A DNA stretch of 64,000 nucleotides, taken from the NCBI RefSeq assembly GCF_003990975.1, contig NZ_RZJR01000003.1, positions 1 through 64,000 on the forward strand, in the 5' to 3' direction. The stretch comes from Cohnella sp. AR92. Lineage in GTDB: Bacteria > Bacillota > Bacilli > Paenibacillales > Paenibacillaceae. A program made the position numbers and the translations under genes. Positions 1 through 64,000 of this stretch are shown here, one piece after another; the first letter of the stretch is position 1; each line of letters opens with the position of its first letter. The notes under the pieces are model-generated. The model ran no database searches. It was not told where the DNA came from and worked only from the letters and a program-made list of their open reading frames with translations.

Positions 1-173
<173 letters not shown>

Positions 174-280
174 TAATAAGCCAACACAGGCAAGAAGATT
201 CTAATTTTACGTTAAATCGTGAACGCTAATTCGTTTCGTATCCGGTTATCAAGGCGCAAGCCTTGGACACCTAAACATGG

Positions 281-397
281 TTTGGTGATGATGGCAGAGG
301 GGTTCCACGCGTACCCATCTCGAACACGACCGTTAAGCCCTCTAACGCCGATGGTACTTGGACCGCAGGGTCCTGGGAGAGTAGGAAGTTGCCAAGC
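281..397 (+). rRNA. rrf: 5S rRNA
   Basis: A 117-base segment with typical Firmicutes 5S features: TTTGGTGATGATGGCAGAGG at the 5' end, the CCCATCTCGAACACG core, and a 3' end (GGAAGTTGCCAAGC) that pairs with the 5' end. It lies about 105 bases after the 23S gene, the normal rRNA operon order. Confidence 0.95.
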
Positions 398-417
398 CGG
401 TTCCGCTTAATACATAT

Positions 418-493
418 TCCCTGATAGCTCAGTTGGTAGAGCACTCGACTGTTAATCGAGTTGTCACAGGTTCGAGTCCTGTTCGGGGAGCCA
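418..493 (+). tRNA. tRNA-Asn (GUU)
   Basis: Complete cloverleaf: acceptor arm TCCCTGA/TCGGGGA, D-loop AGCTCAGTTGGTAGAGC, anticodon GTT in CTGTTAATC, T-arm GGTTCGAGTCC, and an encoded CCA at 491-493. First tRNA after the 5S gene. Confidence 0.97.
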
Positions 494-497
494 ACAT

Positions 498-589
498 GGA
501 GAGATACCCAAGTGGTTATAAGGGGCTCCTCTGCTAAGGGAGTAGACTGCGTAAGCGGTGCGAGGGTTCGAATCCCTCTCTCTCCGCCA
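498..589 (+). tRNA. tRNA-Ser (GCU)
   Basis: Class II tRNA of 92 bases with a long variable arm (GTAGACTGCGTAAGCGGTGC region), anticodon GCT in CTGCTAAG, acceptor GGAGAGA/TCTCTCC, T-arm GGTTCGAATCC and encoded CCA. Confidence 0.96.
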
Positions 590-636
590 CGAGGCCATTC
601 AGGCAGGCCTGCGGCGAATCAAATGGATAACAACAT

Positions 637-712
637 GGAGGCTTAGCTCAGCTGGGAGAGCATCTGCCTTACAAGCAGAGGGTCGGGGGTTCGATCCCCT
701 CAGCCTCCACCA
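637..712 (+). tRNA. tRNA-Val (UAC)
   Basis: Acceptor GGAGGCT/AGCCTCC, D-loop AGCTCAGCTGGGAGAGC, anticodon TAC in CTTACAAG, T-arm GGTTCGATCCC, encoded CCA at 710-712. Confidence 0.96.
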
Positions 713-797
713 CTTCACCCCAAAAAGTGAAGATGGACTTCGAAGAGTATTCCGATTACTTTTCGGGGACCCCGTAACAACACGAAACACCTTGCGC

Positions 798-874
798 GGA
801 GCCGTGGTGTAGAGGCCTAACATGCCTGCCTGTCACGCAGGAGACCGCGGGTTCGAATCCCGTCGGCTCCGCCA
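798..874 (+). tRNA. tRNA-Asp (GUC)
   Basis: Acceptor GGAGCCG/CGGCTCC, anticodon GTC in CTGTCACGC, T-arm GGTTCGAATCC, encoded CCA at 872-874. The 85-base gap to tRNA-Val holds no recognisable gene. Confidence 0.96.
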
Positions 875-890
875 CCAACCAACTTCATAT

Positions 891-965
891 GCGGAAATAG
901 CTCAGTGGTAGAGCATCTCGTTGCCAACGAGAAGGTCGCGGGTTCGAATCCCGTTTTCCGCTCCA
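891..965 (+). tRNA. tRNA-Gly (GCC)
   Basis: Acceptor GCGGAAA/TTTCCGC, D-loop AGCTCAGTGGTAGAGC, anticodon GCC in TTGCCAACG, T-arm GGTTCGAATCC, encoded CCA at 963-965. Last tRNA of the cluster. Confidence 0.96.
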
Positions 966-976
966 TCATCAAATTC

Positions 977-1006
977 AAAGAAACCCTTTACCGGGTTTCT
1001 TTTTTG
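977..1006 (+). terminator. Terminator of the rRNA-tRNA cluster
   Basis: Stem GAAACCC...GGGTTTC followed by a T-run, 15 bases after the last tRNA: a standard Rho-independent terminator. Confidence 0.85.
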
Positions 1007-1142
1007 TTTTCCTTAGCTTCTATGAGTAGCAAAATAGCATATAAAGACAACAATATATGTGAGGAAATCTACCGCAAAAGCTACGTTGATTCTGGTAATA
1101 TGGGAATAACCATACAGTTATACCATTCCAGAGGTGAGTCGA

Positions 1143-2381
1143 GTGCTTCGTATGATGATTGTCGACGATGAATCCAGGACGCTGGCTGGACTCCAAAGAT
1201 GTCTGCAATGGAGCGATTTAAATATACGCATCGTTGGACAAGCTAGCAACGGCAGGGATGCGATCCAACTGGCCGACCAGTTGAATCCGGATATTGTACT
1301 CACCGATATCCGCATGCCGGTCATTAACGGCATCGATCTCTCCAGAATGTTAAAAAAGAGCGTCCCGCGGACGAAGGTTATTTTTCTCACCGCTCATATG
1401 GATCCCGACTATATGAAATCGGCTTTTAAAGAAGGGATTGTCGATTACTTATTAAAGCCAGTCAATATTAAAGAACTCGAACAGACGATCCGGAAAACGG
1501 CAGACATATGCCGGCAAGAGAAAATGGAAGAGCAGCGGTTGGCGGAGCTGGAATCCATGCTTCGCGAGAGCTTGCCGCTTCTGCAAAGAGAATTTCTCGA
1601 AAGCTTGGTATTTGGCGAGATGGAAGCCCAAGAGGACATCATCGAACGTCTGGAATCTCTCGAACTGGGAATCCCCACGACCGGAAGCTACTTGGCGTTA
1701 TCGATTCAATTGGATGATTATGCGGCGCTTAAGAGACAATTCTCTGCCCGCGATATCGGGCGGCTGTCCAAGCGGCTACTCCGAGAGATAAAGGCCGCGT
1801 ATGATGAATCAGGCTTCGTATTCGAACTGAGGGAAGCCGAATATGTCGCGTTGTTGCATGCGGCCGGATCGACCGCGAATAGGGAAGGGCTTGCAGCGGA
1901 GCAAGTAAAGGCTCTGACGAAGGATATTAACAGGGTGCTCAATGAAACCGTCGGGCAGAACGCGACGATCGGAATCGGCCATTGGGTTGATAATCTGGAA
2001 AAGCTGAAGGACTCCTACTCTACGGCGTTACATGGCTCTTTGTACGTCGCACAGCCGGATTCGAACTCTTACAAAATGATTGAGCGCCTGAAAACCATTA
2101 TGAAAGAAAGATTTGCCGAGAATTTGTCTATCGGCCTCTTGGCGAATGAAGTGTTCATATCGCCTCATCATATGTGCTTGTTGTTTAAGAAAATAACCGG
2201 AGAAACGATCAATGGCTATTTAACCCGAATCCGGATTGAAGAAGCAAAGAAGCTGTTGATGCAGGGAACGAAGAAACTGCCCGAAGTTTGTCTGGAGGTC
2301 GGATATACCGACCCCAAATATTTCAGCAAGCTGTTCAAGAAACATACGGGAACGAATCCATCGGATTATAAGAAGGCTTAA
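1143..2381 (+). CDS. Response regulator, receiver + AraC-type HTH (YesN family)
   Basis: A 412-residue transcription factor. The N-terminal receiver domain (about 1-120) has acidic residues D8/D9, the phospho-acceptor D55 (in LTDIRMP), T83 and K105. The middle has no clear motif. The last about 95 residues form an AraC/XylS double helix-turn-helix ending in FKKHTGTNPSDYKKA. The GTG at 1143 is preferred because AGAGGTGA sits 5 bases upstream; an in-frame GTG at 1134 overlaps that site. No histidine kinase gene is adjacent, so it is an orphan here. It lies directly before three subtilase genes in the same direction, with a terminator between, and may control them (inference). In this family such proteins usually answer to a YesM-type kinase and control polymer-degrading genes. 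Confidence 0.92.
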   Translation: MLRMMIVDDESRTLAGLQRCLQWSDLNIRIVGQASNGRDAIQLADQLNPDIVLTDIRMPVINGIDLSRMLKKSVPRTKVIFLTAHMDPDYMKSAFKEGIVDYLLKPVNIKELEQTIRKTADICRQEKMEEQRLAELESMLRESLPLLQREFLESLVFGEMEAQEDIIERLESLELGIPTTGSYLALSIQLDDYAALKRQFSARDIGRLSKRLLREIKAAYDESGFVFELREAEYVALLHAAGSTANREGLAAEQVKALTKDINRVLNETVGQNATIGIGHWVDNLEKLKDSYSTALHGSLYVAQPDSNSYKMIERLKTIMKERFAENLSIGLLANEVFISPHHMCLLFKKITGETINGYLTRIRIEEAKKLLMQGTKKLPEVCLEVGYTDPKYFSKLFKKHTGTNPSDYKKA

Positions 2382-2389
2382 TAGATCGG

Positions 2390-2418
2390 AAGCACCGCCA
2401 CAGGCGGTGCTTTTCTAT
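2390..2418 (+). terminator. Terminator after the response regulator
   Basis: AGCACCGCC-ACA-GGCGGTGCTTTTCTATTTT: 9-bp GC-rich stem and T-rich tail, just after the stop codon. It separates the regulator from the subtilase genes. Confidence 0.85.
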
Positions 2419-2544
2419 TTTATCGGCCGCCAAGCGGCAAAAATCAGAAGAATAGACACCTTCATCGCACAATCGCCTACCTCAACCCTATCTGGATACC
2501 GCTAGAATGTAAGTTATACTCACATAGCAGGAGGAGAGGAACAC

Positions 2545-5500
2545 TTGGAGAGTAAAAGGATGAAACAATCTTTATCGGTCATCTTATCAGTCGGAATGTT
2601 ATTCGGCTCGATGATGAATCCGGCAGCCCATGCCGAGTCTAACGGGCCCGCAAGCGGTTCGCTGTCTGCAGAACCTTCGCAGACATCGGACCGCATTATT
2701 GTGAAATATAAAGACGGCGCGGATCGACAAAAATTGTATGCGAAATATGCGTTAAAGGCGATGGAGCAGCTGAAACTGCCCAATACCAGCCTGGACGTAT
2801 TGGAAGTTTCGCCTAGGGCGAATGTGTCGAGCGTGATCGATTCGTTGGAACAGGATCCGAACGTGCTCTATGCGGAGCCGGATATCCAAATCCGAAGTTC
2901 AAGCCCGAGCGGTCAATTTCCGGCCGGTTCGAATCCAGCAAACGAAGCTTCGTCAACCTCGGTACCTGCGGGAACCGCGTCGATCGCACCAGCTAGCTCA
3001 ATGGAGGCCTTGAGTCTTTTCTCCTCCCCTTCTCAGCCTAACGATCCGCATTTCCCCGAACAATGGGGCCTCCAAAATATCGGTCAAAATTTGCCTAATC
3101 AGACACCGTCCATGGCGACATGGGATATCGATATGGATGTGCCGGAAGCTTGGCAAATCACGCAGGGCTCCGACGATGCGATCGTTGCCATTATTGATAC
3201 GGGCGTTGAGATCGATCACCCCGATCTGCAAGACAGCATCTGGACAAACAAAGGAGAAATAGCGGGCAACGGCAAGGACGATGATGGCAACGGCTTTGTC
3301 GATGACGTGCACGGCTGGAACTTCTACGGCGGGAATAATTCGCTCTATAACATTTTCGATGATGACCTTCAAGGTACGCAAATGGCCGGAGTGATTGCGG
3401 CTGCCGCGAATAACGAAATCGGTATTGCCGGCGTCGCGCCTCATGCGAAGATCATGCCGCTCAAGGTGATCGGGGCGAATGGGGCGGGATATGTGTCCGA
3501 TGTCATATGGGCCATCGAATACGCTGAACGAATGGGAGCGAAAGTCGTCAACATTAGTTGGTCTCTAACGGAATACAGCCAAGCGTTAAAGGATGCCATC
3601 GACAATTCTTCCATGCTGTTCGTTGCCATTGCCGGCGTGGATTATTTGAACACAAAAGACGAGGCTCCCGAATATCCGGCAGCCTATGACAGCGACAATG
3701 TTCTCTCCGTAACGGGAATAGATCCCCATGGCAACCCCATCAATGCTTATTCTGTTCGGGGGAAGAACGTAGATCTATCCGCGCCAAACACAAATATTTG
3801 GACAACCATTCCAACCAGAAACCCCGGAATCGGCGCGCAAATCGATAACGGCAAGTATAAAGTCGTTTATAACGGGATCGGCTTCGAGAGCATTCAATCC
3901 GATGAATCTCGAATTGCCGCTTTCGATCGGGCGATTCAATACTTCGGCAAGGCCAAACCTTCCATTCTTCTCGTGCAGGATGACGAATGGCAAGCGATCG
4001 GCAGCGACAACAATTATTTGCCGCTCTATCAATCTTTGCTGGGTACCTCAGGCTTTCAATATGACACGATGACCGTTGCCTACGGCGACGACGGCCCATC
4101 GCTGGACAAGTTGAAATCGTATGATCTCGTCGTTTGGTTTACAGGGGATGGAGTAGGTTTGGACTATCAGAATTATCAGATTGGTTCTTACACCACCCCA
4201 CTGAAAGAAGCAGACCAAGAGAGCTTGACAGCCTATTTGAACGGCGGAGGCAATTTACTGCTGACAGGTTCAGCGACGCTGCTAGGCAACGAGTTCTCCC
4301 CCTTTGTGAAGGACATTCTGCATTTGGATGCCGTAAGAAATAATTATTCCAGGTCAGGCGAAATCTGGGACAAAGCAGAAGGAGCGCCTGGCACGTTGAA
4401 TGACGGGCTCTCGTTCGACATGTTCTCGAGTTTTACTTACGATGACATGGTATCAAACGATCCTTCCATAACGACCGTCAATTTGAACGCGGTGCTTGAG
4501 GATTATGCCTATACCAGTGGCTTTGAATTTCCCGCGGCTTACGCCTCGGGGGTTGCGGCTTTGATTTACAGCCAATATCCGACAGAGGACGCTTCCGTTG
4601 TCAAGGAAAGAATGATCCTTAACGGCAAGCCGTTCTATCCGGATGAAGATGTCACGGCCAGCAATAAAATGGTGGACGCGTACAAAGCGCTGACCGATAA
4701 CGACCTCCCAGGTCAACCTTATATCGGGGAAAGTTATTCCGATACGCTTGATGCAGAGACGGATGCCCATGATGTGTACTATATCAACTTGCATAAAGGC
4801 GACCAATTGGACCTTACTCTGGCAGGCGATTCGGGAACGGATTTCGACTTGCATCTGTTTGATCCCACCGCTCAATCTTTATATGATACCCAGAAAGTGG
4901 CGGCAAGCTCGGAGACAAGAGAAAGCTCCGCTGAATCGATCTCCTATGCAGCGACTGTAACAGGAACCTATTTTATTGACGTAGCTGCATACAGCGGCGC
5001 GGGCGGATATACCATCAGCGCACAGAGGACCCCCGTTCACCAGACGGGAACCTACGAGGACACCGATGAGGCTCTTGCTTTTACCGGATCTTGGTCGACC
5101 AAGACGGATGCTGGACATTCGGGAGGCACGGCAAAGCAGTTAGATGCAGCCGGCAGCGTTGAATTCTCGTTTACGGGCGGCCAAATCGAATGGATCGGCT
5201 ATAAAAATAACGAGCAAGGAATAGCGGATGTCTTTATCGATGGAGTAAAAGTCAAATCGGTATCCCTATACAGCGAATCTCCGCAAACGCAGCAAGTTCT
5301 CTTCAGCGAGTCATTGCCTCTTGGCGGACATGCGATCTCCATCAAGTGGACGGGGAAATCGGACCCGGCAGCGAAGAAATCGGCGAATTCGATTAATATC
5401 GATGCCTTGCGCGTTGTGACGGCAACCAAATCGTATACGGTGAGAACCGAAGAGCAAGATTCGTCCTTCGCTTTCTACGGGACATGGACCGCCTTGAATA

Positions 5501-6246
5501 ACGAGAACTATTCGGGAGGACGGACCAAATCGACAAGCGCCAAAGGCGCCTACGTTACTATTCCTTTCACGGGTACAAAGGTCGTGCTGCTGGCTACTGC
5601 CATACCTAATGGCGGAAAGGCGAAAATCATGATCGATAATCGACCGGAAACAGCCCGAATAGTAGATTTCTATAGCGCTGCTTCCAAATACCAAGTCGCT
5701 ATGTTCGATTCGGGAGAGTTGGAGTATGGCCGGCATACGCTCCATGTAATGAACATTGGCGAGCATAATGCGAGCTCCGCCGGGTTTACGATCGATGTGG
5801 ATGCGATTGTGGTAACGAAGCCTTCCTCCGCGAATGAAGTCACCAAATGGTACGAGGAGTCCAATCCCTATGTGAACCTGCATGGCACATGGACGTACTC
5901 GATGAATGGCAAATATTCGGATAGGAGCGCCGCCTATACCGATCTCGCAGGAAACTATGCGGAGCTTTATTTCGTCGGCTCGAAGGTTAGCGTACTGGCG
6001 ACTACCGGGCCTAATCGAGGGAAAGTCTATGTTTACGTGGATGGGAATCTAGTAACGGACGAGCCTATTGATCTCTATAACGAGACCTACCGTTTCCAAG
6101 TTCCTATCTTTGAATCCGCAGAGCTGCCTGGCGGAAGCCATACGATCAAAGTGGTGAACGCAGGCGAGAAGAATGGGCTTTCTACTGGAAATTATGTCTC
6201 TATCGATGCGTTTCTTGTCACTTATTCTGTGGGAAAAGGGGAATAA
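2545..6246 (+). CDS. Secreted S8 subtilase-like protein, catalytic residues lost (pseudoprotease)
   Basis: 1233 residues. The TTG start is 5 bases after AGGAGGAGAGGA; an in-frame ATG at 2560 is the alternative. Order: signal peptide (about 1-30, ending AAHAES), propeptide-like segment (RIIVKYKDG about 51 to YAEPD about 113), S8 core (about 170-700) split by a Rossmann/GATase-like insertion (about 425-590), PPC domain (about 725-830), and three beta-sandwich carbohydrate-binding-like modules to the C terminus. Against its paralogue at 11272 the catalytic Asp is kept (D218 in IIDTG), but the His of HGTQVAG is Q276 (LQGTQMAG), the oxyanion Asn of AGN is V365 (AGVD), and the Ser of SGTSF is E661 (SGFEF). 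It should therefore bind but not cut, or act as a chaperone, decoy or scaffold; that role is inference. Three bases separate its stop from the next gene, so both are probably co-transcribed. Confidence 0.9.
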   Translation: MESKRMKQSLSVILSVGMLFGSMMNPAAHAESNGPASGSLSAEPSQTSDRIIVKYKDGADRQKLYAKYALKAMEQLKLPNTSLDVLEVSPRANVSSVIDSLEQDPNVLYAEPDIQIRSSSPSGQFPAGSNPANEASSTSVPAGTASIAPASSMEALSLFSSPSQPNDPHFPEQWGLQNIGQNLPNQTPSMATWDIDMDVPEAWQITQGSDDAIVAIIDTGVEIDHPDLQDSIWTNKGEIAGNGKDDDGNGFVDDVHGWNFYGGNNSLYNIFDDDLQGTQMAGVIAAAANNEIGIAGVAPHAKIMPLKVIGANGAGYVSDVIWAIEYAERMGAKVVNISWSLTEYSQALKDAIDNSSMLFVAIAGVDYLNTKDEAPEYPAAYDSDNVLSVTGIDPHGNPINAYSVRGKNVDLSAPNTNIWTTIPTRNPGIGAQIDNGKYKVVYNGIGFESIQSDESRIAAFDRAIQYFGKAKPSILLVQDDEWQAIGSDNNYLPLYQSLLGTSGFQYDTMTVAYGDDGPSLDKLKSYDLVVWFTGDGVGLDYQNYQIGSYTTPLKEADQESLTAYLNGGGNLLLTGSATLLGNEFSPFVKDILHLDAVRNNYSRSGEIWDKAEGAPGTLNDGLSFDMFSSFTYDDMVSNDPSITTVNLNAVLEDYAYTSGFEFPAAYASGVAALIYSQYPTEDASVVKERMILNGKPFYPDEDVTASNKMVDAYKALTDNDLPGQPYIGESYSDTLDAETDAHDVYYINLHKGDQLDLTLAGDSGTDFDLHLFDPTAQSLYDTQKVAASSETRESSAESISYAATVTGTYFIDVAAYSGAGGYTISAQRTPVHQTGTYEDTDEALAFTGSWSTKTDAGHSGGTAKQLDAAGSVEFSFTGGQIEWIGYKNNEQGIADVFIDGVKVKSVSLYSESPQTQQVLFSESLPLGGHAISIKWTGKSDPAAKKSANSINIDALRVVTATKSYTVRTEEQDSSFAFYGTWTALNNENYSGGRTKSTSAKGAYVTIPFTGTKVVLLATAIPNGGKAKIMIDNRPETARIVDFYSAASKYQVAMFDSGELEYGRHTLHVMNIGEHNASSAGFTIDVDAIVVTKPSSANEVTKWYEESNPYVNLHGTWTYSMNGKYSDRSAAYTDLAGNYAELYFVGSKVSVLATTGPNRGKVYVYVDGNLVTDEPIDLYNETYRFQVPIFESAELPGGSHTIKVVNAGEKNGLSTGNYVSIDAFLVTYSVGKGE

Positions 6247-6249
6247 ACC

Positions 6250-9200
6250 TTGAAGAAATTATTTACGAAACAGACAATCTCATTTGCGGCGGCCCTGCTC
6301 CTGGCGTTCCAAGGCTCGGCTTATAGCATGGCTGCGGCTCCCGCTAGTTCGATTCAACCCGATAAACTAGCCCGGTCCATTCAGGAGAAGATCTCCCAAG
6401 TGAAACCAGAAGCATTCTCTGAAGGGACGCCAGACGTATACGTTTCCCCCGAGATCGACACCGATTCGTCTGACAAGATAAAAGTCATCGTACAGTTGAG
6501 CGGCTCTCCCGTATCGGTAGGGAAGTACAATCTCCATCTGCAAAAGAGATCTCTCACTACCCAAACCATCCAGGCGCTGGAAAAGACCGTTAACGCGGAG
6601 CAATCCACTTTTGTAAGCGGGGCTCGTTCCGAGGGCGTTAGCCTGAAGGTGAATCGTCAATATAACACGGTCTTGAATGGCTTGGAAGTGACGATTCCCG
6701 CCAATCAAATTTCGGAGCTGGCGAAGATGCCTGGAGTGAAGGGGATCTATGAGAACCGGACCTATTATCCGCTGGACACCGCTGTTGCCGACGAGACGGA
6801 AGCAACGACCGGCGGCGATAAAGAATTTGATATCAACCCGCTTGAACAGCTTGGCGTCCCCGAGGCATGGGCGGAAGGCTTAACCGGCAAGGGAATGAAA
6901 ATCGGGGTTCTCGATACCGGGGTGGATTATCTTCATCCGGATTTAAAGGATGCCTATGTGAAGGATAAAAGCTATGACGTCTTCCATGATGATGACGATC
7001 CTTACGAAGATCTGCCCGACGAGAATGACCATTATGAAGGTTCCCACCACGGAACGCACGTATCGGGCACGATTGTCGGAAGAGCCGCGAATGACACCGA
7101 TCTTCCTGTCCAGAAAGGAATCGCATACGATGCGGCGCTGTATTCGTATAAGGTTCTGGGAAAGACGTTGCAAAGCGACGGCTCTTGGGGGGACAGCGGC
7201 ACCTCTGCGGTAATCATTGCCGGTATTGAACGAGCCGTTAAAGATGGAATGGACGTAATCAACATGTCGCTGGGATCGGACTCGGAGAAAAGCCCTTATA
7301 CGGCAGAAGCGATTGCGGTGAATAATGCTACGCTTGCCGGAGTCGTTGTCGTTGTGGCTAACGGGAATGCGGGCGATTCCGGTCCGTACTACTATTCGAT
7401 GGGTTCGCCTGCCAGTGCTTCTTTCGCCATTTCCGTAGCTGCTGCAAACAGCAAGAATAACAAATACGAGACTTCCATCGCTAGAGTCTATCCAGAGATG
7501 GTCCCAGTGACTACATCGATCGAAGACGATGATCGGTCGATAGATTGGGGTACTCCTAACAACTGGACTCAAGTAGACGGCGACCAATACACCGCCGGTC
7601 ATGCCAAAACGTTGACCAGCGGGGGACCGACAGTAAACTTCCCGTTTAAAGGAACAGGCGTGAAATTGCTAGCTTCCAAAACGCCGAGCAGCGGGACCAT
7701 ACAGGTGTTCGTGGATGACGGCAATAATGGTGTTTATCCAATAAATTTAAATAGTGCTTCCGAAGAGAATCAGGTAACGGTATTGGAAGTAACCGATTTA
7801 CCGAATGGTCCGCACAAGCTTGGTATCCAGGCATCCGGCGCTAACGCAATCATCGATCAGATTCAAGTGACAAGCCTCGTACCTTCCATCGCGGCGGCAA
7901 GCGGCCAAGCGTTGGAATCCTCCGAGACTAATCAGGCAGAACCAACGGCCGAACCAACGGCCGAACCAACGGCCGAACCAACGGCAGAACCAACGGCAGA
8001 ACCAACGACAGAACCAACGGCAGAACCAATGGCCGAGCCAACGACAGAGTCAACGGCAGAACCAACGGCAGAATCAACGACAGAGCCAACGGCAGAATCA
8101 ACGACAGAGCCAACGGCAGAGCCGACAGAGGAGCTTGATTATCAACCGATCGACTTGGTGTCCTGGAAGAATGGGCAAACCGATTTCGACGCGATGTTTG
8201 GCGCGGCGCCGATCGAGGCTGTATATGTGGGGCTGGGCGATAAGTCCGATTATGCCCATGTCGATGTAGCCGGCAAGATCGCCTTTGTTTCGCGCGGATA
8301 TGTTGATTTGGTTGGTAAAATTAATAATGCCAAAGAGCATGGCGCGATCGCTGTCATCATGTTTAACGGGATCGATAAGGTCGTTGACGGCGTGCCTGTC
8401 CCCGATTTATCCGAATCCATTAACGGGAGAGACGGTCAGATTGGCGATTTGCTAGCGGTAGGAGCAACCCCTAACGGCTTGCCGACATTCGATATGGCGG
8501 GTCGGGAAGGACGTGCCCTTGCAAGGCAACTACTGGAACAGCCGGAGGAACCGCTATACTTCTCATTCGGCGAGTCTTTCAACGAAGTGCTTGACCCGGG
8601 GGATCACATTGCCGGCTTTAGTTCCCGAGGACCGGTATCGGATAACAACTACTCCATCAAGCCGGATATCAGCGGACCGGGGGTCAATATCTATTCGACT
8701 TGGCCTGCCTATGGGAATGTCGACCCGAATGCCAATTATAAGGAAGCCTACAATCGAATCAGCGGAACAAGCATGGCTACTCCGCATATTGCCGGCCTTT
8801 CGCTTCTCTTGAAGCAAGAGCATCCGAATTGGACGCCTTTCGATATTCGCGCCGCCTTGGCCAATACGTCCGATTTGTTGAGCGATAAGGAAGGAACTCT
8901 GTACGATGTGTACTCGCAAGGAGCGGGACGCGCGGACTTGGCGAATGCCATCAAGACGCCGGCGTTGCTGAAGGCGATGGATGACACGACGATCTACGAT
9001 GAGAACATGAACGTAAAGACATTGGCAAGTCAGGCCGTCAGCCTTAGCTTCGGGGCATTGGAGGCAGGGGCGGATGCGGTATCCAAGCCGTTGCGACTGG
9101 AGAATAAATCGTCCGGCGCTGTTACCTATATAGCTAAAGTGGAGATGCATCCGAAAGTAACGTCCGATCCGAACGATCCGATCGATACGCCTGATCCGAA

Positions 9201-11157
9201 TAATGTGGAAGTCACGCTGGGGAATGTGGATGAGACAGGTCTAATTACCGCAGCCGCCAATGGCGCGTACGACTTTACATTGTCGGCAAAGGCTCTTGCG
9301 AATGCAACTCATGGCGTGTATGAAGGAGAAGTTATATTAGAGAACCCGGGATATCCGTCGTTGCATCTCCCATTTGTCATTCATGTGGGCGACGACGTGG
9401 ATGATAACGATTTTCCAATTAAGGATGTTCAGCTGTCGGACATGAAGCTTTCTCCTCTGTACAATCCGGTTGATCTATCCTTCACCTTAAATGCGGATAA
9501 TATTAACTATATTCTCGTTTATGTAACGGACTCGAATGGATATCTTCTCGGAACGATTGGCAACATGTATTCGGATGATTTAAGTTTTATTTCTCCCGGG
9601 AAAAAGTTATTCGAACAGCTCGATGGAACGTATCTTACTTTCTCCGACGAACCGGACCTTGATGGGAACCCGGATACAGAGGTCTTGCAAGACGGGCAGT
9701 ATTCTCTTCTTATTGCCGCTTTGCACCTGGACGAGAACGGAGAGGAAGTAGAGAAGGATACTCAGGTTGCCTTCGAAACCTTGGTTGTCGATCGTTCCTA
9801 CAAATCGAACTCCGGCGGCCCGGGAGAACCGGTTGATCCAGGCAATCCTGGCGGTCCAAGCGGCCCAGGCGGTCCAGGCGGCGGCTTAGGCGGCGGCGGT
9901 CTTGGCGGAGAAGCAGCCGAAACGGAAGCATCCAACAATCAAGAAGTGCTGGCTTCCGTTATCAAGCAAGGACAAATAAAGGTCTCTGTAAAAGGAGTAG
10001 CTGCAACAGAAGGAAATAAATCGAAGGTGTCGGTACCGGACGAAGAGTGGAAGAAAGCGCTGGAGGCGGCGAAGCAATCGAAGAGTTCCCTCGTCATCGG
10101 TGCGTCTTCCGATACCAAGGAAGCCCAATTGATCCTTACCAAAGAGCAGCTGGCGCAGCTGAAGAATATGGCGGATGACAGTTCCCTAATTTTCTCGTGG
10201 AATAATGCAACAGCGTCCTTGCTATTATCGGCTTTGAAGCAAGTGCCTGCCGGAAGCGATTTTGTGATGACGATCAAGGAAGCGGCGGACAGCAAGCCGC
10301 TATTTGCGAAGCAGCGCTCGGATGCCGAGCTGCTGGGAACTCCATATGCCGTCACCGTGCAAACCGTAGCCAACGGCGCGGCGAAGCCGTTCACGGTATC
10401 GTCCGGTCAGGCTGTGCAGTTCGCATTCCTGCTGGATAAAGGAGTGGATGCGAATTCGGTAAGCGTCCTGTACACTGAGGGAGACAAGTCGTATCCGGCT
10501 CCGGCGAAATTTACGGCGACCAAGGACGGCAAAACGGTTGTTACCGTTACGCGCTTCGGATTCGGAACCTACGCTGCGGCGAAACGAAACATAGCCTTTA
10601 GCGATATCGGCACTTCTTGGGCCAAGACCCAGATCCAATTGCTCGCGAACAAATTTATCCTGAATGGAACGACGGAGTCCGCGTTCTCGCCGAAGAGCAA
10701 CGTGACTCGTGCGCAATTCGCAACCATGCTGGTCCAAGCATTGGGCTTGTCCAAGCAAGCATCGGGCGCGCCGTTCGGCGATGTAAGCCCAAGCGCTTGG
10801 TATGCGGAAGACGTCGCAACGGCCTATGCGGCAGGACTTATTGCAGGCTCGAACGGCGAGTTCAGGCCTAATGACGAGATCAGCCGCCAAGAGCTGGCCG
10901 TCATGCTCGTTAGAGCGCTTGAGCTCCTTAAGAATCAAGGAGAAGCGGACGACACGGCGGGCAAGTCATATGGGGATGCCGAAGAGTTCGGAGGATTCGC
11001 CAAAGCAAGCATCGAAGCCGTAACGAAGGCGGGATTGATGAACGGTTCCGAAGCGAACGGAGTGTCCTACTTCCATCCGACCGATTCGACGACCCGGGCG
11101 GAAGCGGCCAAAGTCCTGCTTGAATTGCTCGCTTCAGCCAATCTGATTAATAAGTAA
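6250..11157 (+). CDS. S-layer-anchored subtilisin-like serine protease (S8) with PA and SLH domains
   Basis: 1635 residues, TTG start 7 bases after AAAAGGGGA. Order: signal peptide (1-29), inhibitor-I9-like propeptide (about 55-175), S8 catalytic domain with D222 (VLDTGVD), H267 (HHGTHVSG) and S841 (SGTSMATP), all intact. Between His and Ser lie a beta-sandwich module (about 420-540), a (A/T)EPT low-complexity linker (563-626) and a protease-associated (PA) domain (about 645-775). After the catalytic domain come a C5a-peptidase/Fn3-like segment, a Gly/Pro-rich linker (about 1190-1220) and three SLH domains (about 1455-1630), which bind pyruvylated wall polymer. It should act at the cell surface. 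It sits between two paralogous subtilases and probably shares the transcript of the first. Confidence 0.94.
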   Translation: MKKLFTKQTISFAAALLLAFQGSAYSMAAAPASSIQPDKLARSIQEKISQVKPEAFSEGTPDVYVSPEIDTDSSDKIKVIVQLSGSPVSVGKYNLHLQKRSLTTQTIQALEKTVNAEQSTFVSGARSEGVSLKVNRQYNTVLNGLEVTIPANQISELAKMPGVKGIYENRTYYPLDTAVADETEATTGGDKEFDINPLEQLGVPEAWAEGLTGKGMKIGVLDTGVDYLHPDLKDAYVKDKSYDVFHDDDDPYEDLPDENDHYEGSHHGTHVSGTIVGRAANDTDLPVQKGIAYDAALYSYKVLGKTLQSDGSWGDSGTSAVIIAGIERAVKDGMDVINMSLGSDSEKSPYTAEAIAVNNATLAGVVVVVANGNAGDSGPYYYSMGSPASASFAISVAAANSKNNKYETSIARVYPEMVPVTTSIEDDDRSIDWGTPNNWTQVDGDQYTAGHAKTLTSGGPTVNFPFKGTGVKLLASKTPSSGTIQVFVDDGNNGVYPINLNSASEENQVTVLEVTDLPNGPHKLGIQASGANAIIDQIQVTSLVPSIAAASGQALESSETNQAEPTAEPTAEPTAEPTAEPTAEPTTEPTAEPMAEPTTESTAEPTAESTTEPTAESTTEPTAEPTEELDYQPIDLVSWKNGQTDFDAMFGAAPIEAVYVGLGDKSDYAHVDVAGKIAFVSRGYVDLVGKINNAKEHGAIAVIMFNGIDKVVDGVPVPDLSESINGRDGQIGDLLAVGATPNGLPTFDMAGREGRALARQLLEQPEEPLYFSFGESFNEVLDPGDHIAGFSSRGPVSDNNYSIKPDISGPGVNIYSTWPAYGNVDPNANYKEAYNRISGTSMATPHIAGLSLLLKQEHPNWTPFDIRAALANTSDLLSDKEGTLYDVYSQGAGRADLANAIKTPALLKAMDDTTIYDENMNVKTLASQAVSLSFGALEAGADAVSKPLRLENKSSGAVTYIAKVEMHPKVTSDPNDPIDTPDPNNVEVTLGNVDETGLITAAANGAYDFTLSAKALANATHGVYEGEVILENPGYPSLHLPFVIHVGDDVDDNDFPIKDVQLSDMKLSPLYNPVDLSFTLNADNINYILVYVTDSNGYLLGTIGNMYSDDLSFISPGKKLFEQLDGTYLTFSDEPDLDGNPDTEVLQDGQYSLLIAALHLDENGEEVEKDTQVAFETLVVDRSYKSNSGGPGEPVDPGNPGGPSGPGGPGGGLGGGGLGGEAAETEASNNQEVLASVIKQGQIKVSVKGVAATEGNKSKVSVPDEEWKKALEAAKQSKSSLVIGASSDTKEAQLILTKEQLAQLKNMADDSSLIFSWNNATASLLLSALKQVPAGSDFVMTIKEAADSKPLFAKQRSDAELLGTPYAVTVQTVANGAAKPFTVSSGQAVQFAFLLDKGVDANSVSVLYTEGDKSYPAPAKFTATKDGKTVVTVTRFGFGTYAAAKRNIAFSDIGTSWAKTQIQLLANKFILNGTTESAFSPKSNVTRAQFATMLVQALGLSKQASGAPFGDVSPSAWYAEDVATAYAAGLIAGSNGEFRPNDEISRQELAVMLVRALELLKNQGEADDTAGKSYGDAEEFGGFAKASIEAVTKAGLMNGSEANGVSYFHPTDSTTRAEAAKVLLELLASANLINK
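7936..8127 (+). repeat. 12-bp tandem repeat coding (A/T)EPT units
   Basis: About 16 head-to-tail copies of a 12-bp unit (GCAGAACCAACG and variants) inside the subtilase gene, coding Ala/Thr-Glu-Pro-Thr. The first copies are nearly identical, later ones diverged (EST, EPM variants). Copy number in such repeats can change by slippage; because the unit is a multiple of three, the reading frame is kept. Confidence 0.95.
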
Positions 11158-11175
11158 CAGGCTTGAGAGAGTTGC

Positions 11176-11226
11176 CGAAGGCCGGTATGGAGCGGAGACC
11201 AAGAGCTCGAGCCGTACCGGCCTTCG
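11176..11226. other. Intergenic inverted repeat between subtilase genes
   Basis: CGAAGGCCGGTA (11176-11187) pairs perfectly with TACCGGCCTTCG (11215-11226); three further pairs extend inwards. No T-run follows, so it may be a weak terminator, an mRNA 3' stabiliser or an attenuator rather than a classical terminator. Confidence 0.7.
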
Positions 11227-11271
11227 CATCTTGCACATCTTCCCATTTGGGTTACAGAAGGAGCGAAGACC

Positions 11272-14200
11272 TTGAATAGAATACGAGGAAAAAAGTCTTT
11301 GTCCGCGATTCTTTCTATTTCCTTGCTGCTCGGTCTGTTCGCCGCTCAACTGACGGCTCACGCAGAGCCAAGAAAAAGTCAATGGCCGGCAGAACAACAA
11401 GCAGAGGATCAATCGGAACCAATCGCGCCGGATATTGGCCATCCGCTTACGGAAGATCAGCAGCCTTACGATCAACCTTCGGAAACGGCATTCCGCAACA
11501 AGGATGCCGAATCGGATGCCAGCAGCGAACAACGGATTATCGTCAAATATAAGAGCGGAGCCAGTCTCGGGCAGATTCAGGCCAAGCTTGCTTCGACTCA
11601 ATCGGCAACACAGTCTTGGGAGCTGGCCAAGTCCGGTTTGGGAGTAATGAAGCTCTCTCCCAAAGCGGATATGGATAAAGCGATTGCCGCGTTAAAGAAA
11701 GATCCCAACGTGCTTTACGCAGAGCCGGATTCCAAGGTTCGAATCGCTTCTCTACCGAACGATCCGAGATTCGGCGAGCAATGGGGATTGCATAACGAAG
11801 GGCAACCGGCTGACGGAGACATGGTCGACGATGTTTTTGTCGATGGGGTTAAATTGTATGGAACCGTTGATACGGATATCAATGCGCCGGAGGCATGGGA
11901 TATTTCCCAGGGCAGCGACAGCGTCGTCGTTGCCGTCCTAGACACGGGGATTGATATTGCCCATCCCGACTTGACAAACAATATATGGGTGAACAAAAGG
12001 GAGATCCCCGGTAACGGACTGGACGATGACCGCAATGGGTTCGTTGACGACGTGCATGGCTGGGACTTCTACAATAAGGATAACTCTCTGTTCGATGCTT
12101 GGGACGGCGATATTCATGGCACGCAAGTCGCGGGTATCCTTGCCGCATCCGCGAATAATGGAATCGGCATTGCCGGCACGGCGCCGAAGGTAAAAGTTCT
12201 GCCGTTGAAAGTGATCGGGCCCGATGGAACAGGGTATGTATCGGATATCATTCAGGCGATCCAATACGCGGAACAAGCGGGGGCTCAAGTTGCCAATCTT
12301 AGCTGGGTTACCAGTGTGCCTAGCGTGGCATTGAAAGAGGCCATTGAAGCCTCTCCCTTGTTGTTTGTCGCGGCAGCCGGCAACGATCTAGGTAATGGTA
12401 CATCAAACGCAGTGCGAGACCTGGATCGTATTCCGGTATATCCGGCTGCTTATGACAGCGATAATATTCTTTCCGTCGGAGCCATGAGTTTCTATAAACA
12501 GTTGATGTGGTATTCGAATTACGGAAAAGAGACGGTGGACGTGGCCGCTCCTGGGACGAGCATTCTAAGTACGGTCCCTACGCGAAATATCGGGTTAGGA
12601 GCCCAGATCGGCAATGGCAAGTATAAGGCTATTGTGAATTCCATTGGATTCGAGTTAATAAAAGACGATCAGAAGAGGCTGGAAGCATTCAAGAAAGCCC
12701 TTCAATATCTGAAGCCTTCCGGTAACTCTAACCCTAAGATTCTACTTGTACAAGATGATGAGAGCGAAATACCAAGCAGAATCGATTTCTTGCCGGTTTA
12801 TCGGACATTGCTGGATTCGACGGGTTATACGTATGATAGGTTGACGTTGCTCCCCGGCGCGTCAGGACCTTCCCTTGATACGTTGAAATCTTACGATATT
12901 GTGATATGGTTTACGGGCATCGCAACGGGAGCTGTTATCGATGATGGGAAGTCGACCTATCGATCTACGAATTTGACAGAGACCGACCAGCAAAATTTGA
13001 CGGGCTATTTAAACGGCGGGGGCAATTTGCTCTTAAGCGGATCGGTGGCGTTGGGAGGAATCACAGACTCTTCGTTCATGAATGAAATGTTGCATTTGGA
13101 ATTTGTCAGACAAGAGAATTCGGACAATGAATCTTGGAGTACAGCTAGCGGCGTTCCCGGTTCCTTGTATAACGGGCAAGCGTACGATCTGACGGATTCG
13201 GGTTTGTTTGCGGATATGGAATCGAACGACCCTTCGATCGCAGTCATGAACTTGGAGATTCCTACGACTGATTATGCGCGCGGTTCAGGAACCTCTTTTG
13301 CCGCTCCGTTCGCTTCAGGGACTGCTGCCTTGCTCTTCAGCCAGGACCCCTTGGCAAGCGCTGAAGACGTGAAAGAAAGAATCATGCTCGGCGGCAAACC
13401 GTTTAGCGACTTGGAAGGGAAAACCGTCTCCGGTAAAATGGTGGATGCTTATAAAGCATTGAATCCGCATGATATTCCGGGCAAACCCATCCATGGGTCA
13501 GGAGCTCAAGGTACTTTGGATGGCGCCAAAGAAAAACGAGACGATGTGTACTATGTATATCTGCGCGCGGGAGAAACATTGAATGTCTCGCTAACGGGAA
13601 CGGCAGGAACGGATTTCGATCTCTACCTTTATAATCCCTCAGCAGCTTCGGTTTCGGCCGTCGCAGGTATGGCTGCTTCATCCGAGAAAAGCAATAGTTC
13701 ATCGGAAACGATCTCCTATAAGGCTGCCAAAGCAGGTTACTACTATATAGATGTCTATGCTTTTGCAGGCGCCGGCAACTATTCGCTCCGCAAATCCCAA
13801 GATTATCGAGACAAGAGCGCAGGTACCTATGAGGATACGAATCCCGCGGTCGTCTTTACCGGAACTTGGTTGACGGTATCCAAACCGGAGTATTCGGGCG
13901 GAACGGCGAAACAACTGAACGAGGCGGGGCAAGCCGAATTCTCGTTTACAGGCAACCAGATTGAATGGATTGCCTTTAAAGACAGCAATCAAGGAATTGC
14001 GGACGTGTATATCGACGGCAAGAAAGCAGCTTCGCCTTCTCTGTTCAGCAGCAGCTTCTTGCCCAAGCAATCCGTCTTCAAGCAAACGATGCCGTATGGC
14101 GTCCATACGATTCGAATCGATTGGACAGGCAATAAGGACTGGCAGTCGTCAGCTGCCGCCGTTAATGTGGATTCCTTCTTTGTTTCCAATGCGCCGGAAA

Positions 14201-15042
14201 CGTTCACCGTAACCTTACAAGAGGACGATCTTGGGGCTATATACTATGGAGACTGGAGAACCTATTCTTCTGCATCCTACTCCGGCGGATTGCAGGCGTC
14301 GTCAGGCAATAAGGGGGATTACGTCGACATCTCGTTCACAGGAACCGGCGTGAAGCTGCTGGCTAATTTGTTCCCTTATATTGGCGGCGAAGCTTCGATT
14401 ACCATTGATCATCACTCAGAAACGGCCCAGACAATCAGCTTTAAGGGAGACAATGATCAATATCAAGTTCCCGTATATGATTCGGGCAAGCTGTCGAACG
14501 GTCCGCATGTGCTTCGAATCGTCAATACGAGTCCTGACCCTAGTTATAGTACGATCTCTGTCGATGCCTTGATTGTTACAAAGGCGACAAGGGAAGAAAC
14601 GATGCCAGAGCCCGTGACCATTATTGAGGAGTATTATCCGTCAGTCGTTTATGAAGGAGTATGGAATACTTCCTTTAGCAGGAAACATTCCGGCATAAGC
14701 GCCAAGTATAGCAACGTATCAGGCAGCTATGCGGAATATACTTTCGAGAGCAATAAGATCAAAGTGCTGGGAGAAACGGGACCGAATCGAGGCAAAGTCA
14801 ATATTTATATCGACGGACAGCTCGTCACGAAGACACCAATCGATCTCTACAGCAGTAAATATCAATATAGAGCCGCCATTTTTGAATCGGATATCCTTGA
14901 CTTCGGCAAGCATACGATCAAAGTGGTGAATGCAGGGGAGAAGAATGAGAAATCCTCCGGAACCTACGTTTCAATCGATGCGTTCCTTGTAGTAGGCGCT
15001 GCGGATGATGGATTCGGAACGGAACAACCGCCGGAAGATTGA
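11272..15042 (+). CDS. Secreted subtilisin-like serine protease (S8), active paralogue
   Basis: 1256 residues, TTG start with AGAAGGAG about 8 bases upstream. Same domain order as the protein at 2545: signal peptide, propeptide (RIIVKYKSG to LYAEPD), S8 core, inserted Rossmann/GATase-like segment (from about KILLVQDDES to LNGGGNLLLSG), PPC domain, three beta-sandwich modules. The catalytic set is complete: D224 (VLDTGID), H282 (IHGTQVAG), N371 (AAGNDLG), S675 (GSGTSFAAP). It should be a secreted endopeptidase whose C-terminal modules bind wall or polysaccharide. It may be read from its own promoter or through the hairpin after the SLH protease. The close similarity over the full length shows a duplication flanking the SLH protease gene. 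Confidence 0.93.
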   Translation: MNRIRGKKSLSAILSISLLLGLFAAQLTAHAEPRKSQWPAEQQAEDQSEPIAPDIGHPLTEDQQPYDQPSETAFRNKDAESDASSEQRIIVKYKSGASLGQIQAKLASTQSATQSWELAKSGLGVMKLSPKADMDKAIAALKKDPNVLYAEPDSKVRIASLPNDPRFGEQWGLHNEGQPADGDMVDDVFVDGVKLYGTVDTDINAPEAWDISQGSDSVVVAVLDTGIDIAHPDLTNNIWVNKREIPGNGLDDDRNGFVDDVHGWDFYNKDNSLFDAWDGDIHGTQVAGILAASANNGIGIAGTAPKVKVLPLKVIGPDGTGYVSDIIQAIQYAEQAGAQVANLSWVTSVPSVALKEAIEASPLLFVAAAGNDLGNGTSNAVRDLDRIPVYPAAYDSDNILSVGAMSFYKQLMWYSNYGKETVDVAAPGTSILSTVPTRNIGLGAQIGNGKYKAIVNSIGFELIKDDQKRLEAFKKALQYLKPSGNSNPKILLVQDDESEIPSRIDFLPVYRTLLDSTGYTYDRLTLLPGASGPSLDTLKSYDIVIWFTGIATGAVIDDGKSTYRSTNLTETDQQNLTGYLNGGGNLLLSGSVALGGITDSSFMNEMLHLEFVRQENSDNESWSTASGVPGSLYNGQAYDLTDSGLFADMESNDPSIAVMNLEIPTTDYARGSGTSFAAPFASGTAALLFSQDPLASAEDVKERIMLGGKPFSDLEGKTVSGKMVDAYKALNPHDIPGKPIHGSGAQGTLDGAKEKRDDVYYVYLRAGETLNVSLTGTAGTDFDLYLYNPSAASVSAVAGMAASSEKSNSSSETISYKAAKAGYYYIDVYAFAGAGNYSLRKSQDYRDKSAGTYEDTNPAVVFTGTWLTVSKPEYSGGTAKQLNEAGQAEFSFTGNQIEWIAFKDSNQGIADVYIDGKKAASPSLFSSSFLPKQSVFKQTMPYGVHTIRIDWTGNKDWQSSAAAVNVDSFFVSNAPETFTVTLQEDDLGAIYYGDWRTYSSASYSGGLQASSGNKGDYVDISFTGTGVKLLANLFPYIGGEASITIDHHSETAQTISFKGDNDQYQVPVYDSGKLSNGPHVLRIVNTSPDPSYSTISVDALIVTKATREETMPEPVTIIEEYYPSVVYEGVWNTSFSRKHSGISAKYSNVSGSYAEYTFESNKIKVLGETGPNRGKVNIYIDGQLVTKTPIDLYSSKYQYRAAIFESDILDFGKHTIKVVNAGEKNEKSSGTYVSIDAFLVVGAADDGFGTEQPPED

Positions 15043-15082
15043 TCAAGTCGTAGGAATTCCCCTAGGAAAGAGGTACATCGAA

Positions 15083-15120
15083 AAGGACGCAATCACTTCA
15101 CAGTGATTGCGTCCTTATTG
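15083..15120 (+). terminator. Terminator after the subtilase cluster
   Basis: AAGGACGCAATCACT (15083-15097) pairs with AGTGATTGCGTCCTT (15102-15116) around a TCAC loop, followed by a T-rich stretch (ATTGTTATTTCGTTTT). Very stable. Confidence 0.88.
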
Positions 15121-15161
15121 TTATTTCGTTTTGATATCAATCCGTTACAGGAGGGAAATCC

Positions 15162-16055
15162 ATGATTCACAAGTTAGGTTTTGCAGCGAATGACCGCTTG
15201 TTGATTATCAATGCAGACGATTTCGGGATTACTAAGGGGACGAACGAAGCCATTTTTCATTTGTTTGAAGAGAACTCTATAACTTCCGCATCGATTATGA
15301 TCCCTTGCTCTGATTCAAATGAAGCAATGGAGATAAGCAATCAAAAGGGGATAAAGAATATTGGAATTCATCTTACGCTAACAAGTGATGAGTTGAATCC
15401 TTATACACCAGTCTTTGATAAAAGAACATTAAATAGTTTAATCACGACAGACGGATACTTTCACACCGATGTTGCCCAATTGGAGATAAATGCCGACGAA
15501 GATGAGGTTCGAATCGAAATGGAATCCCAGATTCGAAGCGCAATCTTAAAAGGGATCGATCCGACCCATCTCGATAGCCATGCGGGGAGCCTGATGGGAT
15601 TATTCACGGGTCGGGATTTTTTGGAAGTGGCATTCGACTTATGTGAAAAGTATGGCCTCCCATTTCATTTACCTAACCGGATATTAGAACAACCCTTTTT
15701 TAATACGGATCAACGGAGGTTATTTCAAAAAAGGATTGCATCGGCCAAAGATAGAAAAATCTTATTCATTGATGATATCGTTTCTCTTCCCTATTGCTTG
15801 AATCCCATTATGGAGTACAGCAAAATGAAAATTCGATTAGCTGAGATAATAAAGAACATAAAACCGGGAATAACCCAACTGACTTTGCATCCGTCCCATA
15901 TAACCGACCAGTTGCTAGCATTAACGAACTGTTATAAAGAAAGAGAAATGGAGTATCGTCTACTAAACGATATCGATATCAAGCAATTGATTAACAGGGA
16001 GCGGATCAATCTGATATCGTGGAAAGAAATTCGAGACTTACAAAGAAGCATGTAG
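15162..16055 (+). CDS. YdjC/ChbG-family carbohydrate deacetylase
   Basis: 297 residues, ATG start with AGGAGGGAAATCC just upstream. Family signatures: NADDFGITKGTN near the N terminus (metal-binding Asp), GIHLTLTSDE, DPTHLDSHAG and QLTLHPSHIT, the scattered Asp/His metal ligands of the YdjC fold. Characterised members (ChbG) remove the N-acetyl group from chitooligosaccharides in the cytoplasm; the substrate here is unknown. No signal peptide is visible. The gene is clearly richer in A+T than its neighbours and stands alone between two unrelated units, which hints at transfer. Confidence 0.9.
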   Translation: MIHKLGFAANDRLLIINADDFGITKGTNEAIFHLFEENSITSASIMIPCSDSNEAMEISNQKGIKNIGIHLTLTSDELNPYTPVFDKRTLNSLITTDGYFHTDVAQLEINADEDEVRIEMESQIRSAILKGIDPTHLDSHAGSLMGLFTGRDFLEVAFDLCEKYGLPFHLPNRILEQPFFNTDQRRLFQKRIASAKDRKILFIDDIVSLPYCLNPIMEYSKMKIRLAEIIKNIKPGITQLTLHPSHITDQLLALTNCYKEREMEYRLLNDIDIKQLINRERINLISWKEIRDLQRSM

Positions 16056-16161
16056 AATGCGGAGAGTATAGGGGGAATTCCTTTGCTTCGCAATACGCCG
16101 CAAAAATGACCTCAGCTGCGAATAATATAAACAGATCATCGCAAGGCATGGAGGAACAAGC

Positions 16162-18225
16162 ATGGAGTTGTCTAGAATGAAATCGCCCAAGCGGCGGAAA
16201 CCCGTCTGGAAAAAAGCTCTGTCGATGGCTTCCCTGGGAGCCATCCTTTTGTTTTTGGGCGGCTGGGGAGCTTTCCGCATCCTGGTCGAAGCTCAGGATA
16301 TCGATCGGTTGAAGGAGCCCCTTCCGGCCGCTTCGATCATCTATGACCGCGACGGAGAGGAAGCAAGCCGCCTATCGCTGAATACTATCGAAGAAGTCGA
16401 ATATGCGGACATTCCCGAACCTATGGTACAAGCGATTGTCGCGGTCGAGGACAAACGGTTTTTCGAGCATGACGGCATGGATGTCCGCGGCATTGTTCGT
16501 GCTTTCGCCACGAACTTAAGTGCGGGAGGAACTGTCCAAGGCGGAAGCACGATTACGCAGCAGCTCGCCAAGAACGTTTTTCTATCGCAGGAACGCACCT
16601 GGTCCCGAAAGTGGAACGAGGTGCTCCTTGCCAAAAAAATCGAAGAGCGGTATTCAAAGCAAGCTATTATAACCATGTATCTAAACCAGATTTATTATGG
16701 CGAAGGCGCGTGGGGAATCGAGCGGGCGGCGAAGGTTTATTTCGGCAAGGGAGCGAAAGAGTTGAGCCTCTCGGAGTCGGCTATGCTTGCGGGTCTTGTC
16801 AAAGCTCCGTCGGCGCTAACGCCCTATAAGAATCCGGATAAAGCGAAGGAACGCCGCAATGTCGTGCTCAAGTTAATGCAAGAGCAAGGCTATATTACGG
16901 AGCGGCAATACGAAGAAGCGACTGCCGAGCCCATTCGGCTGCAAGCGGCCAAAACGGATCGCGTCGATGAGATCAACTTCCCTTATTATGTGGATGCGAT
17001 TATTCGTGAGGCGATGGACCTCTACGACTTGTCGGAGAACGAAATTTTACACGGAGGCTTGCGCATTTATTCCGAGATGGATACGGCTATGCAGCGAGAG
17101 GCAGAGCGCGTATACGCGGATACGTCGCTGTTTCCACAAAGTTCGGCGGATCAGCTCATTCAGAGCGGTTCGGTTCTGATCGACCCGCGGGACGGAGGCA
17201 TTCGCGCGCTGATAGGCGGCCGGGGCGAGCAGCCGTTCCGTGGCTTTAACAGGGCTGTACAGTTAAAGCGTCAACCTGGTTCGACCTTGAAGCCGATCGC
17301 GGTGTACGCTCCTGCGCTGGAAGCTGGGTATTCTCCGACGGATACCATTATGGACGAGCCTGTTCAATTCGGCGGCTACAGTCCTCGGAACGCAGGAGGG
17401 GCCTACCACGGAGAAGTTACCTTATACGAAGCGCTCATTCACTCTTATAATGTACCGGCAGTGAAACTGCTCAATGAGATCGGAATCGACAAAGGGATGG
17501 AAGCAGCCGAAAGGTTCGGCATCCCGTTAACGGATGGCGATCGAATCCTCGGCCTCGCCCTTGGCGGGCTGCAGGAAGGCGTATCGCCCGTTCAGATGGC
17601 GGAAGCCTTCGGTGCATTTGCCAATGATGGGGTAAGGTATGAGGCGCACACGATTACGCGGATTGAAACGGCCGACGGCGTTGTGCTGGCGGAAGCGGCA
17701 CAGAATCAAGGCGTGCAGGCGACGACGGTTGAAACGGCCCGAACGCTGACCTCCATGATGCAAGGCGTCCTGCAAGAAGGTACGGGGAAAGCCGGTAAGC
17801 TTGCGGACCGCGAAGCGGCCGGGAAATCCGGAACGACGCAAATGGACGGAACGAATGGGGAAGGAGCCAAGGATAATTGGTTTGTCGGCTATACGCCGCA
17901 GCTTGTTGGCGCAGTATGGCTTGGCTATGACAAGACGGATTCCAAGCATTATCTGACGACGACTTCTTCGGCAGCGGCCGCCGTGTTCAAAGCCTTGATG
18001 GATGGGGCGCTAAAGGATGAGCCGAAGCTGAAGTTCCCTGCGGCACCGCATATTATTCTAAACAAAGCAAATGAAAAAGCGACGAAGAACGAAGAGCGGT
18101 TAACCAAAGAGCAACGAAAGGAGCAAAAGAAAGAGGAGAAAAAGCAAAAGGAAAAAGAAATAGAGAAACGAAAGCAAGAGAAGAAGGAAGAAAAGAAAAA
18201 GGGGCACGGGAAGGACGAACAGTGA
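16162..18225 (+). CDS. Class A penicillin-binding protein (PBP1A-like transglycosylase/transpeptidase)
   Basis: 687 residues, ATG start after GGAGGAACAAGC. A membrane anchor at about 19-41 is followed by a GT51 glycosyltransferase domain (E96 in VEDKRFFEHDG, GGSTITQQLAKN, KIEERYSKQAIITMYLN) and a transpeptidase domain with SxxK (S374-K377 in QPGSTLKP), SxN (S428 in HSYN) and KSGT (K555). The protein ends in a highly charged Lys/Glu-rich tail of about 45 residues, common in Gram-positive PBP1 proteins. It polymerises and cross-links peptidoglycan outside the membrane. It is monocistronic. Confidence 0.95.
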   Translation: MELSRMKSPKRRKPVWKKALSMASLGAILLFLGGWGAFRILVEAQDIDRLKEPLPAASIIYDRDGEEASRLSLNTIEEVEYADIPEPMVQAIVAVEDKRFFEHDGMDVRGIVRAFATNLSAGGTVQGGSTITQQLAKNVFLSQERTWSRKWNEVLLAKKIEERYSKQAIITMYLNQIYYGEGAWGIERAAKVYFGKGAKELSLSESAMLAGLVKAPSALTPYKNPDKAKERRNVVLKLMQEQGYITERQYEEATAEPIRLQAAKTDRVDEINFPYYVDAIIREAMDLYDLSENEILHGGLRIYSEMDTAMQREAERVYADTSLFPQSSADQLIQSGSVLIDPRDGGIRALIGGRGEQPFRGFNRAVQLKRQPGSTLKPIAVYAPALEAGYSPTDTIMDEPVQFGGYSPRNAGGAYHGEVTLYEALIHSYNVPAVKLLNEIGIDKGMEAAERFGIPLTDGDRILGLALGGLQEGVSPVQMAEAFGAFANDGVRYEAHTITRIETADGVVLAEAAQNQGVQATTVETARTLTSMMQGVLQEGTGKAGKLADREAAGKSGTTQMDGTNGEGAKDNWFVGYTPQLVGAVWLGYDKTDSKHYLTTTSSAAAAVFKALMDGALKDEPKLKFPAAPHIILNKANEKATKNEERLTKEQRKEQKKEEKKQKEKEIEKRKQEKKEEKKKGHGKDEQ

Positions 18226-18270
18226 ACACTGAGAATTGCTAGACTTTTTAATACGAATGTGGCGTGATAA

Positions 18271-18328
18271 GTAAATAAGGGGATGCTTTCTCGTCACAAA
18301 GGCGATCGTGGCATCCCCGTTTATTTAC
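18271..18328. terminator. Long imperfect inverted repeat after the PBP gene
   Basis: GTAAATAAGGGGATGC (18271-18286) is matched by GCATCCCCGTTTATTTAC (18311-18328), loop about 24 bases. It lies between convergent units and may end transcription from both sides, though the U-tract is short. Confidence 0.6.
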
Positions 18329-18334
18329 AGCTTG

Positions 18335-18470
18335 TTATAGCAGAGTCGGGTCCCAGAACACCATCTGCAGATAGGCTTCTCCAACAAAGTTGGCTTCAAC
18401 CTTCTGTCCCAATGGGAAGATCGTGCTGTCGCTTAACTCTTCATGTGCCAATTTTTCTAACCTGCTTTCA
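18335..18470 (-). pseudogene. Truncated cupin-like gene fragment
   Basis: Directly after the CMD gene on the minus strand, in another frame, about 40 codons read to a TAA and include STIFPLGQKVEANFVGEAY, followed by LQMVFWDPTLL. This resembles the first beta strands of small cupins that often follow CMD-family genes. The metal-binding cupin motifs that should follow are missing. The ATG overlapping the CMD stop (ATGA) runs into a stop after four codons, so the start is also broken. It is most simply a decayed remnant; family assignment rests on a short match. Confidence 0.5.
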
Positions 18471-18791
18471 TTCGTCTGTATAAATTTCTTTGGCAATATT
18501 GAACGCTGACCAAGCCTTGGGCCAGCCTGCATAGAAGGAGAGATGGGTGATGATCTCCGCAATCTCCTCCCGCGCGATTCCATTGGATTTCGCTTTATGA
18601 AGATGCGGAGTCAATTGCTCGAAGCTTCCGCTTGCGATCAAGGCGCTGACCGTAATCATGCTGCGATCGCGAGGAGATAACTCCTTCTCCCTCGACCAGA
18701 CTTCACCGAACAGAACGTCATCGTTAAGCTCGGCGAACTTCGGGGCGAACGATCCTAGCAGATTCCTACCCGCCGTCTGTTTCTCCGTCAT
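18468..18791 (-). CDS. yraC: Carboxymuconolactone decarboxylase (CMD/AhpD-like) family protein, YraC-like
   Basis: 107 residues, ATG start with AAGGAGAAC upstream on the minus strand. The CMD fold is recognisable from LSPRDRSMITVSALIASG, LTPHLHKAKSNGI and IAEIITHLSFYAGWPKAWSA. There is no Cys pair as in AhpD, so peroxidase chemistry is unlikely. In Bacillus subtilis, as I recall it, yraC belongs to the AdhR regulon with adhB. Here it is divergent from adhR and has its own AdhR-type promoter (18837-18867). A role in aldehyde detoxification is inferred from regulation only. Confidence 0.88.
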   Translation of the reverse strand: MTEKQTAGRNLLGSFAPKFAELNDDVLFGEVWSREKELSPRDRSMITVSALIASGSFEQLTPHLHKAKSNGIAREEIAEIITHLSFYAGWPKAWSAFNIAKEIYTDE

Positions 18792-18836
18792 GTATTGTTC
18801 TCCTTTCCATGTGGTATAAATTCAAGGACAAAGTGA

Positions 18837-18867
18837 AGTATAAACCTTAAAGCCGACTTCAATGCAA
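18837..18867 (-). promoter_or_regulatory. AdhR-type promoter of the CMD gene
   Basis: On the minus strand: -35 TTGCAT (18862-18867), spacer of exactly 19 bases carrying the box TTGAAGTCGGCTTTAAGG, -10 TATACT (18837-18842). The long spacer with a dyad inside is the hallmark of MerR-family activated promoters. Confidence 0.8.
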
Positions 18868-18891
18868 GTACTAAAATTCCCTCGCAAACAC

Positions 18892-18922
18892 TTGACTTAA
18901 AGTTAACTTTAAGTGTTATGGT
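18892..18922 (+). promoter_or_regulatory. AdhR-type promoter of adhR (autoregulation)
   Basis: -35 TTGACT (18892-18897), 19-base spacer, -10 TATGGT (18917-18922). CTTAAAGTTAACTTTAAG (18896-18913) is a perfect 18-bp palindrome between the hexamers. Confidence 0.8.
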
Positions 18923-18955
18923 TAAAGATAACGGAGCCAAAACGAGGTGGGGAAA

Positions 18956-19345
18956 ATGAATATAGCACAGGTAGCGGAGCAATTTAATCTAAGCGCGGCA
19001 ACCTTGAGATATTACGAACGAGTGGGGCTGATCCCGCCAGTGAATCGAAGAGACAGCGGAATCCGCGATTATAATGAAGAAGATATCAGGTGGATTGAAT
19101 TCATCAAGTGCATGAGAGACGCCGGTCTGACGATCGAAGCCCTCATCGAGTATACCTCCTTGTTCATGCAAGGCGACGATACGATCGGAGCTCGCCAAGC
19201 CATCTTGGTCCAGGAGAAGGAGAAACTGGAGAAGAAGCGCAACGAGATCGACGAGACGATCCGAAGGCTGAACGGAAAAATCGAGAATTACGATGGCAAA
19301 TTGCGCGCCAAAGAAACGGAGTTGATGAACGGGGTTATGGTTTGA
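18956..19345 (+). CDS. adhR: MerR-family transcription regulator AdhR
   Basis: 129 residues from the ATG at 18956, preceded by GAGGTGGGG; an in-frame GTG at 18947 overlaps that site and is less likely. The N-terminal winged HTH (IAQVAEQFNLSAATLRYYER) is followed by a dimerisation coiled coil (about 80-120). With this start the single Cys is residue 52 (IKCMRDAG), the position reported as the aldehyde-sensing thiol in B. subtilis AdhR. It should activate adhA and the CMD gene in response to formaldehyde or methylglyoxal; both have the same box as its own promoter. Confidence 0.92.
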   Translation: MNIAQVAEQFNLSAATLRYYERVGLIPPVNRRDSGIRDYNEEDIRWIEFIKCMRDAGLTIEALIEYTSLFMQGDDTIGARQAILVQEKEKLEKKRNEIDETIRRLNGKIENYDGKLRAKETELMNGVMV

Positions 19346-19365
19346 ATCGAATTGGAGTTGCAGCA

Positions 19366-19397
19366 AGCCGCCAGGAATAGATCCTGGCGGTTTTTTC
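19366..19397 (+). terminator. Terminator after adhR
   Basis: CCGCCAGGA-ATAGA-TCCTGGCGG followed by TTTTTTCTTT. It separates adhR from adhA, which has its own promoter. Confidence 0.9.
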
Positions 19398-19411
19398 TTT
19401 GGTCAAGCTTG

Positions 19412-19442
19412 TTGACTTAAAGCCAACTTCAAGTTGTAAGCT
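19412..19442 (+). promoter_or_regulatory. AdhR-type promoter of adhA
   Basis: -35 TTGACT (19412-19417), 19-base spacer, -10 TAAGCT (19437-19442). The box CTTAAAGCCAACTTCAAG (19416-19433) matches the palindrome at adhR with three changes. Confidence 0.78.
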
Positions 19443-19486
19443 TGTTTATGGGTCAACCAACACGAATGCAAAGGAGCAAAGAATAG

Positions 19487-20527
19487 ATGTGTAAAACGCA
19501 TGTATTAAGCGCAGCGACGGCGAAAGCGCCATTCGAGAAAACAACGATCGAACGCAGGGAGCTGCGGCCGGACGATATACTGATCGCTATCAAGTTCAGC
19601 GGGATCTGCCATTCCGACATTCACAGCGCATACGACGAATGGGGCGGCGGGATCTTCCCCATGGTGCCGGGGCACGAAATCGCCGGCGTTGTCGAAGCGG
19701 TCGGATCGGCGGTAACCAAGTTCGCGATAGGCAATCGGGTCGGCGTCGGCTGCTTCGTCGATTCCTGCGGCGAATGCGAATACTGCCTCAAAGGGGAGGA
19801 ACAATATTGTACGCGTGGAGTCATCAACACCTATAATTCCTTGGATTATGACGGCAAACCGACCTATGGCGGATACAGTCAGCGGATCGTCGTTAGAGAG
19901 AGCTTCGTCGTGAGAATTCCGGACAGCCTGGATTTGGATGTTGCGAGTCCTCTGCTGTGTGCGGGAATTACCACTTACTCCCCCTTGAAGCATTGGAACG
20001 CCGGACCGGGCAAGAAGGTTGCCATTCTCGGAATGGGAGGACTCGGTCACCTGGCGATTCAATATGCGCATGCCATGGGAGCGGAAGTGACGGTGCTGAG
20101 CCGATCACCTAATAAAGAGGAAGAAGCACGTCGATTCGGTGCGGATCATTACTTCGCTACTAGCGATCCGGAGATGTTCAGCAAGCTGGCCAATCGTTTC
20201 GATCTTATCCTGAACACCGTGTCGGCCACTCTTGACGTCGATGCCTACTTGTCTCTGCTTCGCATCGACGGGACTCTCGTTAATGTCGGCGCTCCGCCGG
20301 AGCCTAGCCAGTTCCAAGTATTCTCCCTCATCATGGGACGCCGCAGCTTGGCCGGTTCGTTGGTGGGCGGTATTCGAGAAACCCAAGAGATGCTGGACTT
20401 CTCCGCCGAACATGGCATCGTCCCGCAGATTGAAGTCATTCGGGCCGATCAATTGGGCGAGGCTTATGAACGGGTCCTTCGCAGCGATGTCCGTTACCGC
20501 TTCGTCATCGATATCTCAACCCTATAA
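19487..20527 (+). CDS. adhA: Zinc-dependent NAD(P) alcohol dehydrogenase (AdhA)
   Basis: 346 residues, ATG start after AAAGGAGC. Medium-chain dehydrogenase with catalytic zinc ligands C41 (GICHSDIH) and H63-E64 (PGHEIAG), structural zinc cysteines C94, C97, C100 and C108, and a Rossmann nucleotide-binding loop [10 protein letters not shown]. It is closest in pattern to the cinnamyl-alcohol-dehydrogenase-like branch that reduces aldehydes with NADPH. Control by the adjacent AdhR is supported by the 19-bp-spacer promoter. Likely role: removal of toxic aldehydes. Confidence 0.93.
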
Positions 20528-20547
20528 AAGAATTCAATGGGGAAGCC

Positions 20548-20573
20548 AAAAAGGCGGCATTAGCCGCCTTTTT
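20548..20573. terminator. Bidirectional terminator between adhA and a minus-strand gene
   Basis: AAAAAGGCGGCATTAGCCGCCTTTTT: GC stem flanked by A-run and T-run, so it can act for adhA and for the convergent gene. Confidence 0.9.
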
Positions 20574-20577
20574 CTTG

Positions 20578-20928
20578 TTACTTTTCGGATATAACCTCGT
20601 TCTCGTTTGTATATGCTTCTTGCAGCATTAAGCCTCTGACGGCAATGGATTGTGCTTCGCCAATTCCTTTTAATCGATAGATTCTCCTTCCCCAGAAGCC
20701 ATCTCCCTTCACTTTGCCAATCATTTGGACCGATTTCAAATCACCGCTCGCATAATCGCTAGTAAGCCCGCCGTCGTATTTATAGACAACGCCCTCTTTG
20801 GAAACAACTACTCCGTTCTCTATTACGAATGTCTCGAGATTTCTATACTTCATATAGGTCACTGCCACAATAATTGCGATTACGCCTATAGCTAATAGGA
20901 TGATAATCCTTGCCTTTTTTCCTTTCAT
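20578..20928 (-). CDS. Small membrane-anchored protein of unknown function
   Basis: 116 residues, ATG start with AAGGAGATACGA upstream. One N-terminal membrane segment (about 8-26, IIILLAIGVIAIIVAVTYM) and a soluble part of about 90 residues with beta-rich character, probably outside the cell. I do not recognise a family. It is monocistronic and ends at the shared terminator with adhA. Confidence 0.75.
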   Translation of the reverse strand: MKGKKARIIILLAIGVIAIIVAVTYMKYRNLETFVIENGVVVSKEGVVYKYDGGLTSDYASGDLKSVQMIGKVKGDGFWGRRIYRLKGIGEAQSIAVRGLMLQEAYTNENEVISEK

Positions 20929-21130
20929 TCGTATCTCCTTTACTTGTCTAATTTTGCGTTTACCGAGTCTCTGTTTGCCATTTTACAGGATATGGAACGG
21001 CCGTTTCAAATTTCTTTATGGGAAAATAAAACAATTTTGTTATAAGCGGCGTCTAAGAATAGAAGATACGATGGCGACCATGAATAGATTGCTAATAGTC
21101 GAATGAAATCGCCATAAGGGAGGCGAGAAA

Positions 21131-21610
21131 GTGAAGAAACCGCTATTCCTTACGCTTATGTTGCTAATGTTGCTTATGTTAGCCGGATGCAAGGAGAACC
21201 TAGAAGCACGGACAGAGTATTTCGATAAAAAGCACGTGGACTTTCTAAGCGATTATGGCTGGAGGATCGATCGGTTCGGTTCCGAAATGAAATATGCGCC
21301 GAGAACGATGGCTGCTTTTCCCGAGCACTTATCGATTGTAAAGGCTGAGGGGCACGTTGATCTTGCTGCGTATTCCGATAAGGAAGTGATTGAGACAGGT
21401 TACATCCTGAAGGAGCAAACCGATCGCTATAACCAGATTGTTGGCTATATTTTTGAATCGGAAGGAAAGATCATCGGTAGTTACTTGGAATTCAATCAAG
21501 AGATTACCGACTCCAACGGAACCGTTCGGGTGGAGAGGGGCGAGACAACACCGCTCTTAAGAAAGGCTGAGGTCGACGAGGAGCGGCTCTGGGGACAAAT
21601 CACGCTATAG
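21131..21610 (+). CDS. Lipoprotein, DUF4830-like
   Basis: 159 residues, GTG start after GGGAGGCGAGAAA. Signal sequence with lipobox LAGC (C20), so it should be lipid-anchored on the outer face of the membrane. The segment FLSDYGWRID...GYIFESEGKIIGSYLEF resembles the DUF4830 pattern; function unknown. Four bases after its stop begins the ribosome binding site of a two-TM protein; probably one transcript with the next two small genes. Confidence 0.75.
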   Translation: MKKPLFLTLMLLMLLMLAGCKENLEARTEYFDKKHVDFLSDYGWRIDRFGSEMKYAPRTMAAFPEHLSIVKAEGHVDLAAYSDKEVIETGYILKEQTDRYNQIVGYIFESEGKIIGSYLEFNQEITDSNGTVRVERGETTPLLRKAEVDEERLWGQITL

Positions 21611-21622
21611 AAGGTGAAGACG

Positions 21623-21835
21623 ATGTGGGAATATTTATCAGCTAGATTGCTAGTCCTGGTTGTCATCTGCTTCGCGACTTTGCTTGTAGTGATCTCGCCG
21701 ATGATCGGAAGATACAGCAAAGCCTCCGCGAAATTCAGTCTCGTCATGGGGGGCTTGGTGTTCGTCCTACTGTTCTACTTCCTGTTCAGCAATCCAGTCA
21801 TCCGCGAGCAAATCTTAAGGTACGGATTCAAATAA
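21623..21835 (+). CDS. Small two-TM membrane protein, unknown
   Basis: 70 residues from ATG 21623, with AAGGTGA (21611-21617) at good distance; a GTG at 21614 lies within that site. Two hydrophobic segments (about 7-27 and 39-58) joined by a short basic loop. No family recognised. It follows the lipoprotein gene closely. Confidence 0.65.
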   Translation: MWEYLSARLLVLVVICFATLLVVISPMIGRYSKASAKFSLVMGGLVFVLLFYFLFSNPVIREQILRYGFK

Positions 21836-21872
21836 ACGACGGAAAAAGATCATTTATACCTAAGGGGCGATA

Positions 21873-22151
21873 ATGTTGAAAGTAAATTCGAAGCATGCCT
21901 TTCTATTGATTCTGGCGACGATCTTCCTCTTTCTAGGAATCCTCTTCCTGGTCAACGGCACAACTTGGGGGTACCAATCCGCAGAGTCCTTCCTGTCCAA
22001 TCGTGGCGGAATGAATACGGAGGAATACTTGATGGTGATCCGGAGCAAGATCGAGTCGTTTAAGGATCTAGGAATCATTTTCACTTCGCTTGGCGGCTCG
22101 ACAATTCTGTTTACGATCTTGAACCAAGATTTCTGGGCTAGCGAGAAATAG
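21873..22151 (+). CDS. Small two-TM membrane protein, unknown
   Basis: 92 residues. Hydrophobic segments at about 9-27 and 66-84 enclose an about 40-residue polar loop with a basic and acidic mix. The site AAGGGGCGATA precedes the ATG. Third gene of the small membrane/lipoprotein group; no family recognised. Confidence 0.68.
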   Translation: MLKVNSKHAFLLILATIFLFLGILFLVNGTTWGYQSAESFLSNRGGMNTEEYLMVIRSKIESFKDLGIIFTSLGGSTILFTILNQDFWASEK

Positions 22152-22177
22152 GCTCGTAAACCGCAAACCTCCCTAGA

Positions 22178-22216
22178 TGAAGAACGGAATTATTCGGCTT
22201 CCGCTTCTTTTTTTGT
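22178..22216 (+). terminator. Probable terminator after the small membrane genes
   Basis: Imperfect stem GAAGAACGGAA / TTCCGCTTC followed by a run of seven T. Confidence 0.55.
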
Positions 22217-22412
22217 GTCATTTTATGTTGTAAATCGAAACAAATCATGGAAAACACTAGGCGACAGAACGTATAATGAAGAAAATTATATGGCATGATT
22301 TGGAATTGAAAATCCATGCGGCGGAGGTAGGAGAAAACGACTGATTGAGAGGGTTGACCGAGAGAAAAATAAGAAAGTAAGGAATAAAATAAACTTTTCA
22401 AGGAGTATGCAA

Positions 22413-22928
22413 ATGACCAACAAACCTACGCCATGGAGAAGATTCTGGGCTCGATATTTCGATTTTTACTTACATGCGATCGTGTTAGGCGGTATGTGGG
22501 CGGTAATCGATTATGAAAGCATTAACAAAGTCGACAAGTATCTGCTTGGGTTTCTAATCATGGTCGTTTATTTTATTGCGGATGGTACTTATATGGCTTA
22601 CTTTGGCACGACGCTTGGCAAGAAGCTTATGAAGATCAATGTGATGAACCAGGGCGGCAGCAAAATTGCAAGAGTAGACGCTTATAAGAGATCCCGCTTG
22701 GTGTGGTTAAGGGGGATGGGATTAGGGATAGGCATCATCGAGCTTATTGCCAATATTATCGGTTACTCCAACCTGAAGAGAGACGGAGTGACTTCATGGG
22801 ATCGGGATTTAGAGCTTAGGGTAACCTATGGGAAGATAAGCTGGCCAAGGTATTTGGTATGCCCCGCTATCCTTATCTGCGTATCTGTTTTGATCATCTA
22901 TGGAATGATAGCCGGAGATTCGCTATGA
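22413..22928 (+). CDS. RDD-family membrane protein
   Basis: 171 residues from ATG 22413, 7 bases after AAGGAG; an ATG at 22407 is too close to the site. RDD hallmarks: RFWARYFDFYLHA at the N terminus, GTTLGKKLMKINV, and WDRDL. Three to four membrane segments, the last (about 148-167) at the C terminus. RDD proteins are suggested to be ion exchangers or transporters; the role is unproven. Its stop overlaps the next start (ATGA), so it is translationally coupled to the GNAT gene. Confidence 0.85.
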   Translation: MTNKPTPWRRFWARYFDFYLHAIVLGGMWAVIDYESINKVDKYLLGFLIMVVYFIADGTYMAYFGTTLGKKLMKINVMNQGGSKIARVDAYKRSRLVWLRGMGLGIGIIELIANIIGYSNLKRDGVTSWDRDLELRVTYGKISWPRYLVCPAILICVSVLIIYGMIAGDSL

Positions 22929-23509
22929 GCATTGACCAGCTGTATGGTTCTTTTCCCGTCATCGTAGGCGAGAGAGTTCGACTAGGCAAGATAGAGCCGG
23001 CTCACTTAAACGACGTGTTTGCCATCTACGATAATGATCGCGTATTCGAATTCTGCGGCATTATCCCCAAACATAATATCGAGACGGTTAGCAATATGAT
23101 CGGCCACTTCGAACGGGATTATCTTAAACGATCCAGGGTGAAGTGGGGGATCTTTCTTAACGATGCCCCGAATAAGCTGGTAGGGATCGCCGAGGCTTTC
23201 GATTACAACCAGAAGGTCAACATGATTACCATCGGCTATTTCTTAGAAGAATCCTATTGGGCCCAAGGAATTGCTTCGGAATCGGTTAGGCTGCTTCTCC
23301 GCTATCTTTTCGAAACGGTTGAGATCAATCGGATCCAGGCGGAGGTCATGATCGGGAACGAAGCGTCCAAGCGGGTTCTGACCAAGAATGGATTCATTAA
23401 AGAAGGAACCATCCGACAAGGGAGCGTATGGTCGGGTAAAGGCGTAGTTGATTTGGAACTGTATGCCATTCTGAGGAATGAGTATACGGGAATGGCTTCA
23501 CTCCCTTAA
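22925..23509 (+). CDS. GNAT N-acetyltransferase, RimJ/RimL-like
   Basis: 194 residues starting at the ATG overlapping the RDD stop codon. Acetyltransferase_3 pattern: RVRLGKIEPAHLNDVF at the start, TIGYFLEESYWAQGIASE (acetyl-CoA loop) and VMIGNEASKRVLTKNGF near the C terminus, as in ribosomal-protein-alanine acetyltransferases. Substrate unknown. Confidence 0.9.
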   Translation: MSIDQLYGSFPVIVGERVRLGKIEPAHLNDVFAIYDNDRVFEFCGIIPKHNIETVSNMIGHFERDYLKRSRVKWGIFLNDAPNKLVGIAEAFDYNQKVNMITIGYFLEESYWAQGIASESVRLLLRYLFETVEINRIQAEVMIGNEASKRVLTKNGFIKEGTIRQGSVWSGKGVVDLELYAILRNEYTGMASLP

Positions 23510-23589
23510 TCGAACTTAGAAAGCAATGAAACTCCTGAGAGCTGCATATATTAGACTATCACTTTAGGAGCTAGGAGGAACAGAACACG

Positions 23590-24069
23590 ATGACGGAGAG
23601 TCTGCTGCAAGCCTATGCCTACCATGTTTGGGCTAACGAGAGAGTGATGGAGTATCTTAAGACTTTGCCAACAGAGGTATTCAACAAGGAATTGAACTTA
23701 GGCTTTGCCGCTATCGCCGATGTCATTAGTCATCTCCTGTCTGCAGATGGGATTTGGTTATCGAGGCTAAAAGAAGAAGGGGCTGCCAAGTCGGCACCGA
23801 AGCCATTCCTTCATGTCGAGGAAGCAAGCGAATCCTTCCGTCTGTTGCAAAGACAATACGCCGATTACCTGGCTTCCTTGGATGATGCGGACAAGCAGGT
23901 TCGTTACAAGAACAGCGCGGGCGAAGAGTTCCAGAACTCGGTATCCGAGATCTTCACGCATATCGTCAATCATGGAACCTATCATAGAGGCAATATCACC
24001 ACGATGCTGCGCAGCTTGGGATACAAGGGAGTAGCGACCGATTATATCGTTTATGTACGGACGAAATAA
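23590..24069 (+). CDS. DinB-family metal-binding protein
   Basis: 159 residues, ATG start after AGGAGGAACAGAACACG. Four-helix DinB/YfiT-like fold with the metal-binding histidines in VISHLLSADG and HIVNHGTYHRGNI. In Firmicutes some relatives are thiol transferases (bacillithiol S-transferase type); substrate here unknown. Monocistronic. Confidence 0.9.
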   Translation: MTESLLQAYAYHVWANERVMEYLKTLPTEVFNKELNLGFAAIADVISHLLSADGIWLSRLKEEGAAKSAPKPFLHVEEASESFRLLQRQYADYLASLDDADKQVRYKNSAGEEFQNSVSEIFTHIVNHGTYHRGNITTMLRSLGYKGVATDYIVYVRTK

Positions 24070-24089
24070 GGGGGAGGGCGAATAGCATA

Positions 24090-24125
24090 AAGAAACCCGA
24101 TCCCCATAAGGGAGCGGGTTTCTTG
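24090..24125. terminator. Bidirectional terminator
   Basis: AAGAAACCCG...GCGGGTTTCTT stem between the convergent dinB-like gene and the minus-strand stalk-domain gene. Confidence 0.82.
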
Positions 24126-24147
24126 CGGCTAAGAGCCGATCGGGCTG

Positions 24148-25101
24148 TTATTTCAATGCGAAGAACTTGAAGGACTTGTCATAGTCGACATCGCTTTGGA
24201 GTCGGAACACCAGATAGTTCGTCTCGCCTGTTTGCACAGGCAGGATCACGCTGCCTTCCGCCGTGAAGCTGCCGGATTCGCCCGGAGCGAGCTTCTTGCT
24301 GTTGGTTGCCGCAGATACCGCGTTATCCAGAGCGCCATCGAAGCCGTAACTCGTACCTCCGATGATGCCGCCCGTACCTGTCGCTATTTTCGAACCCCAG
24401 ATTTCGGGAGCAAGCATCGACAGGTAATAGGAACCATTCCAATCGCTGTCGAGCGACTTGATCTTGGCGGTGGTCGAAACTTTTATCTTGACCAATTTAT
24501 ACTCGATATCCGCGTCCTCTTCCGGCTTACGGAACCCGAGGTCGGCAATCTGGTCGCGAGTGATCGACTTGACGCTCGTTACGGTAATGGAGTTCGATGT
24601 GCTGTACTCCGTTCCTTCGTAGCTATAGCTGTCGGCAAAGGTCAAAGTCTTGCCCAGAGCTACAGCCGTCTCAGCCGTCATGCCGTTCGTCGAAGACGTT
24701 CCGCTGCTCGAAGAACCGGAGGACGAACCGGAAGAGCCGGACGAACCGGACGAATTTCCGCTGTTCGAAGAACCGCCGCCGAGATCGGTCGGATAGCCAT
24801 CAACGCTGCCGGAAGGCGTAGTGATCGAGATGGTGTTACCGGAAAGCCCAATCGTGCCGCCAACCTTCTCAACGATCGCCCGAGCCGGGAGATAGGTAGA
24901 CCCGTTGTACACGATAGGAGCCAGTTTGTTGCCGTTTCCGTCTACCGGACTCCAAGACGAACCGTCGACTTGGAACTTCAAGTTCCAGTTCAGCGCCGCC
25001 TTGATCTGTTGGATACCCGTAGCGGCTCCTGCTCCAACGGCTCCGCAGAGCAGTCCGAAGGCCATAACGGATGCTACCATTGCAGACTTCTTCATTTTCA
25101 T
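24148..25101 (-). CDS. Secreted protein with copper-amine-oxidase-like N-terminal (stalk) domain
   Basis: 317 residues from the ATG at 25101, which has CAGGAGGGTAACAAG upstream; an upstream extension reads through that site and is not used. Signal peptide (about 1-27, ending GAGAAT), then a stalk-like domain (NWNLKFQVDG...STYLPARAIVEKVGGTIG, about 35-85), a Ser/Gly-rich linker (about 105-140) and an about 170-residue C-terminal domain resembling DUF4352/telokin-like beta sandwiches. Exported; function unknown. Such stalk domains are common in Paenibacillaceae surface proteins. Confidence 0.85.
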   Translation of the reverse strand: MKMKKSAMVASVMAFGLLCGAVGAGAATGIQQIKAALNWNLKFQVDGSSWSPVDGNGNKLAPIVYNGSTYLPARAIVEKVGGTIGLSGNTISITTPSGSVDGYPTDLGGGSSNSGNSSGSSGSSGSSSGSSSSGTSSTNGMTAETAVALGKTLTFADSYSYEGTEYSTSNSITVTSVKSITRDQIADLGFRKPEEDADIEYKLVKIKVSTTAKIKSLDSDWNGSYYLSMLAPEIWGSKIATGTGGIIGGTSYGFDGALDNAVSAATNSKKLAPGESGSFTAEGSVILPVQTGETNYLVFRLQSDVDYDKSFKFFALK

Positions 25102-25298
25102 CTTGTTACCCTCCTGCAGTACATTTTTTATACTAGAATGACACATTTTTCAAGTATAAAAGAATTGTTGGAATTTGTCACCATATGTTTCCTTTAATAA
25201 GGCAAAATATGACAACTAGCGCTCCGGGGAAATATGGAGTAATATAAAGTAAGTAGAATACATTTATGAAGTAAATGACCTCTAAGGAGAAATGCACG

Positions 25299-25946
25299 AT
25301 GACCCCATTCTATGAATACGACATTCATCTGCCGGTTAAGCTGGACCCGAGCAAGAAGTATCCAGTCGTCTTTACGCTCCATGGCAAAGGCTCGAATGAG
25401 AAAAATATGTACGGATTGGTCGAGCCGCTTAAGGAAGAGTTCATCCTGATCGGCATTCGCGGCAATCTGCGACTAGGCATAGGCTATCAATATTACGATT
25501 TGAGAAGCTTGGGCAACCCGATTCGGGAGCAGTTCGACGAAGCGGCTAAGCGGCTTGAAGCCTTCATCGCCTACGCGACGGAGAACTATCCCATCGACCC
25601 GGCGAAGCGTTATCTGCTCGGCTTCAGCCAAGGCGCCATCCTGTCCATGACCCTCGCCCTTACGATGGGGGATAAGCTTAAGGGAATTGTCGCGCTCAAC
25701 GGATATGTGCCGGACTTCGTGAAGACGGAGTATCCTCTGCGCAGCGTACGGGAGGTGTCGATCTTTATCTCGCATGGCGAGTACGACTCCGTTTTCCCGG
25801 TGCGTATCGGCCACGAGACGGCGGCTTATTTCAAGGACCTGTCTTCGCGGCTGGATTTCCATCTCTATCCGACGGATCACGGCGTGTCGGAAGCGAATCA
25901 ACGCGATTTCTTGGAGTGGCTTAAGAGGGATGCCGGACTGGCCTAA
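25299..25946 (+). CDS. Alpha/beta-hydrolase, phospholipase/carboxylesterase type
   Basis: 215 residues, ATG start after AAGGAGAAATGCACG. Motifs: oxyanion region FTLHGKGSNE, nucleophile elbow GFSQG (S110), acid in SHGEYDSVFP and His in PTDHGVS. Matches the esterase/YtaP-like group of cytoplasmic carboxylesterases. No signal peptide. Substrate unknown. Confidence 0.9.
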   Translation: MTPFYEYDIHLPVKLDPSKKYPVVFTLHGKGSNEKNMYGLVEPLKEEFILIGIRGNLRLGIGYQYYDLRSLGNPIREQFDEAAKRLEAFIAYATENYPIDPAKRYLLGFSQGAILSMTLALTMGDKLKGIVALNGYVPDFVKTEYPLRSVREVSIFISHGEYDSVFPVRIGHETAAYFKDLSSRLDFHLYPTDHGVSEANQRDFLEWLKRDAGLA

Positions 25947-26099
25947 ACCCATGCAAAAAATGACGATTCTCGCGACTTGCGGGAGTCGTTTTCTGTTAAA
26001 TTGTAGTATAGTTAGAGGTGGACTTGATTCTATTACATATTGAAATAGGTCATAAAGAAGCGAAACTATTTTCACCTTTGGGAAGGAGCTTCAAGTGAC

Positions 26100-27278
26100 A
26101 TGCTAGATCAAATCGCAATGGGTCAATTGAAGAAAACGCTGCGAGTGAGCATCGAGAACAAGGAGATCGCCGGAGCGAACGTGATGGTGATCAAGAACGG
26201 ACGCGAGATTTTCTACCACGAGGATGGATGGGCGGATATCGAAGCCAAGCAGCCGATCTCGAGAAACTCCATCTTCCGCCTCTATTCGATGACGAAGCCG
26301 ATCACCGCCACGGCCGCCATGATCCTTCTGGAACGCGGGATCATTGACCTGTTCGATCCCGTCAGCAAGTATCTTCCCGGCTTCAAGAATCAGAAGGTCG
26401 TTCAAGGTCGCGACCTGGTGCCGGCCCATAGGGAGGTCAACCTCCACGATCTGCTCTCCATGACGTCCGGATTAGTGTACGGAGGCCATCATCTTGCGGG
26501 CAGAGAGACGGAAGCTTTGTTCCGGGAGATAGAAGAGCGTCTGCTCGGCGAGTCGCCGATGGGGACGTACGAAGCGATGAACCGATTGGGTGAGTGTCCG
26601 CTCCTTTTCCAGCCGGGTTCCTCTTGGGAATACGGCACTTCGTCCGACGTGCTTGGAGCCGTCATCGAAGCCGCAAGCGGCATGCGGCTCGGGGAATTCC
26701 TGCAGAGAGAGCTGTTCGAGCCTCTGGGCATGCAGGACACCGGCTTCTGGCTTCCGGAGCAGAAGAGAGCGCGCTTGGCCAAGACCTACCAGGACGATGG
26801 TGAAGGCGAACTGGCTTTGTATACGGGGAACCACTTGGGAATCAATCACCTGTTCGACCGTAACCCGGCATTCGAGTCGGGAGGAGCCGGGCTTGCTTCG
26901 ACGATCGAGGACGCCGCGCGATTTACCTCCATGCTGATGAATAACGGAACCTTGAACGGCAAGCGGATCCTGAGGCCGAGAACGGTCAAGTACCTGACGA
27001 CCGCCAGTCTGAACGCGGAGCAGCAGAAGGCTTACGGCTCCAATCACTGGAGCGCGGGGTACGGCTACGGCAACTTCATGCGTATCCTGACGAACCCGGA
27101 GCAGGCTCTGGTACTGGGAAGTTCGGGTGAATATGGATGGGATGGCTGGTTAGGCGCTTACTTCTGCAATTGTCCCCAAGACGGGATAACATTCCTTTTT
27201 ATGATCCAGAAGAAGGATGCCGGCACGATGCCGATCACCCGCAAGCTGCGAAATATTGTTCTCAGTTCCTATGTGTGA
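26100..27278 (+). CDS. Serine hydrolase, class C beta-lactamase family (EstB-like)
   Basis: 392 residues, ATG start; GGAAGGAG is about 11 bases upstream, a somewhat long spacing, but no other start fits. Active-site SMTK (S63, K66 in RLYSMTKPITATAA), Tyr motif in WEYGTSSDVLG, and a C-terminal SSGEYGWDGWLG in place of KTG. There is no signal peptide, so a cytoplasmic esterase or peptidase is more likely than an antibiotic-degrading enzyme. Confidence 0.9.
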   Translation: MLDQIAMGQLKKTLRVSIENKEIAGANVMVIKNGREIFYHEDGWADIEAKQPISRNSIFRLYSMTKPITATAAMILLERGIIDLFDPVSKYLPGFKNQKVVQGRDLVPAHREVNLHDLLSMTSGLVYGGHHLAGRETEALFREIEERLLGESPMGTYEAMNRLGECPLLFQPGSSWEYGTSSDVLGAVIEAASGMRLGEFLQRELFEPLGMQDTGFWLPEQKRARLAKTYQDDGEGELALYTGNHLGINHLFDRNPAFESGGAGLASTIEDAARFTSMLMNNGTLNGKRILRPRTVKYLTTASLNAEQQKAYGSNHWSAGYGYGNFMRILTNPEQALVLGSSGEYGWDGWLGAYFCNCPQDGITFLFMIQKKDAGTMPITRKLRNIVLSSYV

Positions 27279-27294
27279 CAAATATCCGAACGAA

Positions 27295-27318
27295 GATCGC
27301 GGTTATCGCGGTCTTTTT
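27295..27318 (+). terminator. Terminator after the serine hydrolase
   Basis: GATCGCG-GTTAT-CGCGGTC stem followed by TTTTTT. Confidence 0.8.
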
Positions 27319-27408
27319 TCGTATTTTCGTGGTATTTGGGCGCGAATAGCTGAAACCTATCACATATATCAAATATTTTTATGAATAAATTATGACGCTA
27401 CACTATGC

Positions 27409-27414
27409 TATAAT
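27409..27414 (+). promoter_or_regulatory. Probable -10 box of mqo
   Basis: A perfect TATAAT about 105 bases before mqo; the -35 is poor (TAAATT at 17 bp). The leader between contains a small hairpin CGTCG-GTT-CGACG (27460-27472). Confidence 0.5.
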
Positions 27415-27519
27415 TGTTCCATAATAGTTGAGTCAATTAGGTTGCTCACGGGCTGGCAGCGTCGGTTCGACGGGAGCGCCTACTTCCTTCTGCAAATATA
27501 AGGTATAAGGACGGTTAAC

Positions 27520-29034
27520 ATGAGCAGCAAACAAACCAAAACAGATGTGATCTTGATCGGTGCCGGAATCATGAGCGCGACCTTGGGTTCCTTGCTTAAG
27601 GAATTAAAGCCGGAGTGGAATATCACGATTTTCGAGCGGCGCGCGATCCCGGCGGAAGAGAGCTCCAACGTATGGAATAATGCGGGAACGGGCCACTCCG
27701 CTTTGTGCGAGCTTAACTATACCGTGGAGAAGCCGGACGGCTCCATCGATATTAAGAAAGCCATTAAAGTCAATGAAGAGTTCCAATTGTCCAGACAGTT
27801 CTGGTCTTACCTGGTGGACAGCAAGCTGATCCGCAACCCGAAGGACTTTATCGTATCCGTGCCTCACATGAGCTTCGTTCAAGGGGAGAAGGACGTCGCG
27901 TTCTTGAGAAAGCGTTATGCGGCGCTGTCCAATAACCCGCTGTTCGAAGGGATGGAATACAGCGAGGATCCGGAGAAGCTGAAGGAATGGATTCCGCTGA
28001 TGATGAAGAATCGGACCTCGAAAGGCCCGATCGCGGCAACGAGATCCGAAGCGGGTACGGACGTCAACTTCGGCGCTCTGACGGAGATTCTGCTGAACCA
28101 TCTCAAGAACAAGAACGTCGAGATCCAGTACAACCGCAACGTCGACGATATCAAGCGCGCCGGCGACGGCTCTTGGAATCTGAAGGTTCGCAATGTCGAG
28201 AACGGAACGGTGGAACGCCACTCGGCGAAGTTCGTCTTCATCGGCGGCGGCGGCGGCAGCCTTCATCTGCTTCAGAAGTCGGGCATCGAGGAAGGCAAAG
28301 GCGTCGGAGGCTTCCCGGTCAGCGGATTGTTCATGGTTTGCCAGAAGCCGGAGGTCGTTGCCCAGCACCATGCGAAGGTGTACGGCCAAGCGCCGGTCGG
28401 AGCTCCTCCGATGTCCGTGCCCCATCTGGATACCCGCTTTATCGATAACAAGGAATCGCTCCTGTTCGGTCCGTTCGCGGGCTTCTCGCCGAAGTTCCTG
28501 AAGTTCGGCTCCATGTTCGACCTGATCAAATCCGTTAAGCCGCATAACCTGCTCACCTTGCTCGCGGCAGGCGTCAAGAGCGCCTCTCTGACGATGTATC
28601 TGATCAAGCAGGTCATGCTCTCGAAGGAGAAGCGCATGGAAGCGCTCCGCGAATTCATCCCGAACGCCAAGGGCGAGGACTGGGATCTGCTGGTTGCCGG
28701 TCAACGGGTACAAATTATCAAGGACACGGAAGCAGGCGGCAAAGGAACGCTGCAATTCGGCACGGAAGTCATCAGCGCGGCCGACGGGTCGATCGCGGCG
28801 TTGCTTGGCGCCTCTCCAGGCGCATCGACGGCCGTATCCGTCATGCTCGAAGTGATGGAGAGATGCTTCCCGCAGCACATGAAGGAATGGGAGCCTAAGA
28901 TCCGCGAGATGATTCCGTCTTACGGCTTATCGTTGCAGAAGAATCCGGAGCTTATTCAAGAACTGTACGCCGCTACGTCGAAGTCGCTTGGCCTGAACGC
29001 GAAAGTGACCGAGCAAGCGACTAGCGTATCGTGA
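27520..29034 (+). CDS. mqo: Malate:quinone oxidoreductase
   Basis: 504 residues, ATG start; the AAGGAC site about 8 bases upstream is moderate. FAD-binding Rossmann motif [13 protein letters not shown] at the N terminus and the family pattern [19 protein letters not shown] follow. C-terminal [20 protein letters not shown] is also typical. The enzyme oxidises malate to oxaloacetate at the membrane and passes electrons to the quinone pool, an NAD-independent TCA-cycle step. Monocistronic with its own terminator. Confidence 0.96.
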
Positions 29035-29046
29035 TCGAACGATAGA

Positions 29047-29080
29047 ACAAAACCGCCGTCCTTGGGGACGGCGGTTTTGT
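29047..29080 (+). terminator. Terminator after mqo
   Basis: Perfect 15-bp stem ACAAAACCGCCGTCC-TTGG-GGACGGCGGTTTTGT. The flanking A and T runs could serve both strands. Confidence 0.9.
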
Positions 29081-29190
29081 CTGTCGGAACCAACCGATCG
29101 CTTAAATAATGGATATTCCGGATAGCGGAAGACGCTAAGGGAGACCCTATGGGAATCGATGTGGGAACCGTTAAGAAACAGGATCCCCTT

Positions 29191-29799
29191 TTAAATCACT
29201 TTGATGACGAAGCTATAGAAAGCATCTCCATTGGAGACGTTCTCTCTGTTCTCATCCATCCACCAGACTCCGTACGAATAATAATACGTCCCTTCCGCCG
29301 CGGGAGCTTTGATCGTGTTGTTCTCGACCTCGACCTCCGTGGGGCGTCCGTCCTTGGACATCGTGACATGAACTTGATTCGGAAGAGGGTCGTAGTCCAT
29401 CACGAACTGGATTTCCGTCCCCGGGGAGACATTAATCGGCTTGTCGCCCTTTAATAGTTCTTCCGGTCCGACCGTATCGACGCAAGAGGCGGTCCAGCAA
29501 TACGTGCCGAGCTTGGCCGGGTACGTCTTGTTCCCGATCTTGATGGAGGCTTGCGGCGGCTTGTCGCCCGTCTGGACGAGACCGGACGGGCTGGGCGTCG
29601 GGCTTGAGACGGCAGTGACGCCGGGCGCGCTGGGCGATTCGGGAGAACTTGTCTTGCCGGATGAATTCGCTTGCGAATTCGAGCACCCGATTATGCCGAC
29701 TAAGCTGAATGCGATAAGTAACCAAATGAAACCTCTACTGATTGGAACCCCCTCCTTCCTTAATTGTGACGCGGGAAAGAGGGGAGATGTTGCAGGCAA
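29191..29799 (-). CDS. Secreted lipoprotein of unknown function, unusual start
   Basis: 202 residues if begun at the TTG at 29799, which has no ribosome binding site. A strong site AAGGAGG (29751-29757 on the minus strand) lies inside that reading, 8 bases before an in-frame ATC (29742-29740). Starting there gives a textbook lipoprotein signal (SRGFIWLLIAFSLVGIIGC, Cys 20). No ATG, GTG or TTG lies at proper distance, so either ATC is used or the start codon has mutated. After a Ser/Pro/Thr linker come TYPAKLGTYCWTASCVDT and an about 100-residue beta-rich domain. The function is not recognised. Confidence 0.7.
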   Translation of the reverse strand: MPATSPLFPASQLRKEGVPISRGFIWLLIAFSLVGIIGCSNSQANSSGKTSSPESPSAPGVTAVSSPTPSPSGLVQTGDKPPQASIKIGNKTYPAKLGTYCWTASCVDTVGPEELLKGDKPINVSPGTEIQFVMDYDPLPNQVHVTMSKDGRPTEVEVENNTIKAPAAEGTYYYSYGVWWMDENRENVSNGDAFYSFVIKVI

Positions 29800-29879
29800 T
29801 TAAGTTGTCACCGTTTGCTGAGACCGTGCAGCTCGCGATTGTATTCGATTATTCGAATAGATTTCGCGATTTCTTCTTC

Positions 29880-30659
29880 TTAAGCCAACCGAACGAAGAA
29901 GCGATCCTTGTGCCGCTCCACGACGACCGGAGCTTCGAAGAATTCGCTCAGCGTCTCCGAATCCATGACTTCCGCCGTGGCGCCCTGGCGGAACGCTTCG
30001 CCGCGCCGAAGAAGCATCGTATGCCCGAAAGCGGGGAGAATCTCCTCCGTATGGTGCGTGACGAAGATCATCGTCGGCATATCCTCCTGCCGGGTCAAGT
30101 CGTCGATGCTGGCGAGGAGCCGCTCCCGCGAGAACAAGTCGAGCCCGTTGCACGGCTCGTCCAGGATCAGCAGCTTCGGATCGGCCATGAGCGCCCGCGC
30201 GATCAGCAGCTTCTGCTTCTCTCCTTGCGAGCAAGTCCGATATTCGCGGTCCCACAGATGCGAGCAGCCGAGCGCGGTCATCAGCTCCCCCGCGCGAACG
30301 AAATCTTCGGGCGTCGGGTTCTCGTAAAGCCCTATGGATGCGAACTTGCCGCTGATAACGACGTACTGCGTACGATCGCTTCCGTACAGCTTCTCTTGCA
30401 GAGAGGAGCTGACCCAGCCGATCGATTGGCGCAGCTCCCTTAGGTCCACTTCCCCGAATCGATGGTTCAGAACCGTTACGTTCCCCTTGGTCGGCCAGAA
30501 GTACCCGTTAATGATGTTGAGCAGCGTTGTCTTGCCCGAGCCGTTCAGGCCGAGCAAGGCCCAGTGCTCATTCTTCCGAATGCGCCAGTTAATCTCCTTC
30601 AGCAGCTGCAGCTCTCCGCGCTTCCAGGTTACTCCCTCAAGCTCGATCATCGATTCCAT
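29880..30659 (-). CDS. ABC transporter ATP-binding protein, ModF/YlmA-like
   Basis: 259 residues, ATG start with AGGAGTGAG upstream. Walker A GLNGSGKTT (37-45), signature CSQGEKQK (143-150), Walker B LLILDEPCNGLD with E168, and H-loop FVTHHTEEI. No permease is encoded nearby; this ATPase type (molybdate ModF-like or Bacillus YlmA) often stands alone. Substrate unknown. It is not of the MsmX type needed by the sugar importers further on. Confidence 0.9.
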   Translation of the reverse strand: MESMIELEGVTWKRGELQLLKEINWRIRKNEHWALLGLNGSGKTTLLNIINGYFWPTKGNVTVLNHRFGEVDLRELRQSIGWVSSSLQEKLYGSDRTQYVVISGKFASIGLYENPTPEDFVRAGELMTALGCSHLWDREYRTCSQGEKQKLLIARALMADPKLLILDEPCNGLDLFSRERLLASIDDLTRQEDMPTMIFVTHHTEEILPAFGHTMLLRRGEAFRQGATAEVMDSETLSEFFEAPVVVERHKDRFFVRLA

Positions 30660-30810
30660 GTCCGCTCACTCCTATGAATGTCCGTGTTCGCTCTATCTAT
30701 CCATTTTAATAAACCAAGCAGCGGGCGTCGTTGCGAAAATTGCGGCGAATGCCGGCAACTTTTGCTATACTCATCTCACATAGAGGAGAGGAAAGCATGG
30801 GTGATAGGCG

Positions 30811-31608
30811 ATGAAGGTTCGGATCGATACCCCGCATATGTCGTTATGGCGAATCGAGGAACACCACGCGACGCCTCCGCACGTTCATGAGAGGGACTTC
30901 CAAATCACGGTGCCGATCTACGGCTCCTGCTTGTTCGTCGGACAGCAGCAGGCCCACGAATTGGCGAGCGGCGAAGGCTTCGTGCAATACCCGGAGGAGC
31001 CGCATGAGCTGCATGTGGAAGGCAGCTCCGGCGTCATCGTTCTTCAGGTGGATCGGGGAAGCCTCGCGGAGATCAATCGGGAGCGGCCGCTTGAGCTGGA
31101 ATGCCGGCAGAAGATCGATCCGGGCTTGCTAAGCGGCGAGTTCCGGAAGTGGGCGGCTGCGCTGCTGCTGAGCGATTCCCAGGAGCCTCTGGCCGTACAG
31201 GAGACGGAGACCCAGGTGCTCTATTTTCTGTCCCGGGTGTTAAGAGGCAATCAGACGAACCGCAGGGACGCCGCCATCGCGAGCGCAACCGCGGCCGATC
31301 GGCATATGGCGCAGGCGCTGGACTACATGCACGAGCATTACACCGACAAGATCAACATCGATACGTTGGCTGCAATCGCGCTGCAGAGCCGGTTTCATTT
31401 TATCCGTTCGTTTAAGGCCATCCTCGGAATGACCCCCTATCAATACATGCTGGCGCTGCGGATCGAGGAGGCGAAGGCGAGGCTGGGACGGACATCGTCC
31501 ACGGCGACGGAGATCAGCTTCGATCTCGGCTTCTCGAGCACGAGCCAGTTCTATCGCACCTTCGTCAAGATGACCGGCAAGACGCCGGAGCAATTTCGCA
31601 AGGGTTGA
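30811..31608 (+). CDS. AraC-family regulator with cupin sensor domain
   Basis: 265 residues, ATG start. N-terminal AraC-type cupin (HHATPPHVHERDFQITVP...YPEEPHELHV) and C-terminal double HTH (about 165-263, IDTLAAIALQSRFHFIRSFKAI..., ending GKTPEQFRKG). Stands alone in front of the rhamnogalacturonan lyase gene; it could respond to a sugar, but its targets cannot be told from sequence. Confidence 0.9.
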   Translation: MKVRIDTPHMSLWRIEEHHATPPHVHERDFQITVPIYGSCLFVGQQQAHELASGEGFVQYPEEPHELHVEGSSGVIVLQVDRGSLAEINRERPLELECRQKIDPGLLSGEFRKWAAALLLSDSQEPLAVQETETQVLYFLSRVLRGNQTNRRDAAIASATAADRHMAQALDYMHEHYTDKINIDTLAAIALQSRFHFIRSFKAILGMTPYQYMLALRIEEAKARLGRTSSTATEISFDLGFSSTSQFYRTFVKMTGKTPEQFRKG

Positions 31609-31640
31609 TCGGCAGCGGAAGCGACTTTAAATAGCGCAAG

Positions 31641-31686
31641 GAAGAGGAGAAGTAACTTTTGCTTCTTCTCTTCAGAATTGATTTTT
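31641..31686 (+). terminator. Probable terminator after the AraC gene
   Basis: GAAGAGGAGAAG (31641-31652) pairs with CTTCTTCTCTTC (31662-31673), then GATTTTTG. The T-tract is displaced from the stem. Confidence 0.6.
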
Positions 31687-31717
31687 GAGGAGTTACGAAT
31701 AGGTGAACGATTCTGAG

Positions 31718-31815
31718 AAAATCAAAAGTGAACGCCATTATCAATACTCACGATTTACCGGGGGGAAGACCGGGACTATGATGCAGACATGGCGCTAGTT
31801 TTGTAAGCGCTTCAC
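31718..31815 (+). promoter_or_regulatory. Promoter region of the CE12-PL11 gene with shared 41-bp element and cre-like box
   Basis: 31718-31758 shares 34 of 41 bases with 45719-45759, including ATCAATACTCACGATTTAC in full. Its end supplies the -35-like TTTACC (31754-31759); TATGAT follows after 17 bases (31777-31782). Downstream at 31802-31815 lies TGTAAGCGCTTCAC, a near match to CcpA cre sites. Activation from the 41-bp element and repression at the box would fit. Confidence 0.65.
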
Positions 31816-31900
31816 TTTCGGGCGGGAGAGGGGGATGTCGGCGTTATACCAGAAGGGAGCAAAGCAGAATCATAGATAAACCGAAAGAGAGGAGAACGCT

Positions 31901-34900
31901 GTGATTAGGAAAAGAAGAAGATTCGGAGCGTCGCTGATGAGCGTCGCGATGTTCGTCTCCTTGGCGCTGCCGGTTATTCCTGCAAGGGTATCCGCCGCCA
32001 GTGCGGAGGGAACGTTCGAGCAGAGGTTCGACTTCGGTACGGGGACCAGTCCGGTCATGGAAGGCTTTATCGGGGTCGGTCCGAACGATCTGTACACGGT
32101 CGAGCGCGGGTATGGATTGGATCAGGCGGTCAATTCCCGGCTCCGTTCGGGCGGCACCGACCTGACGAACGACTTCGTGCTGGCGGCTTCGTTCGGCTTC
32201 CAGACCGACATTCCGAACGGCGATTACGATGTCACGGTGTATTCCGGCGATCTGCTCGCGGGTACCTCGACGACCAAGCTGAACGTGACGTTGGAAAGCA
32301 CCGCTGCAGGAACCGTCCAAGCTCGCCAATCGGTCAGCGAAGCGACGTTCCGGACGACGGTCGCGGATGGACAGCTTAATGTAGGCTTAAGCGGCGCGAA
32401 CGGCGGAGGGGCCTATCTGAACGGTATCGTGATACGGGAAGTCGCGCCGGCGCCCCTGGCGGCTCCAAGTTCCCTTGCGATCAAAGGAATCGCCGTCTCG
32501 CCCCCTTCCGTCTCGCTTCAATGGAGCGGAGTCGCGGACGCCGTCCTCTATAACGTATACCGCTCGGTAGGCGCGGACGGCAGCTTCGAGCTGCTTGGCC
32601 AGGCGGCGGAAACGACGTATTCCGACACTTCCGTTGTTCTCGGCGGAACCTATTCTTATCGAGTAACGGCATTGAACGCCGCCGGTACGGAATCCGAAGC
32701 CAGCGCGGCGGTAACGGCGGAAATGCCGGAGAGCGGGGAGCCACCGGCGAATGCGGAGCCGCTTCCTTCCGAGCTGCCGCTGAAGCTGGACTTCGGTCCG
32801 GGAGAGGTAGCGGACGGGTACTTCGGAATCCGTTCTCCCGTTGCCTACTCGCCGGAGCTTCGATACGGCTTCGTCAATCCGTCGCTCGTCTTCTCCGGCG
32901 ACAGCGGCACTGCCGACGCGTTGAAATCCGATTACCTGATGCCGAAGGGAACGGACTTCAACGTCGACCTGCCGAACGGCGACTATTCGGTGACGGTCAC
33001 CGCGGGAGATGCGAACAACGCCACGGAGACCGCCGTGTCCGTCGAGGGAATGACGGCCGCCAAGATCGCACTCGCTTCGAAGGCAGCCGGAGATTACCTG
33101 GAGCAATCATTCCAAGTCGCGCTGGTGGACGGGCAGCTTAATTTTACGTTCGCGGGCTCGGCCCCGAAGATCAACGCGATCGTTATCGAGAAGCTCCCGG
33201 AACGCTCGGCCGGCGAGACCCCGACGGTCTACATCGCGGGCGATTCGACCGTCCAGACTTACGACCCATACTGGAAGCCTCAAGCCGGTTGGGGCCAGAT
33301 GATTCCCCGATTCTTCTCCAGCGACATCGAATTCAGCAACCAGTCTATCGGGGGCAGAAGCTCGAAATCCTTCTTGCTGGAAGGCCGTCTGGATACGATC
33401 CTCCGCGCGATCAAGCCGAACGATTACTTCCTGATCCAGTTCGGCCATAATGACGCGACGATCAGCGTGCCGGAACGGTATGCGTCTCCGGCCGACTACA
33501 AGAATTACCTGCGGACGTACGTCGAAGGCGCACGGCAGCGCGGCGCCATACCGATTCTCGTAACGCCGGTCGGCCGACGCGATTATAACGCCAGTACGGG
33601 CTTGTTCAACGTCAGCTTCCCGGACTATGTGGCTGCGATGAAGGATCTGGCGGCGGAGCTGGACGTGCCGTTGGTCGATCTCAGCACGCTCAGCCGGGAG
33701 TACTACAATACGATCGGACCCGAAGGGACGCTTGCCGTCTTCCTGCATGTTCCGGCGGGAGTATACGGCGCGTTCCCGAGCGGCTCGGCTGACGACACGC
33801 ACTTCCAGGAATACGGCGCCATTCAGATCGCGCGGCTGCTCTCCGGAGGCATTCGGGAGCTTGGACTGCCGTTGTCCTCTGCCGTTACGGCCACGGAGTC
33901 TTCGGCGGAAGCGCCCGCGAAGCCGACCGGCCTTGCGGCGGGCAGCGTAAGCAACGCCGGGGCGGTGCTTACCTGGAACGCGGCGGAGGGAGCGGACGTC
34001 TATAAGATCTATCGCAAGCTTGCCGACGAAGCGGAGTATTCGCTGATCGGGTCGGCGACCGTGCCGACCATCGCGATTCAAGGAATGCAGGAAGGCAAGT
34101 CGTACGATGTCTACGTCACGGCCGTGAATGGCAAGGGAGAATCCGAGCCTTCCGACGCGATCGTGATTCGCACGAAGCAAGCGACGCTCAAGTTCGACTT
34201 CGGCCTCGCCGGTTCTCCGGTCATGGAGGGCTACCGGGAGGTGAATCTGTCGACGGTCTACGCGCCGGAGCGGGGCTACGGCATCGTCGATCCGACGGGG
34301 ATGATCGGGCGCGACCGCGCGACGGGAACCGATCTCCTGCGCGACTGGATAGGTTACTTCAACGTGGGCTGGACGTTTAACGTCGACGTGCCGAACGGCC
34401 TCTACTCGGCGAAGCTCTACGTGGGCGACTACCTGGGAAGCGCGAGAACGACCGTTGCGGTCGAAGACGTCGACTACGGCACCGTCTCGGCGGGAAGCAA
34501 GACCATCGCGGAGAAAATCATCTCGCAGATCTGGGTATCGGACGGCCAGATGAGCTTCCGCTTCGGCGGGGCGACGGCTATCGTGAACGGTCTGGAGATA
34601 ACGCCGATCCTGATGGCTCCTTCCGGACTGGCAGCCGACGCGGTCGACACCGATCCGGAGCATCCGTCCGTCTCGCTCTCTTGGACGGGGGGCGACGACG
34701 CGGCTAAGTATAACGTTTATCGCAAGGTCGGCGAGTCGGACAACTACGAGCTGTTGGCCGGCACGACGACGAATTCCTACGTCGATCAAGCCGTCGACGT
34801 CGGGTTGACCTATTCCTATCGGGTGTCGACCTCCGACGCCGCGGGGGCGGAGACAGGGCCTTCGAATGCGGTCTCCGTATCCTTGATCGATCCGAGCGTG

Positions 34901-37567
34901 CCCATTCCGGCCGCGCCGTCCCATCTTCGGACGGAAGACGTGAACAAGAACGATCTTACCTTGATCTGGGATGCGAGCGAAGGCGCGAGAACGTATCGGA
35001 TCTATCGCTCCGATAGCGAAGACGGCGACTTCGAGCCGGTCGGCAGAACGCAGGACGCCAGCTTCACGGATACGACCGTACTGACCACGATCCCTTATTA
35101 TTACAAGGTGGCGGCCGTCAGCGCGGGAGGCATCTCCGAGCTGTCCGATACGCTGGCGACGCCGGCGGTAACCGTCCTCTTCCGTCAGGCGGAATATTTG
35201 GACCGCGCGCTGGTGGCGGTCAAGCAGGAAGGCGGGGTGTATGTCGGTTGGAGGATGCTCGGCACGGATCCGAGCGATATCGCCTTCAACCTGTACCGGA
35301 ACGGCGCGAAGGTGAACGCATCGCCGATTACCGGAGCGACCAACCTGCTCGACGCGTCAGGCACCGGCTCTTCCGTTTATGTGCTCAAGACCGTTGACGC
35401 GAGCGGCAAGGAGCGGACGGCTTCGAAGGAGACGGCGGTCTGGCAGACGAATTATTGGTCCATCCCGCTGCAGAAGCCCGCGGGCGGCATTACTCCGGCG
35501 GGAGAAGCCTATGCCTACAGCGCGAACGATACGAGCGTCGGCGATCTGGACGGGGACGGCTCCTATGAATTGATCGTCAAGTGGGATCCGTCCAACTCCC
35601 ACGACAATTCCCAAGCCGGCTATACCGGCAACGTCTATATCGACGCTTATAAGCTGGACGGAACGAGGCTGTGGCGCATCGACCTCGGCAAGAATATCCG
35701 GGCGGGCGCTCATTATACGCAATTCATGGTGTACGACCTGGACGGCGACGGCAAGGCGGAAGTCGCTTTGAAGACGGCGGACGGCACGATCGACGGAACG
35801 GGGGCCGCCATCGGCGATGCGACAGCCGACCATCGCAACAGCAGCGGCTATGTCCTGGAAGGTCCGGAATATTTGACCGTATTCAACGGTTTGACGGGCA
35901 AGGCGATGACGACGACCGATTACGATCCGCCGCGAGGCGTCGTGGCGGATTGGGGAGACGCTTACGGCAACCGAGTGGACCGCTTTCTGGCCGCCGTTGC
36001 GTATTTGGACGGCGAACGTCCGAGCTTGATTTTCAGCAGAGGCTATTACACTAGAACGGTTATCGTCGCCTACGATTATAAGAATGGCCGGTTGGTCGAA
36101 CGCTGGAAGTTCGACTCCAACGACAAGGAATACGGAGCCGCTTATACGGCACAGGGGGACCACAATCTGTCGATAGGCGACGTCGACGGAGACGGCAAGG
36201 ACGAGATCACCTTCGGAGCGATGGCGATCGACGATGACGGCAAGCCGCTCTACAATACCGGTCTCGGGCACGGGGACGCGCAGCATCTGGGAGACCTGGA
36301 CCCTAGCCGTCCCGGGCTTGAATTCTTCAACGTACACGAGCATACCGATTCGCCGTACGGCATGGACTTCCGCGACGCGAAGACGGGAGAAGTGCTGTGG
36401 GGAGTCTGGACTGGCGTCGATACCGGCCGCGGCATGTCCGCGGATATCGACCCGAACTATCCGGGGGAAGAGGTATGGGCAACCACGGTCACGAACGAGC
36501 AGTACGTTCAGCTTACCGGCTTGTACAGCGCTCAGGGGCAACTGATCAGCAGCACGATTCCAAGCTCCACGAACTTCGGCATCTGGTGGGATGGAGACCT
36601 GAGCCGCGAGCTGCTCGACGGTAACCGCATCGACAAGTGGGATTACGCGAACCGCACGACCCATCGGCTGTTCACGGCGGAAGGCGCGCTGTCGAACAAC
36701 GGCACCAAGGCGACGCCGAATCTGCAGGCGGACCTGTTCGGCGACTGGCGTGAGGAAGTCGTATGGCGCAATACGGACAGCAGCGAACTGCGAATCTATA
36801 CGACGACCGACCTGACCGTCACCCGCTTGCGCACCTTGATGCACGATCCGATCTATCGCCTCGGGGTTGCCTGGCAGAATACCGGCTATAACCAGCCGCC
36901 GCATACGAGCTTTTTCCTGGGAACCGGCATGACGGAGCCGCCGGCGCCGAAGATCTATCTGGCGGACGCACCGGCGAAGCTGGCAATCGGAGCCCCCGGC
37001 AAGCCGGTGCTGTCCAGCGATAACGGCTATGACACGGGTCTCCGGGACGGCGATTATACGATCGCGATGAACCTGTGGCATGGCAATAACGGCACGGTGT
37101 TCAAGCTCTACGAGAACGGGAATCTGGTCCATCTCGCGAACCTGAGCGACGGATCTCCCGCCGCGCAGACGGTGAAGACGGCGATCAGCGGGAAGCACAA
37201 CGGAACTTATGTTTACACATGCGAGCTGATCAACAAATACGGCACGACGGCATGCGATCCGATCACGGTGAACGTCACGGACGCAGCGCCCGGGCAGGCC
37301 GTCCTGTCGCACGACAACTGGGATGGAGACGGAAGCTACCGGATCTCGATGAACCTGTGGTGGGGCACGAATGCTACTCGCTACGATCTTTACGAGAATG
37401 GCGTTCTGGTCGATTCGCAGGATCTGTCGGCTCATACTCCGAGCGCTCAAACCGCGGCGACGAACATCTCGGGGAAGGCCCCGGGAACCTATGAGTATGA
37501 GGCCGTGCTCAGCAATGCAACCGGGCAGACCCGCACGTCGAAGATAACCGTTACGGTCGGAAAGTAG
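31901..37567 (+). CDS. Secreted multidomain pectinase: CE12 rhamnogalacturonan acetylesterase + PL11 rhamnogalacturonan lyase
   Basis: 1888 residues, GTG start after GAGAGGAGAACGCT. Signal peptide (about 1-35), an acetylesterase-type N-terminal beta domain (about 44-185, with [12 protein letters not shown]), Fn3 (188-275), a second such domain (290-435), CE12 SGNH esterase (443-660; S449 in [10 protein letters not shown]517 in FGHND, D631/H634 in DDTH), Fn3, a third beta domain (760-905), two Fn3 (906-1090), PL11 lyase (1095-1690; [19 protein letters not shown] and repeated DxDGDG calcium-type motifs) and two C-terminal carbohydrate-binding-like modules (about 1700-1888, [13 protein letters not shown] and [13 protein letters not shown]). 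It should deacetylate and cleave rhamnogalacturonan-I outside the cell. Confidence 0.93.
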
Positions 37568-37605
37568 GAAAACCCAAACATTATTCGCTGTACAGCAATC
37601 CGCTT

Positions 37606-37632
37606 AGGCTGCGCCATTGGCGCAGCTTTTGC
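37606..37632 (+). terminator. Terminator after the lyase gene
   Basis: GGCTGCGCC-AT-TGGCGCAGC stem followed by TTTTGCTGTT. Confidence 0.75.
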
Positions 37633-37732
37633 TGTTCCCATCCATAAGCCGCTTCCGGAAGTCCGGTAATTTAGGGCTAGGATCGGAATTCGCTTCGAGG
37701 GGATAGACCTGGCGATACAAATAAGAGGGCAT

Positions 37733-37839
37733 GTGTCTCCTGGAGGAGCGAAGCGTTTGCTTTTGCCGACGTGAAATCCCCTTGTTACGGGGTTACCTAA
37801 TCCGATTTCACGGCGGCACCTGCAACCGGAAGGAGACAC
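37733..37839. repeat. Nested inverted repeats (structured element)
   Basis: Outer arms GTGTCTCCT (37733-37741) / AGGAGACAC (37831-37839), middle arms GCCGACGTGAAATC (37765-37778) / GATTTCACGGCGGC (37804-37817) with one mismatch, inner CCCC/GGGG hairpin. No T-run on either side. It resembles a dispersed palindromic repeat or a structured RNA; which one needs a genome-wide copy count. Confidence 0.55.
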
Positions 37840-37936
37840 TTCCCTCCCAAAATTAAATCGCTAACTAAAAGACAGAGGCAGTCCCTAAGTCAGTTGATTT
37901 TTGGGATAGCCTCGTTTGCTTTTGATCGCCGTTGCC

Positions 37937-40900
37937 TCATTCCACGTGTTCTTCGACCGGAATCTCGAGAACGTTGGAGCGTACGGCGAAGCGGCGAAGC
38001 CTTTCGCCCGGCCGGAAGGAGACGGAGGCTTGGTTGCGCAGCAGATCGTTCGGAGCCGAGGCAATTTGCTTGGCGGCGAAGGTGACAACCGCATTCTGGC
38101 CGGGCGCAAGATTGCCGAGAGGGATTCCGTTGGATGGATTCGCCGAAGGAACGGGGTTCCCTCCGATTTTGACGCTCAGCGGCACGAACTGGGTTCCCTC
38201 CGGTAGCGAATCCGTAAGAACGATGTCGTGAAGCACGAGATTGCTGACATTCGCGGCCGTGATCGTGAAGATAATCTGGTCGCCGACGAATAGAAGATCG
38301 ACATCCGCCCGTTTGATGACGGTCATAGGCAGCGTAGCTACTTTCAAGGCGGTTGTTGCCGTCAGCGGCCCCGTTTGCTGCGAGTCCACGAATACCGTGT
38401 TGACGATCTCGCTTCCCGGAATCGCGTCGTTCGGAACGACGAAGGGCAACACGAGCTCGATCGTCTCGCCGATCGTCTGGAAGAGGACGATCCCCGTCGG
38501 CCCCAGAAGGGGATCCGAATAACGAATGTTGGACAGCGCCACGTTCCCCGTATTGGTTCCCCGCAAGTGGAAGAAGACCGTTTCTCCAGGGAAAGCCAGG
38601 GGAGGAAATACCGTCTTCTCGATGGAGAGACGGGGAACCGATTGGACGGTCACCTCGGCCGTCGAGGTAACGGGCGAAGTCTCGCCCGTAGTGAGCACGA
38701 CCGTATTGTTAACGATCGACCCGCCGAGAGCGCCGTCCGGAATTCGGAAGGTGCGGCTTAATTGGATGAAGAAGCCGGGCGGCAGGAAGTCTACCCGCTT
38801 ATCGAGTCCGAGCAGCTCGTCGACAAGATGCAGGTCCGTGATCGTCGCATTGGACAGATTGCGAAGCTCGAACGTGAAGGTCACCGTCTCTCCGGGAGCG
38901 GCCGTCGGCCGGTCAACCTGCTTGACGAGAGAGATCTCGAAAGCGGGCAGTACCGTGAAGGAATCGGTCGAGGAGGTCTCCCCGGTCTGGGCGGAGGATG
39001 CGGTAACGGTATTGCTGATGACCGTGCCGGCTTCCGCGAACGGCGCTTCGATCGGCAGGTTGACCGTGAACGATTCTCCGATCGGCAGGGCGGGAATTAC
39101 CGTGCGGAAGTTCAGGGAATCGTCCGCGACAACGACGTTCGTCAAGATGGCGTTGCCGGTGTTCGTCGCCACGATGGAAGCGATCACCGTCTCGCCGGGA
39201 GCCGCTTGCGCCGGGTTAATCGTCTTGGTTACGCTTAGGCCGGGTTGGGGATCGACGGCGACTTCCGCCGAATCCTGAACGGGATCGGTCTGATCCGAGC
39301 TCGCGACGGACGTGTTGACGATAACGGAACCATTGGCAGCGTCGGCCGGAATGACGAAGGGAACCGTAAACGTCCGGCTTTCTCCCGGGGTGAGGACTCC
39401 GATCTGCTCCGCGAATCCGACCGTGACATCCGTCACGACAACATTGGTCACGATCGCCGTCCCTTGATTCGCAACGGTGATCGTATAGAAGACCGTATCT
39501 CCCGGAGCGGCGACGGAGACGCTTGCCGCCTTCGTTATCGTGAGCAGCGGAGTATCGGAACTGACAAGGACGTGGGAGCTGTCTTCGACCGTATCCGTCT
39601 GATCGGAAAAGGCGGTGCTGGAGTTCCGGATGACGGAACCGACGATCGCATCGGCAGGAACAACGAAAGCAGCGGTTAAGCTTCGGGTTTCCCCGACGGC
39701 CAGGCTCGGGATGACCGTGTCCAAGCCAAGCAGCTCGTCGCGAACCGTCACGTTCGTAAGAGCCGTATTGCCGATGTTCGATACCGTGATGGCATAAGTG
39801 ATCGTATCCCCCGGCAGAGCGCTTGCGCGATCGGCCGACTTGGCGATGGCGATGGCCGGAACGGCATTCACCGTGACGTCCGCTTCGGCCGTCTGCGGCT
39901 CGAGCTCGTTCGAGGTGGCGGTGATGAGGTTGGCGAATACGGTTCCGGCTGACGCGTCCTCCGGTACGATGAAGGGAATCGTCTCGCTGACGGAAGCGCC
40001 GGGAAGAAGCTCGCCGACGAACTGGAAGTACGACAGAAGCGAATCCGACAGATTCAGATTCGTCAAGGAGGCTTCTCCGGCGTTCGTCAGCACGAAAGTG
40101 AAGAAGACCGTCTCGCCGGGATTCGCAGTCTCTCTGCTGACAGTCTTTGTCAGCGCGATTGCCGGAAGCAAAGGCTCCACCGAAGCCTGGGCGCTGTCGG
40201 TGACGACCTCCGGTTCGAACGTTCCCGTTACCATAGCGGTATTGACCAGAGCAGAGACGGTGTCGGGCGGAAGCGTGAAGACGTGTTCGATGAAGCGGGT
40301 CTCGTTGACTTCAAGCGTCCCGATCGACTGGCTCAGGCCAAGAAGCTCATCTTCAAGGATCACGTTAGTCAGAATCGTATTGCCCGTGTTCGAGACAGTG
40401 AACGTGTAGGTCAGCGAAGTTCCGGGCTTCGCCCTTGCGGGAGAGACCGACTTCGAGATGGAGATGCCGGGCTGCCCGATGACCGTGACGACCGCGTCGG
40501 CCTGAGAAGGGCCGGATTCGCTCGTCGTGACGAGGGCGACGTTCACGATCGAATCCCCTTGATGGGACGTTTGCGGAACCGTAAACGGCGTCGTGAAGAT
40601 GACCGAATCTCCGGGCTCCAGGAAGTCGAACGTATTATCCAAGCCCAGCGTAGGATCGGTTAAATGAACGTTCGTCAACGTCTGGTTGCCGGCATTCGTT
40701 ATCGTTATGGTGTATTCGACGACTTCGCCGGGCGCAGCGATGTTAGGAGATACGTTCTTGAAAATAAGGATACTGGGCACCGGACTCACGACGACGGTCG
40801 CCGAGTCGGACGCGGGCTCCGTCTGATCCGATTCGGCAACGGTCGTATTGGTGAATACCGTTCCCGCGAGCGTCCCCTCCGGAATCGTGAAATCCACGAC

Positions 40901-43057
40901 GAAGACCCGCGTCTCTCCCGCTTCGAGGAAAGGAATCACGTCGAAGAATCCCACCAATACGTCGCTGACTCTTACGTTCGTGATCGGAGCGTTGGATTTG
41001 TTGGTGACCGACAGCGTATACTCGACCGTTTCGCCGGGGGCGGCGGACACCCGATCCGCGCTCTTGACGATCGAGAGCTCGAAGAACGCCAGCACTTCGA
41101 CGTCGGTCGCGCTCTCGACGGGCTCGGTCTGATCCGAGAACACGACAACGATATTCTTAATAAAGGTTCCCGCGGGCGTATCCGGAGGGATCACGAAAAT
41201 CGAGTGCAATTCGATGACCGATCCCGCCGGCAGAACGGAGATGATATCGATCAGCCCAAGCAGCGAATCTTCGATTCGGACGTTCGTCAAGTCGAAGGGA
41301 TTCGGATTCTCGACCGTAAAGATGTACGTGATCGGTTCCCCGGGGAGCGCCGCTGCCGGTTCGGCTCGCTTGAAGACCTGGATACCGCCCGCTTGCAGGA
41401 TGAATAAGGGATAGTCCTCGACTTCGCCGTCGGACGCCGGGCCCAAGCTGCGGGAATCCTCCGCGAATGCCGACGGGTCAAGGAGCGGCAGGTCATCCGT
41501 CGTAAGCCTTAACCGCAAGAACGTCTGACCCGGAACCAGCTCGAAGAACGGCGGCACGGGGAAGTCCAACGGGACGAAGAAAGGACCGGGCAGAGAGGGC
41601 ACCTTTTGCAAGAACGCGGCTTCATGCACCTGGAAGATCCCGTCTTGATTAAAGTCGATCCACCCGTACAGGTTCGCCTCGGTTCCCGTCTGGTTGGTGA
41701 CCAACACATCGAGGTGATAGATGCCTTCGTTAGGCGACAGGGGCTTTAAGGGCAGAGGCAAAGCGTCATCTTGAATCCCCGCGGGAATATCGTCCCCCGT
41801 GGCGTCCGGATTCTGGCGAGCGTCGGGATCCGGGGTAACCTGCGTGCCGAGAAAGAGGGGATTGACGAGGCCGTGCCTCGGTCCGTCGTTCTCGAGCAGA
41901 GTCGAATAGTTGCCGGGCCCATTGCCCGGCCCGAAATCGGGGGCGTCGCCGAAGTCCAATTCGATGGCGGCGTTGGGACACATGGTTCCATCGTTAAAAG
42001 AGGTGGTTACCGTCGTCGAGAACCGGGCAGCCGTCGCGGCGAAGCCCTCTATCGTGTATCGATAGATAGTCCCGTCGCTGTTCGAGATCGCATAGATGAT
42101 CCCCGTCGAGTCGATAGCCAGAGCGCCGAAAGGACCGGGGTTGAGAGGCGAGGTAGGGAGATTGTCGATATGCCCGGAGAACGGGTCGATTCGTTTGACG
42201 ACTCCGGCAGGCGTAATCCCGTAAAGATGGCCGTCTTGCGCGCGGTATACCCAGTCGCTCGCGTTCAACGGGCGGCTTAAAGCGATGCCGCTCGTCGTTT
42301 CCTGATAGCCGTTGGCAGGATTGACTAGCTTCAGGAAGGTAGACGAATTCGGTCGCAAGTCGATGACGTAGAACACGGATTCGTTATTGACGAAGACGTA
42401 CAGGAACCCGTTCGGATCGAACGTTCCCGTGTTGAACGCGTCCGCCGCCATGCCCGGGGGGAGCGGGAAGAGGGTCATCACGTTGCCATTGTTGTCCACT
42501 CGCACGAGATGGTTAGTCAATTGATCGTAGCCATAGATGTAGTCGTCCAACGGATTATAGCCGATCGCATTGATCTCGAGAGGAGGATTAACCGTTGTCC
42601 GTATGGTTTCCGAGCCCGTTACGACATCGATGTCGTACCAGACCGACGGGCGTCCGGCGAACTGGATCAGCGAAGTCGAGCAGACGACCGGATTCGAGAT
42701 CGTATCATGGCTGAAGTTCAGGTTCGAGATGATGGCGTCGTTCGCGATTTGAGTGGCCGTGACCGTCACGGTAAGCTTGCGGGGACCGTTGGATAACGTA
42801 AAGCCGGGCGGCTGCGTGAACGTAGTAGGGGGACAGGACGCCCCGGGAAAAGCGACAGGCTCGTAGACGACGTACGTTCCCGCCGTCGTGACCGTAAAGC
42901 TGTAATTGCCGATCTGATCGGACAGAACGGTCGTGCAAGTGCCGTTCGAGCTGTTGAACAGAACGAGGTATACGCCGGGAATGCCCGGCTCGCCAGGAGT
43001 GAATTGGCCGTTGTGGTTGACGTCGTTGAACACAAGCCCAGTCAGGGTTGCAGGCAA
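37937..43057 (-). CDS. Giant DUF11-repeat protein
   Basis: 1706 residues from the TTG at 43057, 6 bases after AAGGAGGG; an upstream ATG at 43117 reads through that site and is rejected. Order: SdrD-B/prealbumin-like domain (about 1-75, LTGLVFNDVNHNGQFTPGEP), a beta-propeller-like region (about 105-360), a segment ending in the GEVEDYP motif (about 370-555), then ten repeats of about 100 residues and one classic DUF11 unit (from about 1600). Each repeat has PGETVxYTxxVTN, LTNVxVxD and TVVxNTxxxxSDQT-like strands. No signal peptide, membrane segment or wall anchor is visible, which is odd for a likely surface fibre. There is no catalytic motif; adhesion or matrix is inference. Confidence 0.88.
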   Translation of the reverse strand: MPATLTGLVFNDVNHNGQFTPGEPGIPGVYLVLFNSSNGTCTTVLSDQIGNYSFTVTTAGTYVVYEPVAFPGASCPPTTFTQPPGFTLSNGPRKLTVTVTATQIANDAIISNLNFSHDTISNPVVCSTSLIQFAGRPSVWYDIDVVTGSETIRTTVNPPLEINAIGYNPLDDYIYGYDQLTNHLVRVDNNGNVMTLFPLPPGMAADAFNTGTFDPNGFLYVFVNNESVFYVIDLRPNSSTFLKLVNPANGYQETTSGIALSRPLNASDWVYRAQDGHLYGITPAGVVKRIDPFSGHIDNLPTSPLNPGPFGALAIDSTGIIYAISNSDGTIYRYTIEGFAATAARFSTTVTTSFNDGTMCPNAAIELDFGDAPDFGPGNGPGNYSTLLENDGPRHGLVNPLFLGTQVTPDPDARQNPDATGDDIPAGIQDDALPLPLKPLSPNEGIYHLDVLVTNQTGTEANLYGWIDFNQDGIFQVHEAAFLQKVPSLPGPFFVPLDFPVPPFFELVPGQTFLRLRLTTDDLPLLDPSAFAEDSRSLGPASDGEVEDYPLFILQAGGIQVFKRAEPAAALPGEPITYIFTVENPNPFDLTNVRIEDSLLGLIDIISVLPAGSVIELHSIFVIPPDTPAGTFIKNIVVVFSDQTEPVESATDVEVLAFFELSIVKSADRVSAAPGETVEYTLSVTNKSNAPITNVRVSDVLVGFFDVIPFLEAGETRVFVVDFTIPEGTLAGTVFTNTTVAESDQTEPASDSATVVVSPVPSILIFKNVSPNIAAPGEVVEYTITITNAGNQTLTNVHLTDPTLGLDNTFDFLEPGDSVIFTTPFTVPQTSHQGDSIVNVALVTTSESGPSQADAVVTVIGQPGISISKSVSPARAKPGTSLTYTFTVSNTGNTILTNVILEDELLGLSQSIGTLEVNETRFIEHVFTLPPDTVSALVNTAMVTGTFEPEVVTDSAQASVEPLLPAIALTKTVSRETANPGETVFFTFVLTNAGEASLTNLNLSDSLLSYFQFVGELLPGASVSETIPFIVPEDASAGTVFANLITATSNELEPQTAEADVTVNAVPAIAIAKSADRASALPGDTITYAITVSNIGNTALTNVTVRDELLGLDTVIPSLAVGETRSLTAAFVVPADAIVGSVIRNSSTAFSDQTDTVEDSSHVLVSSDTPLLTITKAASVSVAAPGDTVFYTITVANQGTAIVTNVVVTDVTVGFAEQIGVLTPGESRTFTVPFVIPADAANGSVIVNTSVASSDQTDPVQDSAEVAVDPQPGLSVTKTINPAQAAPGETVIASIVATNTGNAILTNVVVADDSLNFRTVIPALPIGESFTVNLPIEAPFAEAGTVISNTVTASSAQTGETSSTDSFTVLPAFEISLVKQVDRPTAAPGETVTFTFELRNLSNATITDLHLVDELLGLDKRVDFLPPGFFIQLSRTFRIPDGALGGSIVNNTVVLTTGETSPVTSTAEVTVQSVPRLSIEKTVFPPLAFPGETVFFHLRGTNTGNVALSNIRYSDPLLGPTGIVLFQTIGETIELVLPFVVPNDAIPGSEIVNTVFVDSQQTGPLTATTALKVATLPMTVIKRADVDLLFVGDQIIFTITAANVSNLVLHDIVLTDSLPEGTQFVPLSVKIGGNPVPSANPSNGIPLGNLAPGQNAVVTFAAKQIASAPNDLLRNQASVSFRPGERLRRFAVRSNVLEIPVEEHVE

Positions 43058-43258
43058 TGGATACCCTCCTTCAAAGAGATTATTCGATCTTTGCCATTGG
43101 TAACGATAAAGACGCACTATTATCCATTTAATTCATGTTATGTTCTTAGTTATATGGGAATTCATAAACATCGACGGATCGCATCGGCTTGCAAGATCAT
43201 TCCCCGCCAACGCTACTCAAATTTAAGAATATAAGGTAATATAGGGCAAAAGCCTGCT

Positions 43259-43272
43259 ATAAAGCGCTTACA
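43259..43272. promoter_or_regulatory. cre-like box before the membrane AraC gene
   Basis: ATAAAGCGCTTACA; read on the other strand TGTAAGCGCTTTAT. It lies about 45-60 bases before the preferred start at 43318, so it would control that gene. Confidence 0.5.
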
Positions 43273-43317
43273 TATAAAGATAGAATGGAACGAGATCTTC
43301 GGGAAAGGCGGGGACGT

Positions 43318-45585
43318 ATGAAAAAAATACCGATGATGCTGCAATTGGTGCTGATCCTATTCTTCGTTATGGCCATTCCGATCGCCATTCTGACCTGGTA
43401 CAGCGGCACGCAAATCCTGCGCAATTCGGAGAGCGCCATCGCGGAGTCATCCCTTGCGGGATTGAATGCGAGCCGCAAGCTGAACGAGAATGCGCTAAGC
43501 AACCTGGCACAGGATGCGGTTCGGTTAGGAGCCACGAACCTCTTCGACCGAATCCGCAATTACCCGACCTATGCCACCCTGAACTCCAACTTTAACTTCG
43601 TAAGCAGCGCGCTCGCGGTAAACAAGGAACTGGTGAATTTGAACCACCGGGCGGACGGCGTATACTCCTCCTTCTTCCTCCTGGACGAAGCGGACTACGT
43701 CGTCTCGACCGACAAGGGAATCACGACGCTGGACCGATACGAAGATATCGGCTGGCTGGAGGAGGCGCTGTCCGATCGGCGAGGAATCAGCGGCGTCTGG
43801 TATCCGCGCAAGATGGAATCGGGAATCAACGTCGTTTCGTACGTATTCCCCTTGAACCGGTTGACCACGACCACTCGCGGAACGATTGTCGTCAATATTC
43901 GAGAGAGCCAGATCGGACAATACCTGCAATCGACGGAGAAGGGCGAGCAGGGGTATCTGCTGCTGGACTCGAGCGGTAGGATCATCTCGCACAATGACAA
44001 GAGCCTGCTGCTGACGAACGGAAGCTCGCTTCCTTACATGCAGGAAGTACTGGGCAGCAGCGCCGTCCAGGGGCACGCCTTCCACGAGATGAACGGCAAG
44101 CGACTGCTGTATACCTGGTCCCGTTCCCCTCTCTTGGATTGGTGGAACGTTCAGGTCTATTCCGTCGATGAGCTCATGACCAAGACCTATACGCTGCAGC
44201 GCAGCATTGTTCTGATTACGGTCATCATCATTTTCGCGGGCACGGCGTTGACCTTCTTGCTGGCTACCTGGCTCTCTAAGCCGATTCGAGAGCTCGTGAG
44301 GACGGTGCGGGCGAGAGGCAACCTGGGAGTCGCGAACAAGAACGAGCTTGCGTTCCTGGACGCGGCGTTCCGGCGAATGCAAGACGAAGAAGAAGGACTG
44401 TACAAGCTGCTGCGCGAACGCGAAAGGGATGCGCGGAGCCTGGCCGTCCACCGGCTGCTGAGAGGAGAGGCGTCGCCCCAGATCGACGAGATCTTCCCGG
44501 AGCCCTATTACCTGGTTGCCGTCGTCTCGATAGACGGGTACCGAAGATATGCGAGGAAGACGAACTCGGAGACCCGCAGCTATCACCGCTATCAGCTTCT
44601 CTCGCAATGCGAGAGCTTGTTCCCGGAGGGCGTTCGCGCCTTAGGCGCTTACCAAGGGGAAGGCCGCTTCGGGATCGTGATCAACTGCCCGCAGGAAGAG
44701 GCGGACAGCGGCTTCGAAGGGATCAAGGGTGCCCTTCATTCCATTCGGGAGCTGTCGGCGGAGCTGTTCGGCCACTCGGTGACCATTGGCGTCAGCAGCT
44801 TGGCGGATACGAGCACCCTCGCGTCCGATCAAACGGCGGAAGCGATGGAAGTGCTCAAGCATCGGATGATCGAAGGCAGCGGCGGGATCACCTTCTGGCG
44901 GCGGGAGCCGGAGAGCGGCAAGAAGTACATCTATCCCGCCAACAGCGAGAGACGGATCGTCAACTTCCTCGATGCCGGCGACCTCGAGAGCATTCGGAAG
45001 GAACTGGCCGTCATCCGCGAGGAGATTCAATCCGTGGCTTATATCTCTTACGATAACATCCTGTTTATCTATAACCAATTGGTCGGCGTCACGATCAAGC
45101 ATCTGCGCGAGAACAACATCAGCACGACTCGGATCTTCTCGGGACGGGGCAATATTTATTCGGCGATCGCTTCCGTCGATACGCTGGATGAGCTGGAGGA
45201 TTGCTTGAATGAGTTCTTCGGAGAGATTGCCCAGTACATGGAACGCAAGCAAGGAGAGATCAACTACGGAGAGCGGATCATCGGTTACCTGGAGGAGCAT
45301 TACCGCGAGGACATCGTCTTCGAGAATATGGCCAAGGAGATCGGGATCAGCTATTCCTATATGCGCAAGATCGCGTATGAGCTGACCGGCAAAAGCCTGA
45401 TCGACTATACGAACCTGCTTCGCATCGAAAAGGCCAAAGAGCTTCTGCTGGACACCCCCCTGACGATCTCGCAGATCGCATCCGAGGTCGGCTACTTCAA
45501 CGTGCAGAGCTTCAACCGATTCTTCCGCAAATTCGAGGGCATGCCTCCAAGCAGCTACAAAGCCTCGAAGACGAGGTCCTCCTAA
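43318..45585 (+). CDS. Membrane-bound AraC-family regulator with extracellular sensor
   Basis: 755 residues from ATG 43318; an in-frame ATG at 43285 has no better site. Two membrane segments (about 7-27 and about 291-313) enclose a Cache-like extracellular domain of about 260 residues. After the second come a short HAMP-like linker, a middle domain and a C-terminal AraC double HTH (about 655-750; MAKEIGISYSYMRKI, ending EGMPPSSYKAS). Such one-component regulators bind a sugar outside and act on DNA inside while tethered. It stands 270 bases before the importer whose promoter carries the shared 41-bp element, which makes it the best candidate for binding there (inference). Confidence 0.9.
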   Translation: MKKIPMMLQLVLILFFVMAIPIAILTWYSGTQILRNSESAIAESSLAGLNASRKLNENALSNLAQDAVRLGATNLFDRIRNYPTYATLNSNFNFVSSALAVNKELVNLNHRADGVYSSFFLLDEADYVVSTDKGITTLDRYEDIGWLEEALSDRRGISGVWYPRKMESGINVVSYVFPLNRLTTTTRGTIVVNIRESQIGQYLQSTEKGEQGYLLLDSSGRIISHNDKSLLLTNGSSLPYMQEVLGSSAVQGHAFHEMNGKRLLYTWSRSPLLDWWNVQVYSVDELMTKTYTLQRSIVLITVIIIFAGTALTFLLATWLSKPIRELVRTVRARGNLGVANKNELAFLDAAFRRMQDEEEGLYKLLRERERDARSLAVHRLLRGEASPQIDEIFPEPYYLVAVVSIDGYRRYARKTNSETRSYHRYQLLSQCESLFPEGVRALGAYQGEGRFGIVINCPQEEADSGFEGIKGALHSIRELSAELFGHSVTIGVSSLADTSTLASDQTAEAMEVLKHRMIEGSGGITFWRREPESGKKYIYPANSERRIVNFLDAGDLESIRKELAVIREEIQSVAYISYDNILFIYNQLVGVTIKHLRENNISTTRIFSGRGNIYSAIASVDTLDELEDCLNEFFGEIAQYMERKQGEINYGERIIGYLEEHYREDIVFENMAKEIGISYSYMRKIAYELTGKSLIDYTNLLRIEKAKELLLDTPLTISQIASEVGYFNVQSFNRFFRKFEGMPPSSYKASKTRSS

Positions 45586-45718
45586 TCCATTGGAGCCGTC
45601 CGGCCGGTCAGCGAGACTCGCCAGGGCGGCTTCACTTTTGCTTATGCTATTCAAAAATGATTCTGCGGCGCGAGATAAAGGGGCGCGGCGACTACCGTTA
45701 GGCGGAGTCGATCCTTTA

Positions 45719-45784
45719 AAAATCAATTGTGATACGCATGATCAATACTCACGATTTACGAGTTCGAGAGCGGAAGGGTATCAT
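45719..45784 (+). promoter_or_regulatory. Promoter of the first importer with shared 41-bp element
   Basis: 45719-45759 is the second copy of the element at 31718-31758. It ends in TTTACG (45755-45760), then an 18-base spacer and TATCAT (45779-45784). The position matches a class II activator site overlapping the -35. Confidence 0.62.
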
Positions 45785-45853
45785 GAGACACAGCCTCGCC
45801 GATGTACCTAACATCGCAAGGCGGAGGATGTCATCCTGTGAGGAGGTGAGTAT

Positions 45854-46831
45854 GTGAATGTTGAAAGCGCTTCAACTCCTTCGATTCCGCAAAATGTAAC
45901 CGCTTTAAAAAGCAAGAAGAGGAAAAACAAGGGGATGACTTTTTTTCTCCGGCGAGATTGGCAGCTCTATTTGCTGCTCCTGTTCCCTCTCAGCTTCGTT
46001 CTGGTCTTCAAGTATGCGCCGATGACCGGGCTCGTTCTGGCCTTCAAGAACTATAAGATAGCGAAGGGCTTCTGGGGCAGCGAATGGGTCGGCTTCGAGG
46101 TGTTTAAGCAGATCTTCGACAAGCCCGACTTCATGCGGGCGGTGCGCAATACCTTGATGCTCAACGGCCTGGATTTGGTCTTCAGCTTCACGATGCCGAT
46201 CCTGCTGGCGTTGCTGCTCAACGAGATCAAGGGGGTTCGGTTCAAGCGCGTCAACCAGACGCTGCTCTATCTGCCCCACTTCCTCTCGTGGGTTATTATC
46301 GGAGCCATCGCGTACCAACTGCTGAGCGAAGGCAACGGCGTCATCAATAACGTCATCGAGATGCTGGGCGGCAAGCGCATTCCGTTCCTGCAGGAGGATA
46401 CCCATTGGCTGTTCAGTTACTTGGCCATCGGGGTGTGGCAGAGCATGGGCTGGGGAACGATCCTTTACCTGGCTTCCATCAGCAGCATCAATCCCGAGAT
46501 GTACGAAGCCGCGACCGTGGACGGAGCGGGGAGGTGGAGAAAAGCATGGAACGTCACGCTGCCATCCATCCGCGTAACGATCGTGACCCTGCTTATCCTG
46601 AATCTCGGCAAGATCATGGAGGGCTCGTTCGAGAGGGTGTTCGCGCTCCAGAATAAAGCGACGACCGAATACACGACTACTATTCCGGTGCTTGTCTACC
46701 GGTGGGGGATCGAGAGCGGGAACTTCAGCCGCGCGACGGCGCTCGGATTGTTCCAGGCCGTGATCGGGCTCGTTCTCGTGCTCGTGGCGGACCGTATCGC
46801 CAAGAAGCTCGGCGAAGATGGATTAATTTAG
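45854..46831 (+). CDS. Carbohydrate ABC importer permease, LplB type
   Basis: 325 residues, GTG start directly after AGGAGGTGAGTAT. Six membrane segments; the permease EAA-like loop reads MYEAATVDGAGRWRKAWNVTLP. The N terminus has the basic KSKKRKNKG segment typical of the LplB/YteP group, which carries complex pectin- and xylan-derived oligosaccharides. Forms a three-gene operon with the permease at 46845 and the binding protein at 47781. No ATPase is encoded; members of this group use a shared MsmX-type ATPase. The perfect palindrome TTGAAAGCGCTTCAA covers codons 3-8. Confidence 0.93.
   Translation: MNVESASTPSIPQNVTALKSKKRKNKGMTFFLRRDWQLYLLLLFPLSFVLVFKYAPMTGLVLAFKNYKIAKGFWGSEWVGFEVFKQIFDKPDFMRAVRNTLMLNGLDLVFSFTMPILLALLLNEIKGVRFKRVNQTLLYLPHFLSWVIIGAIAYQLLSEGNGVINNVIEMLGGKRIPFLQEDTHWLFSYLAIGVWQSMGWGTILYLASISSINPEMYEAATVDGAGRWRKAWNVTLPSIRVTIVTLLILNLGKIMEGSFERVFALQNKATTEYTTTIPVLVYRWGIESGNFSRATALGLFQAVIGLVLVLVADRIAKKLGEDGLI
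45861..45875. promoter_or_regulatory. cre-like palindrome inside the permease start
   Basis: TTGAAAGCGCTTCAA, a 15-base dyad 7 bases after the GTG start. Binding here would block elongation. It matches the CcpA consensus core but not its last bases. Confidence 0.55.
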
Positions 46832-46844
46832 AAGGAGGCGAACC

Positions 46845-47744
46845 ATGAAAGCATCCGCCGGTACTCTTGCCGTCACCCGCAGAAGGCGCTTCGATATCTG
46901 GGATGTGCTGATCCGCCTCTCTCTGATCATCGCTTCGCTGGCTTGCTTGCTGCCGTTCGTTCACGTGGTGTCCAAGTCGTTCAGCGAAGACGCCTACGTT
47001 ATCGCGAACAAGGTCATCCTGTGGCCCGAGGGCTTCACCGTAGAAGCCTACAAGAAAATCTTCGCCGACGACAGCATTCTCCGGTCGTTGTATGTGTCGG
47101 TCGCCGTAACGGCGCTGTTCACCGTCATCGGGATGATCCTCACGATCTGCGCCGCCTACCCGCTGTCGCGCAAACAATTGAAAGGCCGTTCGGCGCTCAC
47201 CTTTATCTTCTTGTTTACCATGTACTTTCACGGAGGCATCATTCCGGACTATATGTTGGTCAACAACCTGCACATGCTGGATACGATGTGGTCTCTGGTT
47301 CTGCCGCTCGCGTTCAGCGCGTTTAATCTGCTCATCATGAAGACCGCCTTGTCCAGTTCCATACCGGACAGCCTCGAAGAATCGGCGAGGATCGACGGGG
47401 CGGGGCATTTCCGGATCCTGTGGAGCATCGTGCTGCCGCTATCGAAACCGATCATCGCCACGCTGTCGCTCTTCTACGCGGTAGGAAGGTGGAACAGCTA
47501 CCAGGATGCCCTGTTCTACATCAAGCAGAATGTGGATATGCGGCCGCTGCAGCTTAAGCTGTACTACCTGGTCATCCAGGCAAGCGAGAGCTTCCAACTG
47601 GAAGCGACTCAAGTGCAGCTCAGCAACCCTGAAGTTCTCAAGGCGTCCTGCGTCGTGTTCGCGACGCTGCCGATCCTCTGCGTCTATCCGTTCATCCAGA
47701 AGTATTTCGTTCAAGGAGTCATGCTTGGAGCCATCAAGGAATAA
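46845..47744 (+). CDS. Carbohydrate ABC importer permease, YtcP/LplC type
   Basis: 299 residues, ATG start after AGAAGGAGGCGAACC. Six membrane segments; coupling loop SLEESARIDGAGHFRILWSIVLP. TMYFHGGIIPDYMLV and the ending VQGVMLGAIKE are typical of the YtcP group. It pairs with the LplB-type permease 13 bases upstream. Confidence 0.93.
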   Translation: MKASAGTLAVTRRRRFDIWDVLIRLSLIIASLACLLPFVHVVSKSFSEDAYVIANKVILWPEGFTVEAYKKIFADDSILRSLYVSVAVTALFTVIGMILTICAAYPLSRKQLKGRSALTFIFLFTMYFHGGIIPDYMLVNNLHMLDTMWSLVLPLAFSAFNLLIMKTALSSSIPDSLEESARIDGAGHFRILWSIVLPLSKPIIATLSLFYAVGRWNSYQDALFYIKQNVDMRPLQLKLYYLVIQASESFQLEATQVQLSNPEVLKASCVVFATLPILCVYPFIQKYFVQGVMLGAIKE

Positions 47745-47780
47745 CGGCGAAATCGAATATTTCAAAATGGGGGAAAAACG

Positions 47781-49451
47781 ATGAGCAAAAAGAGAATCGC
47801 TTCCGGAATCATGGCGTTGTGCGTCGGCTTGACCGCGCTAACGGCGTGTTCCAACAATAACAACAATTCGAACGCGAGCGGCAGCCCTAGCGACTCGGCG
47901 CCGCCCGCAAGCAATACGGCAAGCAATTCGCCTTCGGAAAGCGCCTCTTCCGGCAAATTCCCTGATTATTCGAAGGGCTTCCCGGAGAAGGTCAACCTTG
48001 AGATTCCGGTCTACGAGCGCGCGTTCGAAGGCTGGAACGTCACGGACAACTACTATACTCGCTGGATTCAGAAGGAGTTCGGCGACAAGTACAACGTGAA
48101 CGTCAAGTTCGTCCCGATCACTCGAACGAGTGAGATACAGGATTATGAACAGCTGCTGGCATCCCATAAGGCTCCGGACATCATTTTCCACTACGACATG
48201 CCTCAAGCGCTGGCCTACTACGGCGAAGACGTCATGCAGGAGCTGAATTACGACGAGATCGCCAACTATGCGCCTACCTATTGGAAGAACATGAGCGCGA
48301 CGATCGAGAAGTACGGCTCCGTCGACGGCAAGAAGGTGTTCTTCTTCGCGGCCCGTCCGGCCGCGGACAACTTCACGACGCTGATTCGCAAAGACTGGGT
48401 GGAGAAAGTCGGCATGAAGGTGGAAGACCTGACCTCCCTGGAGAAGTATAACGATATGCTTGCGAAGTGGAAGGCGGCGGGGCTGGGCGTTGCCGGCGGA
48501 ACCCTCCTGCAGAATAACTATAACTTTAACTACGCGTTCCGGGAGTGGCCGGTCGATGCGAAGGAGCGGGCGCTGTATTCCGATCTGGGCGTTGCCGACC
48601 TGACGACCAAGTGGACGGAAGACTATCTCCGCAACCTCAACTATCAGTACAATAACGGCTTGCTGGACAAGGAATTCTACCTGCGCAACGACGATGCGAA
48701 GACCAAGGCGGAATTCGTGGCCGGCAAGACCGGCACTTACGCTCTCTACCTGGCTAGCAACACGGATGTTCTGACCTCGACTCTGGCGAACAACGCGAAT
48801 GCTCAATTCGCCATCCTTCCTCCGGAAGCCCAGGTTCCGGAAGGCAAGAAGCCGCAAGGCCGCGGCTACTGGCCGTTCGGCTTCATCATGGGCATCAACT
48901 ATGAATCGACTCCGGAAGAGCGCGCCGCCGTATGGATGTACCTGGAATGGATGAGCCAGCCGGCTAACCTGTTCTTCCTGCAGAACGGCGTCGAAGGCCA
49001 GAACTATACGCTCGATTCCGAAGGCATCCCGGTCAAGGCCGCCGATTACGCCGGCGAATCCAAGCTGTCCAACAACAACAACAAGGACTATTGGGCTCTC
49101 GTCACGGAGATGGCGCAATTCGACACTCCGGAGAAGACCCGCACGGCGTACCTCCGCAACTGGTCGCCTCCAGGCTACGAGTCGTTGGCCGAGGACATCT
49201 ACAAGTACTATCAGGACACGGCGGAATACCGGACGCCGGACGCGCTGTTCAGCGTCGTGCTCGATTCGGTCAACGAATACAAGGCCGATCTGAACTCCCT
49301 GTTCCAAGAGCTGTACGTCAAGTGCGTGCTCGCGCCGACGGCTGACTTCGACAAAACGTACGAAGCCGCCAAGAAGACGTATCTGGATGCCGGCTATCAG
49401 GATATTCTCGACGAGAAGCAGAAGGCGATCGACGCCGGCAAATTCAGCTAA
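47781..49451 (+). CDS. Extracellular sugar-binding lipoprotein of the first importer
   Basis: 556 residues, ATG start after GGGGGAAAAACG. Lipobox LTAC (C23) followed by an Asn/Ser-rich linker. Size and pattern match LplA/YtcQ-type solute-binding proteins of about 550 residues, which bind longer oligosaccharides. Together with the two permeases it should take up unsaturated rhamnogalacturonan fragments for the GH105 enzyme encoded next; the substrate is inferred from context. Confidence 0.92.
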   Translation: MSKKRIASGIMALCVGLTALTACSNNNNNSNASGSPSDSAPPASNTASNSPSESASSGKFPDYSKGFPEKVNLEIPVYERAFEGWNVTDNYYTRWIQKEFGDKYNVNVKFVPITRTSEIQDYEQLLASHKAPDIIFHYDMPQALAYYGEDVMQELNYDEIANYAPTYWKNMSATIEKYGSVDGKKVFFFAARPAADNFTTLIRKDWVEKVGMKVEDLTSLEKYNDMLAKWKAAGLGVAGGTLLQNNYNFNYAFREWPVDAKERALYSDLGVADLTTKWTEDYLRNLNYQYNNGLLDKEFYLRNDDAKTKAEFVAGKTGTYALYLASNTDVLTSTLANNANAQFAILPPEAQVPEGKKPQGRGYWPFGFIMGINYESTPEERAAVWMYLEWMSQPANLFFLQNGVEGQNYTLDSEGIPVKAADYAGESKLSNNNNKDYWALVTEMAQFDTPEKTRTAYLRNWSPPGYESLAEDIYKYYQDTAEYRTPDALFSVVLDSVNEYKADLNSLFQELYVKCVLAPTADFDKTYEAAKKTYLDAGYQDILDEKQKAIDAGKFS

Positions 49452-49476
49452 TCGGCAACCGAAGGCCAAAGCATCG

Positions 49477-49502
49477 GAGCCCCTGCGAATCCGCAGGGGC
49501 TC
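49477..49502 (+). other. Hairpin between binding protein and GH105 genes
   Basis: GAGCCCCTGCG-AATC-CGCAGGGGCTC without a T-run, 26 bases after the stop codon. Such hairpins often protect the highly expressed binding-protein mRNA and lower expression of the following gene. Confidence 0.7.
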
Positions 49503-49524
49503 TGGATCTAAAGGAGTGGACAAC

Positions 49525-50565
49525 TTGAAGCTGAACGCATCTCCTGCCGAGTTGAAGCAAACGATCGATCGCGTCGTTGCGTACACCTTCGGCATGGACC
49601 TGACCTGGGACTGGCCGGGCGGAGTCGCCTTCTACGGCGTCAGCCGGGCTTTCGAGGCGACCGGCGAGCCGGCTTACCTGGAACGTATGGCCGCGTGGGT
49701 AGAAGAGTATATCGAAGCCGGGCTTCCGGGCTGGACGGTGAACGCCTGCGCGATGGGGCACATGCTGCTCACCCTCTACGAACAGACGAAGGAGCAGAAA
49801 TACCTCGATATCCTCCTGAGCAAGGTGGATTATCTGGAGAATCGAGCGCTGCGATTCGGGGATCGGGTGCTCCAGCATACGGTGTCTTCCAAGAACGATT
49901 TTCCCGAGCAATGCTGGGCCGATACGCTGTTCATGGCCGCTTACTTCATGCTGCGAGTCGGCGTGACGTTAGGAGAGAAGCGCCTTGTCGACGATGCGCT
50001 GCATCAGTTCTACTGGCACATTCATTATTTGCAGGACGAGAATACGGGGCTGTGGTATCACGGCTATAACCATATCCAGAAGGATCACATGTCCGGCATG
50101 TACTGGGCACGCGCGAACGCTTGGGCGGCCTACACGATGTCGCGCGCGGCGAAGGGCTTGCCGGAAGGCTATCTGTATCCTCCGATGATGCACATCTGGA
50201 GCTCCTTGAGGGATCAATTAGCGGCGATCAAACGGCTGCAGCACGAAGACGGACTCTGGGGAACCGTGCTTGACTACCCGGAAGCGTACGGCGAAGTGTC
50301 GGCTACCGCCGGCATCGCCTCCGCGATGGTCGTGCAGGGGAATCCGCTTCATGCGAAGTACGTGCAGAAGGCGCTCGGCGGCCTTCGGGCCAATATCGCG
50401 GACAACGGCCGGGTGCTGGGCGTGTCCGGAGGAACCGCCGTCATGAAGGACATCGCGGGCTACCTCGGCATCGACAGGAAATGGGCGCAAGGCTGGGGAC
50501 AAGGGCTGGCTCTTGCTTTCCTTACGGCTGTCTTGGAGAGTGTCGAGGCTCGCGAGGGAGATTAG
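49525..50565 (+). CDS. GH105 unsaturated rhamnogalacturonyl hydrolase (YesR/YteR family), copy 1
   Basis: 346 residues, TTG start after AAGGAGTGGACAAC; the longer reading upstream crosses the hairpin and is rejected. Alpha/alpha-barrel enzyme with the general acid Asp in CWADTLFMAAYF (D133) and aromatic substrate-site patterns WYHGYNH and MYWARANAW. No signal peptide: it acts in the cytoplasm, removing the unsaturated galacturonyl residue left by the lyase. Last gene of the importer operon. Confidence 0.92.
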   Translation: MKLNASPAELKQTIDRVVAYTFGMDLTWDWPGGVAFYGVSRAFEATGEPAYLERMAAWVEEYIEAGLPGWTVNACAMGHMLLTLYEQTKEQKYLDILLSKVDYLENRALRFGDRVLQHTVSSKNDFPEQCWADTLFMAAYFMLRVGVTLGEKRLVDDALHQFYWHIHYLQDENTGLWYHGYNHIQKDHMSGMYWARANAWAAYTMSRAAKGLPEGYLYPPMMHIWSSLRDQLAAIKRLQHEDGLWGTVLDYPEAYGEVSATAGIASAMVVQGNPLHAKYVQKALGGLRANIADNGRVLGVSGGTAVMKDIAGYLGIDRKWAQGWGQGLALAFLTAVLESVEAREGD

Positions 50566-50642
50566 GCGACCTAACAGAGAATAATCGGAATGGTGACCGC
50601 CGCGAATACAGCGGCTTTGCAAGGTTTTCCGAACTTAGGCGG

Positions 50643-50691
50643 CCTCTCCCACTCGCTCAGGAAACCTATTGTCCTGAGCGAGTGGGAGAGG
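50643..50691. repeat. 20-bp perfect inverted repeat
   Basis: CCTCTCCCACTCGCTCAGGA (50643-50662) is exactly complementary to TCCTGAGCGAGTGGGAGAGG (50672-50691), loop 9 bases. It is unusually long and perfect, has no T-run, and lies between the convergent GH105 genes. Confidence 0.85.
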
Positions 50692-50733
50692 AGCAGTAAG
50701 GAGACGGAGATACCCATAAACGCATGCGAACAA

Positions 50734-50762
50734 AGCGACCCGGAGCGGGTCGCTCTTGCTTT
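50734..50762 (+). terminator. Terminator of the importer-GH105 operon
   Basis: AGCGACCC-GGA-GCGGGTCGCT followed by CTTGCTTT. Confidence 0.7.
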
Positions 50763-50763
50763 A

Positions 50764-50800
50764 GCCGATTAAGCGGATTGCCGCTTCTTCTTTAATCGGC
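50764..50800 (-). terminator. Possible terminator of the minus-strand GH105 gene
   Basis: GCCGATTAA...TTAATCGGC with an inner AAGCGG/CCGCTT stem. The stop codon of the gene lies in one arm; no clear U-tract. Confidence 0.5.
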
Positions 50801-51895
50801 CCGCTTAGCCAAGCTCATCTCGACGCACATCAGAATAAAGGCGCCGACGCCATGCAGGTCGTTCTCGCTTGTCGGACGCGCGATGTAATGGGCGTAGTCG
50901 CCGATGCCGGTGCCGATGCAGATCTGCCCGATGACGACGTAGCCGTTCTCGTCGAACTTAAGCGTATCGATAACGCCTTGGTATCCCTTCCAAGCGACAT
51001 TCATATACTCGGGATCGAGATAGCCGAAGCGAACGGCCTTGGCGATGGCGTGAACGTACAGAGCGGTACAGGAATTCTCGAGCCAGTTGCCCGGACGGTC
51101 TCCCTTGTCGACGACCTGATACCACAAGCCGGTCGCCTCGTCCTGGAATTTCGGCAGCGCCGCCAGCAAGTTTTGCAGAATCTCGACCAGCTTGGCTTTG
51201 TCAGGATGGTCGCCCGGCATATACTCGAACATCTCGAGCAAGGCGACCGGATACCATCCGATCGCGCGGCCCCAGAATTCGGGAGCGAGACCGGAAGCCG
51301 GGTCCGCCCACGCCGCTTCGCGAGTCTCGTCCCACCCGTGATACAAGAGGCCGGTAACCGGATCCTTCGTGCGCTTCTCCATCAGGATCGCTTGGAACGC
51401 CATCCGATCGAAATAATCGCTCTCTCCGAACGTCTTGCCATACATGACGGCGATCGGCCCGGCCATGTACAGCCCGTCCAGCCACATCTGATTCGGATAG
51501 CGCCCTTTGTGCCAGATGCCTCCCGACGGGTTGGTCGGCCACGACTTGAGCAGCGGAACCAAGGTATGCAGAGCTTGGCGATACCGTTCGTCTCCCGTCT
51601 GCTCGTACAGGTTGAAGAGCAGGACGCCCGGCTGGATATCGTCCAACTCGTCGGGATTATACTTCTTGATGCGGCCGTCCGGCTCAATCTGGCTGTCCAC
51701 CCAACGTTTGATGTACTCGTAATAGCTGCTTTTCCCCGTCAGCCGCCAGGTCTTCTCCATCCCGGACAGGAAGACTCCCTGGTGGTAGTGGAACCGGTCC
51801 GGCGGAAGCTGCTCCGGCTCGAACTTCGCCATAAGCGCCTCGCAAGCTTTTTCCGCCCATTCTATCGGAGTTAGGGTTGTCGTTGATCGATTCAT
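50792..51895 (-). CDS. GH105 unsaturated rhamnogalacturonyl hydrolase, copy 2 (YteR-like)
   Basis: 367 residues, ATG start with AAGGAGGCACACT upstream. The length fits B. subtilis YteR (about 373). The general acid is D140 in QMWLDGLYMAGP; WGRAIGWYPVALLEM is also family-typical. Cytoplasmic. It differs strongly from the first GH105, so the two probably prefer different oligosaccharides. Divergent from the AraC gene at 52046, which may regulate it. Confidence 0.93.
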   Translation of the reverse strand: MNRSTTTLTPIEWAEKACEALMAKFEPEQLPPDRFHYHQGVFLSGMEKTWRLTGKSSYYEYIKRWVDSQIEPDGRIKKYNPDELDDIQPGVLLFNLYEQTGDERYRQALHTLVPLLKSWPTNPSGGIWHKGRYPNQMWLDGLYMAGPIAVMYGKTFGESDYFDRMAFQAILMEKRTKDPVTGLLYHGWDETREAAWADPASGLAPEFWGRAIGWYPVALLEMFEYMPGDHPDKAKLVEILQNLLAALPKFQDEATGLWYQVVDKGDRPGNWLENSCTALYVHAIAKAVRFGYLDPEYMNVAWKGYQGVIDTLKFDENGYVVIGQICIGTGIGDYAHYIARPTSENDLHGVGAFILMCVEMSLAKRAD

Positions 51896-51985
51896 CGCAA
51901 GTGTGCCTCCTTCTAAATGATTAACCTTATCTTAGCATCGGAGAATGTACATTTTGTGCAGGTTTAACGGAAAACCTCTTATATC

Positions 51986-52013
51986 TTGCGGCAATCATGA
52001 GGAGGCGTATAAT
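51986..52013 (+). promoter_or_regulatory. Promoter of the AraC regulator gene
   Basis: -35 TTGCGG (51986-51991), 16-base spacer, -10 TATAAT (52008-52013), about 33 bases before the GTG start. Confidence 0.6.
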
Positions 52014-52045
52014 AGAAAAATAGAGTCGGAGAGGGGGGACGGCGG

Positions 52046-52888
52046 GTGGAGGATCTGCGTTACGAGAACGAGGAGGGGACCTTCTCGGTCTCCTATCGGA
52101 AGGCGCTCAGCCATCATATGGCGACAAGCCATTTTCACAGCACGTATGAGATCTTCTACCTGATGTCCGGCCAGAGGGAGTTCTTCTTGAAGGATCGGAC
52201 GCTTGTGGCTAGAGAAGGCGACGTCATCCTCATCTCGCCGAACGTCCTGCATCGAACGACGAATGCGGAGAAGCCGAAGCATGAGCGGCTTGTCCTTAAC
52301 CTCCATAAGAGCTGCATGACGTTGGGACAGGGAGCCGTCTCGCACGTTCTTCTTCCGATGCTGGACCGGGAATACGTAATTGTGAGAAGCGCTTTGCAGG
52401 ATCGGATTGCGATCGAAGCGCTTGCCCAGTCGATTATTCGCGAGACGCACGAGAGAAGGCCGGGCTTCGAGGTGTATGCTCAGACGCTGGCAATGCAGCT
52501 GCTTATCGTCTGCTGCAGGCAAATCGAGCAGAACCGAATGGAGAAGCTGGAGGCCCCTAGCCCGATGCATGAGCGCATCTCGGAGATTGTCCGTTACATC
52601 AACGACCATTACGCGGAGGAGCTCTCGCTTACGATTCTAGCGGATCAATTCTATCTCAGTCCCTATTACTTGAGCCGCTTCTTCAAGGAAGCGACGGGCT
52701 TTACTTTCGTAGAATACTTGAACAGCGTCCGGGTCAAGGAAGCGAAGAAGCTGCTGGAACACTCCTCGATGAAGGCGAACCTGATCGCCAGAAAAGTAGG
52801 ATTCGGCAGCGTGACGCACTTCGGCCGGGTGTTCAAGTCGGTGACGGGGCACGCGCCTCTGTATTATCGCAGAGGGAAGAAAGATTAG
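52046..52888 (+). CDS. AraC-family regulator with cupin sensor (pectin locus)
   Basis: 280 residues, GTG start after GAGGGGGGACGGCGG. N-terminal cupin (HFHSTYEIFYLMSGQREFFLKDRTLVAREGDVILISP), C-terminal AraC HTH pair (about 180-278, LADQFYLSPYYLSRFFKEATG). Divergent from GH105 copy 2 with a 150-base shared control region. It probably senses an unsaturated or rhamnose-containing sugar; inference from place. Confidence 0.9.
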   Translation: MEDLRYENEEGTFSVSYRKALSHHMATSHFHSTYEIFYLMSGQREFFLKDRTLVAREGDVILISPNVLHRTTNAEKPKHERLVLNLHKSCMTLGQGAVSHVLLPMLDREYVIVRSALQDRIAIEALAQSIIRETHERRPGFEVYAQTLAMQLLIVCCRQIEQNRMEKLEAPSPMHERISEIVRYINDHYAEELSLTILADQFYLSPYYLSRFFKEATGFTFVEYLNSVRVKEAKKLLEHSSMKANLIARKVGFGSVTHFGRVFKSVTGHAPLYYRRGKKD

Positions 52889-52898
52889 GCACGGATAA

Positions 52899-52937
52899 TA
52901 AAATCCCCAACGGCCAGCGGCCGTTGGGGATTTCCTG
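52899..52937. terminator. Bidirectional terminator between AraC and TetR genes
   Basis: AAATCCCCAACGGCC-AGC-GGCCGTTGGGGATTT with A- and T-rich flanks. Confidence 0.88.
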
Positions 52938-52938
52938 T

Positions 52939-53577
52939 TTAACTCTGCATTGTTCGCCGAACAAGAGGCAGGAAGAGGTCGTCGACAATCTCCCGGATGG
53001 CCTCATCGGTCAGAGGAGTGCGAGTCGTCAACAGCTCGTACCGCACCAGATCGACGGGCAAGCCGATCACGCGTTGCGGCAGCTTGCCAAGCTCGACTTC
53101 TCCGCGTTGGTCCGCCTGCCGCAGAATATTCCTTATCGAATTGACGAGAATGTCATCCGGTCGCGGAGGCAGAGTCATCTTGGAGAGCAGCTCGTCCCCG
53201 TGAATATCGACCATCAAGCCTTTAATCGTCTCAACGCCGATCATCTGCATGGGCTTGATCAAACCGTGCAGCAAGGCAAGCACATCCTCGCGAAGATCTC
53301 CCGTATCCGGCGATTCGATCGCAGGCTTGGGCCCGAACTTCTTCAGAGCGGCAATGATCAGCTTGGCCTTATTGGGCCAACGGCGATAGACAGCCGTCTT
53401 GTTCGTCTGCGCGCGAGCGGCGACAGCCTCCATTGTCATCTTGGAGTAACCCGTCTCCTGCAGTTCCTCCCAAGCGGCTCGAAGGATGGCATTCTCCAGA
53501 ACGTCGCCCCGACGGCGACTGCCGCCCGGTTGGCCCTCCTCGTTTGCATTCGGCCTCTTTTGTTTATTTTCCGCCAT
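52939..53577 (-). CDS. TetR-family repressor
   Basis: 212 residues from ATG 53577; the reading upstream crosses the divergent promoter and is rejected. N-terminal HTH (VLENAILRAAWEELQETGYSKMTMEAVAARAQTNKTAVYRRW is the expected TetR layout, shown here by QTNKTAVYRRWPNKAKLI), then a helical ligand domain of the TetR_C type. Divergent from the MFS pump; the 20-bp palindrome GGTACGGTACGTACCGTACC between them is its likely operator. Ligand unknown, probably the pumped drug. Confidence 0.92.
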   Translation of the reverse strand: MAENKQKRPNANEEGQPGGSRRRGDVLENAILRAAWEELQETGYSKMTMEAVAARAQTNKTAVYRRWPNKAKLIIAALKKFGPKPAIESPDTGDLREDVLALLHGLIKPMQMIGVETIKGLMVDIHGDELLSKMTLPPRPDDILVNSIRNILRQADQRGEVELGKLPQRVIGLPVDLVRYELLTTRTPLTDEAIREIVDDLFLPLVRRTMQS

Positions 53578-53673
53578 ATCTCGATTCCATCTCCCGATGT
53601 CGTCTTTATGCCTTACATCCTTAAAAAGATTATATTGCATTTTCGCAAAAATTCGAATAAGGTATTCATATAA

Positions 53674-53693
53674 GGTACGGTACGTACCGTACC
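53674..53693. promoter_or_regulatory. TetR operator palindrome
   Basis: GGTACGGTACGTACCGTACC, perfect 20-bp dyad directly after the -10-like TATAAG (53669-53674) and before the MFS start. Bound repressor would block both divergent units. Confidence 0.8.
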
Positions 53694-53721
53694 CTAAATG
53701 AATAGCGAGAGGTGTATTCCG

Positions 53722-55152
53722 ATGGCGATGAGCCAAACAGAGGTCGTAAAGCCTCCAAAAGAAAAAATAGACCGTCAAATTCTGAAGGTCGCTCTTATTC
53801 TCGTATTCGGGGCTATCGCATCCCAGTTGGATTCGACGATGGTCAACGTGGCTATCGACCAATTGGCGGCCGACCTGCACAGCACGGTCGCGGCGATCCA
53901 ATGGGTCGTAACGGGCTATGTCCTGACGATGGGTCTGGCCGTTCCGATATCGGGATGGGCCATCCAACGTTTCGGCGGGAAAAGGGTGTACCTATTCTCG
54001 CTCGTCATTTTCCTGGTGTCATCCATCTTGTGCTCGCTAGCGTGGAATACCGGCAGCCTGATCGGCTTTCGGCTTCTGCAGGGGATAGGCGCGGGATTAT
54101 TGGTTCCGACGATGCAGAATGTTCTCGTTCAATCGGCAGGAGGGCGCAACCTTGGCCGGCTGATCGCGATCATCAGCATTCCCGCGCTGCTTGGCCCGAT
54201 TCTCGGACCCGTGATCGGCGGCCTTATCATGGACAATCTCAGCTGGCGCTGGATTTTCTACGTGAATATTCCGATCATGCTCATCGCCCTATGGCTGGGC
54301 TTGCGGCATATTCCGTCCGACGAGGGATCCGGCAGCAAGCCTGCGCTGGACATGACCGGCTTGCTATTGTTGTCACCTGCTTTCGCGGCGCTTATTTACG
54401 GGATCTCGGAGATCAGCTCCCATGGCGGGCTGAACAACGTGGGAGTTTGGCTTCCTCTAGCGTCGGGAATCGCGCTTATGGCTGCCTATGCGATATACGC
54501 GCTGCGCACAAGCAAAATGCCGTTAGTGGACCTTCATTTGTTTGCATCCCGGCATTTTCTAGCTTCGAATGTGACGCTCTTCCTGTCGGGGATGGTGATG
54601 AATGGTGCTTTGCTGCTCCTACCCTTGTATTATCAACAGGTTCGGGGTGAAGGCGTGCTGGAGACCGGGCTTCTATTGATCCCGCAAGGGGTTGGGATGC
54701 TGCTTACGCGAGCCTGGATCGGGAAGCTCTCCGATCGGATGGGAGCCAGGAACATCGTGTTGATCAGCCTGTTGGTTACGCTCGTCGGTACGATTCCGTT
54801 CGCTTTGGCAGAAACGGATACGAATCACATCTTGCTGGCAGCGGCACAGTTGGTGAGGGGAGCGGCTCTTAACGGAATTCTGATTCCGATCATGGTGTCC
54901 GCGTACGAAGGATTAAACAAGGAGCAGATTCCTCACGCCAGCATCTCGACCCGCATCTTCCAGACGATCGGCGGCGCGTTCGGCTCCGCCATCTTGGCAA
55001 CGGTGATCGGCCATCAGATGACCAACCGGATGGGCGTAAATCTCCAAACGATCTCCGATGCCTACCAGGTTGCCTTCTGGTGGTCGGCTGGCTTCACGGC
55101 GGCTTCGTTTATTCCGGCTCTGCTGTTGTCCAATAAGCCGAAAGGTAAATAG
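53722..55152 (+). CDS. MFS drug efflux transporter, DHA2 (14-TM) family
   Basis: 476 residues from ATG 53722, 7 bases after GAGAGGTG; an ATG at 53698 lacks a site and sits at the operator. Motifs: LDSTMVNVAIDQLAADL (DHA2 motif D1), WAIQRFGGKRVYLFS (motif A), RLLQGIGAGLLVPTMQ (motif B), and GPILGPVIGGLI (motif C, antiporters). Likely exports a toxic compound in exchange for protons, controlled by the divergent TetR. Unrelated to pectin use. Confidence 0.93.
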   Translation: MAMSQTEVVKPPKEKIDRQILKVALILVFGAIASQLDSTMVNVAIDQLAADLHSTVAAIQWVVTGYVLTMGLAVPISGWAIQRFGGKRVYLFSLVIFLVSSILCSLAWNTGSLIGFRLLQGIGAGLLVPTMQNVLVQSAGGRNLGRLIAIISIPALLGPILGPVIGGLIMDNLSWRWIFYVNIPIMLIALWLGLRHIPSDEGSGSKPALDMTGLLLLSPAFAALIYGISEISSHGGLNNVGVWLPLASGIALMAAYAIYALRTSKMPLVDLHLFASRHFLASNVTLFLSGMVMNGALLLLPLYYQQVRGEGVLETGLLLIPQGVGMLLTRAWIGKLSDRMGARNIVLISLLVTLVGTIPFALAETDTNHILLAAAQLVRGAALNGILIPIMVSAYEGLNKEQIPHASISTRIFQTIGGAFGSAILATVIGHQMTNRMGVNLQTISDAYQVAFWWSAGFTAASFIPALLLSNKPKGK

Positions 55153-55159
55153 ACGCGAA

Positions 55160-55187
55160 TACCCCCGCCGATGGCGGGGGTTCTTCT
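55160..55187 (+). terminator. Terminator after the MFS gene
   Basis: ACCCCCGCC-GAT-GGCGGGGGT followed by TCTTCTCT. Confidence 0.82.
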
Positions 55188-55203
55188 CTATATAGCAATG
55201 TTA

Positions 55204-56193
55204 TTAACCCTTATTCGGATAAGGATCGATCGTGCGGATGGTGCCGTCCTCTTCGTAGAAGAGCTCCGTAAATTTAACGCTTCTCTTGTTATCGGCGCCG
55301 CCGGACAGGGAGCTGTCGTGGTAGAACAGGTACCACTTGTCCTGATATTGAACGATGGAATGATGGGTCGTCCAGCCGATGACCGGAGTCAGGATCGTAC
55401 CCTTGTATTCGTAAGGACCGAGCGGATTGCGGCTCACGGCATAGACGATGCGATGCGTGGATCCGGTCGAATAAGACAAATAATAAAGATCGTTATGCTT
55501 GTGAACCCACGGGCCTTCGAAGTAGCGTCTCTCCTCGTCGCCTGCGGTGATCGGATGACCGTTCTCGTCCAGAATGGAGATCTCGAGCGCCTCGCCCTTG
55601 AAGCCGAGCATGTCGTCGGTCAGTTCGGCGACGCGCGGCCCGAGAGCAGGCTCCGTCGGAGCGGGACCTTCCGCATCGGCGACGAATTCGCCGGTTTGCC
55701 ATTTCTCTAACTGGCCGCCCCAGAGGCCGCCGAAGAATACGTAGGACTTGCCGTCATCGTCGCACAGGACGGCCGGGTCGATGCTGAAGCTGCCCGGGAT
55801 ATAATTCGGTTCCGGCTTGAACGGACCGGCCGGCGTATCCGAGACGGCGACGCCCAACCGGAAGATGCCGTCATGGTCGCGAGCGGGGAAGAACAGGTAG
55901 TACTTGCCGTTCTTGTAGGCGGCATCGGGAGCCCAGAGCTGCTGGCTAGCCCAAGGAATGTCGCGGAGATGAAGCGCCTCGCCGTGATCTTCGCATTCCG
56001 TGAGGTCCTCGTTCAGCGACAGGATGTGATAATCCTCCATGTCGTACTGGTCGCCGTTGTCGTTCGACTCCTTCACATGGTCAAGGTCATGGGATGGGTA
56101 GACATAAAGCTTGCCTTCGAATACGTGAGCGGAAGGATCCGCGGTATAAATATGGGTGACGAGCGGCTCGTTCTGTTTGATTGGATTAGACAA
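55204..56193 (-). CDS. GH43 glycoside hydrolase (arabinofuranosidase/xylosidase-like)
   Basis: 329 residues, TTG start 7 bases after AGGAGGT. Five-bladed propeller with the family's three acids: D19 (YTADPSAHVF), D139 (SFSIDPAVLCDDDG) and E226 (YFEGPWVHK). No signal peptide, so it acts in the cytoplasm on imported arabino- or xylo-oligosaccharides, such as side chains of rhamnogalacturonan-I. The exact substrate cannot be told. A cre-like box lies 36 bases upstream. Confidence 0.9.
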   Translation of the reverse strand: MSNPIKQNEPLVTHIYTADPSAHVFEGKLYVYPSHDLDHVKESNDNGDQYDMEDYHILSLNEDLTECEDHGEALHLRDIPWASQQLWAPDAAYKNGKYYLFFPARDHDGIFRLGVAVSDTPAGPFKPEPNYIPGSFSIDPAVLCDDDGKSYVFFGGLWGGQLEKWQTGEFVADAEGPAPTEPALGPRVAELTDDMLGFKGEALEISILDENGHPITAGDEERRYFEGPWVHKHNDLYYLSYSTGSTHRIVYAVSRNPLGPYEYKGTILTPVIGWTTHHSIVQYQDKWYLFYHDSSLSGGADNKRSVKFTELFYEEDGTIRTIDPYPNKG

Positions 56194-56228
56194 GCAGACA
56201 ACCTCCTAAATGTGCTATGCGCATGAGC

Positions 56229-56242
56229 TGTAAGCGCTATCT
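56229..56242. promoter_or_regulatory. cre-like box before the GH43 gene
   Basis: TGTAAGCGCTATCT, 36 bases upstream of the minus-strand GH43 start; the closest of the four boxes to the CcpA consensus. Confidence 0.6.
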
Positions 56243-56431
56243 TTACTAAACGCAATAATCTTACCAGATTTCCACCTCTTTGCCACCCCAACTTTATTGT
56301 GTTTTTCACCCATAAATTTTAGATAATGCACGCTGAGGGCGATGGAGAAGGAACGGCTGTCCGTAACCTACCCATTTATGATAAAGTAAACGGGAATTGA
56401 ACTCTTTATTCGAAACAGGTGACAGATAGCA

Positions 56432-58222
56432 ATGTCCAAGTGGGGCGGAATGAACACGCTGCGCAACCAGATCTTCGCGGGCTTCACGGTGACCATGATC
56501 GTGGTGCTTTCCTTTGCGGGCGTTTACATCTTCGGGCAAGTCTCGGACCTGCTGCGCAACAGCGCGGAGAAGCATATCCAACAGACCGCCGTGCAGATGA
56601 ACGGACGGCTCGACGCGCTCTTGGGCCAGATCGATTCGCTGACGACGGAGGTCGTAACGAATTCTTACGTGCAGAACCTCCTCCTGAACGAAGTCTCGGG
56701 CGTACACGCCAACTTCAACGAGAGGCAATCGTTGCTGCAGATTGTGAACGGTTACATGTCTTATTCTTCCGGAATCCAATCGTTGGAGCTGTACACGAAA
56801 GACTACCATCGGCTGTTTCCGCTAGACGATATCAGCCTGCCGAACCGGGTGTCGGAGGAATGGATCCGGGAAGCAGACCAGACGAAGGGGCGGCTCGTAT
56901 GGGCCGGGTTGGATCCGAGGCAGCCGAATACCGTGCTTGCGGTCCGGCGGGTAAGCTTGATCGATCACGGCTATTCCGCCGGCGGATACGTGGCGGTGCG
57001 GATCCATTGCGATTATTTCGATATGAACGAATCCGAAGACGAGAACGACTCATCGAGCAACGAATACATGCTGCTGGCCGACGGCAGAGGCCAGACGATT
57101 ACGTCGGATCTGACGCCGAAGGATGCTTACTCGGTGCTTAAACAGAGCGGGGGAACCGTTAAGATCGGCGGAGAGAAATACTTGGCCGTAAGGCAGAATT
57201 CGGCCAAGACGGGCTGGTCGCTTGTGCTGCTGACACCCATCCAGGCAACGACCGAAGGAATCTCGGTTCTTAGAACGGCTCTATACGTATCGATTGGCGT
57301 CGGAGCCGTGGCGTTTCTGCTGTTAAGCCTCCTATTGTCGACGGTCGTGACCCGGCCGATTCTTAAGCTGATGCGAACGATGCGAAGCGCCCGGATCGGC
57401 GGACTCAAGGAGAATCCGTCGCCGGCGCCGAAGATCGCGTCGCTGGAGATTCGCGAGCTCAACAACACGTACAATCAGATGGTTGCTCACATGAACGAGC
57501 TGATTCAGGTGGTTTATGAGAAGGAGATCACGCAGAGCCGGACGGAGCTTAAAGCTCTTCAAGCGCAGATCAATCCGCATTTTCTGTTCAACACGTTGGA
57601 AGCTTTCTATTGGTCCCTTGACGAGAAAGGGGAAGAAGAGCTCGCGCGCATCGTCGTGGCGATGTCCGGCTTGTTCCGATACGTCATCGGCAAGACCGGG
57701 ATGGAAGACGAATGGGTCACGATCAACGACGAGCTGGAGCATGTCGAGCGCTACCTGCAGATCATGACGATGCGTCTCGGCGATCGCTTAAGCTGGAGAA
57801 TCGAAGCGGAACCCGGAATCCGGAACGTACCGATTCCGAAGCTGCTGATCCAGCCGCTTGTCGAGAATGCCATCCTTCACGGAGTGGAAGGCAAGCTCGG
57901 TCCCGGTTCGGTCGCGGTCGAAGCGTTCGCTTCTCCGGAGCGGCCGGGCTGCGCCGTCTTGAAGGTCAGCGACGACGGCCCGGGAATGGACGAGGAGACG
58001 GTGGTGAAGCTTCTTCGCTCTGCCGAGAGCCGCCCGCCCGGCTCCTCCAAGAGGGGAACGGGAGTGGCCATCGCGAACGTGCAGAGGAGATTGAAGCTGT
58101 ACTTCCCGGATAAGACGGAAGAAGCCGCGGCTAGCGGCTTGAAGATCGACAGCGAACCTGGCAGAGGAACGTCGATCAGCTTCGAGATCAAGATACCAAG
58201 GACAGAGGAGAGCACGAGATGA
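56432..58222 (+). CDS. Sensor histidine kinase, YesM/LytS family
   Basis: 596 residues, ATG start (an ATG at 56450 is possible). Two membrane segments (about 15-35 and about 283-307) flank an extracellular sensor domain of about 245 residues. A HAMP domain follows, then His_kinase with the phosphorylated H383 in QAQINPHFLFNTLEAFYW, and an ATPase domain with PLVENAILHGVEGK (N-box) and DDGPGMDEE (G1 box). It should sense a sugar or a binding protein outside and phosphorylate the coupled regulator at 58219. Confidence 0.95.
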   Translation: MSKWGGMNTLRNQIFAGFTVTMIVVLSFAGVYIFGQVSDLLRNSAEKHIQQTAVQMNGRLDALLGQIDSLTTEVVTNSYVQNLLLNEVSGVHANFNERQSLLQIVNGYMSYSSGIQSLELYTKDYHRLFPLDDISLPNRVSEEWIREADQTKGRLVWAGLDPRQPNTVLAVRRVSLIDHGYSAGGYVAVRIHCDYFDMNESEDENDSSSNEYMLLADGRGQTITSDLTPKDAYSVLKQSGGTVKIGGEKYLAVRQNSAKTGWSLVLLTPIQATTEGISVLRTALYVSIGVGAVAFLLLSLLLSTVVTRPILKLMRTMRSARIGGLKENPSPAPKIASLEIRELNNTYNQMVAHMNELIQVVYEKEITQSRTELKALQAQINPHFLFNTLEAFYWSLDEKGEEELARIVVAMSGLFRYVIGKTGMEDEWVTINDELEHVERYLQIMTMRLGDRLSWRIEAEPGIRNVPIPKLLIQPLVENAILHGVEGKLGPGSVAVEAFASPERPGCAVLKVSDDGPGMDEETVVKLLRSAESRPPGSSKRGTGVAIANVQRRLKLYFPDKTEEAAASGLKIDSEPGRGTSISFEIKIPRTEESTR

Positions 58223-59007
58223 AGACGCTATTGATCGTGGACGACGAACCGCGCACGCGGCAAGGGGTCAAGAAGACGCTGGAAGCCTGGTCGGCCGGAC
58301 GCTTAAGAATCGAGACCGCCGCAAGCGGCGTGGAAGCGCTTGAATGGATGGAGGAGAACCCGACCCATCTGATTATTACCGATGTGCGCATGCCCGAACT
58401 CGGCGGCCTGCAGATGCTGGAGCGGATGTCCCAGGCGCCAACGAAGCCGGTCGTGATCGTCATCTCCGGCCATGCGGAGTTCGAGTACGCCCATAAGGCC
58501 CTTCAACTCGGAGTCGTCGAATATTTGCTGAAGCCGCTGGATAAGACTAAGCTGATCCATTCCGTGGAGAAGGCGCTGGAGCTTGAAGAGGACCGTCTTC
58601 GAATCGGCCGGATGGAGAAGCTCCTAGATCCCAAGCTGTTGGAAGCGGGGCAAGTGGAAGCCAAGTACGGCCAGCATGTTCGCGACGCTATCGCCTACAT
58701 CGAAGGGCACCTGCAGGATCCGATCGGCATGAAGCAGGTAGCGGATCACCTGCATATGAACGCAAGTTACTTCAGCGTGCTGTTCAAGGAACAGACGGGA
58801 ATGACCTTCAGCGATTACTTGACTCGGAAGCGGCTACAGCGCGCGAAGGAGCTGCTCGCCCAGACCCGGATGCCGATCTGGGAGGTCGCGGAGAAGATCG
58901 GTTATCAGACCGCGAAATACTTCATCAAAGTGTTCAAGGACAGCGAGTCCGTCAGTCCGACTCAATACCGTCAGCAGGTTTCGGACCCGGAAGAAACGAT
59001 CAAATAA
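58219..59007 (+). CDS. Response regulator, receiver + AraC HTH (YesN family)
   Basis: 262 residues, start overlapping the kinase stop (ATGA). Receiver with D8/D9, D55 (ITDVRMPE), S83 and K105. AraC HTH pair (about 155-255; MKQVADHLHMNASYFSVLFKEQTG). Shorter than most YesN proteins because the middle domain is missing. It most likely controls the importer genes that follow. Confidence 0.95.
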   Translation: MKTLLIVDDEPRTRQGVKKTLEAWSAGRLRIETAASGVEALEWMEENPTHLIITDVRMPELGGLQMLERMSQAPTKPVVIVISGHAEFEYAHKALQLGVVEYLLKPLDKTKLIHSVEKALELEEDRLRIGRMEKLLDPKLLEAGQVEAKYGQHVRDAIAYIEGHLQDPIGMKQVADHLHMNASYFSVLFKEQTGMTFSDYLTRKRLQRAKELLAQTRMPIWEVAEKIGYQTAKYFIKVFKDSESVSPTQYRQQVSDPEETIK

Positions 59008-59119
59008 TAGTGGAACTTCTCCCAATGGTCGTTTCCTTATGCAAGGAGGCGAGCGGTGCTAGAATGTATGACAGCGGTTACACGCTAACTGTGCTAGTAC
59101 AAATGGGGAGGAAAAAGAA

Positions 59120-60532
59120 ATGAAACGTATTCTGGCTGTTACCACCACGGCGCTCGTTATGGCATCCGCTTTAAGCGCTTGCGGAAGCAACTCGAACTCG
59201 GGCTCGTCCGGCGACGCAAGCTCGAGCCCGTCCGCTAGCCCAAGCTCTTCCGCAAGCACGTCCGAAGTGTCTTCCAACGGTTCCGGAGAACAAGTCACCA
59301 TCAATCTCTGGACGTTCACGGACGAGATTCCGAACATGGAAGCCAAGTTTATTGCGACTCACCCTGATGTGAATGTTAAATTCAAAAATACGATCATCGC
59401 GACGACGGACGGAGCTTACCAACCGGCTCTTGACCAAGCTCTTGCCGCCGGCGGCAAAGACGCGCCGGACATCTACGCGGCGGAATCGGCATTCGTCCTC
59501 AAGTACACGCAAGGCGACGCTTCCGGCTATGCCGCTAACTACGCGGACATCGGCCTGACCGACGATATGGTGAAGGACGCCGGCATCTCCCAATATTCCG
59601 TTGATATCGGCACATTGGACGGCAAATTGAAAGGCCTCGGCTACCAAGCAACTGGCGGCGCTTTCATCTATCGCCGCTCGATCGCCAAAGACGTCTTCGG
59701 CACGGACGATCCGGCAACGATCAAGGGCATCGTCGGCCCAGGCTGGGACAAGTTCTTCGACGCAGCCGCCAAGCTGAAGGATAAGGGTTATGCGATCGTT
59801 TCCGGCGACGGCGACATCTGGCACCCGATCGAGAACAGCTCCGACAAGGGCTGGATCGTGGACGGCAAGCTTCATATCGATCCGAAGCGCGAGCAGTTCC
59901 TTGATTATTCCAAGAAGCTGACTACCGAAGGTTATTCCAACGGTTCGCAAGACTGGCAGGAATCTTGGTTCGCGGATATGTCCGGCTCCGGCCCTAAACC
60001 GGTCTTCGGCTTCTTCGGTCCTGCATGGCTCATTAACTATACGATGGGCGATAATGCGAAGGATACGAAAGGCGACTGGGCGGTTACCGAGCCGACGACC
60101 GGCTTCTTCTGGGGCGGCACTTGGGTTCTCGCCAACAAGGACGTCACCAAGAACGACGCCAAGGCGAAAGCCGTTGCCGAGTTCATCAAGTGGATTACTC
60201 TCGACACTTCCGACACGGGCCTCCAGAATTACTGGGCTAACGGCACGCTTAAGGACGGAGAGCAAGGCACGAAGGACAGCGTAGCTTCCTCCGTTGTCAT
60301 GTCGAAGTCTAACGGCACGCTCGACTTCCTGGGCGGACAGAACATGTTCGACGTATTCGTTCCGGCCAACGCCAACGCGACGGGCAAGAACCTGACCCAG
60401 TACGACGAGTCGATCAACCAAATCTGGCGCGACCAGGTGCGCGCTTACGCTTCCGGCCAGAAGAGCCGCGAAGACGCGCTCAAGGCCTTCAAGCAGACCG
60501 TCAAGGATCAGCTCGGTATCGAAAGCGAGTAA
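59120..60532 (+). CDS. Extracellular sugar-binding lipoprotein (second importer), upstream copy
   Basis: 470 residues, ATG start after GGGGAGGAAAAAGA. Lipobox LSAC (C21) and a Ser-rich linker of about 30 residues, then a family-1 solute-binding fold (TINLWTFTDEIPNMEAKFIATHPDVN...). First gene of a likely operon with two permeases and a further binding protein. Confidence 0.93.
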   Translation: MKRILAVTTTALVMASALSACGSNSNSGSSGDASSSPSASPSSSASTSEVSSNGSGEQVTINLWTFTDEIPNMEAKFIATHPDVNVKFKNTIIATTDGAYQPALDQALAAGGKDAPDIYAAESAFVLKYTQGDASGYAANYADIGLTDDMVKDAGISQYSVDIGTLDGKLKGLGYQATGGAFIYRRSIAKDVFGTDDPATIKGIVGPGWDKFFDAAAKLKDKGYAIVSGDGDIWHPIENSSDKGWIVDGKLHIDPKREQFLDYSKKLTTEGYSNGSQDWQESWFADMSGSGPKPVFGFFGPAWLINYTMGDNAKDTKGDWAVTEPTTGFFWGGTWVLANKDVTKNDAKAKAVAEFIKWITLDTSDTGLQNYWANGTLKDGEQGTKDSVASSVVMSKSNGTLDFLGGQNMFDVFVPANANATGKNLTQYDESINQIWRDQVRAYASGQKSREDALKAFKQTVKDQLGIESE

Positions 60533-60543
60533 TAAAGGCGCCG

Positions 60544-60573
60544 AAGGGGCGGGCGAATTTTAACCCGCCCCTT
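60544..60573 (+). other. Hairpin between binding protein and permease genes
   Basis: AAGGGGCGGG...CCCGCCCCTT stem with an about 10-base loop, 12 bases after the stop codon. A short T-stretch (TTTAT) follows. Partial terminator or mRNA stabiliser, as at 49477. Confidence 0.7.
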
Positions 60574-60599
60574 TATCTAATTGAACGGGGTGAGGGAAC

Positions 60600-61574
60600 A
60601 TGCGCCGCAAGGGAGTAAGCTACGCGAAATACGGTTATATTTTCAGTCTTCCATTTATTTTAGTCTTCTTGGTTTTCTCTCTCTATCCGATTTTGTATAC
60701 CGCGGTTATTGGCTTTACCGACATGAAGGGATTAATTCCGAAGCCGATCCATATCCTGGACAATCCGTTCCAGAACTTTAAGGATCTTCTTTTCGACAAC
60801 GTCTCATTCCGGGAATCTCTCGGCAACACCTTCTTTCTCTGGATTATCAACTTTATCCCTCAGATAGCTCTCGCGCTTCTGCTCACCGCTTGGTTCACCA
60901 ACAAGCGCCTCAATCTAAAGGGGCAAGGCGCGTTTAAAGTGCTGCTCTATATGCCGAATATTATCACGGCCAGTACGATTGCCGTGCTATTTAGTACGTT
61001 GTTCGCCTATCCGATGGGTCCCGTGAACAGCTTGTTCCATGCACTGGGCATATCCGACGCTCCGATCAACTTCCTTCAGGACAAAATGACCGCGCGCGGC
61101 ATCGTCGGCTTCATTCAATTCTGGATGTGGTACGGCAACACGATGATCGTTCTTATCGCAGGCGTTATGGGCATCAATCCCGCTTTATTCGAAGCTGCTT
61201 CCATTGACGGAGCGAACGCGGTCCAGACCTTCTTCCGGGTCACGCTGCCAAGCCTGCGGACGATCATGCTGTACACGCTGATCACGTCGATGATCGGCGG
61301 TTTGCAGATGTTCGATATTCCGCAGCTGTTCATCACCCCGGCAGGCGGACCGGACAACGCTACTCTCACCACTTCGGTGTTCATCTACGGGCAAGCGTTC
61401 AAGGGAAGCTATATGTATAACAAAGCCGCAGCTGCAAGCATGATCATGTTCGTGATTGCGGCGGCAATGTCCGCGCTGCTCTTCTACTTGATGCGCGACC
61501 GCGATGCTTCGAAATTCAAGAAACAGCAGAAAAAGCTGAAGAAAGCTGCCAAAGCAGCGGCAAGGGAGGCGTAA
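60600..61574 (+). CDS. Carbohydrate ABC importer permease (MalF/LacF type)
   Basis: 324 residues, ATG start after GGGGTGAGGGAAC. Six membrane segments; coupling loop LFEAASIDGANAVQTFFRVTLP; basic C-terminal tail (KKQQKKLKKAAKAA). Pairs with the permease 3 bases downstream. Confidence 0.94.
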   Translation: MRRKGVSYAKYGYIFSLPFILVFLVFSLYPILYTAVIGFTDMKGLIPKPIHILDNPFQNFKDLLFDNVSFRESLGNTFFLWIINFIPQIALALLLTAWFTNKRLNLKGQGAFKVLLYMPNIITASTIAVLFSTLFAYPMGPVNSLFHALGISDAPINFLQDKMTARGIVGFIQFWMWYGNTMIVLIAGVMGINPALFEAASIDGANAVQTFFRVTLPSLRTIMLYTLITSMIGGLQMFDIPQLFITPAGGPDNATLTTSVFIYGQAFKGSYMYNKAAAASMIMFVIAAAMSALLFYLMRDRDASKFKKQQKKLKKAAKAAAREA

Positions 61575-61577
61575 TCC

Positions 61578-62432
61578 ATGGCGAATTTAGAGAGAAGATC
61601 ATCCGTCTCCCACGGAATCAACAAGACGATCATTTATATCGTATGCATTGTCTTGGCGCTGCTTAGCATCCTTCCGTTCTGGATCATGTTCGTCAATGCG
61701 ACTCGTTCGACGCCCGAAATTCAAAGCGGCCTCTCGCTCATTCCATCGACTCACTTGTCTACGAACTGGCACGTACTCACGAGCAAGAGCTTCGATCCGC
61801 TTAAAGGGTTCTTCAACTCGATGATCATCTCCGGCATCTCGACGCTCTGCGCGGTCTACTTCTCGTCTCTGACCGCCTACGGGATAGTCGTGTACAACTG
61901 GAAATGGCGCCAGCCGTTCTTTACGTTCATCATGTGCGTCATGATGGTTCCGGCGCAGGCGAGCGCCATCGGTTTCTATCAGTTCATGTATCAGATGCAC
62001 TGGACCAACAGTTTCCTGCCGCTCATCCTGCCGGCGATCGCATCCCCGGCGATGGTGTTCTTCATGCGGCAATACCTGCTCGGAACGCTGAGCTTGGAGA
62101 TCGTGGAAGCCGCGCGCATCGACGGATCGGGCGAGTTCTCCACCTTCAACCGGATCATCATGCCGATTATGGTCCCGGCTGTGGCGACGCAAGCTATCTT
62201 TGCTTTTGTCGCGAGCTGGAACAATCTGTTTATGCCGTTGATCCTCCTGACGCAGAAGGAGAAGTATACCTTGCCGATCATGGTAAGCTTGCTGAGAGGC
62301 GATATCTACAAGACGGAATACGGCTCGATTTATTTGGGGCTGTCGCTGACTGCGCTTCCGCTGTTCGTGATATACTTCTTGCTGTCTAGATACATTATCG
62401 CCGGCGTGGCGCTAGGCGGCGTGAAAGAGTAG
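61578..62432 (+). CDS. Carbohydrate ABC importer permease (MalG/LacG type)
   Basis: 284 residues, ATG start with GGGAGGCGTAATCC. Six membrane segments; coupling loop IVEAARIDGSGEFSTFNRIIMP; ends in IIAGVALGGVKE as in most MalG-like permeases. As with the first importer no ATPase gene is present. Confidence 0.94.
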   Translation: MANLERRSSVSHGINKTIIYIVCIVLALLSILPFWIMFVNATRSTPEIQSGLSLIPSTHLSTNWHVLTSKSFDPLKGFFNSMIISGISTLCAVYFSSLTAYGIVVYNWKWRQPFFTFIMCVMMVPAQASAIGFYQFMYQMHWTNSFLPLILPAIASPAMVFFMRQYLLGTLSLEIVEAARIDGSGEFSTFNRIIMPIMVPAVATQAIFAFVASWNNLFMPLILLTQKEKYTLPIMVSLLRGDIYKTEYGSIYLGLSLTALPLFVIYFLLSRYIIAGVALGGVKE

Positions 62433-62494
62433 TTTAAAGTCCTTGTTCTTTCGCAGCGCGCCAAAGCTATCCGATCGGCATGGGGGAGACAGAC

Positions 62495-63811
62495 GTGTAC
62501 AAACAATGGCGGCTGCTTCCGGTGCTTGCAGCCAGTCTTGCTCTTGTCGCAACCGGTTGCGACAGCCATTCGAATGAGGACGATCGGAATTCGGGCAAGA
62601 CTACGGACGAGAAAGTCACCATCAATATGATGCACATCTACCCGCAATCGGGCGCGGCGGCGCAGTACAAGATCGTAAACAAAATCATCAAAGAGTATCA
62701 AACGGAGAACCCGAACATCGTCATTAAGCAGGAAGTGCTCGACAACGAGCAATACAAGGCGAAGATCAAGGTGCTCTCCGCCATCAACGATCTCCCGGAT
62801 ATCGGCATGACTTGGGCGGCCGGCTACCTCCAGCCCTTCGTGGGAGGCGGCCTCTTCGCCCCTCTGGACGATCTGCTGCAGAGCGACTTGAAGGACTCGT
62901 TCGTTGCGGGCACTACCGAAGCTTATGCCATCGACGGGAAAACGTACGCGCTGCCGCTCGAGTTCAACCTCGCTCCGATCTATTACAATAAGAAGATCTT
63001 TGCGGAGTACGGCCTTCAGGTTCCAACGACCTATGACGAATTCCTGAAGGTCGTAAGGACGCTTAAAGACAACGGAGTGGTGCCGATCGCTCTCGGCAAC
63101 AAGGACCGATGGACGGGTTCCCTCTGGTACATGTACATGGCTGACCGGATATCCGGTACGGAGATGCTCGCGAACGCGATCAAGGGCAAAGCCAGCTTCA
63201 CGGATCCGGGGCTGATCCAATCGGCGAAGAACATTCAAGACCTAGTCGGCATGGATGCCTTCAACGCAGGCTTTAACGGGCTCTCGAACGATGAGGTCAA
63301 AGAAGACTTTATCCAAGGCAAAGCCGCCATGTACCTGATGGGAACCTGGGAGCTTCCCAACTATACGACCAACCGGAGCGTAGCTCAGGAGCTTCGCGAC
63401 AACATCGGATTCTTCAAGTTCCCGACGGTTCGAGGGGGCAAGGGGAATATCGACAGCTGGGTAGGAGGCCCCGGCGTCGGTTTGTTCGTCGCCGAGAATT
63501 CGCCTGTCAAGGAAGAAGCGAAGAAATTCGTCGATTATTTCGTGAAGCGCTGGGGAGAAGAGTCGGTAAGGGTCGCAGGCGTCATACCGGCGACCAAGGT
63601 GGACACGACGAAGGTTTGGCTCCCGCCGCTTTATACCGATCTATTGAACGAGTTGAAGAAAGCGACGAGCATCTCGCTGTTCGCGGACGTTCAGATGACT
63701 TCGGGAGCGGCGGAGGTTCACCTGAACCAAATCCAGGCGCTGTTCGGCCAAGCCGTCACTCCCGCGCAGTTCGCCGCCATGCACGACCAGGCCTTTAGGG
63801 CCAATCCATAA
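62495..63811 (+). CDS. Extracellular sugar-binding lipoprotein (second importer), downstream copy
   Basis: 438 residues from GTG 62495, which has GGGGGAGA 5 bases upstream; an ATG at 62480 lacks a site. Lipobox VATGC (C22). Family-1 solute-binding fold of the usual length (TINMMHIYPQSGAAAQYKIV...). It differs strongly from the binding protein at 59120, so one permease pair may be served by two binders with different sugars. Confidence 0.92.
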   Translation: MYKQWRLLPVLAASLALVATGCDSHSNEDDRNSGKTTDEKVTINMMHIYPQSGAAAQYKIVNKIIKEYQTENPNIVIKQEVLDNEQYKAKIKVLSAINDLPDIGMTWAAGYLQPFVGGGLFAPLDDLLQSDLKDSFVAGTTEAYAIDGKTYALPLEFNLAPIYYNKKIFAEYGLQVPTTYDEFLKVVRTLKDNGVVPIALGNKDRWTGSLWYMYMADRISGTEMLANAIKGKASFTDPGLIQSAKNIQDLVGMDAFNAGFNGLSNDEVKEDFIQGKAAMYLMGTWELPNYTTNRSVAQELRDNIGFFKFPTVRGGKGNIDSWVGGPGVGLFVAENSPVKEEAKKFVDYFVKRWGEESVRVAGVIPATKVDTTKVWLPPLYTDLLNELKKATSISLFADVQMTSGAAEVHLNQIQALFGQAVTPAQFAAMHDQAFRANP

Positions 63812-63828
63812 GAAACCAACAGGAACGG

Positions 63829-63863
63829 GACCGTTCCGCCAGCGGCGGAATGGTCTTCTTTCT
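63829..63863 (+). terminator. Terminator of the second importer operon
   Basis: GACCGTTCCGCC-AGC-GGCGGAATGGTC followed by TTCTTTCT. Confidence 0.85.
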
Positions 63864-63909
63864 AAATAATTCAGAATTTTAAAGTCCCACTCTTATCTAT
63901 TTTCCGAAT

Positions 63910-63956
63910 AACCTCCGCAAAGCTTCTTTAGCGTCCAAAGGACGCCGCAGGAGGTT
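63910..63956. repeat. Inverted repeat near the window end
   Basis: AACCTCC...GGAGGTT with an inner GCGTCC-AAA-GGACGC hairpin (63931-63945). The unit it belongs to lies outside the window; it could be the terminator of a minus-strand gene. Confidence 0.5.
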
Positions 63957-64000
63957 TTGCTTGTTAGAAGAACTATATAAACCAAAGGATAAGGTAAAGT

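Follow-up and report, generated by a model that had tools for sequence, protein, structure and literature searches.

The subtilase encoded at positions 2545..6246 of the forward strand in Cohnella sp. AR92 is dead by sequence and belongs to a gene pair conserved in soil bacteria, in which it is probably the non-cutting partner of a working, surface-anchored protease. More specifically, a secreted pseudoprotease is rather likely to be at hand, which serves the SLH-anchored subtilase of the next gene downstream as a subunit without catalytic function. The analysed stretch of DNA (64,000 nucleotides, hereafter the window, to which all coordinates refer) is part of a contig of 447 kb, in a genome of 6.0 Mb, and carries on one strand, in this order, a gene for a YesN-like regulator, the pseudoprotease gene, the gene of the SLH-domain protease (6250..11157) and a gene for an active paralogue (11272..15042). 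Most pseudoproteases are encountered one at a time, with the conversion already complete. Because several lineages of the family described here contain triad-intact as well as dead members, and either sort is found paired with a single type of active protease, each step on the way from enzyme to pseudoenzyme becomes open to comparison and testing.

Residues and parts of the pseudoprotease

The gene at 2545..6246 has an unbroken reading frame of 1233 amino acids plus stop, which opens with TTG and has an in-frame ATG 15 nt later as an alternative start. The earlier note had judged its product catalytically dead by comparison with the paralogue at 11272, and both translations and two alignments (one pairwise, one of 68 rows) agree with this at all four sites. 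Asp is retained as D218 (codon 3196..3198, forward strand, as for the codons that follow), the catalytic His position is occupied by Q276 (3370..3372), the oxyanion Asn position by V365 (3637..3639) and the catalytic Ser position by E661 (4525..4527), versus D224, H282, N371 and S675 in the paralogue. The local contexts are DDLQGTQMAG versus GDIHGTQVAG around the His site, AIAGVD versus AAAGND around the oxyanion site and GFEFPAA versus GTSFAAP around the Ser site. The alignment of the two proteins (50% identity), which had been proposed as a check, places no other His or Ser at the active site: residues 191-440 contain His at 225, 256, 300 and 395, none of them at or adjacent to 276, and in alignment and translation neither a His nor a Ser stands in for those lost. 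Close to E661, the codon at 4537..4539 encodes A665, the equivalent of subtilisin Pro225, a position that is mostly Ala in paired members of the family.

Pfam recognizes a prodomain (PF22148), the S8 domain (PF00082), PPC (PF04151) and CE2_N (PF17996; 47.9 bits, summed over the entire protein), so that the protein has the Peptidase_S8 match expected of the fold and lacks the triad and oxyanion Asn expected of an active enzyme. In the predicted structure the subtilase fold is shown to be retained, and the matches listed by a fold search with the whole protein are subtilases. The N-terminus resembles a signal peptide by eye and is followed by a Fervidolysin-type prodomain (residues 48-113), an expanded linker rich in Pro, Ala, Ser and Thr (2884..3030, forward strand; residues 114-162; length scored as 51 residues) that is predicted to be disordered (pLDDT <50 over residues 121-158), and the S8 fold itself (residues 163-424 and about 641-725), into which an alpha/beta domain is inserted at about 425-640. 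After PPC come about three tandem beta-sandwich modules, as counted by eye. Since subtilases filled the whole-protein search, the insert was folded alone (residues 425-655), which gave marginal ThuA/GH42-like fold matches only. With the nucleophile gone, processing of the prodomain is presumably impossible, and the uncut prodomain would remain attached via a long flexible tether. Known unautoprocessed pro-subtilisins (3whi, 2z2z, 4jp8) differ from the window protein in that several are engineered mutants by title, and Deseasin MCP-01 (3vv3), which we take to be an active enzyme, differs in that the solved chain is a lone 329-residue S8 domain.

Orthologues, which the earlier note had suggested looking for, were found and are dead as well. 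One of the two from outside the window's genome (P0003, corresponding to locus L031 of Paenibacillus catalpae) shares 74% identity and has D/L/M/E at the four sites, and the other (P0004) shares 70% and has D/Q/T/E; both are full length.

The gene pair and its inheritance

Of 7997 candidates scored in a protein search, 568 passed E 1e-30, and the best 120 of these 568 are listed. With a 15-member profile (E 1e-150, two candidates scored per genome) the family was detected in at least 17 of 394 family-level and at least 16 of 392 order-level genomes, two sets that overlap. At E 1e-120, 52 matches were obtained in 21 family-holding genomes besides that of the window, which adds three, and the neighbourhoods of all 55 family genes in these 22 genomes were read.

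An SLH-S8 gene lies directly downstream on the same strand, at a gap of -4 to 99 nt, in 45 of the 55; in a forty-sixth (L189) the partner is present and the family ORF is broken. The window conforms to this arrangement, its pseudoprotease gene being followed after 3 nt by a gene (6250..11157, forward strand) for a 1635-residue S8 protease with intact DHNS, a PA domain, an I9-type prodomain and C-terminal SLH domains. SLH domains were identified by Pfam in four partners, the remaining ones being assigned by the partner profile, and one partner (in genome G029) has only 993 residues and is without the C-terminal part. All 45 aligned partners keep DHNS. Among the 46 paired family genes, 38 are dead and eight are intact at D/H/N/S, so some pairs cannot dispense with catalysis by the first protein, which counts against the main reading. 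The nine unpaired genes all have DHNS and consist of L115, L116 (with a weaker match to the SLH-S8 profile farther downstream) and seven third genes of triples. One of the latter is the active paralogue of the window (11272..15042, forward strand; 1256 residues, 8-residue linker, Pro225 retained). Each of the seven triples combines a dead first gene (DQVE, DLME, DYDY twice, DYEY in three cases) with a third gene that has DHNS. The proposal that the dead protein is a non-catalytic subunit of active proteases is the best supported of the options first offered, except that the constant partner is the protein encoded at 6250-11157; the 11272 paralogue, a third gene in only seven of the clusters examined, was demoted from this position and may still have a role in the triples.

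The converse search, in which a 12-member partner profile was run against the same 22 genomes with 27 candidates scored per genome, gave 44 matches of at least 1909 bits and then a drop to 1656. When the short G029 partner and a two-piece partner (G505) are included, the number of partners becomes 46 and equals that of the family genes upstream, also within each genome. Related SLH-S8 proteases are widespread (318 of 394 family-level genomes at E 1e-60, SLH-only matches counted in) and share the general architecture of the window partner, but those of Paenibacillaceae stay at or below 1715 bits, compared with 1909 or more in 44 of the 46 that are paired, and profile searches of the genomes reported no family match beside them. 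Above 1715 bits, the matches listed for the 394 genomes (two candidates scored per genome) all come from genomes that hold the family. Given the score gap and the genome-by-genome match, the paired SLH proteases therefore appear to make up a separate subfamily, which might be missed or mis-assayed when studied without its partner.

Family and partner distances correlate (r = 0.94, reached by 0 of 2000 permutations), and they do so too when only pairs that share a genome are compared (r = 0.95, 69 comparisons); one genome, G350, has nine pairs. When partners are reshuffled within genomes, the overall r drops to a mean of 0.21 and a maximum of 0.55. As far as sequences can tell, the pseudoprotease gene is thus shown to be inherited and duplicated jointly with the partner gene; adjacency and co-inheritance are evidence of linkage, not of contact. 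An observation that counts against the main reading is that the nearest neighbour agrees between the two distance tables for only 29 of 45 pairs.

Outside the pair, clustering of flanking ORFs revealed no constant neighbour, the largest groups covering at most 11 loci at varying places; by eye, they resemble ABC permeases, sensor kinases and response regulators. Eight loci have a member of the response-regulator group, which, among the six with positions listed, lies directly upstream only in P. catalpae, as in the window. There, a response-regulator/AraC-type (YesN-like) gene (1134..2381, forward strand) precedes the pseudoprotease gene, as a gene of YesN-like architecture also does in P. catalpae, and is a possible regulator of the cluster. 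Farther 5', several tRNAs and the last part of an rRNA operon can be made out by eye. Terminator-like hairpins on the forward strand flank the three protease genes at 2388..2414 and, with 15 pairs, at 15083..15116, in a scan that was no richer than chance (15 found versus 13.9 in shuffles); the promoter scan did not rise above chance either (14 versus 12.3).

Constraint and repeated loss of the catalytic residues

The earlier statement that the frame is intact and not decaying, with signal peptide (by eye) and binding modules (PPC and CE2_N by Pfam) kept, is borne out by the substitution rates. Nei-Gojobori dN/dS was computed for 16 gene pairs (dS 0.17-0.87), and between the window and P. catalpae it is 0.204 for the dead protein (1224 codons), 0.231 for the SLH partner and 0.154 for the active paralogue. 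The main S8 segment (residues 163-424) of the dead protein is constrained like that of the enzyme (0.112 versus 0.126 in the active paralogue), whereas the C-terminal S8 piece around the lost Ser (84 codons, including that of E661) is looser (0.267 versus 0.129). The remaining parts give 0.231 versus 0.147 (insert), 0.205 versus 0.137 (prodomain, 66 codons) and 0.158 versus 0.124 (PPC), PPC and the C-terminal modules of the dead protein together ranging from 0.16 to 0.21, and the disordered linker, measured for the dead protein only, 0.56. The catalytic site of this gene, now D/Q/V/E, is thus shown by these sequence comparisons to be lost while the modules are retained under purifying selection. 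Other pairs of dead genes have values of 0.107, 0.116, 0.159 and 0.288. Two observations run against the main reading, namely that constraint on the dead protein is uneven, with the C-terminal S8 piece, the insert and the prodomain looser than in the active paralogue, and that one dead pair of copies within one genome evolves faster than its partner (0.534 versus 0.26).

Far from being a lone case, the dead subtilase of the window is one of 50 dead rows among the 89 of the aligned family, a row being counted as dead when any of the four positions departs from D/H/N/S. These rows (55 genome genes and 34 database proteins, outgroup included) also form the tree, which was built without the catalytic columns. 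It does not include P0061, P0064 and P0067 onward, any database protein that matched a locus over its final 250 residues, or the truncated second copy of an ORF in L180; near-copies (e.g., P0009 with L031) are still in it. The best tree has four state changes, the starred branches force three, and a single clade of all dead rows is rejected (p-AU 1.1e-39). On these sequences, catalytic loss happened several times in one family and not once, the exact number being unsure because the tree is a quick one with two flagged long-branch joins (P0055-P0066 and L169-P0041). The dead clades differ in their residue sets (e.g., GYEL, SNDT and DYEY), some of them missing the acid at 218. Family ORFs reach at least 1081 aa in 54 of 55 cases, and L189 has a broken frame with an intact triad.

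Two further marks accompany loss and pairing. The linker between prodomain and S8 domain has 25-73 residues in all 50 dead rows versus 7-15 in all but one of the 39 intact ones, and the odd one out (P0056, 25 residues) adjoins a dead clade; that of the window protein, with 51 residues, lies above the minimum of 20 set for dead members of the paired module. The Pro225 equivalent is not Pro in 45 of the 46 paired genes, including 8/8 with DHNS, and is Pro in 9/9 unpaired ones. Over the 89 rows Pro is absent from 47 of the 50 that are dead and from 14 of the 39 that are intact. Within residues 163-725, position 665 and only 206, 387, 674 and 706 passed the filter as markers of paired members. In engineered subtilisin the substitution P225A, which is part of subtiligase, is described as shortening the helix at the nucleophile and shifting residue 221 (PMC7921005), and by analogy natural substitution of Pro225 may weaken hydrolysis. 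Since independent events on the starred branches are few (three pairs for dead versus linker, two for pairing versus Pro225, with p 0.05 unreachable for either), neither association is statistically secure given descent.

Possible roles of the non-catalytic protein

A pathway can be proposed in which the pseudoprotease and its SLH partner would be made from one shared transcript, exported, and bound to each other at the cell surface, where the dead subunit might position, stabilise or gate the active protease while being held on polymers of the wall or matrix by its C-terminal beta-sandwich modules. In terms of event order, pairing with the SLH protease would have been followed by loss of Pro225 and then by linker expansion and catalytic loss, several times.

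Such a docking or regulatory role is tentatively favoured over that of a foldase or assembly chaperone, needed for folding or export of the SLH protease and absent from the working enzyme, which we regard as unlikely. I9-type prodomains are the usual foldases of subtilases, and the SLH partner has its own. Related SLH-S8 proteases are moreover common in genomes in which no family member was found, and tandem polymer-binding-like modules would be unexpected in a chaperone. The upstream position and the 3-nt gap would nevertheless suit a co-translated helper, and a subtilase with a separately encoded helper, as the window would then have, has been solved in Aeromonas sobria (ASP and ORF2; 3wqb, in the Foldseek list). 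Slightly less probable still is that the dead protein, perhaps via its tethered prodomain, inhibits the partner or absorbs foreign inhibitors as a decoy. Subtilase prodomains are classical inhibitors, and both the retention of this one (0.21 over 66 codons) and the long linker in 50/50 dead rows would fit. However, the prodomain is of the Fervidolysin type versus I9 in the partner, and an inhibitor would need neither a constrained S8 segment (0.11 over residues 163-424) nor C-terminal modules. An independent adhesin that binds glycan, wall or matrix and lies in a protease operon by chance would account for the retained PPC and C-terminal modules (0.16-0.21) but leaves unexplained both the 46-to-46 coupling with the SLH protease and an S8 segment as constrained as that of the active paralogue (0.11 versus 0.13), which makes it quite improbable. 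Even less credence is given to a remodelled D218/E661 site that performs a non-subtilisin reaction: these two residues occur in 3/3 distinct members of the immediate clade, but the other dead clades have unrelated sets, some without an acid at 218, and the lost His and Ser are not replaced in the window protein. Finally, a relaxed or decaying duplicate, for which the broken frame of L189 (with its triad intact), the dead pair of copies at 0.53 and the looser C-terminal S8 piece (0.27 versus 0.13) might be cited, is largely refuted and was rejected given the low dN/dS (0.20 overall, 0.11 over residues 163-424), the unbroken frames (54/55 ORFs of at least 1081 aa) and the dead yet full-length orthologues at 74% and 70% identity.

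The remark that dead subtilases are rarely described in bacteria needs qualifying, as a 2008 survey that covered five families with 966 proteins in 91 prokaryotic genomes counts 42 of these proteins as putatively inactive homologues of serine proteases (PMC2605481), and CspA and CspC of Clostridioides difficile are presented as well-studied S8 pseudoproteases (PMC12880746). In the CspBA-CspC system, as in the window, S8 pseudoproteases (CspA and CspC) are encoded beside an active S8 protease (CspB), so that the kind is already known; the likeness is one of arrangement only, the window partner being active by sequence, and Csp homologues of other clostridia are described as predicted active. 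Csp proteins act in the spore cortex during germination, while the window proteins look secreted, with modules of the PPC/CE2_N type and an SLH-anchored partner. The signal peptide and this partner would point to the vegetative cell surface rather than to germination. Membership of the Csp group was rejected, the protein having no match to the NCBIfam models NF040808 and NF040809 at E 1e-3, and the two are related in kind only. Judged by titles and the start of abstracts, in a search that subscription journals mostly lie outside, a secreted, SLH-linked and repeatedly evolved pair was not found among the papers listed. The pair would represent a cell-surface, secreted counterpart of the Csp pseudoproteases in environmental bacteria.

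More tentatively, Paenibacillales may hold a repertoire of two-component surface proteases, with up to nine pairs per genome, in which the first subtilase repeatedly turns into a pseudoprotease after pairing with an SLH protease. Pro225 would usually be lost first, weakening hydrolysis, after which the linker lengthens and the triad goes, and the dead subunits might serve their cognate proteases as receptors, either for sensing or for the recruitment of substrates. Three dead rows (L032_10001, P0008 and P0041) still have Pro at 225 and count against the idea that this residue always goes first.

Triples of dead, SLH and active genes

At seven loci, namely the window, L031 (the P. catalpae locus), L032, L164, L165, L170 and L171, the family gene and the SLH-domain S8 protease directly downstream are followed by a third gene, located in the window at 11272-15042. 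The first family gene is dead in all seven triples, whereas the third is intact in 7/7, with an 8-residue linker between prodomain and S8 domain and Pro225 (subtilisin numbering). This pattern suggests that the third gene is a second, active protease joined onto the pair.

In G217, the paired family gene (L189:7192-9957) has an intact triad and a broken open frame, next to an intact SLH partner. In G029, the partner protease (L114:4155-7136) has only 993 aa and lacks the C-terminal part, where others carry their SLH domains.

Inserted domain and partner modules

Dead and active members have in common an inserted alpha/beta domain (window 3817-4509, residues 425-655; predicted fold, pLDDT 90.9), for which Pfam gives no match and whose predicted fold bears a marginal likeness to ThuA-like, peptidase E and GH42 domains.

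Among the SLH partners, Pfam names CE2_N in that of P. catalpae and finds no CE2_N match in the two shorter ones scanned, L032 and L033. At residues about 440-640, the window SLH protease (6250-11157) contains a TEPTAEP-type repeat (PF04886) and an inserted module that, judged by eye, resembles the CE2_N-type ones.

Genomic surroundings and a presumably misfiled relative

The cluster is placed just 3' of the apparent end of an rRNA operon and several tRNAs (window 1-1000, read by eye) and of a YesN-like response-regulator gene (1134-2381) that no kinase gene adjoins. In P. catalpae, a regulator with the same architecture lies directly upstream (L031:8448-9734).

One family member, database protein P0029, is recorded under the fungus Hortaea werneckii and is presumably a bacterial contamination; its tree neighbours are the Paenibacillaceae rows L174 and L177.
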